Assembly (NCBI RefSeq): GCF_000711295.1
Contig: NZ_JOMJ01000004.1
Location: 310,001 to 374,000, forward strand
Length of the DNA stretch: 64,000 nucleotides
Reading direction: 5' to 3'
Source of the DNA: Desulfohalovibrio reitneri
GTDB taxonomy: Bacteria > Desulfobacterota > Desulfovibrionia > Desulfovibrionales > Desulfovibrionaceae
Shown: piece after piece, positions 1-64,000 of the stretch
Position numbering within the stretch: the stretch's first letter is position 1
Layout: each line of letters opens with the position of its first letter
Translations under genes and position numbers: made by a program
The notes under the pieces: generated by a model
Databases searched by the model: none
What the model was told of the DNA's origin: nothing
What the model saw: only the letters and a program-made list of their open reading frames with translations

Positions 1-154
1 CGCAGAGGCGGCGCGCTTCGGCCAGGGTCTGCCGCTCTCCCAGGGTGTGGCGATGGCTGGCGCGAAGCGTGCTTCCGTTCTCCGCCCGCGCCACGGGAGC
101 GTGGCAGAGCACGGCGGCCGCAAGGAAAAGGAGGGCGAAGCGGAGTGCGGGCAT
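1..154 (-). CDS. Exported protein, N-terminal part only
   Basis: The first 51 codons of a leftward gene are present and the rest lies outside the window. The product starts MPALRFALLF, continues with an Ala/Leu-rich hydrophobic stretch and has a plausible signal peptidase site after VARA, near residue 27. The mature part (HTLGERQTLAEARRLC) loosely resembles the start of exported proteins in which a Gly-Asp loop precedes an EAR helix, but that is a weak impression. It starts 41 bases after the stop of the hydrolase gene on the same strand and may share its transcript. Function is unknown; the signal peptide is the only firm observation. Confidence 0.6.
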   Translation of the reverse strand, partial: MPALRFALLFLAAAVLCHAPVARAENGSTLRASHRHTLGERQTLAEARRLC

Positions 155-195
155 GGTTTGCTGCCGGGAAGGTTTCCGGCCCCGCGGGCCTGTGC

Positions 196-1038
196 CTAGA
201 GGGATACCTTGGTTTTCTGGGTGACGCCGAAGATGGACAAGTCGGGGCGCCCACGCTCCCCGGCCATTTGGCGGCAGTAGCGCACCATGGCATCGATGCC
301 CTGGTCGTCGCGGTCCTGGTTGTGGTGGAAGAGGCCGAAGGCCTTCACTTCCGCGCGCAGGGCGATGTCCAGGGCGTCGGTGTAGAGGGCGTGTCCCCAG
401 CCCCGGGTCAGGTGATAATCCTCGGGGGTGTATTCGGCGTCGTGCACCAAGAGGTCCGCGCCCCGGGCGAACTTCACGTAGTCCTCCACCGCCAGGCCGC
501 CGCGATGGTCAACATGGGGCTCGTTGTCCGTGAGAAAGACGAATCGTTTGCCGTCCTCTTCGAAGCGGAATCCCAGCCCCATGTTGGGGTGGCTGATGGG
601 GATGGTGGCCACCTCCATGGTGTCGATGGCCAGCCGCGAGGCGCAGATGCCCTGGTATTCGATGGAAGCCTTGATTTCCTCGTAGGGCACCGGGAAGTAG
701 GGCGGCAGCATGGTCCTGGCCAGGAGCTTCTCCATGTTGCCCTGGGCCAGGGGGCAGCCGTGAATGCGGATGCGGCTGGTTTCGGAATAAATGGGCTTGA
801 AGAAGGGAAAGCCCAGTACATGGTCCCAGTGGGAGTGGGTGAAAAGGAGGGTGAGGTCGCGGCGGCCCTCGGCCAGCAGGCTGTTGCCCAGCCCGCGGAT
901 GCCCGTGCCCGCGTCCACCACGACGATGTCGTCGTTGCGGGTGCGAATTTCCAGGCAGGTGGTGTCGCCGCCGTATGTGGCGAACTCCCGCCCGGAGACT
1001 GGAATGGAACCTCGGGCGCCCCAGAATCGGATGAGCAT
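196..1038 (-). CDS. Metallo-beta-lactamase-fold hydrolase
   Basis: This 280-residue protein has the metallo-beta-lactamase fold signature. HSHWDH, near residue 70, is the HxHxDH metal-binding motif, and later residues include SHPNMG, the Asp of LTDNE and the His in GLFHHN. The start MLIRFWGARGSIPVSG is typical of the RNase Z / cAMP phosphodiesterase-like branch, in which an N-terminal strand precedes a glycine-rich GGDTTC segment. The family hydrolyses phosphodiester or related bonds with two metal ions; the substrate here is not known. There is no signal peptide, so it is cytoplasmic. It lies downstream of the tmc operon on the same strand but is separated from it by a strong terminator, so it is probably transcribed independently. 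Confidence 0.85.
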   Translation of the reverse strand: MLIRFWGARGSIPVSGREFATYGGDTTCLEIRTRNDDIVVVDAGTGIRGLGNSLLAEGRRDLTLLFTHSHWDHVLGFPFFKPIYSETSRIRIHGCPLAQGNMEKLLARTMLPPYFPVPYEEIKASIEYQGICASRLAIDTMEVATIPISHPNMGLGFRFEEDGKRFVFLTDNEPHVDHRGGLAVEDYVKFARGADLLVHDAEYTPEDYHLTRGWGHALYTDALDIALRAEVKAFGLFHHNQDRDDQGIDAMVRYCRQMAGERGRPDLSIFGVTQKTKVSL

Positions 1039-1114
1039 GCCGGATCAGCCCCTTCTGGTTGCGTCCGCTTTATGCGGACAATTCTGGGCACGTAGCCGAT
1101 CCGGCAAATGAAAA

Positions 1115-1155
1115 CAAGGCATGGGCGGCGGAAGCGCTCCGCCGCCCATGCCTTG
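1115..1155 (-). terminator. Rho-independent terminator of the tmc operon
   Basis: A perfect 18-bp stem (1115-1132 pairing with 1138-1155) closes a 5-nt loop. On the minus strand it is followed by TTTTCATTTG, a usable T-rich tail. It begins 21 bases after the tmcA stop codon and ends tmcDCBA transcription before the hydrolase gene. Confidence 0.85.
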
Positions 1156-1176
1156 GGTGGGTCGTTCAGGAACGGG

Positions 1177-1575
1177 CTATTCGCCCTTGACGTGGCACTG
1201 GCCGCAGGCCACCGGCCCCTTGCCCTGCTGCTCGTGGCAGCCGGCGCACTGGACGTGGTAGGCCTCGCGCAGCGGCACGGAGTTGGTCTCGTCTCCCCCG
1301 AGGGAGTGGCAGTCGGAACAGGCCATGCCGATGCTGTCGGCCCCTTCCACCTTCTGCCCGTCCTCGTAGTAATGGTGGCAGACGGTGCAGTCGGGGATCT
1401 CGCCCATGTGCAGGTCGTGGTCGAACTTGGAAGCGGGCATCTGGGACTCTTCGAAGGCCTCGGCCTCGTACTCCAGCATGCGCTCCTGCGCCACGGCCGC
1501 GGCCGCGAAGAGCAACGCGCAGGCCAGCACGGCCAGAACGAGGGCGCCACGGCCTTTGGGATGATGTCTGCTCAT
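1177..1575 (-). CDS. tmcA: Tetraheme cytochrome c3, TmcA
   Basis: This 132-residue periplasmic cytochrome has a signal peptide (hydrophobic residues 11-28, cleavage near AVAQ) and four CxxCH heme sites at residues 63-67, 86-90, 110-114 and 124-128. FDHDLHMG before the first site supplies distal histidines, as in class III cytochromes. TmcA (type II cytochrome c3) is the periplasmic electron entry of the Tmc complex: it takes electrons from hydrogenases through type I cytochrome c3 and passes them to the membrane. The assignment rests on the four hemes together with the adjacent tmcB, tmcC and tmcD genes. It is the last gene of the operon and starts 10 bases after the tmcB stop. Confidence 0.93.
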   Translation of the reverse strand: MSRHHPKGRGALVLAVLACALLFAAAAVAQERMLEYEAEAFEESQMPASKFDHDLHMGEIPDCTVCHHYYEDGQKVEGADSIGMACSDCHSLGGDETNSVPLREAYHVQCAGCHEQQGKGPVACGQCHVKGE

Positions 1576-1585
1576 CTCTTTCTCC

Positions 1586-2932
1586 TTAGCCTTCCTCGAT
1601 GGCCCTGGTCTTTTGCATGTGCTCGTAAATGATGTCGCCCAGGAACATGAGCTTCATGTCCAGCTTGTAGTGGTGGATGATGTCTTCAAGCCCGCCGTGG
1701 CAGTTGTGGCAGGGGGCGATGACGATCTTGGCTCCGGTCGCCCGCAGCTGTTCGGCCTTGACCGAGTTGCCCTCGATGCGGGTCTTCTTGAACGGAGGCC
1801 CGCAGTTGATGACGCCGCCGCCCGCGCAGCAGCAGATGTTGTGCTCGCGGTTGGGGGTCATTTCCACGAAGTTGGGGCAGAAGGCCTTGGCCACTTCGCG
1901 GCCCTTTTCCTCCAGCCCGCGCCCGCGGACGATGTTGCAGGGGTCGTGGAAGGTGACCAGATCTTCGATCTGGCTGCCGACCTTGATGCGGCCGGAGGTG
2001 AGCATCTCCCAGTAAAACTGCACGCCGTGGACCATTTCGATGGGGGTGTCCCGCCAGGCCAGCCAGCGGTTGCCCACGTCGTACACCGAGCGGAAGGCGT
2101 GGCCGCACTCGCCCATGACGATGCGCTTGACGCGCAGCCGGTGGGCGGTCTCGTAGTGCATGCGCTTCAGCCGGCCCATGGTTTCGTTGTCGCCGGTGAA
2201 CATGGCCATGTCCGAGTTGTCCCAGCCGGGTGTGGCGGGCATGGTCCAGTCCACGCGGGCCTCGTGCATGATGGCCGCGGCCTGGTAGATCAGGTGCGTG
2301 CGGAACTTGGGCTCGGGCGCGATGACCGAGTACATCATCTCCGCGCCTTCCTTCTCGACGGGAATGCGCATCTCGGGGAACTCGTCCCTGGCTTCCTCTT
2401 CCTGCCAGAAGAGGGAGTCGATCCACTCGTCGTCCTTGACCCACATCTGGTTGCCGGTGGCGGAGTGGGAGTGGCAGGTGTCCTGGATGTACTGCGGGGT
2501 CAGGCCCAGCTTATGGCCCAAGCGGCGGACGATGGTCATCATGTAGGCCACGTCGATGCCGATGGGGCAGTAGTGCATGCAGCGGCGGCAGAGGTTGCAC
2601 TCCGTGTGGGCGATCTGCACCGCGTTGCGCATGAACTCGGGGGAGACCTTGCCCTTGCGCTTGACGATCTCCCATATGGTCTGGCTCATCTTGCCCACGG
2701 GCGAGTAGGAGGGGTCGCCGTCGTGGGAGAGGCAGTAGTGGCAGGCGTCGGCGCAGAGGCCGCAGTGGACGCAGGTGTCCATGTAGGCCTCGAAGCGCGC
2801 CGAGGTCTCGTTGTCCAGAACCTGCTTGACCACCTGCTGGATTTTCTTTTCGTCGAGCTTGGCGGCGCCGCCGTCGAGCCCGATGTCCTCGATCTTGCGG
2901 AAGTCCTTGGTCAGGGTGGGTACCTTGTGCAT
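1586..2932 (-). CDS. tmcB: Tmc complex cytoplasmic Fe-S protein, TmcB
   Basis: This 448-residue protein is related to heterodisulfide reductase HdrD. Two ferredoxin-type [4Fe-4S] motifs lie near the N-terminus (CVHCGLCADAC at 54-64, and Cys 112, 115, 118 and 122 followed by Pro). Two CCG-type cysteine clusters follow (HDPCN near 330, CCCAGGG at 367-373, CHNC at 408-411). In the Tmc complex this subunit sits on the cytoplasmic side of the membrane and receives electrons from TmcC; its final acceptor in sulfate reduction is not settled. There is no signal peptide. It is followed closely by tmcA and preceded by tmcC with a 13-base gap, as expected for one transcript. Confidence 0.93.
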   Translation of the reverse strand: MHKVPTLTKDFRKIEDIGLDGGAAKLDEKKIQQVVKQVLDNETSARFEAYMDTCVHCGLCADACHYCLSHDGDPSYSPVGKMSQTIWEIVKRKGKVSPEFMRNAVQIAHTECNLCRRCMHYCPIGIDVAYMMTIVRRLGHKLGLTPQYIQDTCHSHSATGNQMWVKDDEWIDSLFWQEEEARDEFPEMRIPVEKEGAEMMYSVIAPEPKFRTHLIYQAAAIMHEARVDWTMPATPGWDNSDMAMFTGDNETMGRLKRMHYETAHRLRVKRIVMGECGHAFRSVYDVGNRWLAWRDTPIEMVHGVQFYWEMLTSGRIKVGSQIEDLVTFHDPCNIVRGRGLEEKGREVAKAFCPNFVEMTPNREHNICCCAGGGVINCGPPFKKTRIEGNSVKAEQLRATGAKIVIAPCHNCHGGLEDIIHHYKLDMKLMFLGDIIYEHMQKTRAIEEG

Positions 2933-2945
2933 TGTGGCGCTCCGC

Positions 2946-3605
2946 TTAGTAGTCGCGCGTCTTGCGCACCGCGCCGAATTCAGAGCCGATGTAGCCCCGG
3001 GTGAGGGGGTACAGCAGCATGTGCTTGACGCGGGTGAAGGGGATCATGATCAGGAAGGCCTCGCCGAACAGCACGTGCAGATTCAGCCAGGCCATGTACG
3101 GGCCCCACTGCTGCCCGGCCAGGAAGCCGAACAGGAAGGTGCCGGTGACGATGGCCAGGATGAGCCAGTCCTCGCCGCGGGTGACGAAGGCCACCTGCTT
3201 GTCGAAGATGCGGCGGTAGGCGAAGTAGCCGCAGCCGGCCAGGGTGAGGACGGCCAGCACGTCGGCCAGGCCCTCGGGCAGCGTGATCCAGGTCACGCCC
3301 ATGTACTGCTCCCACAGGACCACGTGGGCCAGCAGGAAGATGGGAATGAGGATCACGCCCAGGTGGAATACGGTGGTGAACACCGTCAGCACCGGCTTGG
3401 TGCGCCAGCGCATGGTGTTGAAGGGAATGGTCCAGTGAACGAGGGACCGCAGGGCGTATTTCCAGCTCCAGTACTTGAATACGAAGGGGTCGGAGGAGCG
3501 GGCCTTGCTGATCCACATGGCCACCTTGGCCACGCTGCCGCACACGAAGACCAGCAGGGCGATCCACAACAGCGGGCCGGTGAGGAAGTCGTAAATGGCG
3601 TTCAT
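2946..3605 (-). CDS. tmcC: Tmc complex membrane cytochrome b, TmcC
   Basis: This 219-residue integral membrane protein belongs to the NarI/HdrE-like cytochrome b group. Hydrophobic segments near residues 8-30, 75-100, 110-130 and 140-160 are joined by short loops, and conserved-looking His residues in or near the helices (FHLGVIL, LLAHVVLW, LNLHVLFG) are candidate heme b ligands. It should carry electrons across the membrane from TmcA to TmcB. It starts MNAIYDFLTGPLLWIAL, with GGAGAC upstream as ribosome site. It sits between tmcD and tmcB with gaps of only 10-13 bases. Confidence 0.9.
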   Translation of the reverse strand: MNAIYDFLTGPLLWIALLVFVCGSVAKVAMWISKARSSDPFVFKYWSWKYALRSLVHWTIPFNTMRWRTKPVLTVFTTVFHLGVILIPIFLLAHVVLWEQYMGVTWITLPEGLADVLAVLTLAGCGYFAYRRIFDKQVAFVTRGEDWLILAIVTGTFLFGFLAGQQWGPYMAWLNLHVLFGEAFLIMIPFTRVKHMLLYPLTRGYIGSEFGAVRKTRDY

Positions 3606-3615
3606 GGTTGTCTCC

Positions 3616-4878
3616 TTACCCCTGCAGGTCCGAAATCCGGTCGATGCGGCGGATGTACTTGCCGTCCCGGACGCCGCAGGTCATGAGGCGGTCGGAATCG
3701 GGCGAGAACATGGGCTGGAAGGCGGACTCGTAGGTCTGCCCCAGGGGCTTGCCGTCCAGCACGACGGTGTAGCTGCCGCCGCGTTCCACCTTGGCCGCCC
3801 AGTGGGAGCCGTCGGGACTGAAGACGGCGGGCCAGGCCATGTCGTAGTCGCCGGGCACCATCTGGCCGTCCACCACGTAGTTCCATTTCTCCTGGTCCCG
3901 GCCCAGGGCGGCCAAGCGGGCGCCGTCCGGGGAAAAGACCAGGTCGCCGAGGATGCCGCCCATGCGGATGGGCCAGGCCTTACCGTCCACGGCCACGGTC
4001 CACTCGCCGATGCCAAGGGCCACCACGGCGGCCAGCTTGGAGCCGTCGGGCGAGAAGGCGGCTTGCCAGCACTGGGCGTACTTGGAGTGCCAGTAGGGTT
4101 TGCCGTCGCGGTAGATGGACCACTTGCCGCCCACGCGTGCGGGCGCGGCCACCCAGTTCTCGGTGGGGTGGAACAGCGGCTCCCAGGCGCTCTGGCAGTT
4201 CAGGCCCCAGGCCTTGCCGTCCACGGCGATGTCGTAGTCGTAGAGGCTCTTACGCACGGTGGCGGCCAGGGAAGAGCCGTCCTGGGAGAAGGTGGGGGTC
4301 CAGACGTTGACGAATACCTCGTCCCAGGCCACCCCGTCCACGGCGGCGGAGAAGAGGCCCTCCTGGAAGGCGGCGATGTCCGCCTGTCCCATGGACTTGA
4401 CCTGCACCGCGGCGGCGGTGCGCTTGCCGTCGGGGCTGACGGCGAAGTTGTTGGCGTTTTCATAGAGGGTTTCCCAGGGCTCGCCGTCCACCACCATGCC
4501 GTAGCGCATGGAGTCCTGGATGGAGGCGTAGATGGGGCCCGCCGGGGAACCGGTGTTGTTCCAGCAGAAGTCGAAGCTGTTTTCCCACGGCTCGCCGTCC
4601 ACGGCCACGGTCCAGACCATGTCGGCCTGCACCAGCGCGGTCAACCTGCCGTCGGGAGTGAAGCGGGGATTCCATGCCTTCTCGAAGGCGTTTTCCCAGG
4701 GTTCGCCGTTGACGCAGAGCGTGAACTCCTCGTCCTCGGTGCGGATGACGGCGGCAACGCGCTCGCCGTCGGGAGAGGCCTGGGGTTCCTCAACCCAGCC
4801 GAAGCGATCCGTCCATTGCCCGAGATCGGAAATCTCCTTCTCTCCGGGCTCCCAGTTGATTCCAGCCTGTTTGGCCAT
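3616..4878 (-). CDS. tmcD: Tmc complex Trp-rich repeat protein, TmcD
   Basis: This 420-residue protein is built from about eight degenerate repeats of roughly 45 residues, each with a FSPDG(S/A)xLAA strand followed by W-x-VxVDGxxW. The result is a Trp-rich, beta-propeller-like protein. TmcD is the fourth Tmc subunit, lacks cofactor motifs and has no established role. The start at MAKQAGINWEPGEKE is chosen over a longer reading frame because GAGGTG lies correctly upstream and the repeats begin soon afterwards. It is the first gene of the operon and has a leader with a perfect hairpin and a sigma-70-like promoter about 130 bases upstream. No signal peptide is visible. Confidence 0.88.
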   Translation of the reverse strand: MAKQAGINWEPGEKEISDLGQWTDRFGWVEEPQASPDGERVAAVIRTEDEEFTLCVNGEPWENAFEKAWNPRFTPDGRLTALVQADMVWTVAVDGEPWENSFDFCWNNTGSPAGPIYASIQDSMRYGMVVDGEPWETLYENANNFAVSPDGKRTAAAVQVKSMGQADIAAFQEGLFSAAVDGVAWDEVFVNVWTPTFSQDGSSLAATVRKSLYDYDIAVDGKAWGLNCQSAWEPLFHPTENWVAAPARVGGKWSIYRDGKPYWHSKYAQCWQAAFSPDGSKLAAVVALGIGEWTVAVDGKAWPIRMGGILGDLVFSPDGARLAALGRDQEKWNYVVDGQMVPGDYDMAWPAVFSPDGSHWAAKVERGGSYTVVLDGKPLGQTYESAFQPMFSPDSDRLMTCGVRDGKYIRRIDRISDLQG

Positions 4879-4954
4879 CGCAGCACCTCGTTTCGTATAA
4901 TTCCGACCACGGCACTCCAAAATGCCGCAGTCGACGCGGCGGAGGACATTGCCC

Positions 4955-4990
4955 GAGCCTCCCGCCGGGGTCAAGTCCGGCGGGAGGCTC
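4955..4990 (-). promoter_or_regulatory. Perfect 14-bp hairpin in the tmc leader
   Basis: Bases 4955-4968 pair without mismatch with 4977-4990 around an 8-nt loop. On the minus strand the hairpin begins within about 10 nt of the predicted tmc transcript start and ends 76 nt before tmcD. It contains a GGGAGG stretch but is not followed by T residues on that strand. It could stabilise the 5' end of the tmc mRNA or bind a regulator as DNA. A plus-strand terminator role is unlikely, because no rightward gene precedes it. Confidence 0.6.
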
Positions 4991-5002
4991 ATTTTGTGAG
5001 CC

Positions 5003-5030
5003 ACTGTACCGTAACAACGCCGGAATGCAA
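5003..5030 (-). promoter_or_regulatory. Candidate sigma-70 promoter of tmcDCBA
   Basis: Read on the minus strand, TTGCAT (5030-5025) and TACAGT (5008-5003) are 16 bases apart, good matches to the -35 and -10 boxes. Predicted initiation is near 4996, just before the leader hairpin. Confidence 0.5.
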
Positions 5031-5092
5031 GGGGGGAGGCATATTGTGGACCCGTTGACTCCATTTTGGCACGCAATCGTCATCCAGGGCTC

Positions 5093-5122
5093 TTGCCAAT
5101 CCCCCCGGAATACACTTATTAT
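5093..5122 (+). promoter_or_regulatory. Candidate promoter of the acyltransferase gene
   Basis: TTGCCA (5093-5098) and TATTAT (5117-5122) are 18 bases apart, in the only AT-rich patch of the region and about 100 bases before the start codon. An overlapping TATAAA at 5122-5127 is an alternative -10 box. Confidence 0.45.
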
Positions 5123-5222
5123 ATAAATTGATTGGCCGCGCTGGGCGAACGCCGCCATACCAGAGCAACTGCGCCCGGAGCGAGCTCCGGGCCAAGCCGC
5201 CCCAAAGGTCGGCCGCACGAAC

Positions 5223-7058
5223 ATGCCGCAGGCGCAAAGCGACGAACTCATCCGCATCCCGGTCCCGGGCAAGGGACCGCTCCGCCGCAAGCTCTTCTCC
5301 ATGCTCTGTCCATCGCTGGGCAGGCTCATCGGGCTGTCCCATATCAACCGCATCTACGCCAACGCCCATTGCGGGGACTCTGACGAGTTTCTAAGCGGCA
5401 CCCTGCGCGAACTGGGCGTGAAGGTGCAGGTGCGCCAGGAGGACCTGGAGCGCATCCCCAAAGTGGGGCCCTGCGTGGTGGTGGCCAACCACCCCTTCGG
5501 CGCGGTGGAGGGCATCATCCTGGCGGACATCCTGCGTTCCATCCGCCCGGACGCCAAGCTCATGGCCAACTATCTCCTGGCCCAGATACCGGAGATGCGG
5601 GACATTATCATCCAGGTGGACCCCTTCGGCAGCCAGCAGGCCACCTCCCGCAACATTGCGCCCCTCAAGGAATCCCTGCGCTGGCTTCGCCAGGGCGGTC
5701 TGCTGGGCGTCTTTCCCGCGGGCGAGGTCTCGGCCTTCAACCTCCGCCAGCGCGCGGTGGCGGACAAGGAGTGGAGCCCCACGGTGGGCGGCATCATCCG
5801 CAAGACCGGCGCACCGGTGGTGCCCGTCTACTTCAAGGGCTCCAACCGCGCCCTGTTCCATCTTCTCGGCCTCATCCACCCCCGGTTGCGTACCGTCATG
5901 CTGCCGCGGGAGGTGCTTAAGCGCCGCAATACCACCATTGAGATGCGCATCGGCCAGCCCATCCCCAAGTCCAAGATGCAGGGCTTCGAGTCCGACGAGA
6001 AACTCATGGAGTGGCTGAAGCTACGCACCTACGTCCTGGGCAGCCGCGAGAACGGCGAAGAGGTCAAGGAAGAGGAAAAGACGCCCCAAGCCATGGCCGA
6101 GGTTGCCGCACCCCAGGAGCCGGACGCCTTGGCCGGGGAAATCGATTCCCTGCCGGACGAGCAGAAGCTCATCGAGTCCGACCCGCACCTGGTGTTTGTC
6201 TGCAAGAAGGAGCAGGCCCCGGTGGTCCTCAAGGAGATCGGCCGCCTGCGCGAGATCACCTTCCGCGCCGTGGGCGAGGGCACCGGCCGCGACAGCGACC
6301 TGGACGAGTTCGACGAGTATTACCACCACCTGGTCCTCTACAACCGCGAGGACCGGGAGATCATGGGCGCCTACCGGCTGGGGCCGGTGAAGGACATCCT
6401 GCGCGAGCACGGCCGCGACGGCCTGTACTCCAATACTCTCTTTACCCTGAAGAAGAAGTTTCTGGACCGAATCGGCGAGCACGGCCTGGAGATGGGCCGC
6501 AGCTTCGTGCAGCAAAAGTACCAAAAGGGCTACGCTCCGCTTCTGCTGCTGTGGAAGGGCATCGCCGCCTACGTGGTGGCCCACCCGGACCGCTGCATCC
6601 TCTTCGGCCCGGTGTCCATCACCAACGACTACCACTCCTTCTCGCGTGAGTTGATGGTCCGCTTCCTGTCCCAGCGGGAGCGCGCCGAGGAGCTGACCAA
6701 GACGGTCAAGCCCAAGAGCCCGCCCAAACTGCCCCACTTGGCCGGGCTGGTTGTCAAGACCGCCCGCACGGTCTGCCGGGACATCGACGACCTGGCCTCC
6801 CTCATTTCCGAGGTGGAGACCGACCAGAAGGGCGTGCCGGTGCTCTTGCGGCAGTATCTCAAGCTGGGAGGCAAGCTGTTGGCCTTCAACGTGGACCAGG
6901 ACTTTTTCGACGCCCTGGACGGCCTCATCATGGTGGACCTGCGCAAGACCGACCGCAAGATCCTCTCCCGCTACATGGGCAAGGAAGCGGTCGGAGAGTT
7001 CCTGGACCACCACGGCAGCGGCCAGCAGAACGAGGACGGCACCAACCAGGCCGCCTAG
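5223..7058 (+). CDS. Two-domain acyltransferase (lysolipid acyltransferase + GNAT), OlsF-like
   Basis: This 611-residue protein joins two domains. Residues about 60-275 form a PlsC/hemolysin-type O-acyltransferase: NHPFGAVEG with His 90 is the NHxxxxD/E motif, and FPAGEVS is the equivalent of the FPEGT motif. A charged linker (about 275-315, EEVKEEEKTPQ) leads to residues 320-475, a GNAT-like N-acyltransferase domain of the kind found in OlsB and acyl-homoserine lactone synthases (ITFRAVGEG, LEMGRSFVQQKYQ). This arrangement matches OlsF, in which the C-terminal half makes lyso-ornithine lipid and the N-terminal half adds the second acyl chain. The product is therefore probably ornithine lipid or a related amino-acid lipid; the amino acid used cannot be read from the sequence. 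It acts at the inner membrane face. Confidence 0.8.
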   Translation: MPQAQSDELIRIPVPGKGPLRRKLFSMLCPSLGRLIGLSHINRIYANAHCGDSDEFLSGTLRELGVKVQVRQEDLERIPKVGPCVVVANHPFGAVEGIILADILRSIRPDAKLMANYLLAQIPEMRDIIIQVDPFGSQQATSRNIAPLKESLRWLRQGGLLGVFPAGEVSAFNLRQRAVADKEWSPTVGGIIRKTGAPVVPVYFKGSNRALFHLLGLIHPRLRTVMLPREVLKRRNTTIEMRIGQPIPKSKMQGFESDEKLMEWLKLRTYVLGSRENGEEVKEEEKTPQAMAEVAAPQEPDALAGEIDSLPDEQKLIESDPHLVFVCKKEQAPVVLKEIGRLREITFRAVGEGTGRDSDLDEFDEYYHHLVLYNREDREIMGAYRLGPVKDILREHGRDGLYSNTLFTLKKKFLDRIGEHGLEMGRSFVQQKYQKGYAPLLLLWKGIAAYVVAHPDRCILFGPVSITNDYHSFSRELMVRFLSQRERAEELTKTVKPKSPPKLPHLAGLVVKTARTVCRDIDDLASLISEVETDQKGVPVLLRQYLKLGGKLLAFNVDQDFFDALDGLIMVDLRKTDRKILSRYMGKEAVGEFLDHHGSGQQNEDGTNQAA

Positions 7059-7120
7059 GAATCACGGGAGGTTGCTCCCGGCTCCCTCTCTTCTCCTTAT
7101 TGTGGCGACAGCCCTCCGGC

Positions 7121-8047
7121 TCAGGCGCTCGCGGCCGAGACCGGCCGCGGCCCCTTGAACTGTGCCAGCCCGGCCTTGAGGTAGGGCATGGTCCAGTCCT
7201 CGCCCCGGCGGCGCATTTCCACGGGCAGGGACGTCCACGGCAGGCGCGGCTCGGCGTGGTGCACGTGGTGGCAGTAGAAATTGAGCAGGCAGGCGTTCAC
7301 CGGCCGGGGCAGGGCCACGTTGTAGGCCTGTCCGGTGTCACCGGTGGGGGCGGCGTAGTGGGGCAGGTTGTTGGCGAAGGAGATGAGGAAGGCCCGTGCG
7401 GCCAATGCCAGCGCCAGCGCCCACCAGTATCCCCCGTACAGCGGCAGCGAGACGACCAGCAGGGCGAACACCACAGCGCCCTCTCGCCGGGTGGAACGCA
7501 CCGTGTCCGGTTTGGAGAAGGTCTTGGCGGCCAGCTTGGCGATTTCCCGCGAGCCCTCGTCCCCGCCGCCCATGGCCTTGGAGACGAATCGCCTGATTCG
7601 TTCGGGAGGTAGCAGAAAGACCAGGAAGCTGGCCACCTCCATGAGGTAGAAGCCGCCGACGAGCTGGGCGTAGTAGCCCACCCAGGCGCGGATAGTGGAT
7701 GTGGCTGCCGGGTCGTAAAGATCGGGCCGGTCCACCAGCGCGCCGTTGAAGCGGTGGTGCTGCAGGTGCCCGAAGCGGACCACGGAGAAGGGCACCAGCA
7801 GTCCCACGCAGAGCAGCCTGCCCAGCCGCTCGTTCCATTTCTTGTCCGGATGGAGGTTGAAGTGGAAGGATTCGTGGGCGGTGAACCACATGGTGTTGGT
7901 CAGGGCCGCGCAGGGTATAAGGGCCAGCAGCCACCAGGGGCTCAGCGGCAGGAGCAGAACGGGCAGCAGGATGAACTGGAAGAGGTTGACCAGGAGCAGC
8001 AGCCCGGCCAGAACCATGTTCAGGAAGTACGGATGACGGTGTTCCAT
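7121..8047 (-). CDS. Membrane fatty-acid desaturase
   Basis: This 308-residue membrane enzyme has the three histidine boxes of the desaturase/hydroxylase superfamily: HESFH near residue 64, HLQHH near 101, and HHVHH near 262. They coordinate a di-iron centre. Hydrophobic pairs flank the boxes (residues 10-55, about 130-155 and 185-220). Members introduce a double bond or hydroxyl group into acyl chains using O2 and reduced ferredoxin or cytochrome. Such an O2-dependent enzyme is notable in a presumed anaerobe and suggests activity under microaerobic conditions or on lipid-bound chains. It converges on the lipid acyltransferase gene, so both may shape membrane lipids, but that link is inference. 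Confidence 0.85.
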   Translation of the reverse strand: MEHRHPYFLNMVLAGLLLLVNLFQFILLPVLLLPLSPWWLLALIPCAALTNTMWFTAHESFHFNLHPDKKWNERLGRLLCVGLLVPFSVVRFGHLQHHRFNGALVDRPDLYDPAATSTIRAWVGYYAQLVGGFYLMEVASFLVFLLPPERIRRFVSKAMGGGDEGSREIAKLAAKTFSKPDTVRSTRREGAVVFALLVVSLPLYGGYWWALALALAARAFLISFANNLPHYAAPTGDTGQAYNVALPRPVNACLLNFYCHHVHHAEPRLPWTSLPVEMRRRGEDWTMPYLKAGLAQFKGPRPVSAASA

Positions 8048-8099
8048 ACATTCATTATGTGCCCAAGCCGGACAGGCCAGTCAAGGCGGGGAGGCCCGT

Positions 8100-9602
8100 G
8101 TGCCGGGGATTGAAATGCGCGGCGCGGCCGTGGCCCGTGGCGGGCGGAACCTTTTGCGGGGGGTGGACCTGTGTCTGGAGTCGGGGGAGAGCCTGCTCCT
8201 GCTGGGGCCTTCCGGCTCCGGCAAGACGACACTCTTGCGGCTTCTGCGCGGCGAGTTGCCACCCACTGCCGGAGAGCGGCTCTATCATCTGGACGGCCGG
8301 ACCACCCCCTCGCCCCTGCCGGTGCGCCATCGCGTGGCTCTAGTTTCGGCGGAGCAGCAGCGGTTCTATCAGGACCCCGGCCACGGCGAGGGCCCGGTGC
8401 GCGCGGCCAGCCGGGCCACGGGGCTGGAAGTGGTGGTGGCGGGCATGCGCGACGCCCCCCTGTGCTACCATCCCCCGACCGAACGCGAGGCGGAGCGGGC
8501 TCGCGCGGCGGCGGAAACCGCCGGGGCGGGGGACCTTCTGGACACCCCCCTGGCCGAACTGTCCCAGGGGCAGGCGCGGCGCCTACTGCTGGCCCGCGCC
8601 CTGGCCTCCGGTCCGGAAGAGGGGCCGGACCTGCTGTTGCTGGACGAGTGCTGCGAGGGGCTGGACGAGGCCTCCCGCGAGGCCTGGCTGGCGGCCGTGG
8701 GCCGGGTGATGGAGCGGGGAACGGCCGTGGTCTACGCCACCCATCGTCCGGACGAGGCGGAGTCCCTGCCCGGATTGCGCCGGGCCGTGCTGCTGCGGGA
8801 CGGCCGGGTGGTCCACGACGGCCCGGTGGAGGCCGTTCCGAATTTCGCCGAGGAAGCGGATACCGGGTGTCCGGTGGTGAATGGAGCAAAGGCGGACGCG
8901 CCGCCCTCCTTCCTTTTCCATCTGGAAAACGTGCGGCTGCGGCGCGGCGGGCGGGATATCCTGTACGTGGACGGCTGGACCGTCATGCCCGGCCAGGGCT
9001 GGGCCGTACTGGGGCCCAACGGAGCGGGCAAGTCCAGCTTGCTTTCCCTGCTCCACGGCGACCTGCCGCCCGCCCCGGGGAGCGTGGTGCGCCGCTTCGG
9101 CCTGGACGGCCCCTCGGGCTGGCGTGAAATCCGGCGGCGGGTGGGGCTGGTTTCGGCCGTGCTGGACGCCGCCCACCATCTGCCCCAAACCGCCCTGGAC
9201 TGCGCCGCCTCCGGCTTCGCCGGGCGGGTGGGGCCGCACGCGGATGCCCCTGCCGAACACACGCGGGCCGCTCTGCGCACGCTGGAGGGGGTGGGGCTGG
9301 GCCACCTGGCCTCCCGCGACCTTTCCCAGCTTTCCTGCGGCCAGCGGCGGCTGGTGCTGCTGGCCCGCGCCCTGGCTCCCGGACCGGACGCCCTGCTGCT
9401 GGACGAGCCCCTGGCCGGGCTCGACCCGTCCCTGCGCGTCCGCATGACCGGGATTTTGGAGGACGTCCAGCGCTTCGGCGCCGCGCTGGTGGTGGCGGTC
9501 CACCATGCCGAGGATCTGCCGCACGGGGTGGACAGGGTTCTGCGGCTGGAGGACGGGACGGCCCGGCGCGAACCCCTTGCCTGCCAGCCAAAAATGGAAT
9601 GA
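8100..9602 (+). CDS. Tandem ABC ATPase, ModF/PhrA-like
   Basis: This 500-residue soluble protein has two ABC nucleotide-binding domains. The first has Walker A GPSGSGKTT near residue 38, signature LSQGQ near 155 and Walker B LLLLDECCEGLD. The second has Walker A GPNGAGKSS near 304, signature LSCGQ near 411 and Walker B ALLLDEPLAGLD. The pair without membrane domains matches ModF of molybdate loci, whose role is uncertain, and other non-transport ABC proteins. The start is taken as GTG 8100 behind GGGGAGG; ATG 8115 is an alternative with a poorer ribosome site. The Cys-Cys in the first Walker B region is unusual. No transporter genes adjoin it; the MOT1-type transporter is 11 kb away. Confidence 0.8.
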   Translation: MPGIEMRGAAVARGGRNLLRGVDLCLESGESLLLLGPSGSGKTTLLRLLRGELPPTAGERLYHLDGRTTPSPLPVRHRVALVSAEQQRFYQDPGHGEGPVRAASRATGLEVVVAGMRDAPLCYHPPTEREAERARAAAETAGAGDLLDTPLAELSQGQARRLLLARALASGPEEGPDLLLLDECCEGLDEASREAWLAAVGRVMERGTAVVYATHRPDEAESLPGLRRAVLLRDGRVVHDGPVEAVPNFAEEADTGCPVVNGAKADAPPSFLFHLENVRLRRGGRDILYVDGWTVMPGQGWAVLGPNGAGKSSLLSLLHGDLPPAPGSVVRRFGLDGPSGWREIRRRVGLVSAVLDAAHHLPQTALDCAASGFAGRVGPHADAPAEHTRAALRTLEGVGLGHLASRDLSQLSCGQRRLVLLARALAPGPDALLLDEPLAGLDPSLRVRMTGILEDVQRFGAALVVAVHHAEDLPHGVDRVLRLEDGTARREPLACQPKME

Positions 9603-9608
9603 TTGATT

Positions 9609-9638
9609 TTGACACCGCCGCGTCCACTCGGGTATCAG
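9609..9638 (+). promoter_or_regulatory. Candidate promoter of cysQ
   Basis: A consensus TTGACA at 9609-9614 is followed after 17-18 bases by GTATCAG (9632-9638), about 50 bases before the cysQ start codon. Confidence 0.5.
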
Positions 9639-9687
9639 CCTGAATGATTCGGCAACTATCCGCACAGAGAAGGGCAGGAAATCCGCC

Positions 9688-10458
9688 ATGTACGACACCA
9701 TCGTGGCCGAACTGACCGACCTGGCCAAGCAGGCCGGGTACGAGATCATGCGCATCTACCGCGAGGACTTCTCCGTTGACTACAAGGAGGATGAGTCCCC
9801 GCTGACCCAGGCCGACCGCGCGGCCAACGACCTCATCGTCAAGCGGCTGCGGGAGGTTTATCCCGGCGTGCCCATTCTCTCGGAGGAAGGCCAGCACGTG
9901 CCCTTCCCCGAGCGGCAGGCTTGGCCGCGCTTCTTCTGCGTGGACCCGCTGGACGGCACCAAGGAGTTCGTCAAGCGCAACGGCGAGTTCACCGTGAACA
10001 TCGCCATGGTGGCCAAGAATTTCCCCGCCTTCGGCGTGGTGTACGTGCCGGACCGCGAGACCATGTACTGGGGCGGCAAGGATTTCGGCTCCTTCAAGCA
10101 GTTCCGGGAGATGCCCCCGCAGAAAATCCAGTGCCAGACCCCGCCGCCGGAAGGCCCCCGGGCCGTGGTCAGTCGCTCCCACCCCTCCCCGGACCTGGCC
10201 GCGGAAATGGAGAAGCGCGGCGTGAGCGAGCGCGTGGAGGCGGGCAGCGCCATGAAATTCTGCCTGGTGGCCGAGGGCGTGGCCGATCTCTACCTGCGCC
10301 TGAACCCCACCATGGAGTGGGACACCGCCGCGGGCCAGGCCGTTCTGGAAGGCGCGGGCGGCTCCATGACCACCCTGGACGGGGAACCCTTCATCTACAA
10401 CAAGGAATCGCTCAAGAATCCAGGGTTCATCGCCCAGGGTTTAACGGCTGAAATGTAA
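9688..10458 (+). CDS. cysQ: 3'(2'),5'-bisphosphate nucleotidase CysQ
   Basis: This 256-residue member of the inositol monophosphatase superfamily has all three metal-site signatures: SPLTQADRAAND, in which the Asp binds metal, VDPLDGTKEF near residue 90, and WDTAAGQAV near 211. The DGTKEF variant with the following FTVNIA is typical of CysQ, which removes the 3'-phosphate from PAP (3'-phosphoadenosine 5'-phosphate). In a dissimilatory sulfate reducer PAP may come from minor assimilatory reactions or acyl-carrier-protein turnover. Length is normal. It has its own promoter and a strong terminator just downstream, so it is monocistronic. Confidence 0.9.
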   Translation: MYDTIVAELTDLAKQAGYEIMRIYREDFSVDYKEDESPLTQADRAANDLIVKRLREVYPGVPILSEEGQHVPFPERQAWPRFFCVDPLDGTKEFVKRNGEFTVNIAMVAKNFPAFGVVYVPDRETMYWGGKDFGSFKQFREMPPQKIQCQTPPPEGPRAVVSRSHPSPDLAAEMEKRGVSERVEAGSAMKFCLVAEGVADLYLRLNPTMEWDTAAGQAVLEGAGGSMTTLDGEPFIYNKESLKNPGFIAQGLTAEM

Positions 10459-10485
10459 CCAACCGCTTTGGCGTGGGCTGCATGA

Positions 10486-10515
10486 AAAAGGCGAGCCGCT
10501 TGTGGCTCGCCTTTT
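10486..10515. terminator. Bidirectional terminator between cysQ and mqnA
   Basis: A 12-bp stem (10486-10497 with 10504-10515) around a 6-nt loop is followed by CTTTTCTTTT on the plus strand and by T residues on the minus strand. It serves the convergent cysQ and mqn transcripts. Confidence 0.9.
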
Positions 10516-10543
10516 CTTTTGTCCATTCTAGATAGCTAGGTGG

Positions 10544-11380
10544 TCAGCTTCCGCCCAACTCGAAAAACTCCAGCTCAGGCGCTTTTTCGATGGCCCCGGC
10601 GCGGGCCAGTTTGTCATAGAACAGGGACAGCCCCTGGCGTTCTCGTTCGCCAAGGTCGAAGACCAGGCCCTGGAAGTAGGCCTCCATGGCCTCCTGGGAC
10701 CAGCCGGTTTGTCCGGCGGCCAGGGCGGCGATGCGGTCCATGCGGGAGCGGCTCCAGTCCTTGGCTTGCAGCAGGGCGCGGCAGCAGGCGGCCACTTCCC
10801 GGGGCTTCTCCTCGGCCGCCCGGCGCGAGACCAGCCAGACGCCGAAGATGAAGGGCAGGGAGGTCCAGTCCATCCAGGCGCTGCCCATGTCCCAGCGGTG
10901 GGGGTAGGCGGGATGGCCGCGCAGCCGCAGCGCCTCGTCGCCTATGGCCAGCAGCGCCTCGGGCGGATTGTCCGAGTCCACGGCCGCGCCCACGTCGCAG
11001 GGGGCGAATCGCGGTTCGATGCCCACCCGCTCCCGCAGGAACAGCCCCAAAAGGGCGGCCGAAGTGTGGGTCTGGGAGGTCACGGCGATCTCCCGGCCGT
11101 CCAGCTTGGCCACGGGGTGGCGGGAGAGCAGCAGCACGCTGCGCACGTGCCCACGCGCGCCGATGGCCAGGTTGGGCACCAGCAGGTACTCGTCCGGCGC
11201 GGAGGCGTACTCGATGGACGAGGCGGCGGAGACGTCCAGCTCCCCGGCGCGCATGCCCCGGTTCAACTCCGCCGGGGTGGCGGCCACCACGGACTCCGGC
11301 CCGGCCACCGCGCCGCACTCGATGGGGTGGTAGACCGGCAGCACGTTGAGGTAGCGGATGCGGCCCAGCCGGATGCTCAC
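10544..11380 (-). CDS. mqnA: Chorismate dehydratase MqnA (futalosine pathway)
   Basis: This 278-residue protein has the periplasmic-binding-protein-like fold of MqnA and starts VSIRLGRIRYLNVLPVYHPIE. It forms 3-enolpyruvyl-benzoate from chorismate, the first step of futalosine-dependent menaquinone synthesis. Family features seen are the RIRYLNV start, the catalytic-site SAASSIEYA segment and LAIGDEALRL. The GTG start at 11380 overlaps the mqnC stop in a GTGA, so translation is probably coupled. No signal peptide is present, in keeping with a cytoplasmic enzyme. It is the last gene of the tetR-mqnE-mqnC-mqnA transcript. Confidence 0.88.
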   Translation of the reverse strand: MSIRLGRIRYLNVLPVYHPIECGAVAGPESVVAATPAELNRGMRAGELDVSAASSIEYASAPDEYLLVPNLAIGARGHVRSVLLLSRHPVAKLDGREIAVTSQTHTSAALLGLFLRERVGIEPRFAPCDVGAAVDSDNPPEALLAIGDEALRLRGHPAYPHRWDMGSAWMDWTSLPFIFGVWLVSRRAAEEKPREVAACCRALLQAKDWSRSRMDRIAALAAGQTGWSQEAMEAYFQGLVFDLGERERQGLSLFYDKLARAGAIEKAPELEFFELGGS

Positions 11381-12474
11381 GATCCGGTTTCCTCCGCGTA
11401 GTCCTCGGGCGCGGGGGAGTAGTCCATCAGGCGGCGGCGCGGGGTGAACCCGGCCTGGCGCACCAGGCGGCGGATGGTCTTTTCCTCCAGCCGGTAGCCC
11501 ACCCCCGCGGCCTTGACCACGTTTTCCTCGATCATGGTGGAGCCGAAGTCGTTGGCTCCGTAGGACAGGGCCAGCTGGGCCACCTTGGGGCCCATGGTCA
11601 CCCAGGAGACCTGGATGTTGTCCACGTTGTCCAACACCAGCCGGGACACGGCCAGGGTGCGCAGGTATTCCGGCGCGGTCAGGGGTCGGCAGCCGGGCAG
11701 GGCGGTGTTGGCGGGCTGGAAGGTCCAGGGGATGAAGGCGGTGAAGCCGCCGGTCCGGTCCTGCACCTCGCGGATGCGCAGCATGTGCTCGATGCGCTGG
11801 GCCGGGGTCTCCAGGTGGCCGAACATCATGGTGGCGGTGGTGCGCATGCCCAGGGAGTGCGCCTCGGCCATGACCCGCAGCCAGTCGTCCGCCGGGCACT
11901 TGTTGGGCGCGATGCGGGAGCGCACCTCGTCCACCAGGATTTCCGCCCCGCCGCCGGGCATGGAGTCCAGCCCCGCCTCCTTGAGCCGGGCCAGCACCTC
12001 CAGGGTGGAAATACCCTCCATCCCCGCCCAGTGGACCACCTCCGGCGGGGAGAAGGCGTGCACGTGGATGGCGTGCCGCTCCTTGATGCCCCGCAGCATG
12101 GCCTCGTACCAGGACAGGGGCAGGTCCGGGTGGTGGCCGCCCTGCATGAGGATCTGGCTGCCGCCAAGGTTGATGGTCTCCTCGATCTTGCGGTCCAGCT
12201 CCTCCTGGCTCAGGAGGTAGCCGCCCTCCTGGCCGGGGGCCTTGTAGTAGGCGCAGAAGCGGCAGCTGCAGACGCAGATGTTGGTGTAGTTGATGTTGCG
12301 GTCCACCACGTATGTGACCAGACCGCCGTGATGGCGGCGGAACCTGGACTGGTCCGCCAGGGCGGCCAGGTGGTGGAAATCGGCCTCTTGCAGCAGGGCC
12401 AGGGCCTGGTCCGCGTCCAGCCGTTTGCCGGCCTCGGCGCGTTCCAGGGCCTCCCGCAGGATGTTACTCGGCAT
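11377..12474 (-). CDS. mqnC: Cyclic dehypoxanthine futalosine synthase MqnC
   Basis: This 365-residue radical SAM enzyme carries the CxxxCxxC cluster motif as CVCSCRFC near residue 70, preceded by NINYTNIC. It has the GGHHPDLPLSWYE and SMPGGGAEI segments characteristic of the MqnC/MqnE pair. MqnC cyclises dehypoxanthine futalosine in the futalosine pathway. It is distinguished from its paralogue MqnE by the N-terminal half and the VTMGPKVAQ region, which suit MqnC better; the two could be confused, but both are clearly present side by side. It overlaps mqnE by 11 bases and mqnA by 4. Confidence 0.87.
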   Translation of the reverse strand: MPSNILREALERAEAGKRLDADQALALLQEADFHHLAALADQSRFRRHHGGLVTYVVDRNINYTNICVCSCRFCAYYKAPGQEGGYLLSQEELDRKIEETINLGGSQILMQGGHHPDLPLSWYEAMLRGIKERHAIHVHAFSPPEVVHWAGMEGISTLEVLARLKEAGLDSMPGGGAEILVDEVRSRIAPNKCPADDWLRVMAEAHSLGMRTTATMMFGHLETPAQRIEHMLRIREVQDRTGGFTAFIPWTFQPANTALPGCRPLTAPEYLRTLAVSRLVLDNVDNIQVSWVTMGPKVAQLALSYGANDFGSTMIEENVVKAAGVGYRLEEKTIRRLVRQAGFTPRRRLMDYSPAPEDYAEETGS

Positions 12475-13579
12475 TCTCGTCCTCCCGGCTGGTGAAGAGC
12501 GCGCCGCGCCGGGCCGGGGTGAAGCCCGCGCCGCGGATCATGGCCTCCAGTTCGTCCACGCTCAGGGCGTCCTCGGACTCGGCCCCGGCCATGTGGCCGA
12601 TTTTCTCTTCCACCACGGTGCCGTCCAGGTCGTCCGCGCCGAAATACAGGGCGGTCTGGGCCAGCTTGACCCCCAGCATGACCCAGTAGGCCTTGACGTG
12701 GGGAATGTTGTCCAGCAGCAGCCGCGACACCGCCAGGGTCCGCAGGTCCTCCACGCCGGTGGGGCCGTGCTTGACGCCCAAGGGGTTGTTGCGCGCCTGG
12801 AAGGACAGGGGAATGAAGCACAGGAAGCCGCCGGTGGCGTCCTGCTGGCGGCGCAGCCGGTCCAGGTGGTCCAGGCGGTGGGCGGTGGTCTCCTTGTGGC
12901 CGTAGAGCATGGTGCAGTTGGTTTTCAGCCCCAGCTCATGCGCCTCACCGTGGATGCGCAGCCAATCGTCCGCCCCCAGCTTCTCCGGGCAGATGCCAGC
13001 CCGGATTTCCGGGTCGAAGATTTCCGCGCCGCCGCCGGGCAGCATGGCCAGCCCGGCATCCTTGAGCCGGGACAACACCTCGCGGGTGTCGATGCCCTCC
13101 AGCTTGGCGAAATGGGCGATCTCCACCGCGGTGAAGCACTTCAGCTCGCTGCCGGGGGCGACCTCGGAGAGAGAGCGCAGGGCGTCCTCGAAAAAGGACA
13201 GGGGCAGGTCGGGGTGGCAGCCGCCGACGACGTGGATTTCCGCCGGGACGCGGCCGCCGGGCAGCAGCGCCTTGGCCCGCATGTCCTCGATGGACAGCTC
13301 GAAGGCCCCTTTCTGCCCCGCCTTGCGGGAGTAGGCGCAGAACAGGCAGCCGTTGACGCAGACGTTGGTGTAGTTGATGTGGCGGTTGAGCACGTAGTGC
13401 ACACGGTCGCCGTGCAGGCGGGTACGGGCCTGGTGCGCCAGCGCGCCCACGGCGGTCACGTCCGGGCAGGCGAACAGGCGCTCGCCGTCCTCCAGGGACA
13501 GCCGCTCGCCCGCTTCCACCTTGTCCACGGCTTGGCCCAGGTCCAGCGCCCGGCAGCGTCTGGAAAGCCAGTCGTTCAT
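12464..13579 (-). CDS. mqnE: Aminofutalosine synthase MqnE
   Basis: This 371-residue radical SAM enzyme has its [4Fe-4S] cluster motif CVNGCLFC near residue 72, after HINYTNVC. GGCHPDLPLSFFE and MLPGGGAEIFD are hallmark family segments. MqnE joins 3-enolpyruvyl-benzoate to the adenosyl radical of SAM, giving aminofutalosine. It is highly similar in layout to the adjacent mqnC, as expected for ancient paralogues. Its start overlaps the tetR stop by 4 bases and its end overlaps mqnC, so the four leftward genes are one operon under the palindromic operator near 14,270. Confidence 0.88.
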   Translation of the reverse strand: MNDWLSRRCRALDLGQAVDKVEAGERLSLEDGERLFACPDVTAVGALAHQARTRLHGDRVHYVLNRHINYTNVCVNGCLFCAYSRKAGQKGAFELSIEDMRAKALLPGGRVPAEIHVVGGCHPDLPLSFFEDALRSLSEVAPGSELKCFTAVEIAHFAKLEGIDTREVLSRLKDAGLAMLPGGGAEIFDPEIRAGICPEKLGADDWLRIHGEAHELGLKTNCTMLYGHKETTAHRLDHLDRLRRQQDATGGFLCFIPLSFQARNNPLGVKHGPTGVEDLRTLAVSRLLLDNIPHVKAYWVMLGVKLAQTALYFGADDLDGTVVEEKIGHMAGAESEDALSVDELEAMIRGAGFTPARRGALFTSREDENAE

Positions 13580-14265
13580 GGGGTTTCTCCTTGCGGCGCG
13601 CCCAGGCCCCGGCGCAGGCAGTTGGTCAGTTCCCGAAGCCGCTTGGCCCGTTCGGCCGGGTCGCGCAGGTTCAGTCCGCCGTCCATTTCCTCCACCACGC
13701 AGGCCTGGAGAAAGCGGTCCATGGCCGCGTCCAGCAGGAAGGCGGCGAAGTCGGGGTCCAGGTCGGGGCGCAGTTCGCCCCGCTCGGCGGCACGTTCCAC
13801 CATGGGGCGGAGGAATTTGGCGGAGTAGGCCCGGGCGCGTCCCAGGAAAAGGTCGCGGCCGGGCATGGATTCGTCGTAGAGCATTTTCAGGTAGATGCGG
13901 TAGACGCGGGGATTGGCGTCGATGAAGGCCACCCCCGCCTCCAGCACGCGGTGCAGCCTGTCGAAGAACGGCTCGTCCGCGCTCTGGTCGCGCACCTGGC
14001 GCAGGTTGTCCGCGAACAGGCCGGAGGCGCGGTCGAAAACGTAGGCGAACAGCCCCTGCTTGGAGCCGAAATACTGGAAGATTGACCCCTTGGCGATACC
14101 CAGCCGGGAGACCAGCCGGTTGATGGAGGCTCCGCCGAAGCCGCGTTCGGCGAACTCGTCAACCGCCGCGCCGAGGATGCGCCGCTGCTTGTCTTCGGGC
14201 AGGTTCTCGAAGACGGAGGCCTCGCTCCGCCCGGTTCCGTCCGTGTTCCGCGTCTCGATGACCAT
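13576..14265 (-). CDS. TetR-family regulator, probably autoregulatory
   Basis: This 229-residue protein has a TetR-type N-terminal helix-turn-helix: RRILGAAVDEFAERGF, then INRLVSRLGIAKGSIFQYFGSK near residues 48-70. The C-terminal ligand domain is diverse; its effector is unknown. It is the first gene of an operon with mqnE, mqnC and mqnA, diverges from mqnD, and has a near-perfect palindrome over its own start codon, so it probably represses itself and the menaquinone genes. No Shine-Dalgarno sequence precedes the ATG. The predicted -10 box ends only about 11 bases upstream, suggesting an almost leaderless message. A fatty-acid or quinone-related ligand is possible but unproven. Confidence 0.87.
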   Translation of the reverse strand: MVIETRNTDGTGRSEASVFENLPEDKQRRILGAAVDEFAERGFGGASINRLVSRLGIAKGSIFQYFGSKQGLFAYVFDRASGLFADNLRQVRDQSADEPFFDRLHRVLEAGVAFIDANPRVYRIYLKMLYDESMPGRDLFLGRARAYSAKFLRPMVERAAERGELRPDLDPDFAAFLLDAAMDRFLQACVVEEMDGGLNLRDPAERAKRLRELTNCLRRGLGAPQGETP

Positions 14266-14296
14266 GTGGTCATCGAGTAGATGACCACCCGGTCAC
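14254..14296. promoter_or_regulatory. Palindromic operator region between tetR and mqnD
   Basis: A palindrome with perfect 11-bp arms and a 2-bp centre spans 14254-14277. Its right arm also pairs with a second GATGACCA copy starting near 14280, giving three TGGTCATC/GATGACCA half-sites. A further TGACC-N4-GGTCA element lies at 14282-14295. This is the expected layout of a TetR-family operator, covering the promoter and start codon of the regulator and lying 37-79 bases before mqnD. Confidence 0.75.
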
Positions 14297-14303
14297 TTGT
14301 CAA
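14276..14303 (-). promoter_or_regulatory. Candidate promoter of tetR-mqnE-mqnC-mqnA
   Basis: On the minus strand a consensus TTGACA (14303-14298) is followed after 16 bases by TCTACT (14281-14276). The spacer and -10 box lie inside the palindromic operator, so repressor binding would block polymerase. Predicted initiation at 14268-14270 leaves only 3-5 nt before the ATG. Confidence 0.55.
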
Positions 14304-14332
14304 GCCGCCCGCCCCGCGTTACCAGAGCGGGC

Positions 14333-15187
14333 ATGCGCAAACTCACCCTGGCCGTCTCCCCCTGTCCCAACGATATCTTTATTTTCCATGCCCTCATGGA
14401 AGGGCTGGTTCCTCCGCCGCGCGGCGTTTCCCTGGACGTGCGCCTGGCCGACGTGGAGGAACTGAACGCCCTGGCAGAGAGCGGCGGGGCGGACGTGGTC
14501 AAGGTCTCCACCGCGGCCTATCCCCGCTTCGCTGACGACTACGTGCTGCTGCGCGCCGGGTCCGCCCTGGGCCGGGGGTGCGGGCCGGTGGTGGTCGTGC
14601 GGCCGGACGCCGACCCGGCGGAGATAGCCGCCGCGCCCGTGGCCGTGCCCGGCCTGCTGACCACGGCCAACCTGCTGCTGGGGCTGACAGGCTCCTTTTC
14701 CCGCGCGCGCCTGCCCATGCGCTACGACCAGGTCATGGACGCGGTGGCCGGGGGCGGCGTGCCCGTGGGCGTGGTCATTCACGAGGGGCGCTTCACCTAC
14801 GGCGAGCGCGGCCTGAGCATGTACGTGGACCTGGGGTCCTGGTGGGAGCAGGCCTACGGGCTGCCCCTTCCCCTGGGCTCCATCGCCGCCCGCCGCGACC
14901 TGGGCATCGAGGTGGTGGACGGCCTCAACGCGGCCGTGCGCTCTTCCCTGGAGTACGCCAGGGAGAACCCCGAGGCCTCCCGCGAGGCGGTGCGTGAAAA
15001 CGCCCGGGAGTTGTCCGAAGAGGTCATCCAGGCGCACATAGAGACCTTCGTCACCGACTTCTCCCTGGACGTGGGACGCGACGGCGAGCACGCCGTGCGC
15101 GTGCTGCTGGACGAGGCCTTCCGCATCCACGGCGGGGAGATGGTGGACCCCCTCTACCAGCCCCAACTGCAAAGCCCGCCCGTCTGA
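14333..15187 (+). CDS. mqnD: 1,4-dihydroxy-6-naphthoate synthase MqnD
   Basis: This 284-residue protein begins MRKLTLAVSPCPNDIFIFHAL; the SPCPNDIFIF segment is diagnostic of MqnD, which makes 1,4-dihydroxy-6-naphthoate from cyclic dehypoxanthine futalosine. GLLTTANLLL and GVVIHEGRFTY match the family's ligand pocket, and it shares the binding-protein fold with MqnA. The ATG at 14333 is chosen over an upstream in-frame GTG because the protein begins directly with the conserved strand. It diverges from the mqnECA operon and shares the operator region. With mqnA, C and E present, only mqnB (futalosine hydrolase) of the first half of the pathway is missing from this window. Confidence 0.88.
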   Translation: MRKLTLAVSPCPNDIFIFHALMEGLVPPPRGVSLDVRLADVEELNALAESGGADVVKVSTAAYPRFADDYVLLRAGSALGRGCGPVVVVRPDADPAEIAAAPVAVPGLLTTANLLLGLTGSFSRARLPMRYDQVMDAVAGGGVPVGVVIHEGRFTYGERGLSMYVDLGSWWEQAYGLPLPLGSIAARRDLGIEVVDGLNAAVRSSLEYARENPEASREAVRENARELSEEVIQAHIETFVTDFSLDVGRDGEHAVRVLLDEAFRIHGGEMVDPLYQPQLQSPPV

Positions 15188-15190
15188 GCC

Positions 15191-15508
15191 GTGACCGGGG
15201 ACCAGCGCCGCATCCTCTACTATCTGGAAAAGGCCGGCCCGGCCTACGCCAAGAAGCTGGCCGAGGTGCTGCGCAAGGACTGGCGCGCGGTGGAGGAGGA
15301 CCTGACCGCGCTGGACGGGGAGGGGCTCATTGAGCGGGTGCCCGGCTCCACCATCACCTACAGCGCGGGCAAGCGGGGCAAGGTGACCAAGCACATGAAC
15401 CACACCTACTACCGCCCCACCCGCCACGGCCGCCTGACCGTGCGCCGCATGAAAACCCCGCCGGAAGTGGACCTGACCCCGCCCTGGAAACGCGCTGGCA
15501 AGGGCTGA
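15191..15508 (+). CDS. Small winged-helix protein
   Basis: This 105-residue protein starts with GTG three bases after the mqnD stop codon, so the two are co-transcribed. Residues 5-60 look like a winged helix: RRILYYLEKAGPAYAKKLAEVL, a recognition helix near WRAVEEDL and a wing at IERVPGSTITY. The tail is basic and rich in Arg, Lys and His. It resembles the small winged-helix families of unknown function (DUF2250-like) found in archaea and sulfate reducers; that name is from memory and not certain. It may bind DNA or RNA. A role in mqnD regulation is suggested only by position. Confidence 0.7.
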   Translation: MTGDQRRILYYLEKAGPAYAKKLAEVLRKDWRAVEEDLTALDGEGLIERVPGSTITYSAGKRGKVTKHMNHTYYRPTRHGRLTVRRMKTPPEVDLTPPWKRAGKG

Positions 15509-15631
15509 CGGCGGCCGCCGGGGCGATACTCGGGGAAATTCCCCTTTTCTCCCGCTTCCTTCCCCTTCATTTCGCTCCCGATTCATGTAGAGTGGGGCGG
15601 AATTTCCGAGAACAGGAGGAAAAAAACGCCA

Positions 15632-16996
15632 ATGGCGGAGACCAAGCGATACGACGTGCTGATCCTCGGCGCGGGCCCCGGCGGCGGGGCCGCGGCGGGC
15701 AAGTGCCTGGAGGCGGGCAAGACCGTGGCCATGGTGGAGTCCTACGGCTTCGGCGGCACCTGCCCCCTGCGCGGCTGCAATCCCAAAAAGGCCCTGCTGG
15801 GGCCGCCCGAGGCCATGGCCATGGTGGAAGGGGTGCGCTCCATGGGGCTGCGGGGCGAGTTGTCCATCCACTGGCCGGAACTGATGGCCTTCAAGCGCAC
15901 CTTCACCGAGGGACTGGCCGACCGCATCCGCTCTCACTACGAGGAAAAGGGCGCGGCCACCTTCTTCGGCAAGGCCCGCTTCGTGGGCGACCGGGAGGTG
16001 GAGGTGGAGACGGATGACGGCGTGGTCCGCCTTGTCGGCGAGCACGTGGTGGTCTCCACCGGCCAGCGGGAACGCGACCTGGACGTGCCCGGCAAGGAGC
16101 ACGTCTCCTCCAGCGACGATTTCCTGGAACTGGACGAGCTGCCCGGCCGCATCGTTTTCATCGGCGGCGGCTTCATCTCCTTCGAGTACGCCCACATCGC
16201 CCAGCGCGCCGGGGCGCAGTGCACCATCCTGCACCGCAGCGAACGGGTGCTGAAGCCCTTCGACGCCGACCTCTCCAAGGTGCTGGTCCAGGCCAGCCGG
16301 GAGTTGGGCATCGACGTGCGAACCGAGACGCCGCTGCACTCCATCACCGCCCGCCCGGGCGGCAGCTATCTGGTGCGCGGCTGCGAGGACGCCCACATGG
16401 AGGTCAAGGCGGACATGGTCGTCCACGGCGCGGGCCGCGTGCCGGACCTGGGGGCGCTGGACCCCGCCGCCTCCAACATCGCCTGGAACAAGCACGGCGT
16501 GGAGGTGGACGAGTACATGCGCTCCACGTCCAACCCCAAGGTGTTCGCCGCGGGCGACTGCGCGGACACGCCCTACGCCCTGACCCCCACGGCCGATCTG
16601 GAAGGCACGGCGGTGGGGGAGAACATCGTGGGCGGCCTTTCCCGAAAGGTCTCCCACCAGGGCATTCCCTCGGTATGCTACTCCCTGCCGCCGCTCATGG
16701 CCGTGGGCGCGCTGGAGGAGCAGCTCCAGGAGCGGGGCGTGCCCTTCGAGAAGAAGGAGCACGACCTGAGCGACTGGTTTTCCTGGAAACGCCTGGGCGA
16801 CAAGCACGCCCGGGCCAAGGTGCTGGTCTCGCCCGACGACGGCCGGGTGCTTGGCGCGCACATGGTGGGGCACGAGGCGCAGGAGCTGTCCAACATCTTC
16901 GCCGTGCTGGTGCGCCTGGGACTGCCCAGAAAGGACCTGGACCAGGTGCTCTGGTCCTATCCCACCTGCGGCTACTACGTGCGCTACATGTACTAG
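15632..16996 (+). CDS. FAD/NAD(P)-dependent disulfide oxidoreductase-like flavoprotein
   Basis: This 454-residue protein belongs to the glutathione reductase / dihydrolipoamide dehydrogenase class. FAD binding: LILGAGPGGGAAAG at residues 10-23. Redox disulfide: CPLRGC near 47-52, a variant of CxxxxC. NAD(P) site: FIGGGFISFEYA near 178. Second FAD motif: VFAAGDCADTPYALTP near 305. The C-terminal dimerisation domain ends YPTCGYYVRYMY, where the usual catalytic HPT is YPT and no His-Glu pair follows. The substrate is thus probably not glutathione, lipoamide or Hg; a low-molecular-weight thiol or metal reductase are possibilities. It starts behind AGGAGG and is monocistronic. Confidence 0.85.
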   Translation: MAETKRYDVLILGAGPGGGAAAGKCLEAGKTVAMVESYGFGGTCPLRGCNPKKALLGPPEAMAMVEGVRSMGLRGELSIHWPELMAFKRTFTEGLADRIRSHYEEKGAATFFGKARFVGDREVEVETDDGVVRLVGEHVVVSTGQRERDLDVPGKEHVSSSDDFLELDELPGRIVFIGGGFISFEYAHIAQRAGAQCTILHRSERVLKPFDADLSKVLVQASRELGIDVRTETPLHSITARPGGSYLVRGCEDAHMEVKADMVVHGAGRVPDLGALDPAASNIAWNKHGVEVDEYMRSTSNPKVFAAGDCADTPYALTPTADLEGTAVGENIVGGLSRKVSHQGIPSVCYSLPPLMAVGALEEQLQERGVPFEKKEHDLSDWFSWKRLGDKHARAKVLVSPDDGRVLGAHMVGHEAQELSNIFAVLVRLGLPRKDLDQVLWSYPTCGYYVRYMY

Positions 16997-17006
16997 GGGG
17001 ACGGAG

Positions 17007-17031
17007 CGCGCCGGGCCCCGCGCCCGGCGCG
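17007..17031. terminator. GC-rich hairpin between convergent genes
   Basis: A perfect 9-bp GC stem (17007-17015 with 17023-17031) around a 7-nt loop lies 10 bases after the flavoprotein stop and 11 before the HDOD gene end. It lacks a T tract, so intrinsic termination is uncertain. Confidence 0.4.
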
Positions 17032-17042
17032 TAAAGAACGGT

Positions 17043-17894
17043 TCAGCCCGTGGGCAGCAGGGCGTCGCGCAGTTCGTCCAGGTCGTCCATGAGTTCGGCC
17101 AGGGCCATCTCGGAGTCCTCCACGGTCAGCCCCAGCCGCTCCACCGCGCCGGGGGCGGGCTGGTAGCAGATGCCGTCCAGGCCCAGGCCGATGCCGGCCA
17201 TCTTGGTCAGGCAGTCGCCGCAGTGGGCCAGGTCCAGGGCCTTGTCGCGGAATGGCGCGTCGTCCGGGGAAAGCCGCCAGTGCACGATTTGCACGATCTC
17301 GCGGGGCAGCCCCCAGTCCTTGAGCAGCACCGCGCCCACCTCCGGGTGGGAGACGCCCAGCACCTGTTCCTCTGCCAACTGGAAGGGAATCCCCTCCTCC
17401 TGGGAAAGTTCCAGAATGGCCTGCCCGTCCACCTCCAGAAACGAGCCCAGCACAAGCTTGCCGATGTCGCCCAGCAGGGTGGCGGTAAAGGTGTAGACCG
17501 GGGTTTCCCCGGTGGTGGCGGTTCCCAGGCGCTCGGCGGCCAGGGCGGCGGCCACGGAGTGCTCCAGCAGCGCGCCCGCCGGCATGTCGTAGCCCTTTAT
17601 CTCCCGCCCCGCACGGGAGGCCAGGCCGGAGGCGGCCAGAATCTGCTTGACCTTGATGGAGCCAAGGCGGTTGATGGCCTCGCGCACGCTGGAGTAGGCG
17701 CGCAGCCCGGCGTAGTAGCCGGAGTTGGCCACCCGCAGGAGCTGGGCCGTGAGGGAGGGGTCCATCTCGATGAGCCGGGCCAGCTCGTCCAGGTCCGCCC
17801 CGGGGTCGGCCGCCAGGCTGAGCGCCTTGGCGATGGCCGGGGGCATGGCCTGCACTTCGCGCACCTTGTCCAGAACAGCTTCGCGCTTGCTCAC
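17043..17894 (-). CDS. HDOD-domain protein
   Basis: This 283-residue protein has an HDOD domain over residues about 15-215: MPPAIAKALSLA, MDPSLTAQLLRVANSGYYAG, INRLGSIKVKQI and a late GVSHPEVGAVLLKDWGLP segment. HDOD domains are HD-like but usually non-catalytic, and are common in regulatory proteins of chemotaxis, surface behaviour and stress. The C-terminal part includes a helical tail rich in Asp and Glu. The GTG start at 17894 overlaps the cheD stop in a GTGA and has GGAGAAGG upstream, so it is translationally coupled to cheD. A link to chemotaxis signalling is inferred from that pairing. Confidence 0.88.
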   Translation of the reverse strand: MSKREAVLDKVREVQAMPPAIAKALSLAADPGADLDELARLIEMDPSLTAQLLRVANSGYYAGLRAYSSVREAINRLGSIKVKQILAASGLASRAGREIKGYDMPAGALLEHSVAAALAAERLGTATTGETPVYTFTATLLGDIGKLVLGSFLEVDGQAILELSQEEGIPFQLAEEQVLGVSHPEVGAVLLKDWGLPREIVQIVHWRLSPDDAPFRDKALDLAHCGDCLTKMAGIGLGLDGICYQPAPGAVERLGLTVEDSEMALAELMDDLDELRDALLPTG

Positions 17895-18382
17895 AACGCC
17901 TTCTCCTTGCCGAGGCTCTTCACAACCACGGAACCGTCCCGCATGTCCAGGCTGAAGGTGCGGGGCACGGTGCCGCCGAACTCGTGCGCGGACAGGGGCA
18001 GCTCGTTCTTTTCCAGCAGGCGGCACAGGGCGGCGGTGTTGCGGGCGCCGGTGTCGAAGGCCCCGGCCAGCCCCAGCATGTGCGCCCCGCCAGCGGCCTT
18101 GAGCACTAGGTTGCCGCGCTTGGCCCCCTTGCGGAACATCTGCCGGATGAGGGCGGACACACCGGTGGTCACGAACATGGCCGGGGTTACTTCCGCCTTT
18201 TTCGGGGCCAGCCTGGCCAGTGGCAGCAGGCAGTGGACCAGCCCGCCCACTCCGTTGTCCGGATCATAGACCGCCAGGGCCACGCACGACCCCAGGGAGT
18301 AGGTTATGAGCAGGTCGCGCGGGGAGGTGGAGACCCGCATGTCGGAGATGCCCACCACCACGCGGTTCGGGGGGTAGGTCAC
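17891..18382 (-). CDS. cheD: Chemoreceptor glutamine deamidase CheD
   Basis: This 163-residue CheD protein has the catalytic motifs YSLGSCVALAVYD, in which the Cys is the nucleophile, GLVHCLLP, which supplies the catalytic His, and a C-terminal FGGTVPRTFSLDMRDG segment. CheD deamidates glutamines of chemoreceptors and interacts with CheC-type phosphatases. The GTG start at 18382 is preferred over a longer frame because GGAGG lies 11 bases upstream and the conserved region starts immediately (VTYPPNRVVVGISD). It forms an operon with the HDOD gene. No other chemotaxis gene is in the window. Confidence 0.88.
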   Translation of the reverse strand: MTYPPNRVVVGISDMRVSTSPRDLLITYSLGSCVALAVYDPDNGVGGLVHCLLPLARLAPKKAEVTPAMFVTTGVSALIRQMFRKGAKRGNLVLKAAGGAHMLGLAGAFDTGARNTAALCRLLEKNELPLSAHEFGGTVPRTFSLDMRDGSVVVKSLGKEKAL

Positions 18383-18646
18383 GGTCGTACGAGCCTCCGG
18401 GGGGGAGCGGCGGCCGGGACGGACCGGCTGGCGGCGGTGTGGAGTGTGCGGAAACGGTTCATGTTGCCTCGCAGTTTGCCGCATGCCTAGCACGAGGACG
18501 ATTATATTGCGAAGGTAGGGAAACCCTGCCCGTAATTGTCCGGATTGTCATGGAATGTTTGGAAATCGCCAAGAAACCGTCACCTCCCTCGTCCATACGA
18601 AAGGCTCGGGAAACCTGTAGCGGCAACCCAGACTGCGAGGAAGGAC

Positions 18647-18997
18647 ATGACGGATCAGGAAAAACTGGCCATCAGGCGCCACCTGGAAGAGCGGCTGGAG
18701 CATCTGCTGGAGGGCGAGCAGGCCGGAGCCAAGGCCGAGGCCTGCGCCGACGAGAACGAGTACGCCTCCCGCGTGAGCGAGCAGAACCTCAACGTGGCCC
18801 TGAGGGAGCGGACGGCGCGCGAGATCAACGAAATCCGCGAGGCCGTGCGCCGCATGGACATGCTGGGGTACGGACTGTGCGACGAGTGCGGGGAGGACAT
18901 CTCCGCCCGCCGCCTCAAGGCTCGGCCCACGGCCACCCTCTGCATCCGCTGCCAGAGCGGGATGGAGGAGGGCGGCGCCATGGCCCGCGCCATGTAG
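18647..18997 (+). CDS. DksA/TraR-type zinc-finger regulator
   Basis: This 116-residue protein has the DksA layout: an N-terminal coiled-coil (residues 5-75, rich in Glu and Arg, with DENEYASRVSEQNLN near the turn) and a C-terminal C4 zinc finger CDECG-(18 residues)-CIRC. DksA proteins enter the secondary channel of RNA polymerase and adjust initiation with ppGpp. The expected DxxDxA tip is not obvious here; DENEYA takes its place, as in the short DksA-like paralogues. It starts behind GAAGGA and diverges from cheD. The gene symbol is left blank because several paralogues are usual in this group. Confidence 0.85.
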   Translation: MTDQEKLAIRRHLEERLEHLLEGEQAGAKAEACADENEYASRVSEQNLNVALRERTAREINEIREAVRRMDMLGYGLCDECGEDISARRLKARPTATLCIRCQSGMEEGGAMARAM

Positions 18998-19299
18998 CGT
19001 CAGCCTTCGCGTTCGCCGGGCTCCGGGCCCTTGGCGATTTCCAGGCGGGCCGCCTTGGCGGTTCGTCCGGGATGCGGGGATTCCCTCGCGCCGTCGCGCG
19101 GCCGCGCATGGCGGGTGGCGCCCGGGGGCCGGATTCGCCGAACGACCGCCACGCGGCACCGCTTGGTTGGAAGAATGCTGGCACGGGTGGGCGAAAAAAC
19201 CGCATATTTTTCGAAAGTGGGAAAAATGTCCCTCCGGGGGTGGCTATTTCAGTGTCCGGGTGGTAAGAATCGTTTCTTCACACCACAAGGAGGAACGCC
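18998..19299. other. Intergenic region with an AT-rich inverted repeat
   Basis: No coding sequence is supported in these 302 bases. An inverted repeat with 7-bp arms, ATTTTTC (19206-19212) and GAAAAAT (19221-19227), stands in an otherwise very GC-rich stretch, about 75 bases before the 54-aa gene, and may be an operator. No confident promoter boxes were found. Confidence 0.4.
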
Positions 19300-19464
19300 A
19301 TGACCAAAACGCGTGACATCGAATCCACGCCGCGTTCTTCCCGCGACTCCCGGATGCAGGCCATCCACCAGGGCAACGAGACGCGCGAGCGGATGGCCAG
19401 GGCCGCCGAGGACGCCATTCGCCGTCAGCGCATCGAAAGCGGCGAAATGCCGTCCGGCTCGTAA
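19300..19464 (+). CDS. Small 54-residue charged protein
   Basis: This 54-residue open reading frame has a near-consensus ribosome site (AAGGAGG, 7 bases before the ATG) and a good terminator about 110 bases downstream. The product is hydrophilic and rich in Arg, Glu and Ala, with no Cys and no membrane segment. Its middle (MQAIHQGNETRERMARAAEDAIRRQR) would form an amphipathic helix, while the N-terminus (TRDIESTPRSSRDSR) and the SGEMPSGS tail look disordered. It is not recognised. An AT-rich inverted repeat stands upstream. The translation signals, more than the protein itself, argue that the gene is real. Confidence 0.65.
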   Translation: MTKTRDIESTPRSSRDSRMQAIHQGNETRERMARAAEDAIRRQRIESGEMPSGS

Positions 19465-19570
19465 TCGCGCCGAGTCGCGCGAGGAACCCCCCGCACAAGA
19501 GGCGTCCGGTGGCGGCCGAGCAGCCGCCCGCCGGGCAGCGCCGAACATCCTTCGAAACGAAGGCGAATTC

Positions 19571-19600
19571 CGCCGCGTCCATCCGGTCGCGGCGTTTTTT
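19571..19600 (+). terminator. Rho-independent terminator
   Basis: Stem 19571-19577 pairs with 19588-19594 and is followed by six T residues on the plus strand. It lies just before the end of the convergent membrane protein gene and serves the 54-residue gene. Confidence 0.75.
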
Positions 19601-19612
19601 CGTGCGGCGCGG

Positions 19613-20521
19613 CTAGATTTTCTCCACCGGCTCGCCCGGCTCGCCCGGTTCGGGCATTGGCGGGTACTCCGCCCGCAGGAAGCTGTAGGCGAACCGGTTG
19701 AAGGCCATGGTCAGTCCCAGGGCCAGCAGGGCCGCGGCCAGCCCCAGCAGGGGAGCCAGCAGGGGCGGGGCGGTGAGGGCCAGCCGCATGATGAGGGTGG
19801 AAACGGCCAGCCCGGAGTTGCGGAAAACGGCGTGGAACCATGGAGCGTCCAGCTGCGAGGCCAGCACGATGAGGATGTCCGAGAAGATGAGCACGGTGTA
19901 GAAGGTTTTGAAGAAGCCGTAGGGCTCGTAGCTCATGAAGAGCAGGTAGCCGTCGTAGGCGGCCGAGCCGGCGAAGCCCGCCAGCAGCACCAGGGACAAC
20001 CCCTTCTTGAAGGCCACGAACCGCTCCACGGCCGAGTCGTCGCGGATGGTGCGGAAGTGGCGCTGGCGGTAGTAGAAGCCCAGGACCACGAAGATGGCCA
20101 GAGCCCCGGACGCCTCGGCCAGAATGGTCAGCAGCGGCTCCAGGTCGCGGGTCAGGTCGATGGGCTCGGGGAAATACTTCAGCTGCTTGAAGGCCCCGCG
20201 CAGCAGGATCAGCGCCAGGATCTCCAACTGCTTGCCCACGGAGCGGGAAAAGGAGCTTGGCAGGGCGAAGACCAGCCCCAGCACCTCCACGGCCAGCACC
20301 AGGGTGAAGGCCAGGTCGATGGCGTAGTAGTGGGAGCTGGGCGTCAGCCGGGCCAGCGAATGCGGCAGCATGCCCCATATCTTCAATTGAATGCCCGCCA
20401 GACCGACCAGAAATGTCAGAACGAGCAACGCCCCCACCCTCTTCTGCATTCCCCGCGACTCCCACAGCCCGTGCAGGTAATCGAAAACGCGGGAAAAGAG
20501 ATTGAGCAGGCAGTTGGGCAT
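19613..20521 (-). CDS. Integral membrane protein of unknown function
   Basis: This 302-residue protein has about six hydrophobic segments (near 28-50, 66-88, 130-152, 174-192, 204-222 and 240-275), a basic N-terminus and a proline-rich acidic tail (MPEPGEPGEPVEKI). A central stretch, FFKTFYTVLIFSDILIVLAS, resembles membrane proteins in which a helix pair surrounds charged residues, but no family was recognised. It starts behind AAGGAG and lies 133 bases downstream of the MOT1-type transporter on the same strand, so it may belong to the arsR operon. No catalytic motif is visible. Confidence 0.75.
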   Translation of the reverse strand: MPNCLLNLFSRVFDYLHGLWESRGMQKRVGALLVLTFLVGLAGIQLKIWGMLPHSLARLTPSSHYYAIDLAFTLVLAVEVLGLVFALPSSFSRSVGKQLEILALILLRGAFKQLKYFPEPIDLTRDLEPLLTILAEASGALAIFVVLGFYYRQRHFRTIRDDSAVERFVAFKKGLSLVLLAGFAGSAAYDGYLLFMSYEPYGFFKTFYTVLIFSDILIVLASQLDAPWFHAVFRNSGLAVSTLIMRLALTAPPLLAPLLGLAAALLALGLTMAFNRFAYSFLRAEYPPMPEPGEPGEPVEKI

Positions 20522-20654
20522 GGGGACTCCTTGCGAAAAAAATGGATCGGCAAAGCCTACCCCGTGGCGGGTTTTGAATACAACCCCCCGGGAGGTACGC
20601 TGGATTCGGCACAGGGCGGAAAGGGAACGGCCTGGCCAGGGCCGGGCGCTGCGC

Positions 20655-21854
20655 TTACACCGACAGCTTCTTCCACTTCAGCGCCCAGGCCAGGGCGATG
20701 CCGACGACGAAGCCCCAGGCCAGATTGGCCGCCAGGGTGATGCCCAGGATGAGCAGGGCCACGAAGAGGTCCTTGCGCTGGCGCAGGTCCAGGATGGTCA
20801 GGGCCAGCTGCGACCCGGCGAAGAGCAGCAGCACGCCGAGCACGGCCATGGGAAGCAGGTTCAGCACCGCCACGATGTCCTCGCCCAGCAGCAGGGCCAG
20901 CAGGACGAACGCCCCGCCGATCATCAGGTTCGATCCGGCGGTCCTGGCTCCGAAGCGGTAGTGGGCGGCCAGGCCGCCAGCCCCGTGGCACATGGGGAAG
21001 CCGCCCAGCAGGAAGGCGCCAATGTTGGCCAGGGCCATGCTGACGCAGACCCGCTTGTTGGTCACGCGGCCGCTTTTCTCCGGGAAGTACTCCCGCGACA
21101 GGTCGGTGTAGGCGATGCTGGCGTTGCCCAGGGTCATGGGAAGCTGCGGCAGCACCAGGGCGAACAGGGCGAAGGTGAAGTCCGTTCCGGCGGGGAGGCC
21201 GAAGGGCATGATCTTAGGCATGTGGAAACCGGGGCTGATGGCCGCCAGCCCGCCACCCGCGCCGAAGAGCAGGCCGCAGAGCAGCCCCAGGACGACCACG
21301 GCCAGCCCCGCGGGAAGCCTGCGGTTTTCCAGCAGCGCCAGGGTGACGATGCCGCCCAGCACCCCCAGGAGGACGCCGAAGGGAATCGGCCCGAGGTCGG
21401 GCGCGTTGAGGAAGGGCTCGGCCGCCCCGCGCAGTTCCTGGTATTTCGAGGTGCCGAGCATGAAGCGCACGCCCCCGGCCATGAGCAGCACGCCGGTGGA
21501 AAGCTGGATGCCCCGGATGACAGCGCGGGGAGTGAGCTTGCGGATGACGTCGATGCCGCCGGACAGGCTCACGGCCAGCAGAAAGAGGCTCATGAGCAGG
21601 GAGGAGGCCAGGATTTCCTGCGGGGCCATGGCCGTGGCAATGGCGTAGGCGCCGACGACCTTCATGGGCTGCACCGGCACCGTCAGCCCGAAGTAGACCC
21701 CGGAGACGATGTAGAACAGCCCGATGCCGAGGAAGATGCCCGTGGCGCTGAGGTTGTTGACGAGGATCATGGCCACGGCGATGGGCAAAAGCGTGCCCAG
21801 ATCGCCCAGCGAGCCGGACAGTTCCATGCGGTTGAAGGCGTACCGTGCGGTCAT
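20655..21854 (-). CDS. MOT1-type molybdate/sulfate transporter
   Basis: This 399-residue, roughly ten-helix membrane protein is of the MOT1 branch of the SulP superfamily. Diagnostic segments are ELSGSLGDLGTLLPIAVAM near residue 11, VPVQPMKVVGAYA near 60, and the PMCHGAGGLAAHYRFGARTAG motif near 293. MOT1 proteins import molybdate with high affinity; related members carry sulfate. There is no STAS domain. It begins 4 bases after the stop of an 81-residue Cys-rich protein gene and downstream of an ArsR regulator, so uptake may respond to a thiol-reactive or metal signal. Molybdenum supply for formate dehydrogenases would fit a sulfate reducer; the substrate remains inference. Confidence 0.83.
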   Translation of the reverse strand: MTARYAFNRMELSGSLGDLGTLLPIAVAMILVNNLSATGIFLGIGLFYIVSGVYFGLTVPVQPMKVVGAYAIATAMAPQEILASSLLMSLFLLAVSLSGGIDVIRKLTPRAVIRGIQLSTGVLLMAGGVRFMLGTSKYQELRGAAEPFLNAPDLGPIPFGVLLGVLGGIVTLALLENRRLPAGLAVVVLGLLCGLLFGAGGGLAAISPGFHMPKIMPFGLPAGTDFTFALFALVLPQLPMTLGNASIAYTDLSREYFPEKSGRVTNKRVCVSMALANIGAFLLGGFPMCHGAGGLAAHYRFGARTAGSNLMIGGAFVLLALLLGEDIVAVLNLLPMAVLGVLLLFAGSQLALTILDLRQRKDLFVALLILGITLAANLAWGFVVGIALAWALKWKKLSV

Positions 21855-21858
21855 CTCG

Positions 21859-22104
21859 TCAGTTTTTGGGTTTGGCTGTATTGTGGACTATCCGCTCGTG
21901 ATTCTCTTTTTTCGGGCTGAGGTAGGCGTGCACAGCCTGTTTCAGGCTGGCTTCGGGGCGGAGAAAGCACGGTCCCAATTCCCCCTGACCGCCCCCGCAC
22001 GAGCAATGGCCGCATTTGGCCAGGGAGTCAAGCAGACGCCGCTTCTCCTCCCTGTCCGTGGCGGCCTCCGCGGCCGCGAGCACTTCATCGGGACTTTTCT
22101 TCAT
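21859..22104 (-). CDS. Small Cys-rich protein in an ArsR operon
   Basis: This 81-residue protein is not recognised. The start MKKSPDEVLAAAEAAT is supported by GGAGGA upstream and replaces a longer frame with no such site. A helical, charged N-terminus (EEKRRLLDSLAKC) is followed by CGHCSCGGGQGELGPC, five cysteines including the one before it within about 20 residues, and then by a short basic tail. The Cys cluster suggests binding of a metal, a thiol compound or an Fe-S cluster. The gene lies between arsR and the MOT1-type transporter, 86 and 4 bases away, so it probably works with the transporter. Confidence 0.75.
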   Translation of the reverse strand: MKKSPDEVLAAAEAATDREEKRRLLDSLAKCGHCSCGGGQGELGPCFLRPEASLKQAVHAYLSPKKENHERIVHNTAKPKN

Positions 22105-22190
22105 CGGTCCTCCGCGAAGGCGCACACTAGAACAGCGCCCTCCGTTTGATCGGGAAGCCGGGCGGGCCACCCGCCCGGCTGGTGCTGAAT

Positions 22191-22646
22191 CTATTTTTCC
22201 TTTTCGTCGGGCTTGCAAGGATGGTCCCGCACGTCTCCGTGGCATTTTCTGATCTGCTCCGGGGAGCACTCTTCCGGCTTGGTTTCGAGGTTCTCTGGCT
22301 TTTGGCAGCAGGAGTTAGCGTCGCACATGGTCGCCTCCAAGGGGAAGTTTGGGTGGCTCGCATCAGGATTCGGCATCCCTGCCAGCTCGTTGGCCATGGC
22401 GGCCAGCCGCGCCAGGGCCCCGGCATCCACTTGGTAGTGCACGTGGTAGCCCCGCTTTTCGGGCCTCACCAGCCCGGCCTGGCTCAGCACCCGCAGATGC
22501 TGGGAAGCTGCCGGGGCGCTGATGCCCAGGGATCGGGCCAGGGCCCCCACGCACAGGCACCGCGTAGAAAGCGTCCGCAGCATCCTGACGCGGGTTTCCG
22601 AGGAAACGAGCTTGAAAAGGCGGGCCGCCTCACGGGAATCGAGCAT
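22191..22646 (-). CDS. ArsR-family regulator with Cys-rich tail
   Basis: This 151-residue protein has an ArsR/SmtB winged helix in residues 1-85: AARLFKLVSSETRVRML, a recognition region with SISAPAASQHLRVLSQAGLV-like features, and a wing GYHVHYQVD. RCLCVGALA, near residue 30, places two cysteines at the position used for metal sensing in ArsR (the ELCVCDL motif). Unusually, a tail of about 50 residues carries six more cysteines (CDANSCC, ECSPEQIRKC, HPC). It probably represses itself, the Cys-rich protein and the MOT1-type transporter through a TTAAG palindrome just upstream. The effector could be a metal or a sulfur compound. Confidence 0.87.
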   Translation of the reverse strand: MLDSREAARLFKLVSSETRVRMLRTLSTRCLCVGALARSLGISAPAASQHLRVLSQAGLVRPEKRGYHVHYQVDAGALARLAAMANELAGMPNPDASHPNFPLEATMCDANSCCQKPENLETKPEECSPEQIRKCHGDVRDHPCKPDEKEK

Positions 22647-22664
22647 GCAATCACCACCGTTTGA

Positions 22665-22688
22665 TTAAGTGTTTTGTAAATTGCTTAA
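22665..22688. promoter_or_regulatory. Likely arsR operator (TTAAG palindrome)
   Basis: TTAAG and CTTAA arms enclose a 14-base AT-rich centre (22665-22688), 19 bases before the arsR start codon. An AT-rich palindrome in this position is typical of ArsR/SmtB operators. The arms are short, so the call rests mainly on position. Confidence 0.55.
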
Positions 22689-22885
22689 AAAGATAGTCCC
22701 TGTCAAGACGGCGCGCCGACATGGCGAAGGAACCTGTCGTCCAGGAACAGGGGATTGCCACGATGTGCTGGGACAAAGCATGTTGTTGGACCAACAAGCT
22801 GTCACGGGGGAGAGCATGAGACGTCCAGGGAAGGCGACTTCAGACGGAAGACTCCCGCGTAGCCCGGATGAGGGGTGGGGGGCAT

Positions 22886-22915
22886 CCGCCCGGAGCCGGG
22901 CCCGGCTCCGGGCGG
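22886..22915. repeat. Perfect 30-bp palindrome after ribB
   Basis: Bases 22886-22900 are the exact reverse complement of 22901-22915, with no loop. It lies 27 bases past the ribB stop. No T tract follows on either strand, so it may be a factor-dependent or weak terminator, or an mRNA 3'-end stabiliser. Confidence 0.6.
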
Positions 22916-22941
22916 GAAAGTCGCGTTGTGGCGTCTTGCGG

Positions 22942-23601
22942 TCAGGCCGCGGCGGGGCGGGATTCGGTCGCGCGCCGGTATTCGGCCACGGACTCCACGG
23001 AGAGGATGGGCATGCGGTGAGCCTGGGCGAACCGCTCTATGTCCGCTCCCCTGGCCATGGTGCCGTCCGGGTTGGTCAGCTCGCACAGCACCCCGGCCGG
23101 TCGCAGTCCGGCAAGGCGCATCAGGTCCACGGTGGCCTCGGTGTGGCCGCGTCGCTCCAGCACGCCGCCGGGGCGGGCGCGCAGGGGAAAGACGTGGCCG
23201 GGCCGGGACAGGTCGCACGGGCGGGCGTCCTCGGCCACGGCGGCCAGCACCGTGGTCAAACGGTCGGCGGCCGAGACCCCGGTGGTCACGCCCCGCGCCG
23301 CCTCGATGGACACAGTGAAGGCGGTGCCGTACTGGCTGGAGTTGTCCTCCACCATGGGCGGCAGGTCCAGGGCGTCGGCTTTCTTATGGGTCAGGCAGAG
23401 GCAGACGATGCCGCTGCATTCGCGGATGAGCAGGGCCATCTGCTGTCGGGTGAGGGTCTGGGCCGGAAAGATGATGTCGGCCTCGTTTTCCCGGTCCTGG
23501 TCGTCGACCACCAGGATGCCCCGGCCGTCGCGCAGGGCCGACAGGGCCCCCTCCACGTGCTCGGGCCCGAAGCGGCCTGTGGGGAAGGAATACTGATTCA
23601 T
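22942..23601 (-). CDS. ribB: 3,4-dihydroxy-2-butanone 4-phosphate synthase RibB
   Basis: This 219-residue monofunctional RibB converts ribulose 5-phosphate to 3,4-dihydroxy-2-butanone 4-phosphate and formate for riboflavin synthesis. Signatures: [15 protein letters not shown] near residue 33 (metal and catalytic acids), TTGVSAADR near 106, [10 protein letters not shown] near 133 and [11 protein letters not shown] near 149. There is no fused GTP cyclohydrolase II domain, and the length is normal for RibB. It stands alone behind an FMN riboswitch and its own promoter, so it should be repressed when FMN is plentiful. Confidence 0.93.
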
Positions 23602-23731
23602 GGCGGCGCTCCCGTGCGCTGAAGGATAAAGCCAGAATCAGGGCGAAAGGAGAGAGGCCTCGCCGCCCCCGGGGCGGCTGGACCCAAAGAAAGACGGATC
23701 GCGCCCGACTGCCGGGCCGCCCGTCCCGTGT

Positions 23732-23877
23732 CATCCTCTCCCATCCGGACTGTCACCGTCGGCTCTGGAATCGCACCAGATCTGCTTGACCTCCCCCCGC
23801 GCGGGGGAGCGCTCGCGGGCTCCCGGCCCAAAGGCCGGATCACCGCCGGTGGGGAATTGCACCCCGCCCTGAGGATC
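23732..23877 (-). promoter_or_regulatory. FMN riboswitch (RFN element) controlling ribB
   Basis: Read on the minus strand, the conserved RFN features appear in order: ATCCTC (P1, 23876-23871), GGGGTGCAATTCCCCACCGG, a GCCGGGAGCCCGCGAG junction, a variable GC hairpin, GCAGATCTGGTGCGATTCC, GAGCCGACGGT-GACAGTCCGGATGG, and the closing GAGGAT (23738-23733). The 130 bases to ribB include a perfect 8-bp GC hairpin (23662-23678) that could be part of the expression platform. It binds FMN and reduces ribB expression by early termination or by hiding the ribosome site; which of the two is not clear. Confidence 0.93.
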
Positions 23878-23884
23878 GGGAGGA

Positions 23885-23913
23885 GTTGTACCCGGCGGGG
23901 GGACGGGGGTCAA
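23885..23913 (-). promoter_or_regulatory. Promoter of the riboswitch-ribB transcript
   Basis: On the minus strand TTGACC (23913-23908) and TACAAC (23890-23885) are exactly 17 bases apart. Predicted initiation near 23878 coincides with the first base of the riboswitch, which strongly supports the call. Confidence 0.7.
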
Positions 23914-23951
23914 TGTGGAGAAATCGGTGGAGAGGGCTTGCCGGAAAAAAA

Positions 23952-24028
23952 TGGTCGGGGCGGAGGGATTTGAACCCCCGGCATCGTGCTCCCAAAGCAC
24001 GCGCGCTACCAGACTGCGCCACGCCCCG
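23952..24028 (-). tRNA. tRNA-Pro (anticodon TGG)
   Basis: This 77-base tRNA includes an encoded CCA end. The acceptor stem is CGGGGCG paired with CGCCCCG, the D arm holds AGTCTGGTAG, and the anticodon loop TTTGGGA within stem CGTGC/GCACG gives TGG, decoding CCA proline codons. The T arm GGGGGTTCAAATCCC is standard. It lies 38 bases upstream of the ribB promoter and is transcribed in the same direction. Confidence 0.97.
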
Positions 24029-24206
24029 TTGCCAGTGAGTGCGGGCCGGCCCGGGGTGGACCGGCGGATCGTCGCGGGAAGAGCCGCGCGACGGGAGGCC
24101 ATGCCTACCCCAAGCTCGGGGCGCTTGCAAGCGTCGGCGCGCGGGCGTCACCTGGACAGGCCCCGCGACGACGAGGTCGGCATGTGGGTTTTGCCGTCGT
24201 TACACC

Positions 24207-24344
24207 TTACACTAGGGCGAGGACGCCGATGACGATGAGGTAGATGGCCACGATGTAGTTCAGCAGTTTCGGCTGCACCAAAATGAGCACGCCGGCCACA
24301 ATGGACAGCACGGGTCCGAGGTAGCCTCCTCCATGAGGTGTCAT
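24207..24344 (-). CDS. 45-residue membrane protein, DUF3096-like
   Basis: This 45-residue protein has two hydrophobic stretches (YLGPVLSIVAGVLILV and NYIVAIYLIVIGVLALV) joined by a short QPKLL turn, forming a membrane hairpin. The pattern SIVAGVLILV-P-LLNYIVAIYLIVIG is that of the DUF3096 family of tiny membrane proteins with no known function. Its ATG overlaps the amrS stop in an ATGA and GGAG lies in the amrS tail, so translation is coupled to amrS. It is short but convincing because of its family pattern and position. Confidence 0.8.
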   Translation of the reverse strand: MTPHGGGYLGPVLSIVAGVLILVQPKLLNYIVAIYLIVIGVLALV

Positions 24345-25351
24345 GCGAACACTCCTTCGGTTTTATGGCCGCATTCGGGGCAGGAGCCGTCCTCGCGCAC
24401 CGGCCCGGCGACCTGGTAGCCGCTGCGCTTGATGCACACGCAGCCGCACTCCGGGCACTTGGTGGAGTTGGAATCGTGGCCGGGCACGTTGCCCAGGTAA
24501 ACGTACTCCAACCCCGCCTCCTTGCCGATGGCGAAGGCGCGTTCCAGCGTCTCCACCGGCGTGGAGGGTTCGGTCATCTTGTAGGTTGGGTGGTAGCGGG
24601 AGAGATGCCAGGGCGTGGACTTGCCCAGGTCGTTGGCGATGAACCCGGCCATTTGCCGCAGCTCGTCCTCCGAGTCGTTCCAGTTGGGGATGATCAGGCT
24701 TGTGACCTCCAGGTGCCAGCCGAGGCGGCGGATGTGGCGCAGGTTGTCCAGCACCGGGTTCAGCCGGGCGTCGCACAGCTCCTTGTAGAAACGGTCGGTG
24801 AAGGCCTTGAGGTCTACGTTGGCGGCGTGGATGACGTCCTTGCAGGAGTCGAGCATCTTGTCGGTCATGAAGCCGTTGGAGACCAGGATGTTCTTCAGCC
24901 CCTCCTCCACGGCCAGCCGGGCCGTCTCCATGACCAACTCGAAGAAGATGGTCGGCTCCGAGTAGGTGTAGGAGATGGAGGCCGCGCCCAGGTCCTTGGC
25001 CGTGGCCACGATGCGCTCCGGGGTGATGGCCTCGCCCGTGGGGTCCCGTCCCTCCTTGGGCGACTGGGACAGGGAGTAGTTTTGGCAGAAGCCGCAGGCG
25101 ATGTTGCATCCCTGCGTGCCGATGGAGAACGACGTGGTTCCCGGCAGGAAGTGGTAGAGCGGCTTTTTCTCGATGGGGTCGAGGTTGGCCGCGGCCACCT
25201 TGTCGAAGACAAGGGTGAAGAGGGTGCCGCCCTGGTTGAGGCGCACGCCGCACTTGCCGCGCTCGCCGTCCTTGATGAGGCAGTATTGGGAGCACAGCTC
25301 GCATTGCACCCGGTTCTGCGATCTGGGCCGCCAGAGCAGCGCTTCGCGCAT
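24341..25351 (-). CDS. amrS: AmmeMemoRadiSam system radical SAM enzyme AmrS
   Basis: This 336-residue radical SAM protein has CNIACGFC (CxxxCxxC) near residue 90 and an N-terminal metal-like cluster (CELCSQYC, KCGVRLN) typical of AmrS, the radical SAM member of the AmmeMemoRadiSam trio. A C-terminal zinc ribbon has Cys pairs CPECGCVC and CPECG separated by a conserved IKRSGYQV segment. The reaction of the system is not established in detail. The start MREALLWRPRSQN is preceded by AAAGGAG. It follows a small exported-protein gene and overlaps the tiny membrane protein gene. The Memo and AMMECR1 partners are not in this window. Confidence 0.88.
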   Translation of the reverse strand: MREALLWRPRSQNRVQCELCSQYCLIKDGERGKCGVRLNQGGTLFTLVFDKVAAANLDPIEKKPLYHFLPGTTSFSIGTQGCNIACGFCQNYSLSQSPKEGRDPTGEAITPERIVATAKDLGAASISYTYSEPTIFFELVMETARLAVEEGLKNILVSNGFMTDKMLDSCKDVIHAANVDLKAFTDRFYKELCDARLNPVLDNLRHIRRLGWHLEVTSLIIPNWNDSEDELRQMAGFIANDLGKSTPWHLSRYHPTYKMTEPSTPVETLERAFAIGKEAGLEYVYLGNVPGHDSNSTKCPECGCVCIKRSGYQVAGPVREDGSCPECGHKTEGVFA

Positions 25352-25394
25352 ACGCGAGACTCCTTTGACGTACGGCGCGGGGCGCGCCGGTTTG

Positions 25395-25727
25395 TCATTC
25401 TTCCGGCAGGATGATGACCGGCTCGATGGGGCCGATCTTGGGATCCTCCTCCCGGCAGTCCTCCTCCTTGTCGATGTCCCCGGCCGGGCCAACTTCCATG
25501 GTGCGGTCGCCGGTGGCCGGGTCGCGGCCGAAGCGGATTCTTCCCTCGCCCGTGCCCATGGTGTTGTCCCTGCGGTCAGGGGCGGTGTCCGGGTTGAGGG
25601 TGTAGCCTGAGTACCCGGACTCGCCGGGGGGCTGGTTCGTTCCGTTGGCCCCCCAGGCGGGCGCGGTCGCCAGCAACGTCAACAGCAACGCGCAAAGGGG
25701 CTTTCGGAGGATGGCCGGATTCGTCAT
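25395..25727 (-). CDS. Small exported acidic protein
   Basis: This 110-residue protein starts MTNPAILRKPLCALLLTLLATAPAWGA, a clear Sec signal peptide with cleavage after AWGA or nearby. AAGGAG lies upstream. The mature part of about 85 residues is acidic, Pro- and Gly-rich and probably unstructured (PPGESGYSGYTLNPDTAPDRRD, then PAGDIDKEEDCREEDPKIGP), with a single Cys. No family was recognised. It lies 43 bases before amrS on the same strand and diverges from purM. A periplasmic location is the only firm inference. Confidence 0.75.
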   Translation of the reverse strand: MTNPAILRKPLCALLLTLLATAPAWGANGTNQPPGESGYSGYTLNPDTAPDRRDNTMGTGEGRIRFGRDPATGDRTMEVGPAGDIDKEEDCREEDPKIGPIEPVIILPEE

Positions 25728-25736
25728 ACAATCTCC

Positions 25737-25765
25737 TTGAACTCCGTGGGTTCTCACCCTATACA
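25737..25765 (+). promoter_or_regulatory. Candidate promoter of purM
   Basis: TTGAAC (25737-25742) and TATACA (25760-25765) are 17 bases apart, giving a leader of about 35 bases before the purM ATG. Confidence 0.6.
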
Positions 25766-25806
25766 TGGTTCTCCACCTTTTCAGGCAAAAGTGCAAGGGA
25801 ACCCCC

Positions 25807-26868
25807 ATGCAAGGCGACCGTTCCAAGGCCTACAAAGAAGCAGGCGTCGACATAGACGCCGCCACCGACCTCGTTAAATCAATCAAGAAGATGGCCCAGG
25901 CCACCTTCACCAAGGGCGTCATCACCGACATCGGCGGGTTCGGCGGCCTGTTCAAGCCCGATGTCTCCGGGATGCAGGAACCGGTCCTGGTGGCCGGTGC
26001 GGACGGCGTGGGCACCAAGCTCAAGCTGGCCTTCGCCTTCGACCGCCATGACACCATTGGTGTGGACCTGGTGGCCATGAGCGTCAACGACATCCTTGTG
26101 CAGGGAGCCAAGCCCCTGTTCTTCCTGGACTACTTCGCCTGCGGCAAGCTGGAGCAGGGAACGGCCAAGCAGGTCGTCTCCGGCGTGGCCGCGGGCTGCC
26201 GCGAGTCCGAGTGCGCCCTGCTGGGCGGCGAGACTGCGGAGATGCCCGGCTTCTACGCCGACGGCGAGTACGACCTCTCCGGCTTCTGCGTGGGGCTGGT
26301 GGACAACGCCGACATCGTGGACGGCTCCTCCATCCGCGTGGGCGACGCCGTCATCGGCCTGGCCTCCTCCGGCCTGCACTCCAACGGCTACTCCCTGGTG
26401 CGCAAGCTTCTGGACAAGTCCGGCCTGGGCCCGGACGATACCTTCCCCGGCACCCGCAAGAAGGTCTCCACCGTGCTGCTGGAGCCCACCCGCATCTACG
26501 CCAAGGCGGTACGGTCCATCCGGCGCGACCTGGAGATAAAGGGCATGGTGCACGTCACCGGCGGCGGCTTCTACGAGAACATCCCCCGCGTGCTGCCGCG
26601 CGGCGTGTCCGCCCGGCTGCGCTTCGGCTCCTGGGACATGCCCCCGGTCTTCGACTGGCTCAAGGAGCAGGGTGGGCTGTCCTGGGAGGAGATGCTGCAG
26701 ATCTTCAACTGCGGCCTGGGCTACCTGATGGTGGTGCGGCCGGAGCTGGTTGAGGACGTCATCGGGCGGCTGGAGGGAACCGGCTGCCCGGCCTTCCACG
26801 TGGGCACCATCGAGCGCGCTGAAAAGGGCCAGGAGCGCGTGCTGGTGGATTTTCCCGAGGGCTGCTGA
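25807..26868 (+). CDS. purM: Phosphoribosylformylglycinamidine cyclo-ligase PurM
   Basis: This 353-residue enzyme makes aminoimidazole ribotide in purine synthesis using ATP. Family segments: YKEAGVDIDAATDLV near the start, GGFGGLFKP, VAGADGVGTKLKLAF near residue 60, VDLVAMSVNDILVQGA with the metal Asp, and GGETAEMPGFY near 143. The C-terminal HVTGGGFYENIPRVLP is also diagnostic. ATG 25807 is chosen over an upstream GTG because YKEAGVD follows directly and AAGGGA precedes it. It is monocistronic, with a terminator embedded in the convergent downstream gene. Confidence 0.95.
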   Translation: MQGDRSKAYKEAGVDIDAATDLVKSIKKMAQATFTKGVITDIGGFGGLFKPDVSGMQEPVLVAGADGVGTKLKLAFAFDRHDTIGVDLVAMSVNDILVQGAKPLFFLDYFACGKLEQGTAKQVVSGVAAGCRESECALLGGETAEMPGFYADGEYDLSGFCVGLVDNADIVDGSSIRVGDAVIGLASSGLHSNGYSLVRKLLDKSGLGPDDTFPGTRKKVSTVLLEPTRIYAKAVRSIRRDLEIKGMVHVTGGGFYENIPRVLPRGVSARLRFGSWDMPPVFDWLKEQGGLSWEEMLQIFNCGLGYLMVVRPELVEDVIGRLEGTGCPAFHVGTIERAEKGQERVLVDFPEGC

Positions 26869-26901
26869 CCGGCCCCTGAGCGAGAGAGCGGGAGGCGCGG
26901 A

Positions 26902-28176
26902 TCAGTCCGCGTCCTGCTCCACATACGGATTGAAGTATCCAAAGCCCACCCCCGGGTGGGCTTTTTTAATGCGCTTGCGGAAGTTGGCCAGCCCCATGCA
27001 CGGGCCGTGGTCGATGCCTTCCAGCAGGGCCATGTAGAGCTCGGGGTCCAGATTGAGGTTGCGCAGCTGGATGAAATCCACGCCGGTGGCCTCGATGAAT
27101 CCCGACAAGGCCTCCATCTCGTTCTCCGTGTCGGAGACTCCGGGAAAGAAGAAGTAGTTGAGGGAGACGAACAGCCCGTGGCGCTTGGCTTGGCGGGCGC
27201 ATTCACGCACGTCGTCGAATGAGAATGAGCGGGGGCGGGCGTAGCGGGTGTAGGCATCCTCCCGCGCCGAGCTGAGGGAGACCCGCATGGAGGAGAATCC
27301 GGCTTTGGCCAGTTGCGCCACCACCTCCGGCCGCGAGCCGTTAGTGTTGACGTTGACCGTGCCCGGCCCGCCCTGGTCGCGGTAGCGCCGGGTGGCCTCG
27401 GCCAGCAGGTCGGCCTCGGTCAGCGGCTCGCCCTCGCAGCCCTGGCCGAAGGAGAGGATGGGCCGCTTGGCCCGCTCGGCGTGGGCGGTCATGACCTCCA
27501 GCACCTCGTCCGGAGTGGGGGTGAAGCGCAGCCGGTCCTGGGTGGCGGGAAAGCCTGAATCCGGCGGCTGGGAGGAGATGCAGCCCAGGCAGTCCGCGTT
27601 GCAGGCGCGGGAGGTGGGCAGGGGGGCCTCGAACCGGCCCAGGGCCAGATTCTTGGCCGCTGGGCAGCCGGAGACCAGGGCGCAGCCGGTCAGGTGGCGC
27701 ACGAGCCGGTTCTCCGGGAAGCGCTTCATGAGCTTTTCCGCGCCCTGGCGGACCTTCTCCGGAGGGATGTTGGTGAATACCTGGCGGCGGTCCTCGTCCA
27801 CCTTGCGGGCGGCCACCCAGAAGGAGCCCTCGGCCCAGCCCACCGCGCCGTAGGCGAACAGGGGCAGCCGGGCGGCCTCGTCGCGGGTGTGGTAGGCGGC
27901 CACCGCCCCCAGGGTGTGCCCGGGGGAAATGAAGGCGGCCACCGCGGGCTCCTCCAAGGCCTCTACCTGGCCGGACTCGGGGTCGAACCCCACGGCCAGG
28001 CGGTTTTCCAGCAGGAACAGCTCGCTCTCGTCCGGCAGCCGGATCAGTTCGTCCGGCCGGGGCAGGGTTATCTCGTCGCCGCGCCGGACCACCATCAGCA
28101 GTTCCGGGTGTTCGACGATCTCGCCATCGGCCGTGGCCGAGAGCAGGTGGGGCATGGGGGGCTTGCGCTTGCTCAT
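26902..28176 (-). CDS. Radical SAM protein of unknown substrate
   Basis: This 424-residue protein has the radical SAM cluster motif CNADCLGC near residue 194 in an N-extended architecture. The first 190 residues, a fold without clear motifs, include GHTLGAVAAYHT and FAYGAVGWAEGSFWVAARK and may be a substrate or regulatory domain. The barrel half includes SFGQGCEGEPL, the usual glycine-rich SAM site, NVNTNGSRPEVV and MRVSLSSAR. It resembles the anaerobic sulfatase-type / MoaA-like branch. Neighbours (purM convergent, rpsI behind) give no pathway clue. Its last 20 codons carry the purM terminator on the opposite strand. Confidence 0.8.
   Translation of the reverse strand: MSKRKPPMPHLLSATADGEIVEHPELLMVVRRGDEITLPRPDELIRLPDESELFLLENRLAVGFDPESGQVEALEEPAVAAFISPGHTLGAVAAYHTRDEAARLPLFAYGAVGWAEGSFWVAARKVDEDRRQVFTNIPPEKVRQGAEKLMKRFPENRLVRHLTGCALVSGCPAAKNLALGRFEAPLPTSRACNADCLGCISSQPPDSGFPATQDRLRFTPTPDEVLEVMTAHAERAKRPILSFGQGCEGEPLTEADLLAEATRRYRDQGGPGTVNVNTNGSRPEVVAQLAKAGFSSMRVSLSSAREDAYTRYARPRSFSFDDVRECARQAKRHGLFVSLNYFFFPGVSDTENEMEALSGFIEATGVDFIQLRNLNLDPELYMALLEGIDHGPCMGLANFRKRIKKAHPGVGFGYFNPYVEQDAD
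26941..26967 (+). terminator. purM terminator inside the convergent gene
   Basis: A perfect 11-bp stem (26941-26951 with 26954-26964) with a CC loop ends in a run of six T residues on the plus strand. It lies 73 bases past the purM stop, wholly within the C-terminal codons of the leftward radical SAM gene (encoding KKAHPGVGF on that strand). Confidence 0.8.
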
Positions 28177-28245
28177 GGGGACGCCTTCGCGGACGGGCAA
28201 GATGTAATAGGGAACGGCCCCCCTGGCAAGGCGGGACGGGGGAAA

Positions 28246-28283
28246 CGAAAAAAGGGACGCGGCGCGCAGAAGCGCCGCGTCCC
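28246..28283 (-). terminator. Terminator of rplM-rpsI
   Basis: A 12-bp stem (28254-28265 with 28272-28283) is followed on the minus strand by TTTTTT CGTTTCC, 25 bases after the rpsI stop codon. Confidence 0.9.
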
Positions 28284-28307
28284 GAAGCAAAGGGAAACGC
28301 GGAGGGT

Positions 28308-28697
28308 TTACCGCTTGGAGTACTGGAACCGGGCGCGGGCGCTGCGCTGGCCGTACTTCTTGCGTTCCTTGACGCGCGCGTCGCGGGTCAGGAAACCGGC
28401 CTTCTTGAGGGCCGGGCGCAGTTCGGGGTCGAGCTCCAGCAGGGCGCGGGAAATGCCGTGGCGCACGGCCTGGGCTTGCCCGGAGATGCCGCCGCCGTCC
28501 ACGTTCACGCGGACGTCGTACTTGCCGATGGTCTTGGTCAGGTTCAGGGGCTGCTGGATGACCATCTGCAGGGTGGCCCTGGGGAAATACTCCTCCAGAG
28601 CCCGTCCGTTGACCACGATCTCGCCCTTGCCGGGATAGAGACGGGTGCGGGCGACGGAATTCTTGCGCTTGCCGGTGCCGTAGAAGAAATCGCTCAT
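28308..28697 (-). CDS. rpsI: 30S ribosomal protein S9
   Basis: This 129-residue protein begins [23 protein letters not shown] and ends with the basic tail [16 protein letters not shown], which in S9 reaches towards the P-site tRNA anticodon. The central [21 protein letters not shown] segment is a family hallmark. It is nearly standard length. It lies 9 bases after rplM and is co-transcribed from the rplM promoter. Confidence 0.97.
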
Positions 28698-28706
28698 GTC
28701 GGGCTC

Positions 28707-29135
28707 CTACAACTCCAGGACCTTGGGTTCCTGGGCCGTGTGCGGGTGGTCGGGACCGGAGTAGACTTTCAGCTTTTTGAGAAGCTGGCGGCCCAGACGG
28801 TTTTTGGGCAGCATACCGCGCACAGCGGTGTACAGGACATCCTCGGGCTTGTGGCCCAGCTTCTCGCGCAGGCTCTGCTCCTTGATGCCGCCGACGTGTC
28901 CGGTGTGGCGGTAATACTTTTTGTCGTCCATCTTGCGGCCGGTGACGCGGATCTTCTCCGCGTTGACCACCACGACGAAGTCGCCGTTGTCCATGTGGGG
29001 GGCGAATTCGGGCTTGTGCTTACCGCGCAGGCGGGTGGCGATCTGCGTGGCCAGGCGGCCCAGAATCTGGTCCTCGGCGTCCACAACCACCCATTCGCGG
29101 TTGATGTCTTGGGGCGTGGGGCTCCACGTCTTCAT
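28707..29135 (-). CDS. rplM: 50S ribosomal protein L13
   Basis: This 142-residue protein begins [29 protein letters not shown]; family motifs include [24 protein letters not shown] and [17 protein letters not shown] 29135, with GAGGAG upstream, is used in place of an alternative start 9 codons earlier. Together with rpsI it forms the usual L13-S9 operon, with a strong promoter overlapping the upstream methyltransferase end. Confidence 0.97.
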
Positions 29136-29171
29136 AGTCCGTTCTCCTCGGTGCGAACTCAAAGGAGGGGT

Positions 29172-29200
29172 TTCTTATTGTTTTTGCCGGACCCTGTCAA
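29172..29200 (-). promoter_or_regulatory. Promoter of rplM-rpsI
   Basis: On the minus strand a consensus TTGACA (29200-29195) is followed after 17 bases by TAAGAA (29177-29172). The -35 box lies within the last codons of the methyltransferase gene; initiation near 29165 gives a leader of about 30 bases. Confidence 0.65.
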
Positions 29201-30116
29201 GGGCTTGGTCCACCTTGGGATGGCGCCTTCTGGCCACCATCGTCATGTCGCCGGAGTTAATGAGAATCCTCTGCCGTTCCGTAAGTTCCGGCCGTTTGCG
29301 CGCGGTCCGCTTCCACCACTGCTTGTGCAGCCAGATGACGGGGTCCGCCAGCCTGCGGCATCCCTGCCGGGACATGCCGGGGAACATGCCCATGCGGAAA
29401 ATGGAGTGCAAGCAGTTGCTGGACGGCCCCAGCCGCTCCACGTCGAACCCCGCGTATCCGAGCAGCCCGGCCACGCCCATGTGGGTCATGTGGAAGTAGC
29501 TGTCCGAATGGAACGGCTCCAGAAAGGCCACCGTGGCGATGAACAGCCCGCCGGGCTTGAGCACGCGGTGGATTTCCTTCATGGCCCGGTGCGGGTAGCG
29601 CAGGTGCTCCAGCACGGCCATGGACAGGACGAGGTCCACGGAGCGGTCGGCCACGGGGAGGAGGTGCGCGTCGCCCAGCACCGGGGCGCGCTTGGATTCG
29701 GAATCCAGCCCCAGCCAAGCGTAGCCCGCGTGTTCGGCCACCGGGCGGTGCCCGCCCTTGCCGCAGCCCAGGTCCAGGCACACGGCGTCCGTCCCCGCCT
29801 TGGGGATGTAGGACAGGATTTCGCTGGTGAAGTGCTTGGGCACGTTCATGGAACTCCAGTCCACGTCCGGGCGGGGATTGGGCTCCAGCGGCTCGTAGCG
29901 CACGCCGTCCGGGTGCTCGAAAGGTTCGCCCAGCGTGAAGTCCAGGCTGATCGTCTCCGTATGCCGGGGGCGGAAATCGAGTTGCTTCCGCTCCGTGCGG
30001 GGAAAATCCAGGTCGCACTCCGGGCAGTGGTAGTGGGGGAGTTCGTCCGTGGCCCACTCCGGGTGGCGGCGGCAGTGGGGGCAGACGAGGACGGAGCGGA
30101 CGGTCTTGGACAGCAT
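29175..30116 (-). CDS. SAM-dependent methyltransferase with N-terminal zinc ribbon
   Basis: This 313-residue protein has a Cys4 zinc ribbon (CPHCRR at 12-17 and CPEC near 31) of the kind seen in Trm112-like or RlmA-type methyltransferases. A class I Rossmann methyltransferase domain follows: CLDLGCGKGGH near 113 (motif I), VDLVLSMAVLEHLRYP near 160 and IHRVLKPGGLFIATVA near 183. The C-terminus is basic. LEH and MKEIHRVLKPGG are standard for the small-molecule or lipid Methyltransf_11 group. The substrate is unknown. It is followed by rplM, whose promoter overlaps its end, and sits between the HD hydrolase and rplM. Confidence 0.85.
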   Translation of the reverse strand: MLSKTVRSVLVCPHCRRHPEWATDELPHYHCPECDLDFPRTERKQLDFRPRHTETISLDFTLGEPFEHPDGVRYEPLEPNPRPDVDWSSMNVPKHFTSEILSYIPKAGTDAVCLDLGCGKGGHRPVAEHAGYAWLGLDSESKRAPVLGDAHLLPVADRSVDLVLSMAVLEHLRYPHRAMKEIHRVLKPGGLFIATVAFLEPFHSDSYFHMTHMGVAGLLGYAGFDVERLGPSSNCLHSIFRMGMFPGMSRQGCRRLADPVIWLHKQWWKRTARKRPELTERQRILINSGDMTMVARRRHPKVDQALDRVRQKQ

Positions 30117-30158
30117 GGCGGGGCAACCTAACGCAGAGTCTTTCAGGAGGGAAGGGGT

Positions 30159-31403
30159 TCAGTCGAAGTCCGCCAGCAGGGAGCCTATGTGGACGCCGTG
30201 CTGGTAGGGATTGGCGGCGTACATGCCGCGTATGCGCCACAGCGACTGCTGCAGCCCCTCGGAGGTGATGCCGTTGCGCATGGCGGTGTAGGCCTCCAGA
30301 AAGGCGGCCAGGGAGTCGCAGATCTTCAGCAGGCCGCCGTCCAGCGGGTCGTACTCGTCCCCCTCGAAGCTCTCCCGCAGTGATTCGTAGGAGGCCTTGA
30401 CCACCTTGCCGTCGCGCTTGCGCACGCGGGTGACGAATTCCCCGCCCGAGTCCAGCCCCAGGAAATAGGCCAGCCGCTCGCCCACCGGCCGCAGCATGTC
30501 CGAGCGCAGCAGGGAGAAGACACGCTTGTCCAGGGCGTCGCGTTCGTAGCGCTGGATGAGGTCGGCGATACCCTCCACGCTGCGCTTGACCGGGGAAATG
30601 ATGTCGCGGGTGAGCAGTTCGGGCAGGTCGTGCACCAGCCCGGCGAAGAAGCTGTTCTGCTTGCGCGCCTCGCAGGCATCCTGCTCCAGGCAGAAAAGGT
30701 AGGCGAAACATGCCACGATGAACATGTGCCCCAGCACCGAGGTTTCCGGGATGCGGGGGGTCTGCGACCAGCGGGTCTGGAAGCGGAGCCTGCCCGCCAG
30801 CCGGGCGAAGCGGTCCAGGTTGCTGCCTTCGGTGAGCAGGTCGGGCACGCCCTCGATGTCGGCGTGCCGCTCCAGGGTCTGCTGGAAATCCGCCTCGATC
30901 TCCTCCAGTTCCTCGTCCCACGGGTTGATGTCCTTGATGAGCAGGAACTCGGCCCGGGAGGCGTAGATGTGGGAGGCGAAGAGGATGCGCCCGGCCAGGT
31001 CCTCGTGGTCCGGTTTGGCCAGGTAGTTCTCCAGGCGGGTGCAGAACTCGGGCCCCAGCACCTGGATGCGCGGGGTGAGCTGCTCCACCACCCAGCCGGT
31101 GAGGCGGGCGTAGTGCTCGGGATTTTCCTTTATCTGATAGAAGACCGGCGGCTTGATGTCGGTTATGATGAGCCGGTACATGTACTCGAACAGCCCGCCC
31201 TCCACGATGCGCCCGCCCAGGGCCGTGCGCTCGTCCAGGCTCATGCCGCGGGAGTTTATCTCGAAAAGGGCCCAGGCGATGAGCATCTTGTGGGCCTGCT
31301 TGTCCACCTCGTACAATTCGATGGGACGCAGCTTGTCGTTCCAGCGCTTCATGTACGAGCCGGAGAAGAGAAGTTGGAGCAGGCTCTTGCGGATGCTTGG
31401 CAT
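30159..31403 (-). CDS. HD-domain phosphohydrolase
   Basis: This 414-residue protein has an HD domain around residue 275, where FAGLVHDLPELLTRDI supplies the His-Asp metal pair and DLPE is typical of the YfbR / HD_2 group. HMFIVACFAYLFCLEQ upstream and SLAAFLEAYTAM downstream complete the helical core. The first 200 residues (MLIAWALFEINSRG, FEYMYRLIITDIKPP) are all-alpha and of uncertain role. The family includes 5'-nucleotidases and other metal-dependent phosphohydrolases; the substrate cannot be assigned. The start MPSIRKSLLQLLFSG is chosen over a longer frame for lack of any ribosome site in the latter. Confidence 0.8.
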   Translation of the reverse strand: MPSIRKSLLQLLFSGSYMKRWNDKLRPIELYEVDKQAHKMLIAWALFEINSRGMSLDERTALGGRIVEGGLFEYMYRLIITDIKPPVFYQIKENPEHYARLTGWVVEQLTPRIQVLGPEFCTRLENYLAKPDHEDLAGRILFASHIYASRAEFLLIKDINPWDEELEEIEADFQQTLERHADIEGVPDLLTEGSNLDRFARLAGRLRFQTRWSQTPRIPETSVLGHMFIVACFAYLFCLEQDACEARKQNSFFAGLVHDLPELLTRDIISPVKRSVEGIADLIQRYERDALDKRVFSLLRSDMLRPVGERLAYFLGLDSGGEFVTRVRKRDGKVVKASYESLRESFEGDEYDPLDGGLLKICDSLAAFLEAYTAMRNGITSEGLQQSLWRIRGMYAANPYQHGVHIGSLLADFD

Positions 31404-31486
31404 GATATCGTTCCGAGGGTAAAAGCGGCCTGGCAAAGGCGGTGGCACTCTAGCCCCGGCACAGGCAAAGCACAAGGAGGGAAATC

Positions 31487-31972
31487 GTGCTGCAGCGTAA
31501 ACGCGCCTGGGACGTCATGCGCGAGGATTTTTTCGCGGTCGAGGAGGACGCCGATCTCGGCTCTGTCATGGACGGGCTGCGGGAGCGGCTTAAGGAACAG
31601 CCCGAGGCGCATCTGGTCATCGTGTGCGGCCGTGGTGGACGGCTGCGCGGCGTGGTCACGGCCTGGGACGCCCTGCGCACCACCCGGGCCTGCCTGCAGC
31701 GGGACGAGGAACTGGAGGCGGCCGGGGAGAAGGACTGGGAAGCGGCCTTCTCCCGCGCCTGCAAGGAGTGCCGCGAGGTCCCGGTGCGCAAGCTCATCAA
31801 TCGCGACGCGCCCATCGTCAAACCCTCGGACCAGCTCCAGGTGGTGCTGGACGCCCTGGTGGAGAGCCGCCGCAACTGGGTGGTGGTGGAGGAGGGCGGC
31901 AAGCCCATCGGGGTCATCCTCATCGGCGACCTCTTCCGCGAGATAACCCGCGAAATGACCTTGCCCAGGTAA
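31487..31972 (+). CDS. CBS-domain protein
   Basis: This 161-residue protein consists of a tandem CBS pair: residues about 5-60 (AWDVMREDFFAVEEDADL, LRGVVTAWDAL) and 98-155 (VPVRKLINRDAPIVKPSDQLQVVLDALVE, PIGVILIGDLFREI). An acidic linker of about 35 residues includes CKEC between them. CBS pairs bind adenine nucleotides and act as energy sensors, usually attached to or interacting with another protein; no partner domain is present. It starts with GTG behind AAGGAGG and ends at a strong bidirectional terminator. Confidence 0.85.
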   Translation: MLQRKRAWDVMREDFFAVEEDADLGSVMDGLRERLKEQPEAHLVIVCGRGGRLRGVVTAWDALRTTRACLQRDEELEAAGEKDWEAAFSRACKECREVPVRKLINRDAPIVKPSDQLQVVLDALVESRRNWVVVEEGGKPIGVILIGDLFREITREMTLPR

Positions 31973-31991
31973 CGGGCGGCGGAAACGGACG

Positions 31992-32030
31992 AAAAAGGGC
32001 GGCCGGGTCGAATCCCGGCCGCCCTTTTTT
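31992..32030. terminator. Bidirectional terminator
   Basis: A stem of 16 bp (31992-32007 with 32014-32029) encloses a 6-nt loop and ends in T runs on both strands, serving the convergent CBS and HD-GYP genes. Confidence 0.92.
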
Positions 32031-32046
32031 CGCGTTGCCCGGCGGC

Positions 32047-33051
32047 CTACTTGCCGGTGACGATGAGGGACTGCAGCAGGCGGGCGATGCGGCTGTCGTA
32101 GTGCTTGGCGTCCTCGGCCAGTTCGTTGGCGGCCTGGGCCGGTTCCTTGGCCGGGGCGTAGGGGCGGTTGGTGACCATGGCGCAGTAGGAGTCCACCACG
32201 GCGCACAGCCTGCCCAGGGGGGAGATGTCCTTGCCCTTGAGCTTCTGCGGGTAGCCGGAGCCGTCCAGCCGCTCGTGGTGCTCCATGACGCACTGCTCCA
32301 CCGGGCGGTCTTTCAGGTCCAGCTTGCCCAGCATCTCGTAGCCGGTGCCGGGGTGGGAGAGCAGCTTGGACTGCTCGTCGCGGCTCAGGGCCTGGGTCTT
32401 GTCCCGCAGGAAGACCGGAATCTTGGACATGCCCAGGTCGTGCAGGAACAGCCCCATGACCGCGTTTTCGAACAGCTTGCGCTGCATGGCGCCGCGGTTG
32501 AAGTCGTCGGCGTAGAGGCGGATGAACAGGGCCGTGCCCATCACCCCGCAGTTGACCGAGTGGTGGGCCAGGGTGTGCTCCGTGTGCAGGCGGCGGGTCA
32601 GGGCGCGGATGCGGTGGACGTCGTTCCAGACGTACTCGCACAGCACCATGACGTCCTCGCGCAGCCTTTCCAGCAGGGCCCGCACCGGCTGCTCCATGAA
32701 GTTCTCCAGCCGCATGGTCAGGGCCTGGATGAAGATGTCCGCGATCTCCCGCTCCTTGAGGTTCTTGTCCACCAGGACAAGGTCCAGCTGGTAGGAGATG
32801 TGCTTGACGTAGACGGGGTGGTCGCGGCGGGAGACGAAGATGAGCCCCTCGCGGGTCAGCTCGGCCAGCTCCTCCACCTGCTCCTTGCTCAGCCTTCCGC
32901 CCGCCCGGTAGTAGGTCTCGATGCGGGCCACGTCCTCCTTGAAGCGGAAGATGTCCAGCGGCGGCCGGTACTTGGAGAAGCTCTCCAGAATGTCGGAGCT
33001 GATCTGGTAGTATTCCTCGTTCAGGCTTTCGGGGACCGCGTTCTTGGACAT
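32047..33051 (-). CDS. HD-GYP cyclic di-GMP phosphodiesterase-like protein
   Basis: This 334-residue protein has an HD-GYP domain at residues about 160-305: LAHHSVNCGVMG, LFLHDLGMSKIP with the HD pair, and HHERLDGSGYPQKLKG with the intact GYP motif. Metal and catalytic residues appear complete, so it should hydrolyse c-di-GMP or a similar cyclic dinucleotide. The N-terminal 150 residues form an unassigned mostly helical region (FSKYRPPLDIFRFKEDV, DHPVYVKHISYQLDLVLVD) without a receiver or membrane segment. It begins 3 bases after the pyruvate kinase stop codon, so the two are one operon and translation is probably coupled. Confidence 0.88.
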   Translation of the reverse strand: MSKNAVPESLNEEYYQISSDILESFSKYRPPLDIFRFKEDVARIETYYRAGGRLSKEQVEELAELTREGLIFVSRRDHPVYVKHISYQLDLVLVDKNLKEREIADIFIQALTMRLENFMEQPVRALLERLREDVMVLCEYVWNDVHRIRALTRRLHTEHTLAHHSVNCGVMGTALFIRLYADDFNRGAMQRKLFENAVMGLFLHDLGMSKIPVFLRDKTQALSRDEQSKLLSHPGTGYEMLGKLDLKDRPVEQCVMEHHERLDGSGYPQKLKGKDISPLGRLCAVVDSYCAMVTNRPYAPAKEPAQAANELAEDAKHYDSRIARLLQSLIVTGK

Positions 33052-33054
33052 GGC

Positions 33055-34470
33055 TCACTTCTGGTAGATTTTGACCACGTTGGTGGGGCCGCTGGCCATG
33101 CCCGGCTTGGGCTGTCCGGCTGTCAGCACCACCCGCGCCCCCGAAGGGATCGATTCCTCCGTCTCAATGAAGGCCTCGGCGCGGTCCAGGTGGGATGCGC
33201 CGTCGTCCTCCACCAGCCGGGGCAGAACCCCCCAGGAAAATTGCAGGAACCGTCGCACCCCGTCATCCGGGGTGAGGGCGTGGATGGGGCGCGAGGGGCG
33301 CGTGGCGGAGATGAGCCGGGCCGTGGCCCCGGACATGGTGTGGGCCACCAGGGCGTGGGCATCGCCGGTCTCCGCCAGCCGCCTGGCCGAGGAGGCCAGG
33401 ACCGAGTCCAGCGGGTCGTCGGCGTAGTCCGCGCCGTCCGCAGTTCCGGACTCGAAAAAGTACCCTTCCGCCTCGTCGGCGATCTCCCGCATGGCCTCCA
33501 CCGCCTGCACCGGCGAGCGGCCGATGGCCGTCTCCTCGGAGAGCATCAGGCAGTCGGCTCCATCCAGCACCGCGTTGGCCACGTCCGTCACTTCCGCCCG
33601 GCTGGGCATGGGGCCTTCGACCATTGACAACAACATGTGCGTGGCAACGATTACAGGTTTGCATACATGGTTGCAAGCGCGGATGATCCGTTTCTGCATG
33701 GCCGGGAGCTTCGAGAAGCGGCACTCCAGTCCCAGGTCGCCCCGGGCCACCATGATCCCGTCCGCCGCCTCCACGACCTCCTCCAGACGCCGCACCGCCT
33801 CGGACCGCTCCAGTTTGGCCAGGACCGGGGCGTTCGAGCCCTCCCGGCGCAGGATGTTCCGCGCCTCGGCCACATCCTCAGGCCCCTGCACGTAGGACAG
33901 GGCCACGCAGTCCACCATGCCCGCGGCCTCGGCCAGGTCGCGGCGGTCCTTGTCGGTGATGGCGGAGATGGGCAGCCGCTTGCCTGGCAGGGCCACGCCC
34001 TTGCGCGGCGGGATGATGCCCTCGGTCTCCGCCCGCAGCCGCACCAGCCCCTCCCCTTCGCGCCGGGCCACGGTGAAGCGCACCATGCCGTCGGACAGGG
34101 CCACGGCGTCGCCGACGGCCAGCCCGGCCAGAATCTCGGGCTGGTCCAGGCAGAGGAAGGGAACGTCCGGGCCGGGGTCCGTCTCCGGCAGCCCCAGCAG
34201 CACCTCGTCGCGCAGCCCAACCTCGATGAGGTCGCGGCCGGTGTCGCGGGTGCGCAGCTTGGGACCGGAGATGTCCTGCATAAGCGTCAGGGGGGCGTCC
34301 ATCTCCCCCTCCAGGCGGCGCAGCCGCTCGACCAGCGGGGCGAAGCCGGAGGCGTCGTCGTGGGAGAAGTTGAGGCGGAAGAGGCGCACCCCGCGCCTGA
34401 TGAGTCCGGCCAGGGTCTCCCTGTCGCTGGAGGCGGGGCCCAGGGTGGCCATGATCTTGGTGCGGGACAT
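33055..34470 (-). CDS. pyk: Pyruvate kinase
   Basis: This 471-residue enzyme converts phosphoenolpyruvate and ADP to pyruvate and ATP, completing glycolysis. Signatures: MSRTKIMATLGPAS start, FRLNFSHDD near 35, ITDKDRRDLAEA near 165, AKLERSEAVRRLEEVVEAADGIMVARGDLGLE with the catalytic Lys and metal acids, and PSRAEVTDVANAVLDGADCLMLSEETAIG. It is typical length. The ATG at 34470 has AGGAGGA upstream; a longer frame lacks one. It is in an operon with an HD-GYP protein, an unusual pairing of central metabolism and cyclic dinucleotide signalling. Confidence 0.93.
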   Translation of the reverse strand: MSRTKIMATLGPASSDRETLAGLIRRGVRLFRLNFSHDDASGFAPLVERLRRLEGEMDAPLTLMQDISGPKLRTRDTGRDLIEVGLRDEVLLGLPETDPGPDVPFLCLDQPEILAGLAVGDAVALSDGMVRFTVARREGEGLVRLRAETEGIIPPRKGVALPGKRLPISAITDKDRRDLAEAAGMVDCVALSYVQGPEDVAEARNILRREGSNAPVLAKLERSEAVRRLEEVVEAADGIMVARGDLGLECRFSKLPAMQKRIIRACNHVCKPVIVATHMLLSMVEGPMPSRAEVTDVANAVLDGADCLMLSEETAIGRSPVQAVEAMREIADEAEGYFFESGTADGADYADDPLDSVLASSARRLAETGDAHALVAHTMSGATARLISATRPSRPIHALTPDDGVRRFLQFSWGVLPRLVEDDGASHLDRAEAFIETEESIPSGARVVLTAGQPKPGMASGPTNVVKIYQK

Positions 34471-34802
34471 GGAAAATCCTCCTGCGCGGCGGTGGTGGGG
34501 GAGTGTGGGAGAGCACCGGCCGGCTCCGCGGGATTCATGGGCCCGGGGAGATGCTTCCCACCGTTTTCCACCCAGTTTACCACGCGCGCCGCAGTTCACG
34601 CGACCGCGCTACTGCATTTTTTTGCCTGTCTTGTGAAGTGTTTGATATAACTTGTGATACTCCATATTGCATTGTGTGGTCGCCATTTCTGCACGAATTT
34701 TTCCTGGTTCATTTCCATTTAGGGGTTGACTTTTTCGCGGGGCTAGTTGAAGTCGGAGGTGGTAAAAGGTGGTAAGGGGTGGCAAGAAAGGGAAGCAGGA
34801 GC
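34471..34802. promoter_or_regulatory. Divergent promoter region upstream of mraZ
   Basis: These 332 bases between pyk and mraZ hold no gene. The right part (34610-34745) is unusually AT-rich for this chromosome, with candidate boxes TTGCCT (34622) - 18 - TATAAC (34646) and TTGATA (34642) - 17 - TATTGC (34665). MraZ-box repeats follow at 34758-34787. Confidence 0.5.
34758..34787 (+). promoter_or_regulatory. MraZ-box-like direct repeats
   Basis: Three GGTGG(T/C)A units start at 34758, 34768 and 34778, an exact 10-bp period. They lie 16-45 bases before the mraZ start. MraZ proteins bind short direct G-rich repeats before their own gene, so this is the expected autoregulatory site of the division and cell wall cluster. 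Confidence 0.7.
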
Positions 34803-35249
34803 ATGTTCCGAGGACACAGCCAGCGTAGCATCGACCCCAAGGGGCGACTGATGCTCCCCCCCGAGTTCCGGGAAGTCATCCTGGGCGACTCGGAAGAGGG
34901 GCGTTTCGTGCTGGCCAAGTTCGACAACTGCGTCTCCGGCTACCCCCAGAGCGAATGGGAGCGCATCGAGGCCAAGTTCGCCCAGATCAAGAATCCCGGG
35001 CGCAAGGTGCGCGACTTCATGCGCTTTTTCATCGGCGGCGCCCAGGAGGTGGCCCTGGACAAACAGGGCCGCGTGCTGGTGCCGCAGTCCATGCGGGAAT
35101 ACGCTGGCCTCGACCACGAGGTGGTCTTGGTCGGCGTGGGCTTCAAGTTCGAAGTCTGGGATCAGGCGGCCTTCCAGGCCATCGAGTCCCAGGACTTCGA
35201 CGACGTGTCGGAAGACATCGCCTCCACCGGGGTGGAGCTGAGCTTCTGA
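34803..35249 (+). CDS. mraZ: Transcriptional regulator MraZ
   Basis: This 148-residue MraZ starts MFRGHSQRSIDPKGRLMLPPEFR and has two SpoVT/AbrB-like halves with DPKGRLMLP and DKQGRVLVPQSM as the paired DxxGR motifs. MraZ binds repeats upstream of its own gene and represses the dcw cluster in the bacteria studied. It is the first gene of the cluster. Its stop codon shares one base with the rsmH start, so the two are translationally coupled. A start 8 codons earlier is possible, but GCAGGA fits the chosen ATG. Confidence 0.95.
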   Translation: MFRGHSQRSIDPKGRLMLPPEFREVILGDSEEGRFVLAKFDNCVSGYPQSEWERIEAKFAQIKNPGRKVRDFMRFFIGGAQEVALDKQGRVLVPQSMREYAGLDHEVVLVGVGFKFEVWDQAAFQAIESQDFDDVSEDIASTGVELSF

Positions 35250-36193
35250 TGCGCCACGTGCCCGTCCTGCGAGACGAGGTTGTCGCCTGGCTTTCGCCCC
35301 GGCCCGGCGGCAGATACCTCGACGGAACGTTGGGGCTTGGGGGACATGCCCGGGCCGTCATGGAGGCGGCCGGGGGGGAGGCCGAACTCATCGGCCTGGA
35401 CCGGGACCGGGAGGCGTTGCAAGAAGCGTCGGCCAATCTGGCCGAATTTGGAGACAAGATGGTCACGAGGCACATGCCCTACAGCCTCTTCGAAGAGGCC
35501 CTGGACCAAGCCGGTTGGGACGCCGTGGACGGCGCCCTGCTGGACCTGGGCGTGTCCTCGCTGCAACTGGACTCCGCCGACCGGGGCTTCAGCTTCCTCC
35601 GTGAGGGGCCGCTGGACATGCGCATGGACGCCTCCGGGGGCAACGAGCCCGCCTCCGTGCTGGTCAACACCGCCTCCTTCGACCGCTTGCGCTCCCTCAT
35701 CCGCGAACTGGGCGAGGAGCCCCAGGCCGGGCGCATCGCCCGGGCCATATCCCGCCGCCGCGAGGAACGTCCCTTCGAGTCCACCCTTGACCTGGCCGAA
35801 GTCGTGGAGTCCGCCTATCCCGCCAAGTGGCGGCGCACCGCGAGGATGCATCCGGCCACCCGCACCTTTCAGGCCCTGCGCATGGCGGTCAACGACGAGC
35901 TGGGCCAGCTCCGCGAATTTCTGGACCGCGTCCCCGAGCGGCTCAAGCCCGGCGGCCGGGTGGCGGTCATTTCCTTCCACTCCCTTGAGGACCGCATGGT
36001 CAAGCGCGCCTTCCGCGAGGAGGCCCGCGAGTGCGTCTGCCCGCCGCGCCAGCCTGTCTGCACCTGCGAAAAGAAGGTGCGGCTGAAAGTGCTGACCAAG
36101 AAGCCAGTCACCGCAGGCGAGGCGGAGGCCGAGGCCAACCCCAGGGCGCGCAGTGCCAAGCTGCGGGTGGCCGAGGGGGTGGCCCATGGCTGA
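35249..36193 (+). CDS. rsmH: 16S rRNA m4C1402 methyltransferase RsmH
   Basis: This 314-residue methyltransferase modifies the N4 position of C1402 in 16S rRNA. MRHVPVLRDEVV, GGRYLDGTLGLGGH (SAM motif near residue 30), LLDLGVSSLQLD near 100, ATRTFQALRMAVNDEL near 210, and the ISFHSLEDRMVKR segment are all diagnostic. A C-terminal cluster CVCPPRQPVCTC is typical of Deltaproteobacterial members. It overlaps mraZ by one base and ftsL by 8. Confidence 0.96.
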   Translation: MRHVPVLRDEVVAWLSPRPGGRYLDGTLGLGGHARAVMEAAGGEAELIGLDRDREALQEASANLAEFGDKMVTRHMPYSLFEEALDQAGWDAVDGALLDLGVSSLQLDSADRGFSFLREGPLDMRMDASGGNEPASVLVNTASFDRLRSLIRELGEEPQAGRIARAISRRREERPFESTLDLAEVVESAYPAKWRRTARMHPATRTFQALRMAVNDELGQLREFLDRVPERLKPGGRVAVISFHSLEDRMVKRAFREEARECVCPPRQPVCTCEKKVRLKVLTKKPVTAGEAEAEANPRARSAKLRVAEGVAHG

Positions 36194-36506
36194 CAACCGC
36201 CGCGCCGACAAAACGCGGACCGGCGCCAAGCCGTCCCCCGCCCCGGCGCTGCTGGCCCTGGGGCTTTTCCTGGTACTGGGGCTGGCCCTGGTCTGGATCA
36301 ACGTCAACCGCACCCACATGGCCTACGAGCTGCGCCGCATGGAGGCGGAGCTTGAGGACGCCCAGGCCCACCTGGCCAAGCTGGAGGTGGAGCGGGACAA
36401 CCTGCTTTCCCCGGCACGCCTGCGCCGCCTGGCCCGCGAGCGCGGACTGCGCCGCGCCGAGCCCGGGCAGATCCGCTCCATTGCGCAGGGGGAGGGGGAT
36501 TCATGA
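36186..36506 (+). CDS. ftsL: Division protein FtsL-like
   Basis: This 106-residue bitopic protein has a basic cytoplasmic N-terminus (RRADKTRTGAKPS), one membrane helix (residues about 17-37, LLALGLFLVLGLALVWI) and a periplasmic coiled-coil with heptads (AYELRRMEAELEDAQAHLAKLEVE). Between rsmH and ftsI this position is always occupied by FtsL. FtsL joins FtsB and FtsQ and activates FtsW/FtsI. The sequence itself is poorly conserved, so the name rests on size, topology and context. Confidence 0.85.
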   Translation: MADNRRADKTRTGAKPSPAPALLALGLFLVLGLALVWINVNRTHMAYELRRMEAELEDAQAHLAKLEVERDNLLSPARLRRLARERGLRRAEPGQIRSIAQGEGDS

Positions 36507-38512
36507 GTTCCCGCCGCGCCCCAGACAAATTGGAGCGCGGCAACCGCGCCGCGCCAAAGTCCCGCACCCCGGCCGCCACGGGCAAGCGCGCCGCCTCGGG
36601 CAGCCGCTGGCGGCTGGTGGCCGTGGCCGTGCTGCTGGGGCTGGCCTGGCTGGGGCTGTGGGGCCGCGCTGGCTGGGTCATGCTGGGCCAGGGGCCGCAA
36701 TTGGCCGAGCGGGCCCGCCACCAGCACCTGGTGCACGAGAACGAGCGCGGCGACCGGGGCGATATCCTCGACCGCAACGGCCGCCCCCTGGCCAGGGCGG
36801 TGCGTTTCCATTCCGTCTACGCCCGGGGCTCGGAAGTGGCCGATCCCGCCGGAGCGGCCCGGGCCCTGGCCCCGGTTCTGGACGAACCCGCGACCAAGCT
36901 CCGCTCCCGCATGGCCTCCTCCTCCGGCTTCGTCTGGCTGGCGCGGCAGGTGGGGGACAAGGCAGCGGCCAAGGTGGGCGAGCTGGCCCTGCCCGGCATC
37001 CATCTGGTTTACGAGCGCGGCCGCCTCTACCCCAACAACCACCTCGCCGGGCAGGTGCTCGGCTTTGTGGGTGTTGACGGCAAGGGACTGGAAGGCGTGG
37101 AGCGCGCCCTCAACGACACCCTGACCCCGCGCGAGGCCGAGGTGGTGGTGCAGCGCGACGCCGCTGGCAATCGCCTGGGCGACGCGGTGGAGGAAGGCGC
37201 CCTGGACGGCGAGGACGTGCGGCTGACCATCGACGCCCAGGTGCAGGACCTGGCCGAGTCCGCCCTGGCGCGGGCGGTTCGGCTGCACAACGCCCGCTGG
37301 GGCGTCTGTCTGGTGGTGGAAGTGGACTCGGGCGAAATCCTGGCCCTGGCCAACCATCCCTTCTTCAATCCCAACATTTTCCGCGGCGGCTCGCCCGAAG
37401 GCTGGCGCAACCGCGCCGCCCTGGACGTGTTCGAGCCCGGCTCCACCCTCAAGCCCTTCCTCCTGGCCGCGGCCCTGCAGGAGGGCACGGTGGAGACCTC
37501 GGAAACCATTTTCTGCGAAGAGGGCAAGTGGCGGCTCCACGGCGAGACCATCCGCGACACCCACGAGTACGCCGACCTCAACCCGGAGGAAGTCCTGCGC
37601 TATTCCTCCAACATCGGCGCGGCCAAGATCGGCCTGGAACTGGGCGCCATGAAGTACCACCGCTATCTGGAGCGCCTGGGCTTCGGCCGTCCCACCGGGG
37701 TGCGGCTGCCCGGCGAGAGCCGGGGACTCGTGCGGCCGCCCGTGTCCTGGAACGAGATCGATATGGCGGCCATCTCCTTTGGCCAGGGCCTGGGGGTGAC
37801 CGCCCTGCAACTGGCCCGGGGCTACCTGGCCCTGGCGGCGGACGGCGTGGCCCGGCCCCTGAAGCTGGTCAGGGGCGAACACGGCGTGTCCGGCCGGGGC
37901 GAGCGCGTGTTCAGCCCCGAGGTGGCCCGCACCGTGCGGGAATGGATGATCGGCGTGGTGGAGGAGGACGGCACCGGACAGCGGGCGCGCATCGAGGGCA
38001 TGCGGGTCGGCGGCAAGACGGGCACCGCCCAGAAGGCCTCGGCCGAGGGCGGCTACGGCGCGGGCCGGGTGGCCTCCTTCGCCGGGTTCTTCCCCGGTGG
38101 CGATCCCGAATACCTCGTGCTCAGCGTGGTGGACGAACCCCATCCGGCGACGTATGGGGGGGTGGTGGCCGCGCCGGTTGTGCGCGAGGTGGCGGTCGGC
38201 ACCCTTGCCGGGTTCCGCCGCCTGCCCAGCGGCGCGGTGGCCGCCTCCGGACCGGACGATCCGTCCGCCGGGGTGGCTGTGGAGCATGCCAAGGCGGCCC
38301 GCCGTTCGGTGGCGGCCGACGGACCCGACGTACCCGATCTTCGAGGACTTCCCCTGCGACGCGCCGTGGAGATTCTGGCCTCGCGCGGCATCGTGCCCGT
38401 GCTCAGCGGCCGGGGCACCGCCGTGGAAGGCCAGCAACCCGCGCCCGGCGCGGATTGGCCCGGCGGGGGACAACCATTCACTCTGCGTTTGGCAGGCTAT
38501 GCGGAATCCTGA
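36503..38512 (+). CDS. ftsI: Septal peptidoglycan transpeptidase FtsI (PBP3) with PASTA domain
   Basis: This 669-residue class B penicillin-binding protein has an N-terminal membrane anchor (residues 35-56), a dimerisation domain starting HENERGDRGDILDRNGRPLA, and a transpeptidase domain with the active-site motifs STLK (Ser 314), SSN (about 368) and KTG (about 505). A single PASTA domain occupies about residues 609-665 (VPDLRGLPLRRAVEIL). It cross-links peptidoglycan at the septum with FtsW. A C-terminal PASTA domain is not found in E. coli FtsI but is seen in spore-former homologues and in this group. It overlaps ftsL by 4 bases. Confidence 0.94.
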   Translation: MSSRRAPDKLERGNRAAPKSRTPAATGKRAASGSRWRLVAVAVLLGLAWLGLWGRAGWVMLGQGPQLAERARHQHLVHENERGDRGDILDRNGRPLARAVRFHSVYARGSEVADPAGAARALAPVLDEPATKLRSRMASSSGFVWLARQVGDKAAAKVGELALPGIHLVYERGRLYPNNHLAGQVLGFVGVDGKGLEGVERALNDTLTPREAEVVVQRDAAGNRLGDAVEEGALDGEDVRLTIDAQVQDLAESALARAVRLHNARWGVCLVVEVDSGEILALANHPFFNPNIFRGGSPEGWRNRAALDVFEPGSTLKPFLLAAALQEGTVETSETIFCEEGKWRLHGETIRDTHEYADLNPEEVLRYSSNIGAAKIGLELGAMKYHRYLERLGFGRPTGVRLPGESRGLVRPPVSWNEIDMAAISFGQGLGVTALQLARGYLALAADGVARPLKLVRGEHGVSGRGERVFSPEVARTVREWMIGVVEEDGTGQRARIEGMRVGGKTGTAQKASAEGGYGAGRVASFAGFFPGGDPEYLVLSVVDEPHPATYGGVVAAPVVREVAVGTLAGFRRLPSGAVAASGPDDPSAGVAVEHAKAARRSVAADGPDVPDLRGLPLRRAVEILASRGIVPVLSGRGTAVEGQQPAPGADWPGGGQPFTLRLAGYAES

Positions 38513-38513
38513 T

Positions 38514-39971
38514 ATGGCGGCGACCGTTAACAGAAATTGGGCCGAACTGCTGGGCCGGGTGGCGGACGGACTGATGGTCTGGACACACTCCGGGCGTGTG
38601 CGGCCGGGCGACGTGTTCGTGGCCCTGCCGGGCAGCAAGGTGGACGGCTCCGCCTTCATCCCCCAGGCCCTGGAGAACGGCGCGGCCTACGTGGTGGCCC
38701 GCGACGCCACCAACTTCCCCGAGGGCGCCTCCGCCAAGCTCATTCTGCGCGACGACCCGCGCCAGGCCCTCGGCGAGCTGGCCCGGGCCTATTTCAAGAC
38801 GCACCTGCACCCCTTCAAACTCATCGGCGTCACCGGCACCAACGGCAAGACCACGGTCTCCTACCTTGTGGAGTATCTCATGGCGGCCAACAGCCGCCGG
38901 GTGGGGGTGCTGGGTACCATCAACTACCGCTGGCCCGGCGTGGTGCTGGAGTCGCAGCTGACCACTCCGGACTGCTGGAAGACCCACGAACTGCTGGCCA
39001 ACATGGCTCGCTCCGACGTGGAGGCGGTGGTCATGGAGGTTTCCTCCCACGCCCTGGACCAGAAGCGGGTGGCCGGGCTTTCCTTCGACGTGGCCGTGAT
39101 GACCAACCTGACCCAGGACCATCTGGACTACCACAAGGACATGGACGACTACTTCGCGGCCAAGTCCAAGCTGTTCACCGAGTACCTGGCCCCGGACGGC
39201 CGGGCGGTGCTGAACTACGACGACGCCGCCTGCCGCGGCCTGCTGCGGGGGATGGAGGGCGCCGTGGGCTTTGGGCTCTCGGCCGCGCCCCACGGCAACT
39301 TCGAAACCCTCAAGGGCGAGCTGATTTCCTCCACCGCCTCCGGCCTGCGGCTGGCCATGGAGAACTCCGGCCGCACCTGGCAGATCAATTCCCCGCTGGT
39401 GGGCCGGCACAACGCCGAGAACCTGCTGGCCGCCCAGGCCGCGGCCCTGAAGCTGGGGCTGGGGCCGCGATCCATGAAGGTGCTGGATAATTTCTACGGC
39501 GTGCCGGGCAGACTGGAGCGTGTACCCAACGACCGGGGCCTGGACGTCTTTGTGGACTACGCCCACACCCCCGACGCCCTGCGCAACGTGCTGTCCTCCA
39601 TCAAGGCCCTGGACGTGAACAAGCTGCTGGTGGTCTTCGGCTGCGGCGGCGACCGCGACCGCACCAAGCGCCCCCTCATGGGCCAGGCGGTCTGCGAGTA
39701 CGCGGACGTGGCCGTGCTGACCTCTGACAACCCCCGCACCGAGGAGCCGGGGCGGATCATGGACGACACCTTCGAGGGCATGGGCGACTGTCCCCGCGTG
39801 GTGCGGGAGGAGGATCGCTACGAGGCCATCCGGCTGGCCCTGCGCGAGATGCTTCCTGGCGACGCCCTGGTGGTGGCCGGAAAGGGGCACGAACTCTACC
39901 AGCAGATCGGGGACCTCAAGTTCCCCTTCTCGGACGCCAAGGTGGTCAGGGAGATTCTGGAATGCGCCTGA
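38514..39971 (+). CDS. murE: UDP-MurNAc-tripeptide synthetase MurE (meso-DAP type)
   Basis: This 485-residue ligase adds meso-diaminopimelate to UDP-MurNAc-L-Ala-D-Glu. ATP site: GVTGTNGKTT near residue 105. Family segments: MEVSSHALDQKRV, HLDYHKDMDDYF, and DYAHTPDALRNVL. The DNPR motif (SDNPRTEEP near 405) specifies meso-DAP rather than lysine, in agreement with a Gram-negative wall. The ATG at 38514 is preferred; an in-frame ATG 5 codons earlier overlaps ftsI. It overlaps murF by 10 bases. Confidence 0.96.
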   Translation: MAATVNRNWAELLGRVADGLMVWTHSGRVRPGDVFVALPGSKVDGSAFIPQALENGAAYVVARDATNFPEGASAKLILRDDPRQALGELARAYFKTHLHPFKLIGVTGTNGKTTVSYLVEYLMAANSRRVGVLGTINYRWPGVVLESQLTTPDCWKTHELLANMARSDVEAVVMEVSSHALDQKRVAGLSFDVAVMTNLTQDHLDYHKDMDDYFAAKSKLFTEYLAPDGRAVLNYDDAACRGLLRGMEGAVGFGLSAAPHGNFETLKGELISSTASGLRLAMENSGRTWQINSPLVGRHNAENLLAAQAAALKLGLGPRSMKVLDNFYGVPGRLERVPNDRGLDVFVDYAHTPDALRNVLSSIKALDVNKLLVVFGCGGDRDRTKRPLMGQAVCEYADVAVLTSDNPRTEEPGRIMDDTFEGMGDCPRVVREEDRYEAIRLALREMLPGDALVVAGKGHELYQQIGDLKFPFSDAKVVREILECA

Positions 39972-41362
39972 GTTTGGACCGCATAGCAGCGGCCACCGGC
40001 GCGGTGGGCGAACTGCCGGAACCCTCTCCGGAGGTGGTCGGCGTGTGCACCGACTCCCGCATGGTGGAGCCGGGCCAGCTCTTCGTCTGCCTGCCGGGCA
40101 GCCGCTTCGACGGCCACTATTTCGCGGCCGACGCCGCGGCAAAGGGCGCGGCGGCCATCCTCTCCCAGATGCCCCTGCCCGACGTCACGGACACGCCGGT
40201 GCTCTTCGTCACCGACACGGTGGCCGCCCTTGGGAAACTGGCCGCCGCTTGGCGGGCGCAGACCCGGGCCAAGGTCACGGCCGTGACCGGCTCGGCCGGC
40301 AAGACCACCCTCAAGGAGATGCTGGCCCAGGTGCTGTCCAGGCACATGGACGTGGCCAAAAACTACAAGAATTTCAACAACCAGATCGGCCTGCCCCTGA
40401 CCATCCTGGCCGCCACCGGCGAGGAGGGGGCCTGGGTGCTGGAGCTGGGCATCTCCAAGCCCGGCGACATGGCGGAACTGGCCCCTGTGGCCCGGCCGGA
40501 CGTGGCCGTCATCCACAACGTGGGCCCTGCCCATCTGGAAGGCCTGGGCGACCTGGCCGGGGTGGCCCGGGCCAAGGCGGAACTGCTGGGCTCCCTCAAG
40601 GCGGGGGGGACGGCCATCGTCTCCCGCGACTACCCCGAGCTTTTGGCCGCCGCCGGTGAGTACGACGTGCGGCTGACCACCATCTCCGCCCTGGACGAGT
40701 CCGCCGATTTCAGTTGCTTCTTCCTCGGCCCCTCGCAAGACGGGGAGGGCGGCCTGTTCCGCTTCACCCGGCGCGGCGGCGAAACCGTGGAGGCGGAGCT
40801 GCCCTACCTCGGCTCCCATCTGGCCGAGAACATGGCCGCCGTGGCTGCGGCCGCCGACGCCCACGGCCTGTCCCTGGACGAGAACGTGGCCGGGCTGGCC
40901 GAGCCGGTATGCGTTGAGCAGCGTTTCCAGCGCCGCCGCCTGGGCGATTTCGAGATCATCGACGATTCCTACAACGCCAACCCGCTCTCCGTGGCAGTGG
41001 CCGTGGATTGCGCCGCCTCCCTGGCCGGCGGCCGGGGCTGCCCCCTGGTGCTGGTGCTGGGCGACATGCTGGAACTCGGCGGCGGCGAGGAAGCGGCGCA
41101 CGAGGAACTTGGACGACGGCTGGCCGAATGCTCCGGCCAAGCGGTCATCTACCGGGGCGGCCAGGCCGAAGCCGTGCGGCGCGGCCTGGCCGGGGCCAAG
41201 ACCCTGGCCGAGGTGGAGACCGGGGAGGATTTCCTGCGCGCTTGGCGCGATCTGGGAATCGAGGGTGGAGTGGTGCTTTTCAAGGGCTCCCGCTCCTGCC
41301 GCATGGAGGAACTGCACCAGGCCCTGTGCCGTGAGCTTGCCCGCCGGGAGGACGAGACGTGA
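39962..41362 (+). CDS. murF: UDP-MurNAc-pentapeptide synthetase MurF
   Basis: This 466-residue ligase adds D-Ala-D-Ala to the UDP-MurNAc-tripeptide. It has [13 protein letters not shown] near residue 110 (ATP site), the [11 protein letters not shown] segment, [11 protein letters not shown] and [11 protein letters not shown] near 335, and a GDMLELG motif, all typical of MurF. Overlaps of 10 bases with murE and 4 with mraY show tight coupling. Length is normal. The dipeptide-forming Ddl is not in this cluster, so D-Ala-D-Ala must come from elsewhere in the genome. Confidence 0.96.
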
Positions 41363-42435
41363 TATACAACCTGCTGTACCCCCTCTCGGACCAGATAGGC
41401 GTATTCAACGTCTTTCGCTACATCACCTTCCGGTCCATCTACGCCTTTCTCACGGCGCTGGTCATCGCCATTTTCGTGGGGCCGATGATCATCCGCTGGC
41501 TGCAGAAGCTCAAGTTCGGCCAGTACATCCAGGAGGACGTGGCCGCCCACCGCTCCAAGGCGGGCACCCCCACCATGGGCGGCATCCTCATCATGGCCGG
41601 GACCCTGCCCGCCACCCTGTTGTGGGCGGACCTGACCAACTCCCACATCTGGCTCACCCTGCTGGTCTTCGTGGGCTTCGGCGCGGTGGGCTTCTGGGAC
41701 GACTACCTCAAGGTCTGCCGCAAGATGAACAAGGGGCTGTCGGCCAAGGTCAAGTTCCTGGCGCAGGTGCTGGTGGCCTCTCTGGCCATGGCCCTGCTGG
41801 TGGGCGACCCGGCCTACTCCACCAAGCTGGCCGTGCCTTTTTTCAAGGATATTCTGCCCAACCTCTTCATCTTCTACATCCCCTTCGCCGTTCTGGTCAT
41901 GGTGGGGTCCTCCAACGGGGTCAACCTCACCGACGGCCTGGACGGGCTGGCCATCGTGCCCACGGTGGTGGCCGCGGTGGTTTTCGGCATCTTCGTCTAC
42001 GTGGCGGGCAACGTGAAGTTGGCCGAGTACCTCCAGGTGCCCTACGTGGTCGGGGTGGGGGAGGCGGCCGTGTTCTGTTCGGCCCTGCTGGGCGCGGGGC
42101 TGGGATTCCTCTGGTATAACGCCTACCCCGCCCAGGTATTCATGGGCGACGTGGGCTCGCTGGCCCTGGGCGGCTCCCTGGGCTTCGTCTCGGTGCTGGC
42201 CAAGCAGGAACTGCTCCTGCTGGTTGTCGGCGGCCTGTTCGTCATCGAGACCCTCTCGGTCATCGTGCAGGTGGGCTACTTCAAGATGACGGGCGGCAAG
42301 CGAATATTCCGCATGGCCCCGCTGCACCACCATTTCGAGATGAAGGGCATCCCCGAGTCGAAAATCATCATCCGTTTCTGGATCATCTCCGTGCTCTTCG
42401 CCCTGGTGGCCCTGAGCACGCTGAAACTGCGCTAG
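41359..42435 (+). CDS. mraY: Phospho-MurNAc-pentapeptide transferase MraY
   Basis: This 358-residue membrane enzyme with about ten helices moves phospho-MurNAc-pentapeptide to undecaprenyl phosphate, giving lipid I. Signatures: [16 protein letters not shown] near residue 57 and the catalytic-site motifs GFWDDYLKV near 112, [10 protein letters not shown] near 190, and PLHHHFE near 322. It starts ATG with the murF stop overlapping by 4 bases and is followed by a 16-base gap to murD. Confidence 0.97.
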
Positions 42436-42451
42436 GCAACGAGGCGAGATC

Positions 42452-43741
42452 ATGCGCGAACTCATCCATCCAGGCCAACTGACCGGCTTCTCCGCCCGGG
42501 TCGTGGGAGCGGGGGCTTCCGGGCGCGGGGCGGTCAAGCTGCTCTGCGCGCTGGGCGCGGACGTGCGGCTGCTGGACAACGGCAGCCCCTCGGACGAGAC
42601 TCGCGAGCTGTGCGAGCGCCTGGGCGTGCCCCTGGACGTGGGCGAGCACACCAAGTCGCAGTTCGAAGGCGCGGACCTGGTGGTCCTCTCGCCGGGCATC
42701 GCCCGCTCCACCCTGGACGAGGTGCTGGAGGACGTGGCCGACCGCAAGGTGGTGGCCGAGCTGGAACTGGCCTCCTGGTTCACCTCCGAGCCGGTCATCG
42801 CCGTGACCGGCACCAACGGCAAGACCACCACCGCCTCCCTGACCGCGGCCATGCTCAAGGCCGGGGGCAAAAACGTCTTTCTGGGCGGCAACATTGGCAC
42901 CCCGCTGTCCGAGTATCTGGTCTCGGACCAGCGGGCGGACATCCTGGTGCTGGAGGTCTCCTCATTCCAGCTGCAGAACTGCCGCTCCTTCAAGCCGCAC
43001 GTGGGGGTGCTGCTCAACTTCTCGCCCAACCACCTGGACTACCACCGGGACATGGAGGAGTACCTGGCGGCCAAGCTGAATCTTTTCGCCCGCCAAACGG
43101 ACAAGGATCTGGCCATTGCCCCGCTGGAGCTGAAGAAGGAGCTGACCAAGCGGGAGTGGACCAAGGCCAAACAGGCCTATTTCGTGCCCACCGACCGCTT
43201 CAAGTCGGACAAGCTCATCGGCCCGCACAACCAGGCCAACATGGAGGCCGCTTGGCTGGCCGCCCGCGCCTTCGGCGTCACCGAGGAGCAGGCCGGCGGC
43301 GCGGTGGCCGCCTTCGAGCCCAAGCCGCACCGCTTGCAGGTGGTGGCCGACGTGAACGGCGTGCTCTTCGTGGACGATTCCAAGGCAACCACCATCGAGG
43401 CCCTGGGCGCGGCGCTCATGTCCTTCGACCGGCCCATCCGCCTGCTGGCGGGAGGGCGCTACAAGGGCGGCGATCCCTCGGCCATCAAGCACCTCGTGGA
43501 GCAGCGGGTGGCCTCGGTCTGCCTCTTCGGCGAGAGCAGGGAAGTCTTCGAGCCCGCCTGGGAAGGCGCCGCTTCAATCTCCTGGGAGGCCACGCTGGAA
43601 CCGGCGGTCAAGCGGCTGTACGCCGAATCCGAGCCCGGCGACGTCATCCTGCTGTCCCCGGCCACTTCCAGCTTCGACCTGTACGAAAACTACAAGGCCC
43701 GGGGGGACGATTTCCGGCGCATTGCGGAGGGGCTGGCGTGA
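42452..43741 (+). CDS. murD: UDP-MurNAc-L-alanine:D-glutamate ligase MurD
   Basis: This 429-residue Mur ligase adds D-Glu to UDP-MurNAc-L-Ala. It has VIAVTGTNGKTTTASL near residue 113 (ATP site), the GGNIGTPLSE segment, LEVSSFQLQ, NHLDYHRDMEEYL, and a C-terminal VLFVDDSKATT with LLAGGRYKGGD. These distinguish MurD from the other ligases in the cluster. Its N-terminal Rossmann region (ARVVGAGASGRGAVKLL) is intact. Overlaps ftsW by a GTGA. Confidence 0.96.
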   Translation: MRELIHPGQLTGFSARVVGAGASGRGAVKLLCALGADVRLLDNGSPSDETRELCERLGVPLDVGEHTKSQFEGADLVVLSPGIARSTLDEVLEDVADRKVVAELELASWFTSEPVIAVTGTNGKTTTASLTAAMLKAGGKNVFLGGNIGTPLSEYLVSDQRADILVLEVSSFQLQNCRSFKPHVGVLLNFSPNHLDYHRDMEEYLAAKLNLFARQTDKDLAIAPLELKKELTKREWTKAKQAYFVPTDRFKSDKLIGPHNQANMEAAWLAARAFGVTEEQAGGAVAAFEPKPHRLQVVADVNGVLFVDDSKATTIEALGAALMSFDRPIRLLAGGRYKGGDPSAIKHLVEQRVASVCLFGESREVFEPAWEGAASISWEATLEPAVKRLYAESEPGDVILLSPATSSFDLYENYKARGDDFRRIAEGLA

Positions 43742-44892
43742 GCGCGTGGAGCGCGGCGGTGAATCCCTTCAAGGGACGGAGCGTCCCGGCCACGGACCCG
43801 TGGCTGTTGACCTCCGCCCTGGCCCTGACGGTCGTGGGGCTGGTCATGGTCTTTTCCAGTTCGGCCATCATGGCCGAGCGGGCCTTCGGCGACGCCTACC
43901 ATTTCATCACCCGCCAAAGCCTGTTCGCCCTGGCGGGTGTGGGCGTGGCCGCCGTGGCCGCCTCCGTCCCGCGAGGACTGATCTACAAGCTGACCTATTT
44001 CTGGCTGGGGCTGGCGCTGTTGCTGCTGGTGCTCACCCTGGTGGGCCCCTGGGGGCACGAGGTCAACGGCGCGCAGCGCTGGTTGCGGGTGGGGCCGCTG
44101 AACATGCAGGCCCTGGAGCCCGCCAAGGTGGCCCTGGTCATCTATCTGGCCTACTTCTTCTCCGGCAAGCAGGACAGGGTGAAGTCCTTCTCCATCGGCT
44201 TCCTGCCGCCCTTCCTGGTCACCGGGCTGTTCGCCGTGCTGCTGCTGGCCCAGCCGGACTTCGGCGGCGCGGCCTTCCTCTGCGCGTTGCTGTTCCTGAT
44301 GTGCCTGGCCGGGGGAACCCGTTTCACCTACCTGTTCGGGGCCTTCTGCATGGCCGCGGCCGGGGCGGCGGCCCTCATCGTCAACTCGCCGTACCGCTTC
44401 AAGCGGCTGACCGCCTTCCTGGACCCTTTCAAGGACGCCCTGGACAGCGGCTACCAGCTGGTGCAGTCCCTCTACGCCTTCGGCTCCGGCGGAGCCTTCG
44501 GGGTGGGGCTGGGCTCCGGCAAGCAGAAGCTCTTCTTCCTGCCCGAGGCGCACAACGACTTTCTCATGGCCGTGGTGGGGGAGGAGACCGGATTCCTCGG
44601 CGTCTCCGTGGTCTTTCTGCTCATCGGGTTGTTCCTGTACCGCGCCTTCGCCGTTTCCCTGCGGCAGGAGGACCTGCGCGACCGCTTCACCGCCTACGGC
44701 CTGACCCTGGTGCTGGCCCTGGGCTTCCTTTTCAATCTGGCCGTGGTGCTGGGCGCGGCACCGCCCAAGGGCGTGCCCATGCCCTTCGTTTCCTACGGCG
44801 GCTCCCAGATGCTGGCCTCCTTCGCCTGCCTGGGGCTGCTGCTCAACCTCTCCCGGGCGGAAAAGCCCGGCGTGGTCAGGGGGAAGCGATGA
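43738..44892 (+). CDS. ftsW: Lipid II glycosyltransferase / division SEDS protein FtsW
   Basis: This 384-residue SEDS-family membrane protein has about ten helices. Family features: VFSSSAIMAE near 35, the NGAQRWLRVGPLNMQALEPAKVALV segment near 107, QPDFGGAAF near 180 with the catalytic Asp in its neighbourhood, AHNDFLMAVVGEETGF near 280, and PFVSYGGSQM near 345. It polymerises lipid II at the septum with FtsI. The GTG start overlaps murD; GGAGGGG precedes it. Position between murD and murG is typical of FtsW rather than RodA. Confidence 0.95.
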   Translation: MSAWSAAVNPFKGRSVPATDPWLLTSALALTVVGLVMVFSSSAIMAERAFGDAYHFITRQSLFALAGVGVAAVAASVPRGLIYKLTYFWLGLALLLLVLTLVGPWGHEVNGAQRWLRVGPLNMQALEPAKVALVIYLAYFFSGKQDRVKSFSIGFLPPFLVTGLFAVLLLAQPDFGGAAFLCALLFLMCLAGGTRFTYLFGAFCMAAAGAAALIVNSPYRFKRLTAFLDPFKDALDSGYQLVQSLYAFGSGGAFGVGLGSGKQKLFFLPEAHNDFLMAVVGEETGFLGVSVVFLLIGLFLYRAFAVSLRQEDLRDRFTAYGLTLVLALGFLFNLAVVLGAAPPKGVPMPFVSYGGSQMLASFACLGLLLNLSRAEKPGVVRGKR

Positions 44893-45980
44893 ACAGCCTG
44901 GTGCTGACCACCGGCGGAACCGGCGGCCACATCTTTCCGGCCCTGGCCGTGGCCGAAGAGGTCAAGGCGCGCAATCCCCAGGCGCGGGTGCTCTTCGTGG
45001 GCGGACGGTACGGTCCCGAGGGCAGGCTGGCCCGCGCCGCCGGGCTGGAGTTCGCCGGGCTGCCGGTGCGCGGTGTGCTGGGCCGTGGGATGCGGGCGGT
45101 GGCCGCCTGCGCCGGGCTGGCCGCCGGGCTGTGCCGTGCGGCCGTGTTGCTGCGCAAGGCCAGGCCGCAGGTGGTGGCCGGGTTCGGCGGCTACGCCGGG
45201 CTGTGCCCCGTCCTGGCCGGGGCGCTTACCGGCGTGCCCAGCGCGGTGCACGAGCAGAACTCGGTGCCGGGCGCGGCCAACAAGCTGCTGGGCAAGTTCG
45301 TGCAAAAGGTCTTTCTTACCTACCCGGACGAGCGCGGGACCTTCCCCAAGGACAAGACCGTGCTGACCGGCAATCCCGTGCGCGGGGCCATCCGGGCCCT
45401 GGCGGACGAGGAGCCGCGCCGCCCCGACCCTGGCGAGCCGAGGCTCCTGGTGCTGGGCGGCAGCCAGGGCGCGCGGGCCCTGAATCAGGCCGCGGCCGCT
45501 TCCTGGCCGGAACTGCGGCGGCTGGGGGTGCGTGTGCGCCATCAGGCCGGGCCGCGCCATCTGGAAGAGACCCGCGCCGCCTACGCCGCCCATGGCGGCG
45601 AACAGCCGGAGTCGGTCTCCGCCTTCATCGAGGACATGGCCGAGGCCTACCGCTGGGCGGATCTGGTGGTCTGCCGCGCAGGGGCCACCACCCTGGCGGA
45701 GCTGGCGGTGGCGGGGAAGCCCTCGGTGCTGGTGCCCTTCCCCCAGGCCACCCACGACCACCAGACGGCCAACGCCGCCTTTCTTCAGCGGGCCGGTGCG
45801 GCCACGCTGGCCCCCCAGGACGACCTGGAGGCTCGGGGCATCGCGGCCTACGCCCTTCCCCTGCTGGCGGACACGGCCCGGCTGGTGGAGATGGGGAGCG
45901 CCGCGCGCGGGCAGAGCCACCCGGACGCCGCCGCCAGGGTGGTGGACGAACTGGAGAAACTGGCCGCCAAGGCGGCTTGA
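44889..45980 (+). CDS. murG: Lipid II synthase (GlcNAc transferase) MurG
   Basis: This 363-residue GT28 enzyme adds GlcNAc to lipid I. Motifs: [18 protein letters not shown] near residue 8, VAGFGGYAG near 96, [15 protein letters not shown] near 117, [13 protein letters not shown] near 184, and the C-terminal [26 protein letters not shown]-GlcNAc site. The ATG overlaps the ftsW stop by 4 bases. Peripheral to the inner membrane on its cytoplasmic face. Confidence 0.96.
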
Positions 45981-45987
45981 GGACCAT

Positions 45988-47361
45988 ATGTGGACCAAGA
46001 TCAGACGCATCCACATGATCGGCATCGGCGGCTCGGGCATGAGCGGCATCGCCGAGGTGCTGCTCAACCAGGGCTACGAGGTCAGCGGTTCGGACCTGAC
46101 TATGGGTGCCGTGACAAAGCGGCTCATGAAGCTGGGGGCCTCGGTGTACATCGGCCACGGCGCTGGCAACCTGGAGGACGACGTGGACGTGGTGGTCAAG
46201 TCCACGGCCATTCCCCCGAACAACCCGGAGCTGGTGGCGGCCGAGGAACGCAACATCCCGGTCATCCCCCGCGCGGAGATGCTGGCCGAGCTGATGCGCC
46301 TCAAGGAGGGCATCGCCGTGGCCGGAACCCACGGTAAGACCACCACCACCTCCCTGCTGGCGGAAATCTTCGCCAAGGCCGGGCTGGACCCCACCGTGAT
46401 CATCGGCGGCCGCCTCAACGCCTACGGCGCGGGGGCCTACCTGGGCGAGGGCGAATACCTCATCGCCGAGGCGGACGAGTCCGACGGCTCCTTCCTCTGC
46501 CTGGCGCCCATCATGAACGTGGTCACCAACGTAGACGCCGACCACCTGGACTACTACACCGGCGGGCTGGAGCAGATCGACCAGGCCTTCGCCGACTTCA
46601 TGAACAAGGTTCCCTTCTACGGGGTCAACGTGGTCTGCGGCGACGACCCCGGCGTGCGCCGCATCCTGCCGCGCATTAACCGCCCCGTGGTCACCTACGG
46701 CTTCAGCGAGAAAAACGACATCCGCGCCCGCCTTCTGCAGACCGGGGTGCGCGGCATCTTCCAGGTCTTTGTGGACGGCGAGCACTGGGCCGACGTGACC
46801 CTCAACCATCCTGGCGAGCACAACGTGCTCAACGCCCTGGGAGCCATCGGCGTGGCCCTGGAGGCCGGGCTGGAGAAAGAGGCCATCGTGGACGCCCTGT
46901 CCCGCTTCGGCGGCGTGGGGCGGCGCTTCGAGATCAAGGGCGAACGGCGCGGCGTGCTGGTGGTGGACGACTACGGCCACCATCCGGTTGAGATTCGGGC
47001 CACCCTGCGCACGGCCAGGGCTTGCTACCCCGACCGGCGGCTGGTGGTGGCCTTTCAGCCCCATCGCTTCACCCGCACCCAGGCCTTTTTCGGCGAGTTC
47101 TGCAAGGTCTTCGAGGACTGCGACCAGCTCCTGCTGACCGAAATCTACCCCGCCTCCGAGGCCCCCATTCCCGGCGTCAGCGGCCAGTCCCTGGCCCAGG
47201 GAATCCGGCAGGTCTCCAAGACCAAGGTGGAATATTTCGAGGACTTCGAGACGCTCAAGGCCTCCCTGGAAAACATCCTGCGCCCCGGCGACATCTTCCT
47301 GACCCTGGGCGCGGGCAGCGTCTGGCAAATCGGCAAGCACTACCTGGAGGCCGGTTCGTGA
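45988..47361 (+). CDS. murC: UDP-MurNAc:L-alanine ligase MurC
   Basis: This 457-residue ligase starts the peptide stem by adding L-Ala to UDP-MurNAc. [16 protein letters not shown] near residue 10 and GSDL are the N-terminal nucleotide-sugar site, [13 protein letters not shown] near 112 the ATP site. EADESDGSF near 163, [10 protein letters not shown] and [14 protein letters not shown] near 330 identify MurC. Starts 7 bases after murG; its stop overlaps the murB start in a GTGA. Confidence 0.96.
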
Positions 47362-48227
47362 GCCTGGTGACGGAGAACGTTTCCCTTTCCGAGCGCACCA
47401 CCCTGGGCATGGGCGGCACCGCCCTGGCCGAGGTGGAGGTGCGCACCGAGGCCGATCTGGCCGAACTGCCCGCAGTCATCCAGCGGCTGGGCGGGCGGCC
47501 GTTCGTCCTGGGGGCGGGCTCCAACCTCCTGGCCATGGACGGCCAACTGGACGTGGTGCTGCTGCGCTGCGCCATCGGCACCGGCCCGGAGCGGCTGGAC
47601 GCCACCACCGTGCGCGTGGGCGGCGGGGTGAAGCTACCCCGGCTGCTGAGCTGGCTGGCCGCCCAGGGGCTCTCCGGCCTGGAGGGGTTGCGCGGCATCC
47701 CCGGCAGCGTGGGCGGCGCGGTGGCCATGAACGCCGGGTCCTGGGGCGTGTGCCTGGACGACAAGCTGACACGGGTGCGCGTCTGGACTTCCGGCGAGGG
47801 GGCTCGCTGGCTGCGACGCGGCCAGTGGGAAGCTGCCTACCGCTCCTTCTTGGTGCCGGGCGCGGACGAACCGCTTCTGGTCATGGATGCGGAACTGCAG
47901 CTGCAAGAGGGCGACACGGGCGAGATCAAGGCCGCCATGGCCGAGTATTTCCGGCGCAAGAAGGCGGTGCAGCCCATCTCCGCCCGCACCTGCGGCTGCG
48001 CCTTCAAGAATCCCGAGGGCGACAGCGCCGGACGGCTTTTGGACAAGGCCGGGTTCCGGGGCGTGCGCGTCGGCGGGGCGGGATTTTCCGAGATGCACGC
48101 CAACTTCCTGGTGAACCTGGGCGAAGGCACTGCCTCCGAGGCCCTGGAACTCCTGGAATTGGCTGAAAACGCCGTGCGGCAGCGTTTCGGGATTGATCTG
48201 GAGCGCGAAGTGAGGATGCTCCCGTGA
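47358..48227 (+). CDS. murB: UDP-N-acetylenolpyruvoylglucosamine reductase MurB
   Basis: This 289-residue FAD enzyme reduces UDP-GlcNAc-enolpyruvate with [14 protein letters not shown] near 13, [10 protein letters not shown] near 50, [21 protein letters not shown] near 112 (FAD domain) and the C-terminal [23 protein letters not shown] with catalytic residues near 215-235 are all present; the shorter loop pattern fits a type II-like MurB. GTG start in the murC overlap. Its stop overlaps the ftsQ GTG by 4 bases. Confidence 0.95.
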
Positions 48228-49084
48228 GCACCCTGGCCATGCAGCGAGCCAGCCGCGCCGCCAAGGCGTCCAGGCGGCGCAACGCCAGGCGGGAGCCGGG
48301 GCGCGAGTCCCCGGGTTTCCTGGCCATGGCGGTGTGCGGCGCGGGACGGCTGGTGCTGCGGCTGGGGCTCCTGGCCCTGCTGCTGGCTCTGCTGGCCGGC
48401 GTCAGTCTGGGGCTTCTGGCCGGCTACCGCTGGATGACCAGCTCCCCGTTTTTCGCGGTGGACTCCATCAGCGTCAGCGGCGCGGCCAGGCTCACGGAGG
48501 CGGAGGTCGCCCGCCGCGCCGGGGTGGAGCGGGGCGACAATCTGTTCGCCCTGAGCATCGATCGGGTGGAAGAGCGGCTTTCCGCCCACCCTTGGGTGGA
48601 GCGGGCCGCGGTGGTTCGGGAGCTGCCCTCCGGGCTGGCCCTGCATGTCACCGAGCGCACCCCCTGCATGTGGGTGCGGCGCGGCGGCGAACTCTACTAC
48701 GCCGACGCCCAGGGCGTGGTCATCGACAAGGTTGGCCCGGACCGTTTCGCCTCCCTGCCGCTGTTCGAGATGGAGGTGGGCGCGGAGGACTGGCTGGACC
48801 AGCTGCCCGCCTTCATGGAAGCCCTGCGGCAGGGCCGCTGGGGCTTTGGGCCGGAAGGGGTGTCCTGGATGCGGGTGGCGCCAGGCCGCATGGAGCTGGC
48901 CCTGCGCTCCGGCGTGCGGCTGCGATTGGACCCCATCGCCTGGAGCGAGGGGCTGGATAGTCTTTCACGGGTTATGGCCGACCTCAAGGCGCGGGGCGAG
49001 TGGGCCTCGGCCGAGCGGCTGACCGCCTCGGGCGAAAAGGTTTGGGTCGGATTTTCCGGCGGCGATACGAGCCGCCACGGGTAA
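48224..49084 (+). CDS. ftsQ: Division protein FtsQ
   Basis: This 286-residue bitopic protein has a basic cytoplasmic tail (RASRAAKASRRRNARR), one membrane helix (residues about 44-70) and a POTRA domain immediately after it (FFAVDSISVSGAARLTEAEVARRAGVERGDNLFAL), then the FtsQ beta domain (HPWVERAAVVRELPSGLALHVTER). FtsQ links cytoplasmic and periplasmic division proteins through FtsL and FtsB. Position between murB and ftsA is standard where ddl is absent. Confidence 0.93.
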   Translation: MSTLAMQRASRAAKASRRRNARREPGRESPGFLAMAVCGAGRLVLRLGLLALLLALLAGVSLGLLAGYRWMTSSPFFAVDSISVSGAARLTEAEVARRAGVERGDNLFALSIDRVEERLSAHPWVERAAVVRELPSGLALHVTERTPCMWVRRGGELYYADAQGVVIDKVGPDRFASLPLFEMEVGAEDWLDQLPAFMEALRQGRWGFGPEGVSWMRVAPGRMELALRSGVRLRLDPIAWSEGLDSLSRVMADLKARGEWASAERLTASGEKVWVGFSGGDTSRHG

Positions 49085-49112
49085 CGAGGACCGGATAAGG
49101 AGACGACGGGAC

Positions 49113-50345
49113 ATGGCCAAATCCAAAGGCGAACTGATCGTCGGGCTGGACATCGGAACCACCAAAATCTGCGCCGTGGTGGGGGAGCTTTCCCCCGAAG
49201 GCGTGGATATCGTGGGCATCGGCACCAGCCCGTCCACCGGCCTGCGCAAGGGCGTGGTGGTCAACATCGAGCAGACCGTGCAGTCCATCAAGAAGGCCAT
49301 CGAGGAAGCCGAGCTGATGGCCGGCTGCGAAATCCGTTCGGTGTACGCGGGCATCGCCGGCTCCCACATCAAGGGCTTTAACTCCCACGGGGTTATCGCC
49401 GTCAAGGGCGGCGAGGTGGCCGCCAAGGACGTGGAGCGGGTCATCGACGCGGCCAAGGCCGTGGCCATCCCGCTGGACCGCGAGGTCATCCACATCCTGC
49501 CCCAGGAGTACATCGTGGACGACCAGCGCGGCATCGCCGACCCGTTGGGCATGGCCGGGGTGCGGCTGGAGGTGAAGGTCCACATCGTCACCGGAGCCGT
49601 GACCTCGGCCCAGAACATCGTCCGCTCCTGCCACCGCTCGGGGCTGGATGTGGCCGACATCGTGCTGGAGTCCCTGGCTTCCTCCAAGGCGGTGCTCACC
49701 GAGGAGGAGCGGGAGATCGGCGTGGCCCTGGTGGACATGGGCGGCGGCACCACGGACATCGCCATCTTCGCCAACGACTCCATCAAGCACACCGGGGTGC
49801 TGGCCCTGGGCGGGGCCAACCTGACCAACGACATCGCCTTTGGCCTGCGCACCCCCATGGTGGCCGCGGAGAAGATTAAGATGAAGTACGGCTGCGCCCT
49901 GGCCGACATGATCCGTTCCGACGAGGTCATCGAGGTGCCCAGCGTGGGCGGCCGCGAGGGCCGCAAGCTGTCGCGGCAGGTGCTGGCCGAGATCTGCGAA
50001 CCCAGGGTGGAGGAAATCCTGACCCTGGCGGAGCAGGAGTTGGTGCGGTCGGGCTTCAAGAACATGGTTGGCGCGGGCGTGGTGCTCACCGGGGGTACCT
50101 CGCTCATCGAAGGCTGTCAGGAACTCGGAGAACAAATCTTCAACCTGCCCACCCGCGTCGGCTACCCCCAGGGCGTGGGCGGGCTCCGCGACGTGGTCAA
50201 TTCCCCCATGTACGCCACGGCCGTGGGCCTGTTGATGTTCGGAGCGGAAAAGGAAGGCGTGGAGCAGTCGTTCCGCATTCGCGACCCCAACGTCTTCAAC
50301 CGCATCCTGGGAACCATGCGCAAATGGTTCACCGACATCTCCTAG
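49113..50345 (+). CDS. ftsA: Division actin-like protein FtsA
   Basis: This 410-residue protein is in the actin/Hsp70 fold family: VGLDIGTTKICAVVGE near residue 9 (phosphate 1), VDMGGGTTDIAIF near 208 (phosphate 2), and VVLTGGTSLIEG near 327 (adenosine site). A 1C domain lies between residues 85 and 165. The C-terminus NRILGTMRKWFTDIS is the amphipathic membrane-targeting helix. It tethers FtsZ to the membrane. A gap of 28 bases follows ftsQ, longer than elsewhere in the cluster. Confidence 0.96.
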   Translation: MAKSKGELIVGLDIGTTKICAVVGELSPEGVDIVGIGTSPSTGLRKGVVVNIEQTVQSIKKAIEEAELMAGCEIRSVYAGIAGSHIKGFNSHGVIAVKGGEVAAKDVERVIDAAKAVAIPLDREVIHILPQEYIVDDQRGIADPLGMAGVRLEVKVHIVTGAVTSAQNIVRSCHRSGLDVADIVLESLASSKAVLTEEEREIGVALVDMGGGTTDIAIFANDSIKHTGVLALGGANLTNDIAFGLRTPMVAAEKIKMKYGCALADMIRSDEVIEVPSVGGREGRKLSRQVLAEICEPRVEEILTLAEQELVRSGFKNMVGAGVVLTGGTSLIEGCQELGEQIFNLPTRVGYPQGVGGLRDVVNSPMYATAVGLLMFGAEKEGVEQSFRIRDPNVFNRILGTMRKWFTDIS

Positions 50346-50390
50346 GGGGATTGGCGAAATGAAAGGCAAGCAAAGGGAAGGAGGACCAAA

Positions 50391-51653
50391 ATGGACATGG
50401 AACTGTTGAGCGACGGCAACGCGCAGATTAAGGTTTTCGGCGTCGGAGGCGGCGGCGGGAACGCGGTCAACAACATGATCGAATCCCAGCTCAAGGGCGT
50501 GACCTTCATCACGGCCAACACCGATACCCAGGCCATGAACCGCTCCAAGGCGGAGTTTAAGGTGCAACTGGGCGACCAGTTGACCAAGGGCCTGGGCGCG
50601 GGGGCCAACCCCGACGTGGGCCGCAACGCGGCCCAGGAGTCCATCGAGACCATCCGCGAGACCATCGGCGAATGCGACATGGTCTTCGTCACCGCGGGCA
50701 TGGGCGGCGGCACCGGCACGGGCGCGGCCCCTGTCATCGCCGAGGTGGCCAAGGAAATGGGCGCGCTCACCGTGGGCGTCGTCACCAAACCCTTCTTCTT
50801 CGAGGGCAAGCGCAGGCTGCAAGCCGCGGAGGAGGGCATCGAGGAGCTTTCCAAGCACGTCGACTCCCTCATCACCATCCCCAACGACCGTCTGCTCTCC
50901 CTGGCTTCCAAGAAGGCCAGCTTTCTGGAGATGCTGAAAAAGGCCGACGAGGTGCTGTACTACGCGGTCAAGGGCATCTCCGACCTGATCATGGTCCACG
51001 GCCTCATCAACCTCGACTTCGCCGACGTCAAGGCGGTCATGGGGCAGTCGGGCCTGGCGCTCATGGGCACCGGCATCTCGCGCGGCGAGGGCCGGGCCAA
51101 GGAAGCGGCCATCAAGGCCATCACCTCCCCGCTGCTGGAGGACGTCTCCATCGACGGCGCGCGCGGGGTGCTCATCAACATCACCTGCGGCCCGGACATG
51201 ACCATCGACGAAGTCTCCGAGGCGGCCAACACCATCTCCGAGGCCGCCCACGAGGACGCCCAGATCTTCTTTGGCACCGTCTTCGACCAGGAGGCGGGCG
51301 AGGAAATGCGCATCACGGTCATCGCCACCGGCATCGAGAATGAGGCCGAGGGCGAGCAGGACAACCCGGCCACGGGCAAGCTGGCCTCCATCAAGGGGGG
51401 CCGGGGCGAGGCAGCCGGGCAGAGCCAGCCCGCGCGGGAACGCCCCCGCGGGGCCACCGGCGCCTTCTCCCAGGAAGACCTCTCCATCCCCACCTACCTG
51501 CGCTGGCAGAAGCAGCAGGGCGGCGAAGAGCCCCAGGGCCAGCCCAAGCAGCACAAGCGGGCGGCCAACGGGCCCGCGCCCGGGGAAGAGGAGTTCATCT
51601 TCGACGAGGAGGAGTTCGAAATCCCGAGCTTCATCCGCAAGCAGGCGGATTAA
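50391..51653 (+). CDS. ftsZ: Division tubulin-like GTPase FtsZ
   Basis: This 420-residue GTPase forms the Z ring. Tubulin signature [14 protein letters not shown] near residue 105, [15 protein letters not shown] near 19, NTDTQAM near 45, [11 protein letters not shown] near 205 with the catalytic T7 loop. After the core (about residue 320) a linker rich in Gly, Gln and Pro leads to the conserved C-terminal peptide [11 protein letters not shown], which binds FtsA and other partners. AAGGAGG lies before the ATG. It ends the division and wall cluster. Confidence 0.97.
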
Positions 51654-51668
51654 GCATACACGGTCCTC

Positions 51669-51702
51669 CCCGGGGGGCGGAGAGCGGACTCCGCCTCCCG
51701 GG
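51669..51702 (+). terminator. Possible terminator after ftsZ
   Basis: Stem 51669-51682 pairs with 51689-51702 with a single mismatch around a 6-nt loop, 16 bases past the ftsZ stop. Only CCCTTTC follows, so the T tract is poor, and read-through into the radical SAM gene is possible. Confidence 0.5.
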
Positions 51703-51737
51703 CCCTTTCACGGAACGAGGGCCGCGAAGGACATGAC

Positions 51738-53387
51738 GTGAGCAGGCCCTACTACGGCTACAGCCAGCCGGACCTGCCCGAGCCGGGCGGCAGGCTGCCC
51801 GTGGCCCTGGTTTTCCCCGGGCCATCCTCCCTGGCCTATTCCACCCTGGGCTGGCAGACGGTTTACTCCCTGCTGGCCGAACGGGGCGGGTTCCGCATCG
51901 AACGATTCTTCGAGGACGGCGGCGGCGAACCGCGCAGTGCGGATACAGGCGCGCCGCTGGACTCCTTCCCCCTCATCGCCTTCTCGGTCAATTTCGAGGA
52001 GGAGTACCGCGTGGTGGCCTCCATGCTTTCCCGCGCCGGCATCCCCCTGCGTTCGCGCGAGAGGGGGGGCTGGCCGCTTGTGCTGGCTGGCGGGCCAGTG
52101 GCCTTCATCAACCCTCTGCCCATCTCCCCGGCGGTGGATTGCTTCTGGGTTGGCGAGGCCGAGGCCGGCTTGCCGGACCTGCTGCCCGACTTGGCCGGGG
52201 TCTGGCTGGAAGGGGGCGACAAAAAGGGATTTTTGGACAGGGTCAAGGACCGCGACGGGGTCTGGGTTCCCGGAGCGAGCAAGACGCCGGTGCGCCGGGC
52301 CGTGCTGCCGGAGCGGGAGCTGTCGCGTCCGGCGGCCTCCTGCTTCCTGTCCTCCAAAGCCGAATTCCGGGATATGCTCCTGCTGGAGATCAATCGGGGG
52401 TGCCCTTACGCCTGCCGGTTCTGCGCCGCCGGGGCGGTCTACCGGCCGCCGCGCCGGGCTTCCACGGAAAAGCTCAAGGAAGTGGTGGAGCGGGCCGACC
52501 CTCCCAAGGTGGGACTGGTGGGCACGGCCCTGACCGACTGGCCGGACCTGCTGCCCTTCCTGCGCTGGCTCAAGGAGCGCAGCACCACCTTCTCCCTGTC
52601 CTCGGTGCGGGCCGACGGCCTGACGCCGGAACTCATGGAATTTCTTCGCAAGACCGGGGCGCGCACCCTGACCCTGGCCCTGGAGGCCCCCAGCAAACGC
52701 CTCCGCACCGCCGCGGGCAAGCGGCTGGCGGAGGAGGACTTTCTGCTGGCCGTGGAGCGTGCCGCGGCCATGCGCTTCAATCGCCTGAAAATCTACCTCA
52801 TCGTGGGCTGGCCCGGGGAAACCGACGCGGACTACGACGAACTGGCCGCCTTCCTGGACCAGGTGCAGGCGGCCCGCGACCGGGGCAGGGGCGCCCGCAA
52901 GAGTGGCCTGGACCTGATTACCCTCAGTCTCAGCCCCTTGGTGCCAAAGCCGTGGACCCCGCTGCAATGGGCCCCCATGGCCCCGGAGGCGGCGCTCTCC
53001 GAGCGCATCAAGCGGATAAAGGCCATCTGCAAGCCGCTGCGCGGGGTGCGGGTGGAGGCGGAGACTCCCTTCGCGGCAAGACTGCAGGCGCTGCTGTCGC
53101 GCGGCGACGATCGCTTGTTCGAACTTGTGGAACTGGCTGTGGAAAAAGGCGGCTGGCGGGCCGCTATCAAAGCCTGGGACGGCGACCCCGCCGACTACCT
53201 GCGCGAACGGGACGTGAACGAACGGTTGCCATGGTATGTCATCGATCTGGGGGTCTCTCCCGAGCACTTGAAACGGCAGTGGGAGGCCTACCGGGAAAAC
53301 AAGCCGGGGACGGTGTGCCCGCCCGCGGGCTGCGAGGCCTGCCGGCGGTGCGGCATGGAGGCCTGGGTGCAAGGGGCACAAGAATGA
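51738..53387 (+). CDS. Radical SAM protein downstream of ftsZ
   Basis: This 549-residue radical SAM enzyme has the motif CPYACRFC near residue 221, within LLLEINRGC, typical of the B12-binding radical SAM group. An N-terminal Rossmann-like part (residues 20-190) has FPGPSSLAYSTLGWQTVYSLL and VLAGGPVAFINPLPI, resembling a degenerate cobalamin-binding domain. GLVGTALTDWPDLLPFL and LALEAPSKRLRTAAGKRL follow in the barrel. The C-terminal CPPAGCEACRRCG is Cys-rich and may bind a second cluster. The substrate is unknown. It starts with GTG; position directly after ftsZ suggests co-expression but not a division role. Confidence 0.8.
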   Translation: MSRPYYGYSQPDLPEPGGRLPVALVFPGPSSLAYSTLGWQTVYSLLAERGGFRIERFFEDGGGEPRSADTGAPLDSFPLIAFSVNFEEEYRVVASMLSRAGIPLRSRERGGWPLVLAGGPVAFINPLPISPAVDCFWVGEAEAGLPDLLPDLAGVWLEGGDKKGFLDRVKDRDGVWVPGASKTPVRRAVLPERELSRPAASCFLSSKAEFRDMLLLEINRGCPYACRFCAAGAVYRPPRRASTEKLKEVVERADPPKVGLVGTALTDWPDLLPFLRWLKERSTTFSLSSVRADGLTPELMEFLRKTGARTLTLALEAPSKRLRTAAGKRLAEEDFLLAVERAAAMRFNRLKIYLIVGWPGETDADYDELAAFLDQVQAARDRGRGARKSGLDLITLSLSPLVPKPWTPLQWAPMAPEAALSERIKRIKAICKPLRGVRVEAETPFAARLQALLSRGDDRLFELVELAVEKGGWRAAIKAWDGDPADYLRERDVNERLPWYVIDLGVSPEHLKRQWEAYRENKPGTVCPPAGCEACRRCGMEAWVQGAQE

Positions 53388-53542
53388 AAAATCATTCTCC
53401 GGGGGGTGTGCAAATCGCGTGGATATGCTACATCTGAAGGCAAGGTGGAACATAGTCTTTACGTGCCCGGCATCGGATTGTCTTTCGAGTCGGGCATGGT
53501 GGTTCAGGGTGGCGGATGTTCGGAATTTCCCGGAGGATGAGA

Positions 53543-53902
53543 ATGATGGGACGCACGACGCATTTCGAAGTCATGGCTGACGATCCGGAAAAGGTCAGCC
53601 GGTTCTATTCCGGCGTGTTCGGCCTTAATTTCCGCAAGAATCTCGGTGACTACACCCTGGTCAACGAAGGTTGCGCGAACAACCTCAGCGGGGCGGTGCG
53701 AAAGCGCAGCGGCCGCAACCTGACGGGCATGCCCACCATCCGTGTGCAGAACTTGCACAGCGCCATGGACAGCGTGATCAAGAACGGCGGCCGGGTGGTC
53801 GTTCCCGCCAAGGCCCTCCCCAACCTGGGCTGGATGGCCTATTGCGAGGACCCCGAAGGCAACGCCTTCTCCATTTTCGCGCCGGACAACCGGGCGTTCT
53901 AA
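53543..53902 (+). CDS. VOC-family (glyoxalase/dioxygenase fold) protein
   Basis: This 119-residue protein is a single vicinal-oxygen-chelate domain: THFEVMADDPEKVSRFYSGVFGLNFRKN at the start and GWMAYCEDPEGNAFSIFAPDN at the end are the two beta-alpha-beta modules. Members bind metal and act on dioxygen, glutathione adducts or antibiotics; the DPEGN motif is common. The His of THFE and the Glu-like partners suggest a metal site, but substrate is unknown. ATG 53543 is chosen because GGAGG lies 6 bases upstream; other in-frame starts lack that spacing. It ends at a large palindromic terminator. Confidence 0.85.
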   Translation: MMGRTTHFEVMADDPEKVSRFYSGVFGLNFRKNLGDYTLVNEGCANNLSGAVRKRSGRNLTGMPTIRVQNLHSAMDSVIKNGGRVVVPAKALPNLGWMAYCEDPEGNAFSIFAPDNRAF

Positions 53903-53922
53903 AACTCTCGGTGCATGGACCG

Positions 53923-53968
53923 GACGCGAAAAGGCCCGGGAGCATATGCTCCCGGGCCTTTTCGCGTC
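53923..53968. terminator. 46-bp perfect palindrome, bidirectional terminator
   Basis: Bases 53923-53945 are the exact reverse complement of 53946-53968. AAAA/TTTT flank the GC core on both sides, so the RNA of either strand would form a strong hairpin with CCTTTTCG. It lies between the convergent VOC and zinc-ribbon genes. Confidence 0.85.
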
Positions 53969-54006
53969 GTGTGGGGCCCCTCCCGGGGGCCGGTGCGTCA
54001 GATGCC

Positions 54007-54255
54007 TCAGCCACCGGGCTTGCAGCCCCCGCCGGGTCCGGTGTTCAGGCCAGCTGGGCGGGAGGCCGGATGCATGGCCTTGACCCGGTCCATGCCGTCG
54101 AAGGGGGTGGCTCCGCCCTTGAGGGCGACGGCGGAAAGCAGCTTTTCCGATTCCTTGCCGCACTGGGGACAGGGCGGGCAGGTGGTGTCGCTCATGGAGC
54201 GGACGTCCTCGAACTCGTGGCCGCAGGCGCGGCAGGCGTATTCATACAGCGGCAT
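54007..54255 (-). CDS. FmdB-type zinc-ribbon protein
   Basis: This 82-residue protein has an N-terminal FmdB/CxxC_CxxC zinc ribbon: MPLYEYACRACGHEFEDVRSMSD, then CPPCPQCGKESEKLLS, with Cys pairs at positions near 8/11 and 30/33. The glycine-rich tail ends GGGCKPGG. Such small proteins are thought to regulate or assist other enzymes, but their role is uncertain. The ATG has GGAGGA upstream. It lies 54 bases after another small Cys protein gene on the same strand. Confidence 0.85.
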   Translation of the reverse strand: MPLYEYACRACGHEFEDVRSMSDTTCPPCPQCGKESEKLLSAVALKGGATPFDGMDRVKAMHPASRPAGLNTGPGGGCKPGG

Positions 54256-54309
54256 GTGGGTTCCTCCAGTGGTGTGGCGGACCCTTTACTATGCACGTGC
54301 GGGGGCAAG

Positions 54310-54504
54310 TCAAGTCGCGGCCTGGCTCTCCCGCAGCTCCTCGAAGAAGCAGTGCAGGCAGAAGGCGTGCCGCAACTGGTGAGTTCCCCTGTCCAAAAGG
54401 CGCACGGAAAGGCGCCCGCCGCACTCCGGGCAGGGCTGCGCCTCCACGGGAATATCACGCCGCAGCTTGGACAGGCGGGTTATGGAGTCTCCGATGATGC
54501 TCAT
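54310..54504 (-). CDS. Small zinc-ribbon-like protein
   Basis: This 64-residue protein has two Cys pairs, CPECGG near residue 25 and CLHC near 49, that could form a zinc ribbon. The region between (RLSVRLLDRGTHQLRHAF) and the acidic FFEELRES tail are not recognised. AAGGAG lies 6 bases before the ATG, supporting translation. It is co-oriented with the FmdB-like gene and with the U32-like gene upstream, 47 bases away, and may share their transcript. Confidence 0.7.
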   Translation of the reverse strand: MSIIGDSITRLSKLRRDIPVEAQPCPECGGRLSVRLLDRGTHQLRHAFCLHCFFEELRESQAAT

Positions 54505-54551
54505 GGTTCACTCCTTGTATGGAGCCCAATACATCCCGGTGGAGAGTGGGG

Positions 54552-55646
54552 CTATAGGGGTAAGTCTGTATTTTTCGCATCCGGGAAGGAAAAATTCCGA
54601 AGCTCCGGCTCCACCCGCCTGGCCGCCCTGCGGAACGCTACAGCGCACCAGCCGCAGTCGCCACAGTCGCCGGAGCAGCTTTCCAGCCGCCGGGCGAAGT
54701 CCTGTGGCAGGCGTTCGTTGGCAACGTGCCAAGCCGGGGCCAGTTCGCCCAGGGTGTCAAGCAACTCCAGCAGGTTGCCCCGGTAGGTCCCGGCGGCGTA
54801 GGCGTCCATGACCCGGGCCAGAAAGCCCGCCCCCTGGCCCCGGCCGCACAGCTTCAGGCCGTCCGCCCGGCGCAGGGCCTCGGCCGCGTCCTCCGGTCGG
54901 ATGAAGGGGGAGGCCAGCATGGTCCAGGGCCGGGCATGGAACCGGCGCAGGCAGCCCAGGTCGCGCACCGCGTCAAGACAGGCCATCACCCTGCCCTCGC
55001 TTTCGGCCGAGGCGATCATGGCCTCGTGGGTGGCCCGGAAGGGACATTCCGCCAGGCAGCCCTCGTTGGCCAGCAGCAGAAGCTCCGCTTCCGGCAGGTT
55101 GCGGCGCATCCATTCCCGCAGCCGGTTCAGGCGGGCGGGGTCGCGGTTGAGGCTTCGGTCGGCCACCACCTTCTCCGGCTGACGGAAGCCCAGTCCGTCC
55201 GCCGCCTCCAGCCAGGCCCGCAGCCTGGCCGGGGCGTCGATGGCGCAGTTCACGCTGGGCTGGGCGGACAGACAAGCGGCCAGGGAGGGGTACTCCCGCC
55301 CCAGGGCGGTCAGCAGAAACAGGTCGGCCACCACCACGCCGTCGATTTGCCCCGCCTCCAGCAGGCTCTCCAGACGCGTGGCCATGGTGGCTGTCAGGTC
55401 GGGGTCGCGGTAGCCGGAAACCGGCTGCATGCGGCCGTTGAGAAGGGCGAATTTGCGGGGCCCGGGCAGCCGCGCCAGCCCCTCGGCCATCTCCTCCGCT
55501 TCAACGTTCCTGGGCTGATGGCGCGCGTCCGGCACCCGCGTCAGGAACAGGGAAAAAAACAGGGAGTGGATCGACTCCAACCGTTCGGAGAGGACCTCGA
55601 CCCAGTCCGGCGAGGGCTCGAAGGGAACCGAAAAGCGACCTTGCAT
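54552..55646 (-). CDS. Peptidase U32-like protein
   Basis: This 364-residue protein has the segment LLANEGCLAECPFRATHEAM near residue 190, closely matching the NxGCLxxCPxR signature of the U32 family (UbiU/UbiV, RlhA, collagenase-like proteins) in which Cys residues bind an Fe-S cluster. DGVVVADLFLLTAL and NCAIDAPARLRAW fit the strands of the family barrel. The C-terminal part has a tight Cys cluster CSGDCGDCGWC near 336. The function is unknown; U32 proteins in anaerobes often modify RNA or cofactors. ATG 55646 is taken as start; an in-frame TTG 6 codons upstream is an alternative. Confidence 0.75.
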   Translation of the reverse strand: MQGRFSVPFEPSPDWVEVLSERLESIHSLFFSLFLTRVPDARHQPRNVEAEEMAEGLARLPGPRKFALLNGRMQPVSGYRDPDLTATMATRLESLLEAGQIDGVVVADLFLLTALGREYPSLAACLSAQPSVNCAIDAPARLRAWLEAADGLGFRQPEKVVADRSLNRDPARLNRLREWMRRNLPEAELLLLANEGCLAECPFRATHEAMIASAESEGRVMACLDAVRDLGCLRRFHARPWTMLASPFIRPEDAAEALRRADGLKLCGRGQGAGFLARVMDAYAAGTYRGNLLELLDTLGELAPAWHVANERLPQDFARRLESCSGDCGDCGWCAVAFRRAARRVEPELRNFSFPDAKNTDLPL

Positions 55647-55673
55647 GGCACGATGGTATGGCAATGCGCCCCG

Positions 55674-58157
<2,484 letters not shown>

Positions 58158-58335
58158 TGGGACCCCTCCCTCGGGGAGTTTGTTCGTTCCGGACCGCGTT
58201 CGCTGGGCCGGCGGACCAATACTGCGGCAAGTCGGAAGCCGGGTGAATGATATTCCGCACAACGGTTTTCGCACGCATTCCACCACATTTTTGATGGTAG
58301 CCCGATTACCCCGGGAGGTTCAAGGGGGGCCGCCC

Positions 58336-58363
58336 TAAAGTCCGGTCTCGAATCGGCCGAAAA
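58336..58363 (+). promoter_or_regulatory. Sigma-28-like (FliA) promoter of the first small gene
   Basis: TAAA (58336-58339) and GCCGAAAA (58356-58363) are separated by 16 bases, close to the flagellar sigma consensus TAAA-N15-GCCGATAA. The -10 match is 7 of 8. The small gene starts 39 bases beyond. A nearly identical arrangement precedes the next small gene. Confidence 0.65.
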
Positions 58364-58402
58364 GGCGGATAGGGTCGCATTGCAACCTCTTGGAGGCGTC
58401 AT

Positions 58403-58570
58403 ATGCCAATGAACTCCATGGCCGGACCGGCCTCGGGATTCGGACAGACCTTCGGGGCCCAGGTGGTCGCCAAGACCTTCGACTATCTCAACAGCTCCCC
58501 CATGCGTTCCTCCTTCGCCCCCGTTGACCAGGGTGGTGTGGGCCGTCGAGGTTGCCCCCTGGCGTCGTAG
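58403..58570 (+). CDS. Small 55-residue protein behind a sigma-28-like promoter
   Basis: This 55-residue product starts MPMNSMAGPASGFGQTFGAQ, continues VVAKTFDYLNSSP and ends GRRGCPLAS. TTGGAGG precedes the ATG by 7 bases. The first 33 residues look like a real small helical protein with Gly-rich and VVAKTFDYLN amphipathic parts; the last 12, from VDQGGVGRRG onwards, coincide with the left arm of a long inverted repeat and look out of character, so the original C-terminus may be lost. The flagellar-type promoter suggests a role linked to motility. It is not recognised as a known family. Confidence 0.6.
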   Translation: MPMNSMAGPASGFGQTFGAQVVAKTFDYLNSSPMRSSFAPVDQGGVGRRGCPLAS

Positions 58571-58658
58571 CGTCGTTTGCGCGCGGGCGGGCCGTACGGG
58601 TGTACTGTCCCGCCCGCGCGCATACGACGCGCCTAGCCAGGGAACAACCTCGACGGCC
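58541..58658 (+). repeat. 118-nt imperfect inverted repeat (long hairpin)
   Basis: The outer arms pair perfectly over 14 bp (58541-58554 with 58645-58658), the inner arms over 14 bp (58578-58591 with 58609-58622), and CGTCGT (58571-58576) with ACGACG (58624-58629). The remaining stem has a few mismatches and a 1-2 base shift. The loop is 17 nt. The left arm covers the last 10 codons of the small protein gene. Confidence 0.85.
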
Positions 58659-59015
58659 TATGGAGTGCGTCGGTGCGCGGGGCTCGTTCGCGCTTGCGCG
58701 CGCGAACATCGTGGAAGAGGCTCGTCCGCGCCGGGGGCGCGGACATCGCGAAGAGTGGGGCGCTTGCGCGCGCCCGGGGAGAGCGCGGTGCAACTGTGGA
58801 GAGAGCACGGCGCTTGCGCGCACCGGGGGAAGCTTCACGTCTCGTTGTCCCTCTGTGTATTCGCCACGGAAGATTGCGCTTGCCCGGGGTGGGGTTGCGT
58901 GCCCGCCAAGGAGAACGAGCGGGTGCTTGCTGAGGTGTGCTGGGCTTGTCTCCTGGCTGATGGCAGCCTTGCGCCCGCGTATGGCGGGGAGTGTGGGCGA
59001 TTTGTCCATCGGGCC
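58571..59015. other. Hairpin-rich stretch without a gene
   Basis: These 445 bases lie between two small genes. No credible coding sequence is present: two frames are open in parts, but the products are Arg/Gly/Cys-rich and lack ribosome sites. Instead there is the right arm of the long inverted repeat (to 58658), then short hairpins at 58686-58707, 58724-58744 (perfect 9-bp stem), 58758-58775, 58808-58825 and 58955-58968. The 12-mer GCGCTTGCGCGC occurs at 58690, 58760 and 58810, with degenerate copies near 58876 and 58966. It could be a structured RNA, the remains of a mobile element or a recombination site; none is recognised. Confidence 0.65.
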
Positions 59016-59043
59016 TAAAGATTTTTTCGGAAGCTGTCGATTT
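59016..59043 (+). promoter_or_regulatory. Sigma-28-like (FliA) promoter of the second small gene
   Basis: TAAA (59016-59019) and GTCGATTT (59036-59043) are 16 bases apart, the same spacing as in the first small gene, and the next start codon is 42 bases beyond. The -10 match is weaker (5 of 8). Confidence 0.55.
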
Positions 59044-59085
59044 CAACGGGGAAATCAGGATGAAAAAACCCCTTTGGAGGATCGC

Positions 59086-59337
59086 ATGGACATCGCTTCC
59101 CTCGGCGGGCAGCAGTTGATGCAGAGCATGAACATGGACCTTGGCGCCAAGGCCGCTGGCGGGCAGAACGGGTCCATCGAAGGTCAGGGCGCCACCGCCC
59201 TGGATTCCCAGAACCTTTCCGCCCAGATGGCCTCCGGCGGCATGCAGGCCCAGGGCGCGCCCACGGAAGGCGGCCTCGGCATGGCCTCCGGCGCGGCCAA
59301 CGACGGCGTGGGCGGTTTCCTCAACATCACCGCTTAG
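59086..59337 (+). CDS. Small Gly/Ala/Gln-rich protein behind a sigma-28-like promoter
   Basis: This 83-residue protein begins MDIASLGGQQLMQSMNMDLG and ends GVGGFLNITA. It is rich in Gly, Ala, Gln, Met and Ser, has no Cys and no long hydrophobic stretch, and could be a small exported or structural protein of low complexity. TTGGAGG lies 7 bases before the ATG. The N-terminal MDIASL start is reminiscent of small putative motility proteins in which a short helix precedes a polar tail, but I cannot place it with certainty. A strong terminator lies 25 bases past the stop, so it is monocistronic. Confidence 0.7.
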   Translation: MDIASLGGQQLMQSMNMDLGAKAAGGQNGSIEGQGATALDSQNLSAQMASGGMQAQGAPTEGGLGMASGAANDGVGGFLNITA

Positions 59338-59361
59338 CGCAAAGCCGCATACCGACGCGAA

Positions 59362-59391
59362 AAAGCCGACCCCGATATCGGGGTCGGCTTT
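59362..59391 (+). terminator. Terminator after the second small gene
   Basis: A perfect 30-bp palindrome (59362-59376 with 59377-59391) ends in TTTCTTG, 25 bases past the stop codon. Confidence 0.85.
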
Positions 59392-59460
59392 CTTGTTGTC
59401 CGAGCCGGATGGACTGGAAAAGGAGCACGCCTGCTCTACGCGCAGCCGGGCGGGGACGGG

Positions 59461-60243
59461 TCAGCCCCTGTCCGGACCGCCTTTCTCCCGCAGCCGCATT
59501 TCCTCCACCAGCATGTATTTGTGGAAGACGTTGACCATGTCGTAGACCGCCAGGGCGAATCCGGCCCGGCCGTCCAGAAAGCCTTTCTTCAGCAGGTACT
59601 TCTTCACGAAGCGTCCGGCCGCCCTGGCCGTGGCCTTGGTCACGCCGCCGCTGGCTCCCCTGGCGTGCAGCTGCTCCGCCGAGGTGCGCGTGTAAGAGGC
59701 CAGCTTGCCCAGGTGCTCGGAGAGGTCGCGGTAGGGGTGGTGGATGATGTCAGCGCCCGAGGTCTCGATGCGCTCCGTGCGGCCGATGGGATGGAACTCC
59801 TCGTGGGGCAGCACCCCGCGCAGCTCCATGGAGTCCAGCCGGAAGGCGCGCAGCAGCCAGTCCGGGTACCAGCCTCCATGCCGCATGTAGCGGTCGAAAA
59901 AATACGAGGAGCGGCGCATCCAGAAGCCGCCCGCGTCGCTGGGTTCGGCCAGGCGGCGAACCAGCTCGTCGCGCAGCGGCTCGGAAAACCACTCGTCCTG
60001 GTCCAGGGTCACCACCCAGGGTGTCTCGATGCGCTCGAAGGCGAAGCGGAACTGGGGGATGGTGCCCTCCCAGTCGCGGTGCAGCACGTTGGCCCCGGCG
60101 TTATTCGCTATCTCCAACGTGCCGTCGGTGGAGCCGGAGTCCACCACCATCAGGCGGCTGCAGAAGGAAAGGCTCTCCAGGGTGCGGGCCAGGTGGTCCG
60201 CGCCGTTGAAGGTCAGCACCAGGCCGGTGGCCTCGGCGATCAT
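59461..60243 (-). CDS. Glycosyltransferase family 2 protein (WaaE/KdtX-like)
   Basis: This 260-residue GT-A glycosyltransferase has VLTFNGADHLARTLESL near residue 9, the VVDSGSTDGTLEIA nucleotide-binding segment near 34, TLDQDEWFSE as the DxD-like metal site near 77, and the HPYRDLSEHL segment. This set is typical of the WaaE-type branch that adds a sugar to the inner core of lipopolysaccharide. The start MIAEATGLVLT is preferred because GAGGAGT lies upstream. It overlaps the upstream glycosyltransferase gene by 4 bases (ATGA), so the two act in one operon, probably on the same glycan. Confidence 0.87.
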   Translation of the reverse strand: MIAEATGLVLTFNGADHLARTLESLSFCSRLMVVDSGSTDGTLEIANNAGANVLHRDWEGTIPQFRFAFERIETPWVVTLDQDEWFSEPLRDELVRRLAEPSDAGGFWMRRSSYFFDRYMRHGGWYPDWLLRAFRLDSMELRGVLPHEEFHPIGRTERIETSGADIIHHPYRDLSEHLGKLASYTRTSAEQLHARGASGGVTKATARAAGRFVKKYLLKKGFLDGRAGFALAVYDMVNVFHKYMLVEEMRLREKGGPDRG

Positions 60244-61352
60244 GCGGACTCCTCTGCCAAGCCCTTGTACAGGGCCAGGGTTTGCGTGGCGAAGTCGTCC
60301 AGGCCGCACTGGCGCATGGTGGCTTGCTCGCCGCGCCGCACCGACTCCAGGTAGCCCGGGTCCGAGGCGGCCTTGTCCAGCAGCCGGGCCAGGGCGTGGG
60401 GGTCTTCGGAAGGCAGTAGCCCCTCGGGCGGGACCAAATCGGGCAGCACGCCCACGTCCGTGGCCAGCAGGGGCACGCCGCAGGCCATGATTTCCATGGG
60501 CGCGCGGGCGATGGTCTCGGAGAAGCGCGAGGCCGTGACGCCCAGGTCCAGGGCGTTGATGCAGTCCGGCACGTCGCCGCGCGGCCCGGTGATGCGCACT
60601 AGGTGGTCCACCCCCGCCTCATGGCACCATTGCCCCACTTCCTCCGAGGAAATGGTGGTGTCGAAGCCGATGAGCAGCAGCCGGAGGTTGGTACGGCCGC
60701 CGTGGTAGGCCCGGGCCAGGGCCTCGATCATTTCCGGCTGGCCCTTCACCCCGTCGAAGCGGCCCACCATACCCACCACGAAGTCGTTCTCGCCGTAGCC
60801 GAACTCGGCCCGCACACGCGCCCGAGCCTCTGGGTCCGGCCGGAACAGGGACTTGTCCACCCCCCCCAGGATGGTCCAGACGTGGTCGCCGGGCAGCCCC
60901 ATTTCCTTGACGAAATGACGGGCCATGCGGGAGTTGGTGGCCACCACCGCGTCGGCCAGCCGGTGGTGCAGCAGCCGGTTGGGAAGGTTGTTCTTGGGCG
61001 GGCGCTGGTCGCCGCGCGTGCGCACCAGCTTGAAGCCGCGGGTCTGCGCCTTGAGCAGCCCCCACAGGACGAACGACTCCCCCCGGTGGCAGTTGATCAC
61101 GTCCGGCCGGAAGTCTCGCACCAGGGCGCGCATGCCGCGGTACATCGCGGCCAGGGAGAGGGGGTTGGTGGTGTTCAGGTTCATGCCCAGCATGGGCAGC
61201 CCGCGAGACGCGCCAACCTCCCACGACTCCGTGCCCTCCAGGCCCAGCACCAGCACCTCGTGCCCCTTGGCCCGCAGCAGTTCGGCCAGGGTCATGCCGT
61301 ACCAGGCGGTGGCGTTGAAAAAGCGGACGTTGACGACTTGGATGATGCGCAT
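60240..61352 (-). CDS. Glycosyltransferase family 4 protein
   Basis: This 370-residue GT-B enzyme has the GT4 layout: N-terminal acceptor domain with MRIIQVVNVRFFNATAWYGMTLAELLRAKGHEV, then the donor domain with VGMVGRFDGVKGQPEMIEALARA near residue 190, LLIGFD, and the EMACG-type motif as APMEIMACGVPLLATDVGVLPDLV near 288 with the family's Glu-x7-Glu region. The glycan is probably lipopolysaccharide core or O-antigen, judging by the adjacent GT2 gene. ATG 61352 is taken over an in-frame GTG three codons earlier. Confidence 0.87.
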   Translation of the reverse strand: MRIIQVVNVRFFNATAWYGMTLAELLRAKGHEVLVLGLEGTESWEVGASRGLPMLGMNLNTTNPLSLAAMYRGMRALVRDFRPDVINCHRGESFVLWGLLKAQTRGFKLVRTRGDQRPPKNNLPNRLLHHRLADAVVATNSRMARHFVKEMGLPGDHVWTILGGVDKSLFRPDPEARARVRAEFGYGENDFVVGMVGRFDGVKGQPEMIEALARAYHGGRTNLRLLLIGFDTTISSEEVGQWCHEAGVDHLVRITGPRGDVPDCINALDLGVTASRFSETIARAPMEIMACGVPLLATDVGVLPDLVPPEGLLPSEDPHALARLLDKAASDPGYLESVRRGEQATMRQCGLDDFATQTLALYKGLAEESA

Positions 61353-61403
61353 GGCGCGCACACTATGGACGAGGCCGGAGCGGAAGGCAAGGCGCGGCCG
61401 GGG

Positions 61404-61928
61404 CTACTCCCCGGACAGCCAGGCGAGGGTGGTGCGGTAGCCGGGCTGGATGGGCAGTACCACCTCCCGTCCCTCCTCGGTGTAGAAGTCCTGCAGCGGC
61501 TGGCGTGTCAGCAGGTCCAGCCGGTCTGTCAGGCCCAGGTCGCGATAGAAGGCGATCTGGGCGTAGGTGGACTGCGGCGGCGGGTCCTCGCCGAAGGCCT
61601 CTCTGCGCTGCTGGTCGAACCCCTGTTCCTGGATGTCGAAGGGCTGGTAGGCGCGGCCGGTGAGGATGGTCTTGCATACCGGTCCGGCGGCTGCGCCCCG
61701 CCAGACAAAGACCGGAGCGAAGTTCATCATGATGGTTTTGCCCTCCTTCAGGCGGAAAAAGACAGCGAAGCAGATGTCCGCCCGGTCGTCCGGCTCTGGG
61801 GCCTGGAGGGGTTGGTGGGTGACGCGGATGACGTCGCCTTCTTCGGAGCGGATGGTGTAGTCCTCCTGCCCCGCCGCCGGGAGGGCGGCCAGCAAGAGCA
61901 GGCAGAGTGCGGCGGCGAGTGTGCGCAT
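61404..61928 (-). CDS. Exported protein of unknown function
   Basis: This 174-residue protein has a clear signal peptide (MRTLAAALCLLLLAALPAAGQ, cleavage after AAG). The mature part of about 153 residues is a mixed alpha/beta domain with VIRVTHQPL, CFAVFFRLKEGKTIMMNF and VWRGAAAGPVCKTILTG, and two Cys residues that could form a disulfide. No family was recognised. It lies between the glycosyltransferases and the betaine transporter on the same strand, 32 bases after the proX-like stop, so it might be co-transcribed with the transporter. Confidence 0.75.
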   Translation of the reverse strand: MRTLAAALCLLLLAALPAAGQEDYTIRSEEGDVIRVTHQPLQAPEPDDRADICFAVFFRLKEGKTIMMNFAPVFVWRGAAAGPVCKTILTGRAYQPFDIQEQGFDQQRREAFGEDPPPQSTYAQIAFYRDLGLTDRLDLLTRQPLQDFYTEEGREVVLPIQPGYRTTLAWLSGE

Positions 61929-61960
61929 GGCCGCAACCTATCCACGCCCGGCCGCGCTGT

Positions 61961-62839
61961 CTACGGCAGCCAGGACTCCACCAGGTCCCGGTGCGCCTCC
62001 ATCCACGCCCTGGCGGCCGCTCGCTGATCCTGGTGGCGGTTGAAGGTGTCCATCAGTCCGCCGATCTGCTGGTCGGTGAAGAAGAAGTTGCGAAAGAAGG
62101 CGGCCGCCTCGGGCAGGTCGCGGGTCACGTCCGGGCGTCCGATGGTGTGGATGTTCTCGGCCCGCCCGTAGACATTCTTGGGGTCGTCCAGGAACTTCAG
62201 CTTCCAGCGGGCGAACATCCAGTGGGGCTTCCACCCTGTGACCACGATTGGCTCCCCCGCCGCGATGGCGTCTTTGAGCGATGCTGTCATGGCCGCGCCC
62301 GAGGAGCTGACCAGGCTCATGTCCAGGCCGTACTCCGCGATGGCCTTGTCCGTGGCCTCCATGATGCCCGCCCCTGAGTCGATGCCGGTGATCCTGCCGC
62401 CGAACAGCCCGGACTCGCGCCGGAGCTGGGGAATGGTCCCCACGTCCACGTAGTCCGGCACTACCAGCCCCACGCGCGCCCCTTTGTAGTTGTGCCCCAG
62501 GTCGGTCAGGGTTTCGCCGTAGCGGTCCATGTAGTGGCTGTGGGTCAGGGGCAGCCAGGCGTCGGGGAAGAAGTCCAGGTCGCTTTTGGCCAGGGATGTA
62601 AAGATGGGCGCGGGGTCGGCCATGGTCAACTCCACCCGGTAGCCCAGCTCGCTCTCCAGGATTTCCCTGGCCAGGTAGGTCATGGCGATGCCCTCGGCCC
62701 AGGAAACGTAGCCGATGCGCACGGTCCGCTCCCGCGTGGTTCCCTGGCCGGGGTCGGCCATGAAACGCCCGAATCCCGCGATGGCCGCGAAGGCCAGCAG
62801 CCAGACCAGCGGTTCCCATTTGCCGCGAAGCTTGGCCAT
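61961..62839 (-). CDS. Glycine betaine/proline-type substrate-binding protein (OpuAC/ProX-like)
   Basis: This 292-residue protein has an N-terminal membrane anchor (KWEPLVWLLAFAAIAGFGRFMA) and an OpuAC-type binding domain: VRIGYVSWAEGIAMTYLAREILE near 40, ADPAPIFTSLAKSDLDFFPDAWLPLTH near 73, and GEPIVVTGWKPHWMFARW near 200 with Trp residues that could form the aromatic cage for the trimethylammonium group. It captures glycine betaine or a similar compatible solute. Its start is directly adjacent to the permease stop, so it is the last transporter gene. Such uptake fits a marine or salt-tolerant lifestyle. Confidence 0.88.
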   Translation of the reverse strand: MAKLRGKWEPLVWLLAFAAIAGFGRFMADPGQGTTRERTVRIGYVSWAEGIAMTYLAREILESELGYRVELTMADPAPIFTSLAKSDLDFFPDAWLPLTHSHYMDRYGETLTDLGHNYKGARVGLVVPDYVDVGTIPQLRRESGLFGGRITGIDSGAGIMEATDKAIAEYGLDMSLVSSSGAAMTASLKDAIAAGEPIVVTGWKPHWMFARWKLKFLDDPKNVYGRAENIHTIGRPDVTRDLPEAAAFFRNFFFTDQQIGGLMDTFNRHQDQRAAARAWMEAHRDLVESWLP

Positions 62840-63661
62840 CTACTTCCTCCCCAGGCCCTGGGTCACTCGGTCCAGGAACATGGCCAGGATGACCACCGCC
62901 AGGCCGGATTCGAAGCCCAGGCCGATGCGGAGCTGCTCGATGCCTTTGAGCACCTGCTGGCCCAGGCCGCCCGCGCCGATCATGGCCGCGATGACCACCA
63001 TGGACAGGGCCAGCATGATGGTCTGGTTGACCCCGGCGAGTATGGTGGTGAGCGCCAGCGGCAGCTGCACCTTGAAGAGCAGCTGGCGGTCGTTGCCGCC
63101 GAAGGCGCGGGTGGCCTCCACCACCTCCTCGGAAACCTGGCGGATGCCCAGGTTGGTCAGCCGCACCGAGGGAGGCATGGCAAAGATGACCGTGGCCATT
63201 GCCCCGGGCACCTTGCCCAGCTGGAAGAAGAGCACCGCCGGGATGAGATAGACGAAGGCCGGCATGGTCTGCATGAAGTCCAGCACCGGCCGAACGGCCT
63301 GCTCCACCCTGTCGTTGCGGGCCGCCCAGATGCCCACGGGTATGCCCACCAGCAAGGCGAAGGCGGCCGAGGCCAGCACCAGGGCCAGGGTGCGCATGGC
63401 GTCGTCCCACATGCCCATGCCGTCCACCAGGAACATGCCCAGCAGGGTGAAGATGCCCACCCCGCGTCCGGACACCCGCCAGGCCAGGGCGGCCAGGAAG
63501 GGGATCATGAGATAGGAGGGCGGTGCCAGAAGCAGGCCCTCGCTGATGCTGATGACGAAGTTCACGGCCGTGGACACGGCGCTGAAGAAGGGGGCCAGGG
63601 TGGTGTTCATCCACTCGATACCCCGGGCGAAAACGTCGCCCACCGGGATGGAGACGATCAT
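62840..63661 (-). CDS. Glycine betaine/proline-type ABC permease (OpuAB/ProW-like)
   Basis: This 273-residue membrane protein has about six helices and the BPD_transp_1 permease core: TLALVLASAAFALLVGIPVGIWAARN near 90, the EAA-like loop EEVVEATRAFGGNDRQLLFKVQLPLALTTILAGVNQTIMLALSMVVI near 177, and GAGGLGQQVLKGIEQL near 225. It starts with VSIPVGDVFARGIEWMNT-like residues typical of ProW. Its start overlaps the ATPase gene end by 4 bases. Confidence 0.92.
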   Translation of the reverse strand: MIVSIPVGDVFARGIEWMNTTLAPFFSAVSTAVNFVISISEGLLLAPPSYLMIPFLAALAWRVSGRGVGIFTLLGMFLVDGMGMWDDAMRTLALVLASAAFALLVGIPVGIWAARNDRVEQAVRPVLDFMQTMPAFVYLIPAVLFFQLGKVPGAMATVIFAMPPSVRLTNLGIRQVSEEVVEATRAFGGNDRQLLFKVQLPLALTTILAGVNQTIMLALSMVVIAAMIGAGGLGQQVLKGIEQLRIGLGFESGLAVVILAMFLDRVTQGLGRK

Positions 63662-64000
63662 GATGCAGCACCTCCGGCGATGGCCTTGAGCAATTCGTCG
63701 CGGAAAATCACTCCTTGCAGGCGGCCCTGGCCGTCAACAACGGGAAGGGGCCAGGGGTCCTGGGTGGAACGCTGCAGGATGGCGATGAGATGCTGGTCCA
63801 CCCCGGCCGTGCGGGAGGAGAGCATGATGTCCTCGACCTTTCCTTCATGTTCCTGGGCGTCGCGCAGGCGGACGACTCCGCGCAGTTTTCCCTCCTTCAC
63901 CACATAGAGGTAAGGCAGGTCAGACTGCTCCATCTTTTCCACCGCCTCGGCGGCGGTGGCGTCCGGCGGCAGGGTGGGCGGCGCCTTCTCGGAATCCATG
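63658..64000 (-). CDS. C-terminal part of glycine betaine ABC ATPase with CBS domains (OpuAA/ProV-like)
   Basis: The window ends inside this gene. The visible 114 or so residues form a CBS-domain pair: TAAEAVEKMEQSDLPYLYVVKEGKLRGVVRLRDA and VEDIMLSSRTAGVDQHLIAILQRSTQDPWPLPVVDGQGRLQGVIFRDELL. In OpuAA and ProV such a CBS pair follows the ABC domain and senses ionic strength or nucleotides. The ATP-binding domain lies beyond the edge. The overlap with the permease gene by 4 bases confirms the operon. The methionine at the window edge is probably internal. Confidence 0.85.
   Translation of the reverse strand, partial: MDSEKAPPTLPPDATAAEAVEKMEQSDLPYLYVVKEGKLRGVVRLRDAQEHEGKVEDIMLSSRTAGVDQHLIAILQRSTQDPWPLPVVDGQGRLQGVIFRDELLKAIAGGAAS

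Follow-up and report, generated by a model that had tools for sequence, protein, structure and literature searches.

Two small adjoining genes of Desulfohalovibrio reitneri are very probably each read from a sigma-28 promoter of their own, and they appear to represent two branches, called type A and type B here, of a single class of small proteins. Gene 1 is a type A member that has been cut short by a dispersed repeat, and gene 2 is a probable type B protein, that is, a protein resembling YjfB. We give this account as a whole a probability of about 0.6. Both genes lie in the window, the whole stretch of 64 kb that was analysed (Table 1). The same window holds an FMN riboswitch and a tRNA-Pro (tgg) at 23729-24028 on the minus strand. 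A literature search at the level of titles and the beginnings of abstracts found no work on sigma-28-dependent small proteins of Desulfovibrio.

Table 1. Positions of the features discussed, counted from the first base of the window
Feature	Position	Strand	Basis
glgP-like carbohydrate phosphorylase gene, divergent	55674..58157	-	PF00343, 1053.9 bits; start codon chosen by reading
Gene 1, sigma-28-type promoter, TAAAG-N15-GCCGAA (= TAAA-N16)	58336..58361	+	Reading, pattern search, relatives
Gene 1, ribosome site TTGGAGG	58390..58396	+	Direct reading
Gene 1, 55 aa, type A member cut short	58403..58570	+	A1 profile, E 3.0e-6 in own genome
Gene 1, sole conserved unit, QTFGAQVVAKTFDYLNSS	58445..58498	+	Family comparison
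Dispersed palindromic repeat copy; gives last 12 codons and stop of gene 1	58534..58780	.	Approximate edges
Palindromic repeat core, 124 bases	58538..58661	.	-105.6 kcal/mol as RNA
Gene 2, sigma-28-type promoter, TAAAG-N15-GTCGAT (= TAAA-N16)	59016..59041	+	Reading, pattern search
Gene 2, ribosome site TTGGAGG	59074..59080	+	Direct reading
Gene 2 (83 aa), probably type B (YjfB-like), middle part extended	59086..59337	+	GC3 0.88; tail and profile tests
Gene 2, codons 38-83, aligned to type B, end GVGGFLNITA	59197..59334	+	Profile domain, 8.6 bits
Intrinsic terminator 3' of gene 2	59362..59391	+	Stem of 13 pairs, 4-base loop, T-rich tail

A protein search at E<=0.1 found relatives of gene 1 in 26 of 59 genomes, its own included (25 of the 58 others). 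They share the unit FGAxVVSKTLDYMN, which scores 36.2 bits in gene 1 and is absent from gene 2. A first profile, A1, comprised 22 sequences from the 26 genomes with a match; second matches within one ORF were merged, and the window's own gene, L016, L030 and L032 were left out. The type A proteins are mostly 66-133 aa long and carry one or two of the units on Ser/Gly-rich linkers (often APVDK), followed in the C-terminal part by a helix, (M)xQxYDFQxxVLGA, and a short tail. In the taxonomic family of the window the type A profile was matched in 147 of 288 genomes, distributed over 30 of the 44 genera. A scan of named genomes yielded 45 type A loci, 35 of which form a second set (A2). Desulfovibrionales, Deltaproteobacteria or unresolved proteobacterial records account for 44 of the 45, and the remaining one (L099) is a type A-like protein on a 5.7-kb contig of a MAG labelled Candidatus Methylomirabilis, a contig that may be mis-binned. 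Three loci with a poor start or a cut contig (L097, L099, L100) were kept out of the tail and profile-comparison tests and retained in the promoter counts. Judged by sequence comparison, type A is an undescribed family that occurs mainly in the Desulfovibrionales.

Pfam and NCBIfam returned nothing for gene 1, and among the matches listed for the 22 A1 members no model of either collection was over its cut-off. The weak Pfam matches were to DUF5858 (PF19176; 6 of 22 members, best E 0.02) and to YjfB_motility (4 of 22, best E 0.018), and NCBIfam gave single weak matches. The DUF5858 similarity is located at the KTLD segment and stays below the cut-off of 27 bits; the model is silent on function. 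When solved structures were searched with A1, the matches were stray ones, Pumilio-type among others, from E 0.0082 upward, and they were set aside. An AlphaFold2 model of one type A member, based on 35 sequences, consists of three helices without confident packing. With a pLDDT of 54 and a pTM of 0.30 the model is poor, and matches from a fold search would therefore mean little. Although such a model would suit a flexible protein bound to a partner, it is no proof of one.

A search for a conserved neighbourhood of type A genes gave recurrent groups that vary by clade, and no recognised flagellar one is among the groups listed (30 at most), the names being assigned by reading. A parallel to the window is found in L095, where a full-length type A gene adjoins glgP in the same orientation as window gene 1; in tblastn the window GlgP aligns there with 47% identity along 808 aa, and 234 bases separate the end of this alignment from the type A gene. 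A phosphorylase group that seemed common to seven loci and the window did not survive a direct check, by which glgP lies beside type A only in L095. A distant glgP (about 23% identity) is found some 3-5 kb from the type A gene in L065, L066 and L072, and at E<=1e-10 there is none in L057 and L100.

Gene 1 itself matches type A up to FAPVDQ and then continues with 12 odd terminal residues, which, like the stop codon, are repeat sequence; the stop falls inside the 124-base hairpin. The folding of this core has a z-score of -10.8, with 0 of 200 shuffles as good, and its inverted arms were found. Six more copies of the repeat are present in the genome (G000:C3:2325493, 1778239, 1739379, 2084222 and 1469918, and C4:288630); they are 73-84% identical in the main pieces and align on a common left edge. 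The repeat is made up of the core of about 124 bases, followed by segments GGCTCGTCCG... and GGGCGCTTGCGCGC; in a few copies TAG stands right before the left edge, as judged by eye. The base composition changes at the same place: codons 1-43 are coding-like, with a third-position GC of 0.84 (gene 2 is coding-like as well), and the last 12 codons are not (GC3 0.58, GC1 and GC2 0.83). By these computations gene 1 is a type A member that was cut short by a dispersed repeat.

What has been lost is the YDFQxxVLGA helix with the tail, and with it Y73, F75 and V79 (numbering of L056), which are invariant in 35 relatives, as well as L80, which is at least 90% conserved among them. The type A profile recovered no remnant of the lost half in the six frames of 58521-59085 (best -2.0 bits). 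These losses, together with the repeat-derived end, suggest that gene 1 may be dying, i.e. that the repeat has removed the conserved second half, that the 55-aa product is idle and that only gene 2 matters. We put this at somewhat less than even odds, since the gene has retained its promoter, its ribosome site, one intact unit and the coding-like composition of its first 43 codons. Such a decay would be compatible with the promoter assignment that we favour.

The second gene encodes a protein that starts with MDIASL. No clear orthologue was found in 288 genomes, where only its own place matches well; weak direct matches occur in 14 other genomes (E 0.0099-0.046), with that of the L211 place at 0.04. 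Pfam gave no match, and NCBIfam nothing but a sub-threshold match to SelO (0.011). The end of the protein, however, carries the C-terminal tail GxGxxL(D/N)(I/V)x(V/A) of a group of proteins of about 60-67 aa that end in GxGxxLDIxV or similar and that we call type B. With a profile of seven YjfB-like proteins (A3), type B was identified in 40 of the 288 genomes at E<=0.05 and in 34 at E<=0.001, and 33 of these 34 belong to a single genus, g53.

The Pfam model of YjfB (YjfB_motility, PF14070, "putative motility protein") is matched over its cut-off in Bacillus subtilis, one of the control genomes. The FlgV paper (PMC11607428) describes YjfB as "an uncharacterized small protein" and places it, elsewhere among the bacteria, in one sub-module together with sigma-28. 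The features that YjfB_motility shares with the proteins described here are the size, an MD(I/L/V) start, a V..K.LD helix and, at the very C-terminus, a tail of the form G-x-G-x-(L/I)-(D/N)-(I/V)-x-(V/A). A sigma-28-like site precedes several YjfB-like genes of the phylum, as it does the window genes. Type A differs from YjfB_motility by its one or two KTLDYMN units and by the extra YDFQ helix. The model itself matches these proteins at low scores: four of eight type B proteins scanned gave 14-19 bits, below the 27-bit cut-off, and neither window gene matched at E<=10. In 59 relatives no match at E<=1 was over the cut-off, and of seven such places that were inspected L104 alone had the look of a genuine YjfB-type protein. 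A scan of 297 genomes of the phylum found ten matches at E<=0.01, two of them over the cut-off; most of the ten have an MD start and a GxGxxLDVxA-like end, and three are preceded by a sigma-28-like site.

The assignment of gene 2 to type B was examined in three ways. Against a profile of eight YjfB-like tails, from which L169 was left out, the last nine residues of gene 2 outscored all of 2680 ORF ends (stop-to-stop ORFs of at least 100 aa, spurious frames included) and were equalled by 2 of 20000 shuffles, in a test that was devised after the likeness of the tail had been noticed. The whole-sequence score against the type B profile, with a domain at residues 38-83, was equalled by 18 of 2000 shuffles. 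Finally, the best partner in a BLAST comparison within a set of 75 sequences was L211, with 16 of 41 residues identical (E 9e-4) and the same LNITA at the very end. It would be compatible with the weak matches in the 288 genomes, with the lack of a Pfam match and with the absence of gene 2 from the A3 matches of its own genome at E<=0.05 if the protein were an unrelated Gly/Ala/Gln-rich orphan, encoded like gene 1 by a sigma-28-read gene and resembling YjfB in tail and start by chance. The scores of the tail and of the whole sequence and the similarity to L211 argue against such a coincidence, which we consider unlikely, and gene 2 is probably a divergent, YjfB-like type B protein. The initial annotation had recognised neither protein; this still holds with respect to Pfam and NCBIfam families, but a family can now be given for gene 1 (type A) and a probable one for gene 2 (type B).

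A common ancestry of the two types is moderately supported. The profile-profile score of A against B was 16.35, with none of 100 column shuffles as good, whereas in an earlier profile test with eight sequences 1 and 6 of 100 shuffles had scored as well; hhalign gave the pair a probability of 1-2%. One type A member, that of L095, scored 16.8 bits against the type B profile, compared with 3.7 bits for the next best of 42 members. On balance we hold a kinship of types A and B to be slightly more likely than not. At E<=0.001 the 147 genomes with type A and the 34 with type B do not overlap, a complementarity that is close to a single event because nearly all type B genomes come from one genus; at E<=0.05, 3 of the 40 A3 matches are in type A genomes (G010, G011 and G162, E 0.0076-0.033). 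The initial annotation had suggested that the two genes encode a pair of small proteins. With gene 1 truncated, gene 2 lacking a clear orthologue and the two types never found in the same genome among the 288 at that stricter threshold, a conserved pair is not supported.

The distribution was also compared with that of FliA, which was over its cut-off in 237 of the 288 genomes and missing from 51, 21 of the latter being good genomes (at least 90% complete, at most 5% contaminated). Among good genomes, 113 of the 184 that have FliA contain type A and 0 of the 21 that lack it, but this association is confounded, because all 21 belong to g7, g27, g53 and g54, where type A is absent with or without FliA. 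Type A was found in nine of the 51 genomes without FliA, each of them below 90% completeness. For type B the comparison can be made inside g53, where it was found in 33 of 66 genomes with FliA and in 0 of 13 without (p 4.5e-4); for the genomes that are at least 90% complete the figures are 27 of 47 and 0 of 8 (p 0.004).

Flagellar co-expressed determinants of Campylobacter leave the cell through the flagellar secretion system and have their effect outside it. By analogy, the proteins described here could be substrates of flagellar secretion with a role outside the cell. Their small size, the late-flagellar promoter class and the low-confidence model with its unstructured start would suit such a role, which nevertheless seems rather improbable to us.

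The promoter class is well supported. Both sites reported by the initial annotation are present, although its intervals were two bases too long. The distances of 39 and 42 bases that it gave between site and ATG are correct on direct reading, and the TTGGAGG ribosome sites are found as claimed. The promoter-to-start distance, taken from the site, is 67 bases for gene 1 and 70 for gene 2. In the window the pattern CTAAAG-N14..17-GYCGAW matches these two sites only, whereas shuffled windows gave a mean of 0.05 matches and a maximum of 1, so that 0 of 100 shuffles had two; with TAAA-N15..16-GYCGAW the same two sites alone were returned, and two matches occurred in 1 of 100 shuffles. In the whole 3.39-Mb genome the motif is not enriched: TAAAG-N14..15-GYCGAW has 14 matches, compared with 24 for the backwards control. 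Because of this excess in the control the motif by itself proves nothing, and the weight therefore rests on the position before genes and on conservation in relatives.

With respect to position, ten of the 14 strict sites could be placed before an ORF, the two window genes included; the other four (L037, L040, L044 and L045) are not among the ten. The remaining ORFs encode three flagellins, FlgM (PF04316, 60.3 bits), FlaG (PF03646, 54.6 bits), a glycosyltransferase, a regulator of the MucR type and an unknown protein of 137 aa. The genome also contains the gene for sigma-28 (FliA; G000:C3:672492-673142, TIGR02479 over cut-off, E 1.3e-74), and the late-gene flagellar promoter type proposed by the initial annotation is indeed the one found before the flagellins, FlgM and FlaG. 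The N16 spacing of the window sites recurs at one flagellin, at FlaG and at FlgM. The FlgM and FlaG genes thus resemble the window genes in promoter class and spacing; their starts lie 73 and 85 bases from the site, respectively. The window proteins, in contrast, have no PF04316 or PF03646 match, and nothing ties them to an anti-sigma or FlaG function. The genome has two more flagellin-domain genes, C3:1187521 and C4:438129, and none of the 14 matches is a strict site upstream of either.

Three of the other placed sites deserve mention in their own right. At G000:C3:694153-694177 (L043) a strict site lies 102 bases before the 137-aa protein, MGRVISLQEYVQAK..., which has no Pfam match at E<=0.01 and is a candidate for another late-flagellar gene. 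Similar sites precede the MucR-type regulator (G000:C3:626714, L042) and, at a distance of 215 bases, the family 2 glycosyltransferase (C3:1669697, L047); these could reflect flagellar regulation or glycosylation, or chance.

With respect to conservation, a strict site within 200 bp of the start was found for 13 of the 45 type A relatives and for 1 of 261 control ORFs, that one being a flagellin. In a scored test, which was designed after the upstream regions had been read and required a TAAAG or TCAA-type box and GCCGATAA at fixed spacing, the numbers rose to 27 of 45 for type A and 5 of 261 for the control ORFs of the same loci, one of the five again a flagellin; no scored site was found upstream of the other 18 type A genes. 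In 23 of the 27 the site lies 66-84 bases before the ATG, a range that includes the distances of both window genes. The comparison with orthologues that the initial annotation had suggested as a check therefore bears out its promoter for gene 1, whose relatives keep such a site at a similar distance. Upstream of type B a scored site was found in 13 of 30 cases (9 of 24 distinct proteins), at -70 to -86, and in 0 of 24 control ORFs; L212, with 47 bases upstream only, was counted as a miss. By eye, at least eight of the other 17 type B upstream regions combine a CCCTA(C/G)-type box with a similarly spaced CCGA. Chance matches at the two window sites, with transcription of both genes by the housekeeping polymerase, would fit the larger number of backwards matches in the genome, but this is very improbable, given that a search of 58150-59460 yielded no sigma-70-like promoter and that the site is conserved before the relatives within a narrow range of distances. 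The window sites are thus most probably sigma-28 promoters.

Several type A relatives, e.g. L056, L081 and L090, share a leader that starts about GAnnGATAGGCGTTATTTCC after the box and that is recognisable in gene 1 as well; it is possibly a regulatory leader or an element of the start region. In L076 (9567-9970) the type A gene is preceded, at some 400 bases, by another small ORF (77 aa, MTPSDIESIFSPIGQ...) that has a strict site too. This is another adjoining pair of small genes, with a partner different from gene 2.

In the reading that we favour, each of the two genes would be transcribed from its own promoter by RNA polymerase carrying sigma-28 (FliA), alongside the flagellins, FlgM and FlaG. 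Types A and B would then probably belong as branches to a single class of small accessory proteins driven by sigma-28, which take the same place in one genus or another; the type A member of this genome would be the damaged one, with a type-B-like protein adjoining it. As for molecular function, we infer a small, helical and largely flexible protein that, if transcribed by sigma-28, would be made while the filament is built. It could bind a flagellar component via its amphipathic helices and the conserved tail, and such binding might tune filament assembly or motility. An accessory role in motility is, in our view, a fairly likely one for these small proteins. More tentatively, and with the odds rather against it, one unnamed sigma-28-coupled class might span YjfB, type B and the repeat-bearing type A, with the common tail GxGxxLDIxV docking on the flagellar apparatus or being exported by it, and with the type-B-like neighbour having kept the function after the type A gene was broken.

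Type A, which roughly every second genome of its bacterial family carries and which is accompanied by a flagellar-type promoter of its own, offers a ready test set. YjfB has a name, but in the FlgV paper referred to above (PMC11607428) it figures as an uncharacterised companion of sigma-28; the shared tail may provide a concrete piece with which to find the partner.
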